From IMG/VR virus record IMGVR_UViG_3300049846_002097, positions 1 to 21,533 of that record: DNA of 21,533 bases. One strand, given 5' to 3'. Shown here one piece after another: positions 1 through 21,533 of the stretch. Within the stretch, counting starts at the first letter, position 1; each line of letters opens with the position of its first letter. The notes below the pieces were generated by a model that saw nothing but the letters and a program-made list of their open reading frames with translations, was not told the origin of the DNA and made no database searches. A program made the translations under genes and the position numbers. This DNA is from a virus.

Positions 1-1194
1 AACCATTTTAGTATATCCCCAATACCTAGCATTAGCTTCTAAGCTAGCTTGGTAAATATAGAAGTTAATTAGATCATCAGGCACCTTTTGCTCAGCTCCT
101 AGGAATCTAGCTCTAATAACTCTAGGTGAAACATAGAATGGAGCATACTTACTAGTAAACCAGAAAGAATATTCTTCTGAGAGCTCATAATTAACTGAGT
201 TCTTCATCTCTGGTAGAAGCTTTATTTCGTAGCGCATATTATTGGCAATAGCTTCTGTAGGTGTAAATGTTAATGTACTTCCAGACTGTGACCAAGTACC
301 AGTCCATGAAGATTCATCATAAGTATCAACATCATCATTTCTGGGCAACACAGACTTCTTAGTAGTTTCAATATATGAAGAGTAATCTGATGCTGGTGCA
401 GAGTAGAATGTAATAGTTAAACTAGCAGGATATGAACTTAAGTTTGAAGCACCAGACTTAAAGCCCAGTTTCTTTACTCCAAATGGATCAGGATCAGGTA
501 AATATTGTCTAGTTTCTGGTGTTGAGTAGAGTATTCTTCCATAGTAATAACTCCAAACATCAGACCAATTGCCTGTAGCTCCTGTAGTATAAGATCGCAC
601 TCTCCAGTAATAGGTGGTATTATCTGTATAAGTATGATTAGGTAAAGCTGATAGAGCAGTAGTAACTGTAGAGTAATCTAAAGTAGTAAAATCAAATCTT
701 GTAGAAACCTGGACATCATAGTTTACTGTATATCCACTAGCGCTTCCTGTAAAGGTAACAGCAGACCAGGTTAGGGTTGGAGGTGTGATTTGAACAGTTG
801 AGTCTCCAGGACTAAAAAGTGTTAGAGTATTATTAACAGAGCCCGAAGCAGTTTGGAATGTCCAATGATATTCATTAAAACTCTTTCTACCATCAGTAGA
901 TTGAAGCTTACTTTTAATTAAAATTCTATAGGTTTTATTGGGCTCTAGATTAGCTGAAGGTTTAAGTTCAACACGTCTAGACGCTGCAGTATAGCTAATA
1001 TAATCTGTGTCTAATATAACAGATGTAGCCTCATCCATTAAAATAACATTGACAGCCCTCTGAGCATCGTCTGAGAACTGTGTGGTAGACATATCAGTAC
1101 TCCAATCAAATATAATTGACGGTCTAGCAGTACTTTGGGGTCCACTTAGTAGTGTAGGATATCTATATGTTATCTCAGGTAAATTGGCAGCCAT
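1..1194 (-). CDS. Ig-like/FnIII-domain virion protein with connector-like C-terminus (partial)
   Basis: This frame is open from an ATG at 1194 to the left edge (398 codons, no stop), so the 3' end is missing. The ATG follows a GGGGA ribosome site by about 6 nt. It begins MAANLPEITYRY. Residues about 24-118 look like a bacterial Ig-like domain of the SbsA/Big_5 kind (strands with ELKPSANLEPNKTYRI). Residues about 130-222 look like a fibronectin-III-type fold (YYWRVRSY followed by W.D.W). Residues about 245-350 look like a second Big_5 domain (TFTPTEAIANNMRYEIKL). The last visible part, about 351-398, contains VIRARFLGAEQKVPDDLI and FYIYQASLEA, the pattern of phage head-tail connector/adaptor proteins. 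Its place directly after the capsid gene fits a head-completion or decoration role. Domain calls are by eye; the coding call is secure, the function is inferred. Confidence 0.8.
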   Translation of the reverse strand, partial: MAANLPEITYRYPTLLSGPQSTARPSIIFDWSTDMSTTQFSDDAQRAVNVILMDEATSVILDTDYISYTAASRRVELKPSANLEPNKTYRILIKSKLQSTDGRKSFNEYHWTFQTASGSVNNTLTLFSPGDSTVQITPPTLTWSAVTFTGSASGYTVNYDVQVSTRFDFTTLDYSTVTTALSALPNHTYTDNTTYYWRVRSYTTGATGNWSDVWSYYYGRILYSTPETRQYLPDPDPFGVKKLGFKSGASNLSSYPASLTITFYSAPASDYSSYIETTKKSVLPRNDDVDTYDESSWTGTWSQSGSTLTFTPTEAIANNMRYEIKLLPEMKNSVNYELSEEYSFWFTSKYAPFYVSPRVIRARFLGAEQKVPDDLINFYIYQASLEANARYWGYTKMV

Positions 1195-1209
1195 AAAATT
1201 TCCCCATTT

Positions 1210-1241
1210 AAAAAGGGGCTAGAGACTTAGCCTCTAGCCCC
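1210..1241 (-). terminator. Rho-independent terminator after the capsid gene
   Basis: On the minus strand a perfect 10-bp stem (GGGGCTAGAG with CTCTAGCCCC, arms at 1232-1241 and 1215-1224) encloses a 7-nt loop and is followed by TTTTT (1214-1210). It lies 25 bp after the capsid stop codon and just before the ribosome site of the next gene. It would therefore limit, not abolish, read-through into the Ig/connector gene and favour high capsid mRNA levels. Confidence 0.88.
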
Positions 1242-1266
1242 TAAAGAATTACTCAATAAGAGAGGT

Positions 1267-2508
1267 TTACGCAGAAACCTGTCTTACAACCAGTACAGGC
1301 TCTTCGTTAGTTACGATTCTTACGTTTGCAGCCTTGAGCATACCTTTACCACCTGCCTTAGCAGATACGCCAGCATACTTTCTAGCCTTAAGCATCGTAG
1401 CATCTCTGAACCAGTTCTCCATCTGATCCATTTCAGTGTTTCCTCTTGTTGCCATAAACAGAGAGTTTCTAGCATCAATTAGATACAGATCAGAAGTTAG
1501 AGAAGCTCCAAGAGCGGATAGACCGCCAGTTAGAGTATCTGACTCATTGTAAGGAAGTGCGTAGTAAGGTACATACGAAATTCCAAATGGGAAGTTAGCT
1601 TGCTGATCAAAGCTAGGTGGTCTAGACCAAATTCCCTGTCCAATTTGTCCACCATGATAGAACTGAGCCTTCATGATAGGATCCTGAGCAAAGATTGGCC
1701 AAGCTAGAGGATGAGCTAAGAAGTGAGTTGGATCAAACCTGTTGCCAAGCATAACGCCAACCATCTTCACAAGATCATTATAGCTAAATGAACCATTAGC
1801 AACTAGAGCTGAACCGGAGATAGACTTACCAGTAGTTCTATACTGGGTGTCTGCGTTCTCGTTGTCAAATACTGTCTGAGCTCTGTTTGTCATTGCCTGA
1901 TAAAGAATGCTTTCGATTCTTCGATCAATTGCATTGCTCATCATTCTCATGTGCATCTGAACTAGAGGCCACATGGAGTGCACAATCACTTCCTCGTTGA
2001 TTGCAGCAGCAACACCAATCTTCTTAATTCTGATGGATGTCATGTGCTGTGCAAAGCTTAGAGTCTGAGCTGTGTACTCTTGACCTTCTGACATTTCAAA
2101 TGCCTGAAGTGCATCAACAGTTGGGAACTCAATTAGTAGCGGAGCATTGTCTGCTAGTCTAATTGTATCCGCAACGGAGTTTGTCAAGAATAGATTAGGC
2201 TCCTTTGGCTCCTGAAGAACTTCAGAAATTACTCGCGGAAAGATAATTGAAGCGTCAGAAGTATTCAGAGCCTCGTTCATCTTTAGCGTAGGAAGATCGC
2301 GTACTTCGTCTCCCTCAAATGTCTTTCCAGTAAATTGAGCATAAAGAAACTCTTCTGCTTTGCTTACGCGCTCTACAAGCTCCTCTCTACTAACTTCACC
2401 CTCACCGTCACCGATGGTAAGACCGTTCTTTGCAGCATATTCCTGAAGGCGAGGATCCAAAATGTCTTTGGAGGCCTTTTCGATAAGATTAAAAATGCTG
2501 TTCTTCAT
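1267..2508 (-). CDS. Major capsid protein (HK97-fold type, inferred)
   Basis: A 413-aa protein starting MKNSIFNLIEKASKDIL. I chose the ATG at 2508 because an AAGGA site lies about 8 nt upstream; the open frame extends 16 codons further upstream but across a hairpin. The N-terminal ~75 residues are charged and helical (N-arm or delta-like region). The rest contains the long helix and beta segments typical of phage capsid proteins (IFPRVISEVLQEP, then INEEVIVHSMWPLVQMHMRM as spine-like helix, DRRIESILYQAM, FLAHPLAWPIFAQDP, and a GISYVPYYALP strand). Position decides the call: it follows portal, protease-scaffold and decoration-like genes. Its own hairpin upstream and a terminator downstream are typical of the most highly expressed virion gene. 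No residue-level motif is diagnostic, so the fold is inferred. Confidence 0.85.
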   Translation of the reverse strand: MKNSIFNLIEKASKDILDPRLQEYAAKNGLTIGDGEGEVSREELVERVSKAEEFLYAQFTGKTFEGDEVRDLPTLKMNEALNTSDASIIFPRVISEVLQEPKEPNLFLTNSVADTIRLADNAPLLIEFPTVDALQAFEMSEGQEYTAQTLSFAQHMTSIRIKKIGVAAAINEEVIVHSMWPLVQMHMRMMSNAIDRRIESILYQAMTNRAQTVFDNENADTQYRTTGKSISGSALVANGSFSYNDLVKMVGVMLGNRFDPTHFLAHPLAWPIFAQDPIMKAQFYHGGQIGQGIWSRPPSFDQQANFPFGISYVPYYALPYNESDTLTGGLSALGASLTSDLYLIDARNSLFMATRGNTEMDQMENWFRDATMLKARKYAGVSAKAGGKGMLKAANVRIVTNEEPVLVVRQVSA

Positions 2509-2535
2509 ATATTTCCGTCCTTTTAAGATTTCCTT

Positions 2536-2557
2536 GTTGGGGGCCGAAGCCCCCAAC
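2536..2557 (-). promoter_or_regulatory. Stable cUUCGg hairpin in front of the capsid gene
   Basis: On the minus strand GTTGGGGGC-TTCG-GCCCCCAAC forms a perfect 9-bp GC-rich stem closed by C(UUCG)G, an exceptionally stable RNA tetraloop. There is no T-tract (AAGGAAATC follows), so this is a poor rho-independent terminator. It sits 16 nt after the stop of the upstream gene and 27 nt before the capsid ATG. Likely roles are mRNA 5'-end protection or a processing point that raises capsid expression; a weak terminator is the alternative. Confidence 0.7.
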
Positions 2558-2573
2558 TAATCTTCGTGTCTCT

Positions 2574-3944
2574 TTATCTAACAATTATCCTCAATGCGGC
2601 AGTTACGTCGCTTAGGTTAAGGTGAGATGGAACTCCATATTGGTTAGATACGTTTCGACCATCAGTTAGATTAATGATACCCTGACCCCATGCCACAGCA
2701 CCATCTCTAGGATCTGTGATGTAAGCATAAAGTACCTTGATAGCAGTCACTGTGCTGATATTACTGCTTAGGGTAATAACACCAGTTCTCCAGTTTACGT
2801 CGTGATACAGACCACTAAAGTATCCTCTTGCATCTGGAATTGCATTGTATGGTAGAATCGTCCAGCTTGTATAAGTCTGAGAGACTCCATCCTTATCAAT
2901 CAAAACTCCCTTGAATGCAATTAGGAATGGTCTAAGTACTGAAATTGGATAGTTTGTAACTCTATACTGAGAACCAGCAACTACTGTTGAAGGTGTCTCC
3001 CAGTCAGAGTTTACATCAGGATCGCTTCCAGTACCAACCTGTGTTACAGGATAGTTTTGCATTGCAGGTGGATAGTTTAGATAGTCCTGAGGAGCATACT
3101 CTACCCACTTTAGGAAGTCATCTCTTGTCAGAATATCAGTTAGAGACTGAATTCTTAGAACTTCACCACCAATCTGGTCTTCTGCCTGTCCATGAGTATA
3201 GGTTACAGCAGCAACAGTAGCAGAACCAGCTCCAGCAAAGGATGCAACCCACTTTGCCAAACCAGCATTCCAAGCAACTGTACCTGTAACGTTAGTTACA
3301 AGAGCACCACCAGTACCATATTGAGTTACAATTGTTGGCTCAATGCCTGGATAAATTGCAGCACTTAGGCTTAGCTGTGCAGAAGCAGCTACAGCAGGAG
3401 TTGTATAAACATTTAGTGGCTGCCACCGCACTGCTTTACCTCTGTGTAGATAGCTGATTGTGGTTGTAGAGGTTGTAGAGCCCCAATAACCAGTTACCTT
3501 ATCACCAGCTCTTAATGTACCGTGGGCACCATTAATGCTAGCAACATAGGGAACCTCAGCAACAAAGCCTTTCTTAAACTTGACTGTATTGCTATCTGTC
3601 ATGAATTCGCCAGACTGTCTGTACATCTGGTTAATAGACATACCTACTGGCGTAAGATTTTTACCGTCGTGCAGTGTTAAAGTTGTTTTTCCAGTATCGG
3701 AAGATAAAAATCTGTAGTTGGTAGAGCCTCTACCACCACTGTATCCAATAGATACAAACCGACCCGCTGGAATGACAACTGAACCTGCTGGATCAAAAGG
3801 ATCAACTCCAAGAGCCGGCAGATATGGATCTACGATAAGTTCCTCAGGTGGGACGATGCCCACATTATCCTGAGACACTTCAATCTTAGGTCTCCATACT
3901 CGACCCGGCATAGGATGTGAACCGAACATACTTGAATAGCTCAT
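2574..3944 (-). CDS. Putative head decoration/structural protein
   Basis: A 456-aa protein (MSYSSMFGSHPMPGRVW...). Its ATG overlaps the protease-scaffold stop as TAATG and has AAGGAG 8 nt upstream, so translation is probably coupled. The sequence is rich in Gly, Thr, Val and Tyr and predicted to be mostly beta. Residues about 55-72 (VVIPAGRFVSIGYSGG) resemble the N-terminal strand pattern of lambda gpD-like decoration proteins. The middle (about 180-250) is Ala/Thr-rich, and the C-terminal half carries repeated aromatic beta stretches (YLNYPPAMQNYPVTQ, ILPYNAIPDARGYFSGLYHDV). It lies between protease/scaffold and capsid genes, where lambda-like phages keep the decoration gene. That supports a capsid-decoration or head-fibre role, but no family is recognised with certainty. 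Confidence 0.75.
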   Translation of the reverse strand: MSYSSMFGSHPMPGRVWRPKIEVSQDNVGIVPPEELIVDPYLPALGVDPFDPAGSVVIPAGRFVSIGYSGGRGSTNYRFLSSDTGKTTLTLHDGKNLTPVGMSINQMYRQSGEFMTDSNTVKFKKGFVAEVPYVASINGAHGTLRAGDKVTGYWGSTTSTTTISYLHRGKAVRWQPLNVYTTPAVAASAQLSLSAAIYPGIEPTIVTQYGTGGALVTNVTGTVAWNAGLAKWVASFAGAGSATVAAVTYTHGQAEDQIGGEVLRIQSLTDILTRDDFLKWVEYAPQDYLNYPPAMQNYPVTQVGTGSDPDVNSDWETPSTVVAGSQYRVTNYPISVLRPFLIAFKGVLIDKDGVSQTYTSWTILPYNAIPDARGYFSGLYHDVNWRTGVITLSSNISTVTAIKVLYAYITDPRDGAVAWGQGIINLTDGRNVSNQYGVPSHLNLSDVTAALRIIVR

Positions 3945-4909
3945 TAGCTTTTCTCCTTATTATTTACAGGGTGTTTGCCGTTTTTCTTGGCGGGCCTTAC
4001 CCTAAAGCCTAACCAAACGTCCTTAGACTCTTTACTAGTTCGACTAACTTCTTCTGACTTCTCAGCTACAACAACTGGATCAGGAATAGTCTCTACTGCA
4101 GGAGTTTCTTCTACCGGAGTAGTTTCTACTTCTACTGGAGCTGTCTCTTTAATGGGAGCAGCCTCAATAAACTTTCTAAGTACAGAGGTACCAAAGACCT
4201 TATATGCCTTATAGGCTCCATCTAGATCTTCTTTAACAACTTTGCCTTGGCGAACTAGACCAGCAAGTGTTGCTATTTCCTGCCTAGACTCATTGAACTC
4301 TGAAGCCTTGACAAAGTGCAGAAGACCTTCAATGGTTACCTCTGCAAAAATAGCCTTTTTAGCTTCTTCTGGATTTTCAAATACAGAAGCCATTGCTTTT
4401 GTATTTGTTGCAAAAAGCTCTAAAGCTTCTTTACTAGCCCAAATCTGATACATTTCATTATAGTGTGTCAAATTGTCTGCAAATAGATTCAGTTCTTCTG
4501 CATTTCTAATTTCAACTAGAGGAGTTACTTTGCCTTCATGGTTAACCAAAATGGGCATTAAAATAACGTCTTCTCCTTCTAATCTATATCCAATAGAGGA
4601 AATTTCTTCCTCACTTTCAACTAGAGGAGACTTTAAAGTTCCTCCTTTATTTAAATAGAGTGAAAGTGCAAACTTTGCTGCTTTTTCATTCCAATCTTCA
4701 CATACTTGCGTAGCAAACTCAGAAATCTCTGCAAAAAGCTCTGCATTCTCAATTCTTTCTCCACTACCGTCTACTAAATCTGTAACATCTTCTTCTGTGT
4801 CAAAAGTGGTCAAAAGAAGTTCATTAAACGAACCCTTATCTTCACTCTTCTGAGCTTCAGCGATGATTTCTGCTACAGTAGCTTCTTGTAGATCAAATCC
4901 TTTAGCCAT
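3944..4909 (-). CDS. Probable nested scaffold protein from an internal start
   Basis: Inside the protease-scaffold frame an ATG at 4909 (MAKGFDLQEATVAEI) is preceded by GAGGA with 7 nt spacing, as good as the sites of the real genes around it. It would give a 321-aa product made only of the C-terminal, acidic and helical region, without the protease or the Cys/His motif. The same arrangement is known in lambda (C and Nu3) and related phages, where free scaffold is made in excess over protease-scaffold. Residues run in frame to the shared stop at 3944. The start is inferred from sequence; no expression evidence is available. Confidence 0.55.
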   Translation of the reverse strand: MAKGFDLQEATVAEIIAEAQKSEDKGSFNELLLTTFDTEEDVTDLVDGSGERIENAELFAEISEFATQVCEDWNEKAAKFALSLYLNKGGTLKSPLVESEEEISSIGYRLEGEDVILMPILVNHEGKVTPLVEIRNAEELNLFADNLTHYNEMYQIWASKEALELFATNTKAMASVFENPEEAKKAIFAEVTIEGLLHFVKASEFNESRQEIATLAGLVRQGKVVKEDLDGAYKAYKVFGTSVLRKFIEAAPIKETAPVEVETTPVEETPAVETIPDPVVVAEKSEEVSRTSKESKDVWLGFRVRPAKKNGKHPVNNKEKS

Positions 4910-6004
4910 ATCTATTTCCTCGCTTTCATTGGGCTTGGTTGCTTCATCTTCGTCATCCTCACCGTCATCTTCCATCTTTTTCATTGTCTTTCCACATGTA
5001 GGGCAAGTAGCAGCTTTAAAAGATGTCATATTTGGATGATCTGGGCAGCAATAAGTTTGTGCCTCTTCATCCTCTGCTGACTCTGTAACTGATTCAGAAT
5101 TATTATTCAGCCACCAAATATCATGACCAACTTTAACTGAGTCTACAAAGAAGGATTCATCAAAAATGAATTCATCCATATCTAATGTCACCTTTTCTGA
5201 AGTTTTAGCATCAAAAAAGTTATACTCATTAGATTTACCAGATTTCTTTTCTGCTACAAGCAATCTAATGCCTTCAGCACCAATATCTGGATCTACAACT
5301 CCTGCATACTCATCTGAAGGGACGTTTACAAAGGAAAGTTCTACTCCCCTAATTTCACCCATTCTCCAGTACGAAAGTCGTCCTTCATAAAGCTGTCCTC
5401 TTTCATAAGGAGGCAATTCCTCGCCCTTACGTCTAATTTCAGCAATATTCTTACCTGAAATAGCTTCCCAAACATTATCTACTCTAGATCCAATAGATAC
5501 TGTATGGTAAGCACCACCTAGAACTCTTGTAATTGCTTCTGGATCAGTGATCGCAGGAACAGCATAAAGAGTTCCATCTCCTTCAACAGTGCCAGGAACA
5601 TACTTCTTTAAAGGAGAAGTTCCTGGTCCATCTTTCTTTTCTTGTCTTCGTCTAAATCCTGAAAAGACAATTCTACCCATAGGTACATCAGCTTCTTCAA
5701 TAGGACCAACCATTCCCATTACTTTCTGGGCCTGGTGCTCTCTTAAAACTGGCTTACCAAAAGGTTTTACAAAGGAAGAATAACCTGTTGGATCTTCAGT
5801 CTTATTCTTTCCAATAAGAGACTCCGCTGGATAGTATGTATAATTCCGAGTTAGTCTTCCAGAATTAATTGCTTTCACAAGTGGATAAATTGCTCTAACT
5901 TCCTTAATTTTAATATCAGAAAGTAGAGCCTCTGTTACAGGCTTAGACATATCCTCAAGAATAGGATTAGATACACTTAGTGTTGCATTTTCTCTGAAAT
6001 ACAT
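3944..6004 (-). CDS. Prohead protease-scaffold fusion protein
   Basis: A 686-aa protein beginning MYFRENATLSVSN. The ATG at 6004 lies 5 nt past the upstream stop with GGTGA 8 nt before it; an earlier ATG at 6019 has no spaced ribosome site. Residues 1-250 look like the HK97-type (S78/U35) prohead protease: KPVLREH (candidate catalytic His90), YHTVSIGSRV (168-175 region) and ELSFVNVPSDE (candidate Ser224), the usual 'SxVNVP' signature. Residues about 319-337 hold CCPDHP...CPTCGK, a Cys/His motif like a zinc or heavy-metal-binding domain. A highly acidic linker (about 345-364) follows, then a helical, Glu-rich region from Met366 with scaffold character, and a basic C-terminus. The length, more than twice a lone protease, fits a protease fused to scaffold. 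It cleaves the scaffold and capsid N-arm during head maturation (family knowledge). Confidence 0.88.
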   Translation of the reverse strand: MYFRENATLSVSNPILEDMSKPVTEALLSDIKIKEVRAIYPLVKAINSGRLTRNYTYYPAESLIGKNKTEDPTGYSSFVKPFGKPVLREHQAQKVMGMVGPIEEADVPMGRIVFSGFRRRQEKKDGPGTSPLKKYVPGTVEGDGTLYAVPAITDPEAITRVLGGAYHTVSIGSRVDNVWEAISGKNIAEIRRKGEELPPYERGQLYEGRLSYWRMGEIRGVELSFVNVPSDEYAGVVDPDIGAEGIRLLVAEKKSGKSNEYNFFDAKTSEKVTLDMDEFIFDESFFVDSVKVGHDIWWLNNNSESVTESAEDEEAQTYCCPDHPNMTSFKAATCPTCGKTMKKMEDDGEDDEDEATKPNESEEIDMAKGFDLQEATVAEIIAEAQKSEDKGSFNELLLTTFDTEEDVTDLVDGSGERIENAELFAEISEFATQVCEDWNEKAAKFALSLYLNKGGTLKSPLVESEEEISSIGYRLEGEDVILMPILVNHEGKVTPLVEIRNAEELNLFADNLTHYNEMYQIWASKEALELFATNTKAMASVFENPEEAKKAIFAEVTIEGLLHFVKASEFNESRQEIATLAGLVRQGKVVKEDLDGAYKAYKVFGTSVLRKFIEAAPIKETAPVEVETTPVEETPAVETIPDPVVVAEKSEEVSRTSKESKDVWLGFRVRPAKKNGKHPVNNKEKS
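4917..4921 (-). promoter_or_regulatory. Internal ribosome binding site for nested scaffold
   Basis: Minus strand GAGGA, 7 nt before an in-frame ATG at 4909, located exactly where the acidic linker of the protease fusion ends and the scaffold-like region begins. Confidence 0.55.
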
Positions 6005-6008
6005 ACTA

Positions 6009-6245
6009 TTATTCACCATCCTCTTCTGGTTTTTGATTGTGTGCAACAATTGCTTCTCTGTTGCCGAGCCAGCCAATAATATCATTGGCTGAGCCTCCTA
6101 AAAGGCCAAAAACAAATCCAGCTCCAAGAGCTACAGGATCTGTAATCTGCATTAAGGACATAAACAACACTAGAGCCGCCCCATTAGTAATGGCACGCTT
6201 TAAGTTGAGTGCAAGATTAAAATGCTCAGGCAACGTTATTTTCAT
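6009..6245 (-). CDS. Small two-helix membrane protein (holin-like, unassigned)
   Basis: A 78-aa protein, MKITLPEHFNLALNLKRAITN..., with AGGA about 10 nt before the ATG. Two hydrophobic stretches are visible: about 20-35 (NGAALVLFMSLMQI) and about 38-60 (VALGAGFVFGLLGG, then DIIGWLG), followed by a charged, hydrophilic tail (NQKPEEDGE). Size, two membrane segments and a charged C-terminus resemble small holins, but holins have no conserved signature. It starts 4 nt after the stop of the coiled-coil/TM gene and ends 4 nt before the protease ATG, so it belongs to the operon. A head-associated membrane role is also possible. Confidence 0.72.
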   Translation of the reverse strand: MKITLPEHFNLALNLKRAITNGAALVLFMSLMQITDPVALGAGFVFGLLGGSANDIIGWLGNREAIVAHNQKPEEDGE

Positions 6246-6249
6246 GTGT

Positions 6250-6651
6250 TTATCTTCCTATATAAATCGTTTGGACTAATCCCCAACCTATGTTGAGTAG
6301 AATGCCCATAATTGCAATAAATAGAGCTCGTTTCCATGCAACTAAATTATCTTTATCACTTTTCTGTGTTGAGTTTCTATCCTCTTCACACTTTTTTAGT
6401 GCTCTTATTTCATAATCTATTGATTCTAGACGAGACAGTAGTGAGATAGATCCTGAAGATCCATCTCTTACAATAGTTAGTAGAAAATCAACATCCTGTT
6501 TTAGGGAATTAAAATTCTCTTCTAAAATTGTTTTATCGTGTTCAGAATCTGCTAACTGTCTTCTTAAGGATTCTAGTTTTTCGTCATGTTGCTCCAATAG
6601 TTTTAGGACCAGTTTTTGGTATTGGGTCCATGTACCGCCAGATTCTGACAT
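6250..6651 (-). CDS. Coiled-coil protein with C-terminal membrane anchor
   Basis: A 133-aa protein starting MSESGGTWTQYQKLVLKLL. A textbook AAGGAG lies 7 nt before the ATG. Residues about 12-90 show heptad-like spacing and high Glu/Lys/Leu content typical of a coiled coil. Residues about 108-130 (ALFIAIMGILLNIGWGLV) form one membrane helix at the C-terminus. The layout resembles XhlA-type hemolysin/holin-partner proteins and some anti-holins or spanin-like proteins. Its neighbour downstream is a small two-helix membrane protein, so the two may act as a pair in lysis. This is inference from topology; no conserved motif is recognised. Confidence 0.75.
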   Translation of the reverse strand: MSESGGTWTQYQKLVLKLLEQHDEKLESLRRQLADSEHDKTILEENFNSLKQDVDFLLTIVRDGSSGSISLLSRLESIDYEIRALKKCEEDRNSTQKSDKDNLVAWKRALFIAIMGILLNIGWGLVQTIYIGR

Positions 6652-6652
6652 G

Positions 6653-6823
6653 TTACTTCTCCTTTGGTTTTATTAGTTTAATCAGCCTGGGAATATCCTT
6701 TTCCAAAAGATCATCCAATTCTTCTCTTTCTCCCTTTGTAAGGGAATCTAAATTTTGCTTTTCTAGTGCTAAAATTAACTTTTTAAGCTCCATCAATATT
6801 GAAGATTTAGTTAAGGTTTTCAT
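6653..6823 (-). CDS. Small helical protein, 56 aa
   Basis: MKTLTKSSILMELKKLILALEK... ending KPKEK, read from an ATG at 6823 to TAA at 6653. The ATG lies inside the last codons of the portal gene (17-nt overlap) with GAGAGG about 10 nt upstream. The stop sits 1 nt before the next ATG, and this gene's end contains that gene's AAGGAG site. The sequence is a charged amphipathic helix-rich peptide with no membrane segment. The tight overlap on both sides and continuous strand support a real gene despite its size. Function unknown. Confidence 0.68.
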   Translation of the reverse strand: MKTLTKSSILMELKKLILALEKQNLDSLTKGEREELDDLLEKDIPRLIKLIKPKEK

Positions 6824-8489
6824 TATCTGATAGCCTCTCTACTAATAAGTATTCTATGGCTTCAGAGTCCCCTAATAACCTCTTAACTGGCTCGTATAGT
6901 TCTTCTAAAACACTAGAATCATACTGACATTTCTTTTCCATGATATTCATGAACATCATTAACTGACTTTCATTTTCAGGAATGATATCTTGAATATCTT
7001 CTAGAACTTCTTTTGCTTTCTTTTTCTTTTTAGGTGCTGCTGGTTTTGGCCTTGCCTTAGCAATTGCAACTCCAGCATCTTTTTGAGCAGTACCCTTGGC
7101 TTCAGCTTCTGCTCTCGTTTTAGGTATATCTACCTTATTCAAATAGAGATCATTATCGTCAGGAGTTTCCTTAGTTCCGCCCTTTCTTCTGGCTTCTTGG
7201 TGTCCCCACATATTCTTTTGGAACATGTCTGCAGCGTGTGTTTGAAGTTTGATAGTTCTATTCTCATCAATATCTTCAAATACTAATCTAACCTGATCAT
7301 CTACGTTGTTATATGGATCAAATCCACCTTCCCAAAGAAGTTCATTTAAGACAAACATTTCTAGCTCTCTAGCAATTTCAGCCTGACAAAAGCGAACTTT
7401 CATCATCATCAATTCTACAGATGCCTCTAATGTACCCTGACCACCACCTTCCAGTCCTACTATATAAGGTGAAATACCAAGACCTGCTAAAGATCTATGA
7501 AGAAAGTACTTTAGGTATCCTTCAACTCTTAAAGCTTGGCTTTCAGATCCAATAGCTTTAATTTCAGCATTGCCGCCAGTAATTAAAACTCCATCTGGAG
7601 CCATTCTACGATATAAATCATAGGCCATGTTTATTTCTTGTTGCATTCCTGCAAGAGGACTTGATGGTCTCAAAATTTTATGATGTATAATAGGATTAGA
7701 AAACTTCTTCATCATTACAGCAGTTATCTGCTCTAATGTTCTGGTCATACTGATATCTTCAAGAGCAGCTAGTACTAATCCAAAACCAAAGTTACTATCT
7801 GCACCCTTTTTATAGGCTATTTGTACTATATCTAAACCAGGAGCTAAAACATTCTTCTCATCTGGTAATTTAGTAATTTGAATTAAACCTTGCTCTGGAT
7901 TGTGCTTATATGCTGAAGGTAGAACCAGTCTTACATTATCATCATTTTTAGTGCCGCTAATTTCCCAACCAACAAACTCTCCCAACTTATTTCTAGTTAC
8001 TTCAAGTCTATCTGCAGAGATAAGAGAAAGTCCAGATATTGTATAAGGCTTATTTTTATATAATGCTCTTTTACTAGAGATAGGATTACCTCCCCTTCTC
8101 TTTACAATAAATGAGTTTCCTGTTTTAAAATATTCATGTACAATTCTAGTAATAAGAGTCTCCCAGTGCTCTCCAGTCTGTAGTGTCATCTGGGTTAGCC
8201 TTTCTTTGAGGTACTTAACTTGTGCTTCTCCACCTTCAAAGTCAAAGGACTTAAACATTTCTGAAAACTTGTCTACAGATTGTCTAACCATGGCATCAAC
8301 AGTATATGCCACACTAGCTTTCTTGATTAACTCTTTAATTCTACGATCTTTCTTATCTGAGTACGAGAATCCACTTCTTGAAGTATCTTCTGTAGGATTT
8401 GGTAGCACCTTATGCATCACCTCAGAATAGAATCCCTGAGATGATTGGACAACAGTAAATCCAGTACTTTTAGCTATTTCAAAATTCAT
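6807..8489 (-). CDS. Portal protein
   Basis: A 560-aa protein, the usual portal size. It shows the family's pattern: an N-terminal helical region with VRQSVDKFSEMF, a clip/stem part with TGNSFIVKRRGG and LSLISADRLEV, the DIVQIAYKKGADSNFGFGLV segment (the common 'iihi...gplyG.s.l' region), then ISMTRTLEQITAVMMKKFSNPI and LAGLGISPYIVGLEGGGQGT, typical of portal cores. The C-terminus has a Lys/Pro/Ala-rich stretch (KARPKPAAPKKKKKAK) and a Glu-rich helix. The ATG overlaps the upstream stop as ATGA, with AGGA about 9 nt before it. Twelve copies would form the DNA channel at one capsid vertex, bind the terminase during packaging, and later the head-tail connector (family knowledge). Confidence 0.92.
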   Translation of the reverse strand: MNFEIAKSTGFTVVQSSQGFYSEVMHKVLPNPTEDTSRSGFSYSDKKDRRIKELIKKASVAYTVDAMVRQSVDKFSEMFKSFDFEGGEAQVKYLKERLTQMTLQTGEHWETLITRIVHEYFKTGNSFIVKRRGGNPISSKRALYKNKPYTISGLSLISADRLEVTRNKLGEFVGWEISGTKNDDNVRLVLPSAYKHNPEQGLIQITKLPDEKNVLAPGLDIVQIAYKKGADSNFGFGLVLAALEDISMTRTLEQITAVMMKKFSNPIIHHKILRPSSPLAGMQQEINMAYDLYRRMAPDGVLITGGNAEIKAIGSESQALRVEGYLKYFLHRSLAGLGISPYIVGLEGGGQGTLEASVELMMMKVRFCQAEIARELEMFVLNELLWEGGFDPYNNVDDQVRLVFEDIDENRTIKLQTHAADMFQKNMWGHQEARRKGGTKETPDDNDLYLNKVDIPKTRAEAEAKGTAQKDAGVAIAKARPKPAAPKKKKKAKEVLEDIQDIIPENESQLMMFMNIMEKKCQYDSSVLEELYEPVKRLLGDSEAIEYLLVERLSDNENLN

Positions 8490-8968
8490 TTAGCACTATC
8501 CTGTAATTGTTCAGCTAGCGAGTAATGATTAATGGGATCATTCCATCGAATAATTATTACTTTAGGAACTGCAGCCATGCCAATAGTTGCAAGTTGAGGA
8601 GTAGCTTTTTCTATAAATTCTAAATCATACTGATATTGTTCCCACGTTTCTCTTTTAATTCCACGTTGTCTAGCCTGATCCCAATCTGACGAAACTATAT
8701 CTGCTACTATAACATATAGAGGAATTTCAGGTAGAGCAAAATCATATTTTGGTAATTCTCCACTTGGGAGTTGAAAATAATTGAATTTTCCACCTTCAAT
8801 TATAGCCTTTCCACTCCATTTCTCATCTATTGATGGCAAGATCTCATGGAAGAATAGTCGTACCTGCTGTAGCCTTGTTTCATGTTCTGTAACATTAAGG
8901 GGTCTATACAGCTTAAATAACCAAGTCTCTAAAAATGAAATAAGCCACTTTCTTACTTTTTTACGCAT
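8486..8968 (-). CDS. Unknown protein between terminase and portal, about 160 aa
   Basis: With the ATG at 8968 the product is 160 aa (MRKKVRKWLISFLETWLFKLYRP...), overlapping the upstream stop by 8 nt as ATGCGTAA. An ATG at 8983 (3 nt after AAGG) or a GTG at 9040 are alternatives; none has an ideal ribosome site, so translational coupling is likely. The N-terminus is basic and aromatic. The centre (PKYDFALPEIPLYVIVAD, then RQRGIKRETWEQYQYDLEFI) alternates strand and helix with acidic residues, loosely like a nuclease-type fold, and it ends with VPKVIIIRW. This resemblance is weak and I make no functional call. The stop overlaps the portal ATG by 4 nt. Confidence 0.7.
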   Translation of the reverse strand: MRKKVRKWLISFLETWLFKLYRPLNVTEHETRLQQVRLFFHEILPSIDEKWSGKAIIEGGKFNYFQLPSGELPKYDFALPEIPLYVIVADIVSSDWDQARQRGIKRETWEQYQYDLEFIEKATPQLATIGMAAVPKVIIIRWNDPINHYSLAEQLQDSAK

Positions 8969-10277
8969 TGTACTTGTTAACATCATCCTTAACTTCTTGA
9001 GGACTATCCTTAACAATGGATACTGATTCTGAATATCCACCTAGCCCCTGAATTAACTTCTCAGAGAGGGTAGCTATATTAAAAGCTAGTTCCCTATCCA
9101 TATTTTCTAATAAAGACTTAAATTCTTCTAAAAATTGAATAGCAGAATTAATAGTTTGAATAAATTGCTTAGTGCTACTATTCTTTTGAGAATTAGCAAT
9201 TAGAATTTGCCTATTCTCCTCCAGTTTTATCTGTATACCTTCTCTATATACTAAGTCATCTTCTATCTGAGCCATAAATGTTCCAAAGCAACCATGTATT
9301 TGATTGACAAAATCCTGGGCTTCAGGTATATCTGCAATTTCAAGATCAAATGGAAGAATCTCTTCAAATCCATCTATAAAGTCTAAAACCTTATCTTGAA
9401 TTCCAGCTATAAAAGGATAGGCAGCTGTTCTAGTAACCTTTGTAGCAATAACCTGTAAAGAATCGCCAGCTATATCTTTTAGATTGGATACAAACTTTTC
9501 CCAACTTTCAGCATTAAAAATTGATACCACTGTTAATATAGTTCTAAGCTGTTTAAGTAGTTGTATAATATTATCAATTTGAGCAATTTGTTCTTTAGGT
9601 ATACTAGAATAAACTCTACTAGATATCCTATCAGAAAATGCCCTAATAAATCCATATGATAGCTGCTGTAATTTATTTCTTTTAATTCTATTTGCAGAAT
9701 CCCTTAATTGACGTAGATGTTGAGCTTCTTTACCTAAAGCTAGTTTAGGAGCTGTATGCTCTCCATCAAATACATCATATAAATCATTAGGCTCTACCAT
9801 CTTCTTCCAGTAAGAAGTTAATACATATTCTGTCAAACCAGCATCTGCAGCATGATCATAAAGATCTTGAACAAAAGGAGCTCTAGGATCTACAACACGA
9901 TTATAGACATCACGCTCAGCAGCTTTGATAGTATTGGGTAAGTGCTTTATAGTTGGTCTACTACTAGGATTTCTAAGAAGAGCTACTGGATTAAAGTGAT
10001 TATCTTTAACCATTTGAGTGTAGCGTACAAAGCTAGAATCACTTTTACTTGTTTCTACAATCTCATCAATTGTATCATAAATCTCTCTCTGAATAGCCTG
10101 AGATTCTTCAATTATATCTTGTACTAAGGTTGATAGTGAAGTTTTGACAACAGCTTTTGCTGCTTCTGGAGTTTCAGATCTATCCTTTTTAAGAAGTAGA
10201 GAACTTGGTAAATCCCCATTGCCTGGATCTACAGTTTTTTCAATCTTTCTATGGGAAATATATTTATCAAAACTCAT
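8961..10277 (-). CDS. Helical protein of unknown function between terminase and portal
   Basis: A 438-aa protein (MSFDKYISHRKIEKTVDPGNG...) with AGGAG 6 nt before the ATG; it starts 10 nt after the terminase stop. The N-terminal ~40 residues are polar and probably disordered. The remainder is almost entirely helical with charged residues and long amphipathic runs (for example IAQIDNIIQLLKQLRTILTV and FIQTINSAIQFLEEFKSLLE). There is no membrane helix, signal peptide or catalytic motif that I recognise. The conserved packaging-module position suggests a minor capsid protein, a portal-associated protein or an ejected internal protein, but this is context only. Confidence 0.78.
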   Translation of the reverse strand: MSFDKYISHRKIEKTVDPGNGDLPSSLLLKKDRSETPEAAKAVVKTSLSTLVQDIIEESQAIQREIYDTIDEIVETSKSDSSFVRYTQMVKDNHFNPVALLRNPSSRPTIKHLPNTIKAAERDVYNRVVDPRAPFVQDLYDHAADAGLTEYVLTSYWKKMVEPNDLYDVFDGEHTAPKLALGKEAQHLRQLRDSANRIKRNKLQQLSYGFIRAFSDRISSRVYSSIPKEQIAQIDNIIQLLKQLRTILTVVSIFNAESWEKFVSNLKDIAGDSLQVIATKVTRTAAYPFIAGIQDKVLDFIDGFEEILPFDLEIADIPEAQDFVNQIHGCFGTFMAQIEDDLVYREGIQIKLEENRQILIANSQKNSSTKQFIQTINSAIQFLEEFKSLLENMDRELAFNIATLSEKLIQGLGGYSESVSIVKDSPQEVKDDVNKYNA

Positions 10278-10287
10278 AAGTAACTCC

Positions 10288-12684
10288 TTAGTCTAGATAA
10301 AAATCTCTAACTTGATCATATTTTGGTCTACCAAAAGGATCATCAATAGATGTACGTGGAATCTGTACTCCAGGAAAAGCAGTTCTAGGTCCCTCTAAGG
10401 ATCCCCAAAAAGCATCTTTTTGAAATTCTTGAGTAGGGTAGACCATGTCATTAAAAACCTTTAAACCACTATGGGCCCCACCGTATGCTTGTTCAAATTC
10501 ATTCTCATATAGAAACCAAATCCCATACATACAGAAAAGACAACAGTCAACTATGTGCTCATTATGGGTAGTATATTTAGTAGTATTTAAGGTAGTTTTT
10601 ACTACTTTATACCCTAATAGCTGATTAGCGAGAGTTTCATCGTGTCTTGGTAATCTGAATCTTCTTTCTTGTAGCTGTTTTTGAAGCATTCCAACTAAAA
10701 CAGGTTTTAGAAGTTTCTTTTCCATTTCATTAGTTGATGGGTTGGGAACTTCAATCTTTTCATTAAACGCTTTCTTGATAAGTCTACCTGCTAACTCAGA
10801 TCCCCTTCTCTCGCTCTCCATTTGAAGGTATTCCCACTGAACTTCACCTTGTCCTTGGTCAGCAATAACTAATTCAGGTCTATATGCTTCAAAAAGTTCT
10901 AAGATAAGATTACAAGCATTCATGTAGGTAAATCTATCTCTAGCAACCTCTTCTCGATAAATAACCTCTGTAGTTCTCATTACAGGGTCATATTGGAATA
11001 CAGCAACGTTAGTTCCAGCTTGAGCTTTATCCCAATCAACTCCAATGAAGCGTACTCTAGCTTCATCAATATTTTGGGTACCATATTCCCAATCATTTTG
11101 AGAACATGCTTGAATGTCTGCTTTTCTAAAAACAGCAGTATCCGCTTCGCCTAGCTGTAGAAGCCATTCCGTAGTCCAAATATTATGAGGAGTAGAGGAT
11201 CTAATTTGCTCTCGCATCTCATCTGTATATTCCAGATTTTCTGTAATAGGAATATAGACTCTTTCTTCATGATCTGCTGGTCTTAGTTTATATATCTTTT
11301 CATAATAATAATTTGTAGGATTATCTGGAGTTGTTCCTGCAATGTAGGACTTAACTTTGCCCATCCTAAACTTATCACCATGCATAATTGGGTTGATAAC
11401 TTTCCAATCGTCTTCATCAAGTAATTGTGCCTCATCTACAAAAACAATGTCGGCAGTAATACCCTTTTTAGCTCCTTCAATGCTACCTGCTAATCCCATA
11501 AGATAACCTTGAATTGTTGAACCATTTGTAAAGGATCTTTTCTGAGGAGTTTTATGATTACCTTCATTAGCTTGTAAAGCCTGCAGGAATGGATTCTTTG
11601 CAATCCATTTATCAATTACTTCAAAGAACTCATTAATCTGGATGGAGGAAGGTGCGAAGACAACTATCTTTTGTCCTGGCTTCATAATAGCATGCCAAAT
11701 AGCTGCTATACTAAGGGAGTAAGAATTGTGAAGAACAATATCATTACCTATAAAATTATGGTCTGGATGATCTACGCTAAGATCATAAACTAGCCTTTCA
11801 CCTATTTTTCTAGCAGATACAACAGTTTCCCATTTTCTAGGACTTCTTACCTCTGTAACTACATGATCAATGCCAATAGAATGGAGAAAATGACTTTTAT
11901 CCATGTCAGCATCAACAAATAGATTACCATCTTCATCTATTCTGGAATGTACACCAAATCGAGCTAAAAGATGCCTCAAATCAAGAGCAAGCTCTCTTGA
12001 CCAAATCATAAATGCTAGACAATTATATTGGTGCAGTAATCTACCCTTTTCAAGAAAGAATTCTCTTAAAAAAACAGTTAGAGACTTTTTGGTATATTTA
12101 TAGACAGAATCTGCTATGCGATTGGTCATAAATGAAAATTCTACATCTAAATATAGAGAATCTTCATCTGGATCTAAATCTCCAAAGATTTCAAGGGTTG
12201 TAGGTGCTAAAATCTTGTCACCTAGCGATATTTGAGATGCCTGAACCCATCCTCTTCTAGAACAGAAGACAGGATGATCTGTACTAAGGCTAACCGAAGT
12301 GCCACACTCCAGTTCTAGTTTAATACACCTCTTCATACCAGATTCTATCCAGGTACAAGGAACTAAGACTGTTTTATTAGTTTCAAAGTCAAAAGCTAAG
12401 GTAGTCTTAAATTGAGAAGCTTGAGAAATAGGTGTAGGCTTCAGTGTGTCTGGATCTATGACTAAAGTGTCTCCAGTAACACACTTTCCAGCTCTTCTAT
12501 GTACACAAACCCACACATCTCTCTTCTTGGAGTCAAGAATGAAACGTTGTGGGTAAGTAGCCTTAAAAGGAGTACCTTGAGTTGGATCAATTAGAAAATG
12601 TTCAGCAAATTTTAAAGCACTGTCTCTTGCTTCAATAAAAGCCTTTCTAACTTCTGGTCGAAGATCTCGTGGATCAAAATTCAT
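10288..12684 (-). CDS. terL: Terminase large subunit (ATPase-nuclease) with intein
   Basis: A 798-aa precursor; the mature protein without the intein would be 545 aa, normal for the family. The ATPase domain shows VCVHRRAGK at 60-67 which, joined to Ser321 after splicing, forms a terminase Walker A (RRAGKS). It also shows Walker B IVFVDEA (413-419, Asp417/Glu418) and coupling motif AGTTP (449-453). The C-terminal RNase H-like nuclease has FIGVDWD (Asp550), VIADQGQG (Asp609) and HIVDCC (Asp713), giving three acidic metal ligands. The protein docks on the portal, drives DNA into the prohead with ATP and cuts the concatemer. No clear Shine-Dalgarno precedes the ATG at 12684, only an A/T-rich spacer after the preceding stop, unlike most genes here. 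Confidence 0.93.
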   Translation of the reverse strand: MNFDPRDLRPEVRKAFIEARDSALKFAEHFLIDPTQGTPFKATYPQRFILDSKKRDVWVCVHRRAGKCVTGDTLVIDPDTLKPTPISQASQFKTTLAFDFETNKTVLVPCTWIESGMKRCIKLELECGTSVSLSTDHPVFCSRRGWVQASQISLGDKILAPTTLEIFGDLDPDEDSLYLDVEFSFMTNRIADSVYKYTKKSLTVFLREFFLEKGRLLHQYNCLAFMIWSRELALDLRHLLARFGVHSRIDEDGNLFVDADMDKSHFLHSIGIDHVVTEVRSPRKWETVVSARKIGERLVYDLSVDHPDHNFIGNDIVLHNSYSLSIAAIWHAIMKPGQKIVVFAPSSIQINEFFEVIDKWIAKNPFLQALQANEGNHKTPQKRSFTNGSTIQGYLMGLAGSIEGAKKGITADIVFVDEAQLLDEDDWKVINPIMHGDKFRMGKVKSYIAGTTPDNPTNYYYEKIYKLRPADHEERVYIPITENLEYTDEMREQIRSSTPHNIWTTEWLLQLGEADTAVFRKADIQACSQNDWEYGTQNIDEARVRFIGVDWDKAQAGTNVAVFQYDPVMRTTEVIYREEVARDRFTYMNACNLILELFEAYRPELVIADQGQGEVQWEYLQMESERRGSELAGRLIKKAFNEKIEVPNPSTNEMEKKLLKPVLVGMLQKQLQERRFRLPRHDETLANQLLGYKVVKTTLNTTKYTTHNEHIVDCCLFCMYGIWFLYENEFEQAYGGAHSGLKVFNDMVYPTQEFQKDAFWGSLEGPRTAFPGVQIPRTSIDDPFGRPKYDQVRDFYLD
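11725..12483 (-). mobile_element. Intein inside the terminase P-loop
   Basis: In-frame insertion of 253 residues (68-320 of the precursor). It starts with Cys1 in CVTGDTLV (block A), has block B as VSLSTDHPVF (the Thr-x-x-His signature), and ends with block F VYDLSVDHPDHNFIGND and block G VLHN, followed by Ser as the +1 extein residue. All residues needed for class 1 splicing (Cys1, block B His, penultimate His, terminal Asn, +1 Ser) are present, so splicing is probably active. The excess over a minimal splicing domain, about residues 165-285, resembles a shrunken LAGLIDADG endonuclease region: a motif at about 201-214 (LTVFLREFFLEKG) and SRELALDLRHLLARFG at 229-244. The catalytic acidic position is not kept. 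Confidence 0.92.
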
Positions 12685-12702
12685 AATATTTTAAGATTTT
12701 CA

Positions 12703-13233
12703 CTATCTAGACATGTATCTGGCTGCAAAGAAAGCGGCTTCTGAGCCTACATTTGAGTAAGCATCAGACATTCGCTGTCTAGAGTACTGTAACGTAGAAA
12801 AAGCCTGATCCATTGCTAAATTAGAGTGAGAAAAAGGAATAGCTAGAGATGTTCTTGATTCTAGGGCCCCTCGATAGCCTTGAACAACTCCGCGAGTAAT
12901 ACTACCCATATGGGGTAAAAGAGTTAAAGCTGTAGACCAGCCAAATTGTCTCCATGGGCTATTCATTCCCATGGTCATAAATGCAGTTCCTAAGTTTAGA
13001 GCTAGACCCTGCAATTTCTCTTCAGGTGTACCTGGTGACAGCAATGTCAAAGGTACACCAATATAGAGATTCATTTTTAATGCATGCCAAGCATTGTGGG
13101 CAGTAACTTTAGAAACGGGATTCTTCCAAGCAGCAGATAGAGACTGACCAAGTAAAAATTTACCCTTTCCCATAGAAAGAGCTCCAATTTCCTTACCCAG
13201 TATAAATCTAAAAGCTGATGATACAAATCCCAT
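12703..13233 (-). CDS. Unknown hydrophobic-patched protein, 176 aa
   Basis: MGFVSSAFRFILGKEIGALSMG... with a modest GGAA site 7 nt before the ATG; its stop lies 18 nt before the terminase ATG. Hydrophobic stretches appear at about 54-67 (NLYIGVPLTLLSPG), 74-90 (LQGLALNLGTAFMTMGM) and 98-110 (GWSTALTLLPHMG), short enough to be amphipathic membrane-binding or buried helices. The C-terminus is polar (SRQRMSDAYSNVGSEAAFFAARYMSR region). Composition resembles the two preceding proteins (Gly, Ala, Met, Arg rich), so the three may form one functional set, such as ejection proteins. No family recognised. Confidence 0.72.
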   Translation of the reverse strand: MGFVSSAFRFILGKEIGALSMGKGKFLLGQSLSAAWKNPVSKVTAHNAWHALKMNLYIGVPLTLLSPGTPEEKLQGLALNLGTAFMTMGMNSPWRQFGWSTALTLLPHMGSITRGVVQGYRGALESRTSLAIPFSHSNLAMDQAFSTLQYSRQRMSDAYSNVGSEAAFFAARYMSR

Positions 13234-13248
13234 ATTCTAGTTCCGCAA

Positions 13249-13683
13249 TTATCTCATTCGCTTCATGATCCACGCTGCTGCATTATTAAAGTGACTTCTT
13301 AGCGCCCCTTTATACATCCAGGTAGAATATGCACCATAACCAGCGGCTGCTGTCATGGCACCGCTCATCATAGCTCCACCATAGTCACCATATCTCATAC
13401 GGTCCATCATATTGGCACCATTACGGGCAGCAAGCAAACCAAGACCTGCAGTTAGTCCAGCTCTACCATAAGTAACGTCTCTACCCATTAAATTAAATGT
13501 ATTAGATAGGGGTCTTGATATTCTAGCTATTTGATTTAAGCCTCTTCCAACTGCTCTAGCTGTTCCATAGTTTCTATATTCTAAAAAAGCCTGATTAACT
13601 CTTGGTCCACGTATAACCTCTCCATCTTTCCGTGTAAAAACACTAGAAAATGGTCCAACGGGTCTTCTTGCATTTGTTTGCAT
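13249..13683 (-). CDS. Unknown Gly/Ala/Met-rich protein, 144 aa
   Basis: MQTNARRPVGPFSSVFTRKDG... with AAGGAG about 6 nt before the ATG. The N-terminal half is basic (many Arg) with polar segments. The C-terminal half has two small-residue hydrophobic stretches, about 73-92 (GRAGLTAGLGLLAARNGANM) and about 99-121 (GDYGGAMMSGAMTAAAGYGA), ending in an Arg-rich helix (AAAWIMKRMR). The small-residue packing suggests membrane insertion or tight helix bundles. It is co-directional and 11 nt after the previous gene. Function unknown; a virion-internal or membrane-interacting role is only suggested by composition. Confidence 0.72.
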   Translation of the reverse strand: MQTNARRPVGPFSSVFTRKDGEVIRGPRVNQAFLEYRNYGTARAVGRGLNQIARISRPLSNTFNLMGRDVTYGRAGLTAGLGLLAARNGANMMDRMRYGDYGGAMMSGAMTAAAGYGAYSTWMYKGALRSHFNNAAAWIMKRMR

Positions 13684-13694
13684 TTTAGTTCTCC

Positions 13695-14810
13695 TTAAAA
13701 CATATTAGTTATTGTTCTAGCTGCATCTTGATAATTCATGTTGAGACCTGAGTTTCTACCCATGACGCCCATACCATATCCGCCACCAGTGCCTAAATCA
13801 TTAACATGTCTCATGTTTCTTCCGTCAAAAAATAGTGTGGGCGGTGCAATCTGAGGTTGCATTGCCTCATGTACTGCTGAACCTACAGCAAATAGAGCAC
13901 CCATAGCAGTTAATCTTCTAACAATACGTGGATTAGGTGCAAATTTACGTGGATCTATAATTTTAGTACCAGCTTTTAGGAAAGCCTGTTCTTCAGCCTT
14001 TGCAGCAGAAACACCTCTAGATATAAGTTTTCTCCTAAAGAGATCATCTATTTCACCTGCTTCTCCATTTAAAGTATGAGTACTTCCAGCTGTATGTATG
14101 GGTGTATTTCTAAAGAAAGGAAACCATGCATCTAGGGGTCCTTGAATACCTTTAACGCCGCCAGTAAGAACTGTCCTTGCAGCTAACTCAACTCCTCTAG
14201 CACCTGTCCATAAAGCACCACCAGCAGCTCTCACACCCTGTAAAGCAGCACCAGCCATTCCAGCTGTACCACCTGCAGCCCTAAAAGCTCCTCGTATAAG
14301 TAAAGAAGGATCTACACCACGAGAATTGAGGAAAGCACCACCAGCAACTGCACCAACAGCTCCTAAAAGACCTAATCCACCACCTAAGCCACCCCATGCA
14401 GCACCAGCAGCTAAGCCAATCAGAGCACCACCTGCAGGAACTCCAAATCTATAGCCAAACTTTGCAAGACCTGCTCCAAATCCATCTCCTACAACTTTTT
14501 TAGCAGCAGCGCCTCCAACCATACTCATGACACCAGCACCAATGCCAGCACCAATGATTCCAGCACCTACAGTACCTCCAATAGCTCCAGAATCAGGATT
14601 TGTAGCTAAACCATAGCCTAATAGACCAACACCAGCAAGTAAGCCTACTTTAGCACCCATTCGAAGACCAGGACCAAAAGCATCATCCCAGGCAGTATCA
14701 AATAAGTTTTCTATCTTAGTTTGCCACATTCCTGCTGGATTACTTCCAGGAGAACCAGCTTTAGCTAATGCTCGTAGCCCAGAAAATTGATGTTGCATCC
14801 AACCCTTCAT
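13695..14810 (-). CDS. Glycine-zipper membrane-like protein, 371 aa
   Basis: MKGWMQHQFSGLRALAKAGSPG...; AAGGAGG sits 5 nt before the ATG, which directly abuts the preceding TAA. Three long Gly/Ala-rich hydrophobic regions are visible: about 51-69 (MGAKVGLLAGVGLLGYGLA), 75-101 (GxxxG-like repeats: GAGIIGAGIGAGVMS) and 123-161 (GALIGLAAGAAWGGLGGGLG). Another weaker one lies at about 303-318. The GxxxG density is like glycine-zipper proteins that form membrane pores or tight helical bundles. The C-terminal ~150 residues are soluble and charged, with a flexible Gly/Asn-rich tail. Candidates are an ejection/pore protein or a tail-tube-lumen protein. There is no sequence signature for a tape measure, which would be longer and coiled-coil. 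Function unproven. Confidence 0.78.
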   Translation of the reverse strand: MKGWMQHQFSGLRALAKAGSPGSNPAGMWQTKIENLFDTAWDDAFGPGLRMGAKVGLLAGVGLLGYGLATNPDSGAIGGTVGAGIIGAGIGAGVMSMVGGAAAKKVVGDGFGAGLAKFGYRFGVPAGGALIGLAAGAAWGGLGGGLGLLGAVGAVAGGAFLNSRGVDPSLLIRGAFRAAGGTAGMAGAALQGVRAAGGALWTGARGVELAARTVLTGGVKGIQGPLDAWFPFFRNTPIHTAGSTHTLNGEAGEIDDLFRRKLISRGVSAAKAEEQAFLKAGTKIIDPRKFAPNPRIVRRLTAMGALFAVGSAVHEAMQPQIAPPTLFFDGRNMRHVNDLGTGGGYGMGVMGRNSGLNMNYQDAARTITNMF

Positions 14811-15542
14811 TTATTCCTCCTTAACTTCTATTACTTCATAAAATTCTGCATCCAGGGGATTAGTATCTTCTAACATTTTAGGATTCGAGAAGAGTTCTTT
14901 AAGAATATCAGCACCCTTACCCATAGAAGCAGCCAAAGCAGCTCTAGCTTGTCTATCAGCCATTAACTGTTTCTGAAGTACAGCAATTTGTTTCTCTAAT
15001 GACTCTGAAACCTTTAATAGTGGATGAACTACATTTCTGAAATAAACTTGACCTGTTCTTTGATCTATAACTCCAGGTTCCTTATCCATAATACCTTCAA
15101 TTGCTAATGTCCAGTCTATTCTTCTCTTTAAAATAAGAAGTCTTATAATACTGGCTACGTTGATGATGTCAGTTGTCTGTTCTGGATCAATTTGCAGGTC
15201 CTTTACGAAATCTGCAAAGCTTTCTACAGCATAGATCTTATCTGCTCTACATTCTGTACCCACTAACTTTAATTTGTCAGCATTTACTGGGATTCCTTTC
15301 AAAACTGGACACTTAGTAGCATAGGGGCAGTCAGTTGCCTTACAAACTAAAGGTATATCACCCAAAATAGGTACTTTACGTCTCAGTTTTGGATTTTTAG
15401 TAATAATACTTTCCCATTTAGTCCCAAAAAGAAGATATTGAGCTAAAAGATCCATTTGATCTTCAAAATCGTTATCTGAGATTGGATCTGCGTAAAAAAG
15501 CTTATCTAAAACTTCAGTAATCTTGTCTTTTTCTTTACTCAT
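14811..15542 (-). CDS. Cys4-motif protein of unknown function, 243 aa
   Basis: MSKEKDKITEVLDKLFYAD...; its ATG shares one base with the preceding stop (TAATG) and has no strong ribosome site, so coupling is likely. Residues 67-98 contain four cysteines (Cys67, Cys72, Cys78, Cys98; CKATDCPYATKCP) spaced like a zinc or iron-sulfur site. The N-terminus is acidic and helical. The middle (about 105-150) has helices with paired Arg/Lys (LLILKRRIDW), and the C-terminal part (about 170-215) is a coiled-coil-like helix. A small terminase subunit or a virion-assembly factor upstream of the large terminase is possible from position, but three genes intervene and no DNA-binding motif is evident. Confidence 0.76.
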   Translation of the reverse strand: MSKEKDKITEVLDKLFYADPISDNDFEDQMDLLAQYLLFGTKWESIITKNPKLRRKVPILGDIPLVCKATDCPYATKCPVLKGIPVNADKLKLVGTECRADKIYAVESFADFVKDLQIDPEQTTDIINVASIIRLLILKRRIDWTLAIEGIMDKEPGVIDQRTGQVYFRNVVHPLLKVSESLEKQIAVLQKQLMADRQARAALAASMGKGADILKELFSNPKMLEDTNPLDAEFYEVIEVKEE

Positions 15543-15955
15543 TACAAACCATACTTCTGATTAAGCTCTTTTAGACTATATGAAGGAGCTTTCAGACTGA
15601 TAATTTTTACAAAACTGTCTTTGTCGCAAGTTTTTGCCATTTTTAAGAATTCTCGGACAGAATTTGGTCCATAGTTGTTTCTCCACTCAAATTTGGCAAC
15701 ACCTGTGACTTTACATTCTCTTAAATAGGATATTTCAAATATTTTACCACCTATTGGTACCATATCCTGGGCTTTTTTGTTATTTTGGAGAAATGCTACA
15801 TAGTCTGGATCATCAAAAGACAGTGCTCTAATAGTCATATCAATTTTAACTGTCTGAGACAGTGGATGATCGCTAGGATAAATCAGGTTAAAGGTCTTAT
15901 ACTGATTCATAATCTGATACTCAGTATTTGGAAAAGGTATATCAAGACTTTGCAT
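15542..15955 (-). CDS. Unknown protein, 137 aa
   Basis: MQSLDIPFPNTEYQIMNQYKTF... The ATG at 15955 is preferred over the one at 15967 because GGAGG lies 5 nt upstream of it. It overlaps the hydrolase gene by 14 nt. The sequence is mixed alpha/beta with a conserved-looking block (LSFDDPDYVAFLQNNKKAQD) and a basic/aromatic centre (CKVTGVAKFEWRNNYGP). No signal, membrane helix or catalytic motif is seen. It is directly coupled to the Cys4 protein gene, so the two probably work together. No family recognised; a chaperone or baseplate/assembly part is only speculation. Confidence 0.74.
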   Translation of the reverse strand: MQSLDIPFPNTEYQIMNQYKTFNLIYPSDHPLSQTVKIDMTIRALSFDDPDYVAFLQNNKKAQDMVPIGGKIFEISYLRECKVTGVAKFEWRNNYGPNSVREFLKMAKTCDKDSFVKIISLKAPSYSLKELNQKYGL

Positions 15956-16736
15956 AATTACCTCCATTGGCTAACTTAGCTAAGTTAGTGACTATATGTT
16001 TTATTACAATTACTGAGTCCCAATATGAATTATGACTCATAGGATTCCAACCAAAAAGTAATCCACCAATTCTAAGCTTAATATCATAAAGATTTGACAT
16101 ATACTCATAATGTTGGTTAATTAATTTTAAAGGTGAAGAAATAATATCATTATGAGCATACAGATTGTACCAATTAGAGTCTTTATTGATAGTTATTGGA
16201 GTACCCCCATTTGGAAATCTCATACTCCATACTGCTAAAGGACTAGCCATAGTATAAAATAGTTTCAATCTTGATACTAAATCAATAGTTTCTTGACTTG
16301 GTTTGAATGTTTTACATCCATTTTGTACGTCCCATATAAAATTAGAGGCTACTATCGTCCCCAGACTATGAGATATAATACAGAGAGGGGAATCTTTGTC
16401 TACCAGATAATATAGTTTCTTTAAACTTCGATCAATTGCTTCATGTACCGTTGTATAGAAGCCATGTTGATCATTGGAAGAGGGTTGGTAACAAAGTGCA
16501 TCTCCTACATATCCTACGAAGAAGGATCTTAGCAGTTTCCATCCAAGTTTATCAATTTTATCAAATAATTGATCCTCTATTGGCTGAATTTCTTCTTGCC
16601 AACAGATAGATTCAAAAACTAACCCATTCTTACCAGTTAATTTTTGGTAAGATTGATTTATAGTTTTTATAAACTCATCCGCATAAGTTTTATTTTGTCT
16701 CCCTATGCCATGAATGATAGCCACTGCAATTTTCAT
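15942..16736 (-). CDS. Alpha/beta-hydrolase (lipase/esterase-like)
   Basis: A 264-aa protein starting MKIAVAIIHGIGRQNKTYADE. HGIGRQ (9-14) is the oxyanion-hole segment of alpha/beta hydrolases. VGDALCYQP (77-85) matches the family's GDxxxY stretch. IISHSLGTIVAS (120-131) is the nucleophile elbow with Ser124. MASPLAVW follows (163-170). NLYAHNDIISSPL supplies Asp197, and GWNPMSHNSYW supplies His235, completing a Ser-Asp-His triad. No signal peptide or membrane helix is seen. The ATG at 16736 has no Shine-Dalgarno and lies only 3 nt from a palindrome arm. As first gene of the long late operon it may be a virion or lysis enzyme, or act on host lipids; the substrate cannot be told from the sequence. 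Confidence 0.87.
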   Translation of the reverse strand: MKIAVAIIHGIGRQNKTYADEFIKTINQSYQKLTGKNGLVFESICWQEEIQPIEDQLFDKIDKLGWKLLRSFFVGYVGDALCYQPSSNDQHGFYTTVHEAIDRSLKKLYYLVDKDSPLCIISHSLGTIVASNFIWDVQNGCKTFKPSQETIDLVSRLKLFYTMASPLAVWSMRFPNGGTPITINKDSNWYNLYAHNDIISSPLKLINQHYEYMSNLYDIKLRIGGLLFGWNPMSHNSYWDSVIVIKHIVTNLAKLANGGNYAKS

Positions 16737-16739
16737 GCT

Positions 16740-16767
16740 AATAAAATAGAGGGAGCTCTATTTTATT
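16740..16767. promoter_or_regulatory. Perfect 12-bp-arm palindrome in the divergent gap
   Basis: AATAAAATAGAG (16740-16751), centre GGAG (16752-16755), CTCTATTTTATT (16756-16767). It fills nearly all of the 32 bp between the hydrolase ATG (16736, minus) and the ATG at 16769 (plus). Each start codon is preceded by the same CTCTATTTTATT arm, 3 nt away on the minus strand and 1 nt away on the plus strand. It could be a bidirectional phage-specific promoter, an operator for a dimeric regulator, or an RNA hairpin showing GGAG in its loop on the plus transcript. Confidence 0.6.
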
Positions 16768-16768
16768 G

Positions 16769-19700
16769 ATGAATCCAGCTAACAAGAAAACTTTGTTTAC
16801 TCAACCATCTGCGAACATTACAGAACGTACTGTAGAGGGACAAGTTTCATATGGACAGATTGAAATTAACCCAGAAGTGTATGTCATTGAAGGTGGCAAA
16901 CCAAGAAGGTTAGTTGATCTTTTGGGTCTCCAAAAAAGTGATGGCAAGTATTTGCTAACACTAAGGGGAATCACAACTCACGATGGTGAGGAAATTTGGG
17001 CTGGAAAACAGGTTATTGAGAGATTAAATTCTAGACCTGGAATTCATCTTGCTGCGAATAACATGAGTGATTTTTATAGCTTTGCTAGATCTTATCAGAA
17101 AAGTTATTCAAAAATTATTGAAGCTAAGATGAGAATTGATGCCTTAGCTACAATTAACGAAGTTACAAAGAAGCTTGAAAAGCAGTTTGGTTCTGAATAT
17201 AAAATTCAAGTTAGAAGAGCCGATTTAATGAACTTGGTTGATCCATTTATGCCAGTAGATCCAAGACTAACTAAAGATCTTAAATGGAACATGGATAATC
17301 ACCTAGATTTCAAAGTATACGCAAATATTGAAGATATGCCTGGTGGTTCTCAAGCATACGTAGGTAATACTAATGTTAGCTATGCCAGAATTCAAGACGT
17401 TGATGCTGATACCTTAATGATGCTTCAAGTCAGAATTGTAGACCAGGCTGGTAAAGTTAAAGGTACATGGTTATGGGACAAAAAATTCCCCCATACAACT
17501 CATCAAGTAGGAAGTTATCTAGCTAAAGGTAGAAGAGATCTTGAAGGAGATGTATATGATAAATTTAAAGTTTATCGTAGAATAGTATCTCCTTGGGGTC
17601 AGAAAGGTGTCTACTCAGATGGTCAAGGCATTCGTGAAATTATGGGTCAGGCTGCTGATTTAGCTAAGAAAATGTCTGTCAATACCTACAGAGACAGAGA
17701 TCAACTTGCAGAAACAATAGCCAAAACTATTAGAGCTGACTTAACTGGTATATTTACCACCAAACAGTGGCAGCACGAAGCACTGCAGTTTGAAAACATT
17801 CTTAACTATATTCCAGAATACCTTGCCACAGAATTACAACTATCTAAATCTGACTCCAGAATAGAAGAGCTTGTCAAGTTTTTAAATAAAACTGGCAACA
17901 AAGCTGCTTTGCGATTGAAGTATAATATGGGTCTTAAGGGAGCTAGACTAAAGGGTACAGAAGGCATTCTTAAGATGCGAGACTTGGGTGATATTAGAAC
18001 GAATGAACACCTAGAAGCGCTATTCCTAAAAGTAGCTTACTCTATGCAAGATAGAATTTTAGCTGCAGGTCAAATGGATAAGTATGGATATGATGAAAGT
18101 AGATTACTAACTACTGAATTCATGACAGCTGATCCATTAACTAGAATGAAGATGATTATGGGACATCAGTCTCCTACTTTTACTAAAAGTAAGGGATATC
18201 AAACTAATAGAAAACACACCCCTGTTGAAATAATTCCAGATACTGAATTAAAATTACGATCAGGTGCTAAAAGAGTTCCAATCATAGATACTCTTAAGAG
18301 TATGAAAATTAGAGATCAAGTTACTGGAACTACTGACAATATGCTTAAAGTGCAAGAAATTGACTTTGAATCTGTTCTTTCAAAAGAGTATTTGGATCAA
18401 ATTGATCCAAAATTAAGAGGAAAAGCAACTAAAGGGTATATTGTAACCATGAATGGTCTGGATCCAAAGGGAAATCTAGTTAGAAAGCCTTTAGGAGGCG
18501 CTAAATTCCCAACTACACTAGGTGATACTGAGCTATCTTGGGTATTGCTACCCACTCTTGATGTTACAACTGGTGAGATGGTAGATCCATTAGAATTATT
18601 AAAGAATAAAGTTGAAGTTGCAGCTAAGTATAAATTAAGTCCATATTCTCATATCCACAGATATGGCTTAGGTGAGCTTGTTGGTGCCTATAGCTTAGAA
18701 AACCTAAGAAGACCAGGCTCAGTTAAGTATCTACGAAGATTAGCTGAAGCTAATAAAGTTCCTCTTGAAAGGGTACAGAGTTTAGTCAATAGCAGATCAG
18801 CTACCTCTGTAGAAATCTTAAAACAGTTTAAATTACAGCTTGATTTAGTAAGCCAAGGTGATATGGGCACTACTGTAGAACAAGATATCAGAAGACTTCT
18901 AGAAACTGCACTTGGAGCTATGGGTGTAGATGTTCAAACTGTTAGAGATAGATCAGGAAATGTCTATCTAAAGAATGAGCACATAGTTCGTCACCTTTCA
19001 GAAATGGTAACTTTAACTACATCTATTCAAAATCTCAATCCAGAGGAGACAGCTAAGTATATTGCTGGAAACTTTTCTAAGTTTCCAACCTTAGCTGCTG
19101 TTAAACCATCACAAAATGATGCAACTACTTTCTTTGGAATAAGAGCAGTTCAACAGGATGGAAGAATGACAGCACTATCTGCTGGAGATATTCTGTTTGA
19201 TCCTAAAAGAAAGCTTAAAATTGCTAAAATGGCTCAGCATAGTATTGATGCTGGTGATTTTAGGGTAGCTGTAGTTACAATGGACTTTAAGGAGCAGATG
19301 CTTAAAGATATGGGTCTTATTAAAGAAAACGGTAAATGGATCAGGCCCAAAGATAAGCATGGCAATCTACTTCCTGGTGCATTTGGTGATAAGGCTAACT
19401 TCCAAGCAGAGTATATAGATGAAGGTTTTGCAGCATTAACAGAATCAGGCACTAGAAAGATGCAACAAGCTATTTTGAATAACCTACAGCCTGGTGTTGA
19501 TTATACATTTGAAAGACCTAAGGGTCAAAGTCACTCTTACAGAATTTGGGACTCTTTAGAAGGTAAATATCGTACAGTCTATACTAAAGAACCTATTGAG
19601 TTTAATAGAGTAGCTCACACTAGAGTTGGTGATATTAGAATCTTCCCCCATGCTGGAGCAATAGGAAAAGCAGTTGCTACTAGAGGTGGAATACAGGAAG

Positions 19701-20506
19701 AAGTAGATATGTTTCTAAGCCTTGGTGAATTAATGTCTAAATCTGGTGCTCCAGAGATGATGAGACAGCTAGTATCACAAGCTGGAGGGGATGCAGAAAG
19801 AGCATGGGATGAGGCTGTAAAGGCTGGAATGAATAGTAAACAAGCAGACGAATTTATTCAGAACTATCAAGATATTCTGGGCTCTGCAGTTTCTTTTGTA
19901 CTAAATAATAAATCTAAGGAAAAGATTGAAGCAAGTGGCATTCCAGTTTATAACGTTGGTCTTCAAATAAGAAACTTAGATGCTGATAGGCAGATCCATG
20001 CTTTTAGTGCATGGGGAACTTGGAGTGACCAAGTTCAAGCATATACTCATCAGGGAGGAAATGTAGAAGGCTTAATTCTTAAAGGTCAAGCTAATATGGA
20101 CTCCATGGCTGAATTTGGCTTTGGATTCCATAGATTCCTATCAGAACAGGGCTTTATGCCTGAGGGCTTAGGAGTTTCTGATCTTTTAGATGTTATCTAT
20201 GAAGGCCTTGATAAAGCACAGGGTACTTCAATATTTCATCAGGTAGGTAACTCAGCATCAGAAGACCAAATTCAAGCAGTAGCCAAAGCTATTTATATAG
20301 GAACAGCTTCAATGAAGTCTCAATATAAAAATATGGCTCAAGCTGAATCTGAGGCTATGCAAGCACTAAGCTTAGATAAGTCTAAGCAATATAATCTCAT
20401 GCAAGAAGCCTTTAAGAAAGGTATAGCAGCTGCAATTGGTACAGCAGGTACAGAAAATGCAGATACAATCTTACGTGCTGTCATGGCGGGGCTTGTTAGA
20501 TTCTAA
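16769..20506 (+). CDS. Very large protein of unknown function, 1245 aa
   Basis: Starts MNPANKKTLFTQPSANITERT. ATG at 16769 is preferred; a TTG lies one codon before. The nearest ribosome-like GGAG is in the palindrome loop, 13 nt upstream. The protein is soluble, mixed alpha/beta, without signal peptide, membrane helix or long coiled coil. Blocks that look structured are about 285-345 (GIREIMGQAADLAKKM and following), 640-720 (YKLSPYSHIHRYGLGELVG), 820-930 (with MDFKEQMLKDMG and PKDKHGN) and 970-1010 (RVGDIRIFPHAGAIG). The C-terminus is helical and Gln/Ala-rich. I checked for RNA-polymerase DxDGD and found only DVDAD near residue 213, without the glycine. Size and late-region position suggest a virion or virion-ejected protein; the divergent strand sets it apart from the head operon. 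Followed by a terminator. Confidence 0.85.
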   Translation: MNPANKKTLFTQPSANITERTVEGQVSYGQIEINPEVYVIEGGKPRRLVDLLGLQKSDGKYLLTLRGITTHDGEEIWAGKQVIERLNSRPGIHLAANNMSDFYSFARSYQKSYSKIIEAKMRIDALATINEVTKKLEKQFGSEYKIQVRRADLMNLVDPFMPVDPRLTKDLKWNMDNHLDFKVYANIEDMPGGSQAYVGNTNVSYARIQDVDADTLMMLQVRIVDQAGKVKGTWLWDKKFPHTTHQVGSYLAKGRRDLEGDVYDKFKVYRRIVSPWGQKGVYSDGQGIREIMGQAADLAKKMSVNTYRDRDQLAETIAKTIRADLTGIFTTKQWQHEALQFENILNYIPEYLATELQLSKSDSRIEELVKFLNKTGNKAALRLKYNMGLKGARLKGTEGILKMRDLGDIRTNEHLEALFLKVAYSMQDRILAAGQMDKYGYDESRLLTTEFMTADPLTRMKMIMGHQSPTFTKSKGYQTNRKHTPVEIIPDTELKLRSGAKRVPIIDTLKSMKIRDQVTGTTDNMLKVQEIDFESVLSKEYLDQIDPKLRGKATKGYIVTMNGLDPKGNLVRKPLGGAKFPTTLGDTELSWVLLPTLDVTTGEMVDPLELLKNKVEVAAKYKLSPYSHIHRYGLGELVGAYSLENLRRPGSVKYLRRLAEANKVPLERVQSLVNSRSATSVEILKQFKLQLDLVSQGDMGTTVEQDIRRLLETALGAMGVDVQTVRDRSGNVYLKNEHIVRHLSEMVTLTTSIQNLNPEETAKYIAGNFSKFPTLAAVKPSQNDATTFFGIRAVQQDGRMTALSAGDILFDPKRKLKIAKMAQHSIDAGDFRVAVVTMDFKEQMLKDMGLIKENGKWIRPKDKHGNLLPGAFGDKANFQAEYIDEGFAALTESGTRKMQQAILNNLQPGVDYTFERPKGQSHSYRIWDSLEGKYRTVYTKEPIEFNRVAHTRVGDIRIFPHAGAIGKAVATRGGIQEEVDMFLSLGELMSKSGAPEMMRQLVSQAGGDAERAWDEAVKAGMNSKQADEFIQNYQDILGSAVSFVLNNKSKEKIEASGIPVYNVGLQIRNLDADRQIHAFSAWGTWSDQVQAYTHQGGNVEGLILKGQANMDSMAEFGFGFHRFLSEQGFMPEGLGVSDLLDVIYEGLDKAQGTSIFHQVGNSASEDQIQAVAKAIYIGTASMKSQYKNMAQAESEAMQALSLDKSKQYNLMQEAFKKGIAAAIGTAGTENADTILRAVMAGLVRF

Positions 20507-20691
20507 TACCTCGAAGAGGTGACCCCAAGCGAAGTTTTCAATAATTAGCTCATCTCCTAAAATAAAAGGACCCTAAGCTCCACCGCTAGCTTAGGGTCCC
20601 AGGAGGGGTCAATAACAACTTCAATAGTATATACGTAACCAAGTCCCAAAATATTACAAGAACCTTTAGCTATTTAGCTAAAGGTTCTTTT
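20507..20691. other. Convergent intergenic region with two terminator hairpins
   Basis: This 185-bp stretch separates two genes that face each other. Apart from the two terminators listed separately it contains further pairing: TGACCCC (20520-20526) can pair with GGGGTCA (20605-20611), and CTCCT (20554-20558) with AGGAG (20601-20605), both enclosing the 20568-20599 hairpin, although the two outer pairings share one base. An AGGAGG-like site at 20601 is not followed by a start codon. No gene is seen. Confidence 0.6.
20559..20599 (-). terminator. Terminator for the leftward 69-aa gene
   Basis: A perfect 12-bp stem (AGCTTAGGGTCC complement pairs, arms 20568-20579 and 20588-20599, loop 8 nt). 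Read on the minus strand it is followed by TTTTATTTT (20567-20559). Read on the plus strand there is no T-tract, so the direction is leftward. It lies 93 bp past the stop of the small secreted peptide gene and before the end of the opposing large gene, protecting it from antisense read-through. Confidence 0.78.
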
Positions 20692-20693
20692 TT
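20658..20693 (+). terminator. Rho-independent terminator for the 1245-aa gene
   Basis: AAGAACCTTTAGCTA (20658-20672) pairs perfectly with TAGCTAAAGGTTCTT (20675-20689); in RNA this gives a stem of 13 or more pairs with a small AUUU loop. It is followed by a T-run to 20693 (six T from 20688). It is 150 bp after the stop of the large gene, and its T-run overlaps the TAA of the opposing small gene. Confidence 0.9.
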
Positions 20694-20901
20694 ATTGCCC
20701 ACCACCCCTTGATGAAATTTCAGGAGGTGTATTAAAGTTTGTGCGACCAGTAAGAAGTAAATATATAAGTTGCGGATCAGCATGTCTAATCTTTAGCCTA
20801 TATAAATTGTGTACTTGTTTTTGTGGCACATCACTGGATCTATCCTGTGCTACAGCAGTTGTAGCCAACAGGGTTACTGTTAGTAATAGTAATGTCTTCA
20901 T
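20692..20901 (-). CDS. Small protein with signal peptide, 69 aa
   Basis: From the ATG at 20901 the product begins MKTLLLLTVTLLATTAVAQD, a classic Sec signal peptide: Lys, a hydrophobic core of Leu/Thr/Val, then Ala-Val-Ala-Gln with likely cleavage after VA. The longer frame from 20931 would put ten residues in front of the signal and is unlikely. The mature part is about 50 aa: basic, with LYRLKIRHADPQLIYLLLTG and a Gly-rich end (SSRGGGQ). The 'RHADPQ...LLL' segment is loosely like short secretin/N-domain-type motifs of Gram-negative exporters, but this is weak. It is a lone leftward gene next to a gap, with only a weak GAGA upstream. It may be a host-derived (moron-like) gene. Confidence 0.66.
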   Translation of the reverse strand: MKTLLLLTVTLLATTAVAQDRSSDVPQKQVHNLYRLKIRHADPQLIYLLLTGRTNFNTPPEISSRGGGQ

Positions 20902-21229
20902 CTTATTCTCTTGAAGGAACCCAATGGACATCCCACAGATCCTTCATTACTATATACCCAGAAACTGGAACCAAGCATTACAATTTGCGCTCTTTTCCTA
21001 TAGGAATATTCATAAATTTTTCCTACATTTTTTAGTCAAAAGCCCACATGCTTTTGCTATTCTCAAAAACAGACCCCCACCCTTGAATTTAGCCCTAGAA
21101 TTTGTAATCCCTTGCTATGAAATGCCCATGCTGTATTACATATGTATATAAGATAGGGTGTATGTTAAATATCAGCCCCCACCCTCGTTTTGTGGGTGAT
21201 AGAAAACTATCAACCAAGGAGAAAAGCAA
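20902..21229. other. 328-bp intergenic region with palindrome and C-rich repeats
   Basis: No convincing gene; an open frame at 20924-21151 (plus) has no ribosome site and an unlikely composition. Visible elements are a 12-bp palindrome TTCCTATAGGAA (20995-21006); a CAAAAGC/GCTTTTG inverted repeat at about 21037-21056; two copies of CCCCCACCCT (21074-21083 and 21176-21185), the second able to form a hairpin with GTGGG at 21192-21196; a TATATAAGATA element at about 21145-21155; and a small TGATAG/CTATCA hairpin just before the AAGGAG of the next gene. On the minus strand TTGACT (21039-21034) followed by TTTATGAAT is a weak promoter candidate for the 69-aa gene. The region probably holds divergent promoters. 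Confidence 0.5.
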
Positions 21230-21533
21230 ATGCTTAGCTACGAACTGAACAATGACCTGAAGCACAGGTCCACTGAGCAGCTCCTGGAGGAGCTAAACAA
21301 CCTGAGAAAGCAGGTTATCCTGCACATCTTCTGCATCCCGGCAGAAAGGGACGAGCTGATTCGGCTCATCTCCTGTTTGCGACGGGCAGTGCAACTGACC
21401 ACTTCGCGGCAATGGTATTGGAGAAGGCCGTTGGCTGAAGGCTGGGGCAATGAGCCTCGCCTCATGTCAGAAAAGTCCCACATGTGGGACGAAACCACCA
21501 AGTGCACCAAAACCATCGTCACGGTAGTTGCCT
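21230..21533 (+). CDS. Partial CDS of unknown function, GC-rich
   Basis: Frame open from ATG at 21230 to the right edge (101 codons, no stop). AAGGAG at 21216-21221 lies 8 nt before the ATG. It begins MLSYELNNDLKHRSTEQLLE, and the visible part is a helical, Arg/Leu-rich soluble protein with CLRRAVQL and RQWYWRRPLAEGW. No family is recognised. GC is about 55% over 21241-21480 by hand count, against roughly a third GC in sampled late genes. Leucine is mostly CTG here while late genes favour TTA/CTA/CTT. That suggests a different origin or a different expression class from the rest of the window. An antisense open frame at 21238-21522 is a shadow. Confidence 0.75.
   Translation, partial: MLSYELNNDLKHRSTEQLLEELNNLRKQVILHIFCIPAERDELIRLISCLRRAVQLTTSRQWYWRRPLAEGWGNEPRLMSEKSHMWDETTKCTKTIVTVVA

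Follow-up and report, generated by a model that had tools for sequence, protein, structure and literature searches.

Results

The window, that is, the whole stretch of 21,533 nucleotides analysed here, is a fragment of viral DNA (21.5 kb). It contains a block of head and packaging genes, in which a profile search recognises the portal, the major head protein and the large terminase (TerL). At TerL, portal and capsid, its nearest named relatives are Bacillus phage KLEB27-3, Moorella phage MTATph1 and Acinetobacter phage ME3, with about 24–31% identity. The strand opposite to the head genes carries a 1246-aa ORF (16766–20506, plus strand) without any PHROG match. The TerL gene is divided by an intein and has the following features:

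10288–12684, minus strand: gene of the large terminase, with a precursor of 798 aa that splicing would shorten to 545 aa (ORF; phrog_2 terminase large subunit, 3e-19; homologues)
12484–12684, minus strand: N-extein, residues 1–67, ending ...VHRRAGK (ORF; alignment with intein-free homologues)
12484–12501, minus strand: 5' part of Walker A, HRRAGK (sequence; alignment with intein-free homologues)
11725–12483, minus strand: class 1 intein, 253 aa, C68–N320 (ORF, Pfam and TIGR profiles, codon positions)
12199–12483, minus strand: N-terminal Hint half, blocks A and B (Cys1, STDH) (profiles, mini-intein matches, alignment)
11842–12198, minus strand: degenerate LAGLIDADG domain, reduced to one half (119 aa) that lacks the first motif (PF14528 match, KLEB27-3 alignment, model and Foldseek)
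12037–12078, minus strand: what is left of the second LAGLIDADG motif (TVFLREFFLEKGRL), with Lys at the position of the catalytic Asp (alignment of relatives)
11725–11841, minus strand: C-terminal Hint half, blocks F and G (VYDLSVDHPDHNF ... HN) (profiles, mini-intein matches, alignment)
11722–11724, minus strand: Ser321, predicted +1 nucleophile and Walker A Ser (sequence; alignment)
10288–11724, minus strand: C-extein, residues 321–798, remaining ATPase and nuclease (ORF; phrog_2 match)
11428–11445, minus strand: Walker B VFVDEA, the place at which a second intein sits in the relative L009 (alignment)

The product has the features of a TerL, namely the phrog_2 match (3e-19), Walker B VFVDEA and the Walker A sequence RRAGKS that splicing would create. 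Pfam Terminase_6N reached only 19.8 bits, under its cut-off of 22.

A class 1 intein divides the Walker A motif

The original prediction had placed an intein between Lys67 and Ser321 of the terminase Walker A motif, and coordinates, codons and profiles all agree with it. At the junctions, Lys67 (AAG) is followed by Cys68 (TGT, 12483–12481), and His-Asn 319–320 (11730–11725) by Ser321 (TCT, 11724–11722). A search against Hint/intein profiles had been set beforehand as a possible refutation; it returned Pfam PF14890 Intein_splicing with 45.4 bits (cut-off 35.8) and TIGR01443 intein_Cterm with 24.2 bits (cut-off 15.6), and the N-terminal profile TIGR01445 stayed at 17.8 bits, below its cut-off of 24.5. 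Both ends of the segment also match solved mini-inteins. In the four members of the family, i.e., the window and the relatives L009, L094 and L095 described below, the splicing residues Cys1, S67, H70, H252 and N253 (intein numbering) are invariant, and the +1 residue is Ser or Cys. Of the class 1 residues named in the original prediction, Cys1, the terminal HN and the +1 Ser thus stand, but block B had been read as TDHP. The TxxH of this block corresponds to S67-T-D-H70 in the window, with Ser at the canonical Thr position three residues before the invariant His; the Thr of TDHP is not conserved.

Intein-free homologues were compared at the same site. The segment is absent from all that were aligned, and Walker A is read through unbroken, as HRRAGKSYS and similar: the site reads RVHRRAGKSYSM in L010, RAHRRGGKSYSM in L011, RVPRRQGKSYSL in L012 and RMGRRTGKTTTV in MTATph1. 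In the window, the intein lies between the Lys and the Ser of this motif (HRRAGK/S, the slash marking the insertion here and below). When residues 68–320 are taken out, VCVHRRAGK-SYSLS results, which aligns with the intein-free homologues without gap; excision at exactly these points would hence restore the Walker A motif. The 545 aa predicted for the spliced terminase likewise hold (798 minus 253). The profile matches and the empty homologous sites rule out a chance ORF or a non-intein insertion, and recent acquisition is ruled out by codon use and GC content, which are the same as in the other genes. On these grounds, we regard the segment as confirmed to be a class 1 intein in a large terminase, predicted to splice. 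AlphaFold models of the Hint part were poor with two and with four sequences, with pLDDT mostly below 50 in the four-sequence model; the Hint assignment hence rests on the sequence profiles, and we restricted structural interpretation to the endonuclease remnant.

From the P-loop position it follows that the unspliced precursor should be inactive, and we soundly infer that DNA packaging is strictly dependent on splicing. The original prediction had gone further and suggested conditional splicing as a control point. On such a reading, the segment would splice only upon a trigger (redox, DNA or stress), or never, and so act as a packaging switch. An inactive precursor would suit such a switch, as would the Cys that the window and L094 have at position −8 relative to the splice site and that could form a disulfide trap. 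However, this sole visible candidate switch is not conserved among the members with the K/S site (Cys, Cys and Ala in the window, L094 and L095), and the shifted site of L009 has no equivalent. We hence discarded the redox trap, and the control point stays unsupported. The invariance of the splicing residues also argues against a switch, as does the fast splicing of the tested TerL inteins, which occupy five sites other than this one (b, c, e, f and g) and in two cases have an active endonuclease (PMC5050341). Altogether, a packaging switch appears very improbable.

The endonuclease is reduced to a half domain under selection

Between the Hint halves, about 119 residues match part of LAGLIDADG_3 (PF14528). 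The alignment with the full-length intein of KLEB27-3 shows two deletions, one of 58 columns that removes the first LAGLIDADG motif and one past the second motif. In the remaining motif, the position of the catalytic Asp is occupied by K in the window and by V, Q and V in the three relatives. The window intein thus lacks the two motifs with catalytic acids that mark a LAGLIDADG homing intein. As only half a domain is left and its catalytic Asp is replaced, cleavage and with it self-homing should be lost, judging from these residues.

Among the relatives, identity at fourfold-degenerate sites is 0.25, which corresponds to saturation. Because dS is saturated, a neutral simulation replaced the dN/dS estimate. 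Simulated neutral drift at the same distance would leave an identity of about 0.08–0.11 in the remnant, whereas its amino acid sequence is 29–44% identical among the four relatives, with three gap columns that are confined to one sequence. It follows that the dead LAGLIDADG remnant is under purifying selection.

This constraint might indicate that the half domain was domesticated, for example as a DNA-binding element or as a folding element for splicing, and that the intein persists for its usefulness. Residues 101–200 of the remnant were modelled well by AlphaFold (blocks of pLDDT 72–94), and the best compact PDB match of this model in Foldseek was the LAGLIDADG domain of WhiA, a regulator (2.4 Å over 80 columns), which would also be in agreement with domestication. 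Yet no other part of the intein is conserved less than the remnant, whose constraint could just reflect folding and solubility of the Hint domain. We see domestication as a rather unlikely alternative to retention of an intein that cannot be lost.

Orthologous inteins in three relatives

Single-sequence scans and a genome-contig search yielded no viral relatives; L094 and L095, contigs of about 100 kb each, came from a scan in which the window/L009 block served as query. In both contigs, the K/S junction holds the intein (HRRGGK/SHALS in L094, HRRAGK/SYSQI in L095). Between the window and its three relatives, intein identity is 43–45%, a divergence equal to that of the terminase. The L009 intein aligns gap-free with that of the window along the full 253 aa, at 45% identity; both have the same deletions when compared with KLEB27-3, and neither has the catalytic Asp. 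Among the four members, pairwise identity is 41–48% for the inteins and 41–46% for the extein portion that starts at Walker B, and gene order around TerL is common to all. In the tree, the window, L009, L094 and L095 form one clade with support of 100/100. The sister clade does not have the window-type intein; its member L023 contains a different intein elsewhere, downstream of Walker B (YYQW/C..HN/CHDTTG). Terminase inteins downstream of Walker B were also seen in L027 and in L098, where a full-length LAGLIDADG intein (GYMVGDG, FLDADG) lies at IIIG/C..HN/TTWH.

Intein and extein have diverged to the same degree, and deletions as well as synteny are shared, which points to one endonuclease-dead intein that the four phages inherited vertically. 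If instead related mobile inteins had inserted independently, the different site in L009 would be readily accounted for, and branch order inside the clade, which the tree does not resolve, would be compatible with it. Against this stand the gapless alignment of the window and L009 inteins with their common deletions and missing Asp, the equal divergence of intein and extein, and the inability of an element with a dead endonuclease to home on its own. Independent insertions are thus improbable compared with inheritance of one intein, although, with only four family members known, re-homing in trans keeps a small probability.

An apparent site shift in L009

In L009, the intein is inserted seven residues upstream (VYIA/CSRRSGKSMCL, compared with VWVCVHRRAGK/SYSL in the window), and splicing at either site would give a gapless Walker A. 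We interpret the L009 copy, from the alignments, as an orthologous intein that apparently shifted its site without an endonuclease of its own. K/S is probably the ancestral site, since three of the four members use it and the Ser at its +1 position is the conserved residue of the P-loop, in contrast to the +1 Cys of L009, which stands where the relatives have V, I or A. The shifted position may also be due to an assembly error. TGT at both L009 junctions was discarded as a sign of a repeat-mediated shift, because splicing needs Cys1 and Cys+1 anyway. Closely related inteins usually share one site (PMC2814812), a pattern from which the L009 copy departs, and the literature searched, with partial coverage, held no precedent for an intein site shift. 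That the endonuclease-dead intein slid seven codons in L009 without homing, and that in addition the remnant was domesticated for a role in splicing or packaging, is a tentative combined reading that we hold to be possible but not probable.

The L009 terminase also contains a second intein at the Walker B site (L009:2891–4021, 377 aa, ending ISN/C; Intein_splicing 48.9 bits). In its middle, the +1 frame encodes an apparently intact LAGLIDADG_2 endonuclease (PF03161, 6e-36; L009:3174–3977). Over this endonuclease ORF, the frame of the second intein has 0 stops; synonymous shuffles had 13 on average and never reached 0 (n = 5000). The nearest precedent that we found for such a nuclease in an overlapping frame is an HNH encoded out of frame in an insertion of a phage methylase, where splicing domains are absent (PMC11855218).

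Discussion

A terminase intein in the P-loop is not new as such, and this niche is well known. The mycobacteriophage intein TerL1-a lies in a large terminase between the invariant P-loop Lys and Thr (PMC5050341), so the class with an intein between Lys and Ser/Thr of the TerL P-loop is known and the window intein adds one member. Compared with TerL1-a (PMC5050341), the window TerL is of another terminase type (phrog_2/Terminase_6N-like), the endonuclease is a dead half-domain and the +1 residue is Ser instead of Thr. In a tblastn search of the window intein against phages, no mycobacteriophage TerL was among the matches.

The TerL of KLEB27-3 (OM634661), annotated there only as terminase, is homologous and carries an intein at the same K/S or K/T site of the P-loop. 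The window intein aligns along its length at about 20% identity; however, the KLEB27-3 intein has 403 aa with both LAGLIDADG halves and sits among intein-free relatives elsewhere in the tree. The placement implies that it either invaded separately or goes back to an ancient invasion common to both. The Vibrio phages Kuja (Ackermannviridae) and VPALA have their TerL inteins at the same junction, here GK/T, but theirs are 173-aa mini-inteins in distant terminases with +1 Thr, and only the splicing ends can be aligned with the window. Acinetobacter phage ME3 has a mini-intein in the P-loop of a homologous TerL as well, though three residues upstream (GRR/TGKT) and with 137 aa and no endonuclease. 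For the large terminases of phages Rak2 and K64-1, Hint plus LAGLIDADG has been reported (PMC5259590). Two further candidates were rejected: the intein of LR745208 lies in a putative DnaB-type helicase instead of TerL, and the TerL intein of the crAss-like phage cr53_1 lies at another site. The TerL gene of the latter (L007:2161–5340; NC_055889) has in-frame TAG codons and an intein-like insert away from Walker A.

We thus consider it very likely that the segment is a class 1 mini-intein in Walker A that excises itself, and that a former homing intein is now inherited vertically. Excision would start after translation with an N–S acyl shift at Cys1, followed by transfer to Ser321 and cyclisation of Asn253, whereby Lys would be joined to Ser and the ATPase restored. 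The formerly homing intein would have lost its nuclease, leaving the catalytically dead half LAGLIDADG domain. Vertical descent would be maintained because any inexact deletion from the P-loop would be lethal in a motor that is essential, which we infer to be the reason for retention of the intein.

The four syntenic phages retain an intein that should be unable to home, and they have done so long enough for silent sites to become saturated. This bears on the standing question whether inteins with a dead endonuclease persist because active sites do not allow their loss, or because they are useful. The history of this family, in which the intein is dead, inherited, constrained and once apparently displaced, is hence worth more than one added member of the class. 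If sliding without homing, together with a domesticated remnant, were true, an intein would have moved by seven codons within the P-loop region of an essential ATPase.
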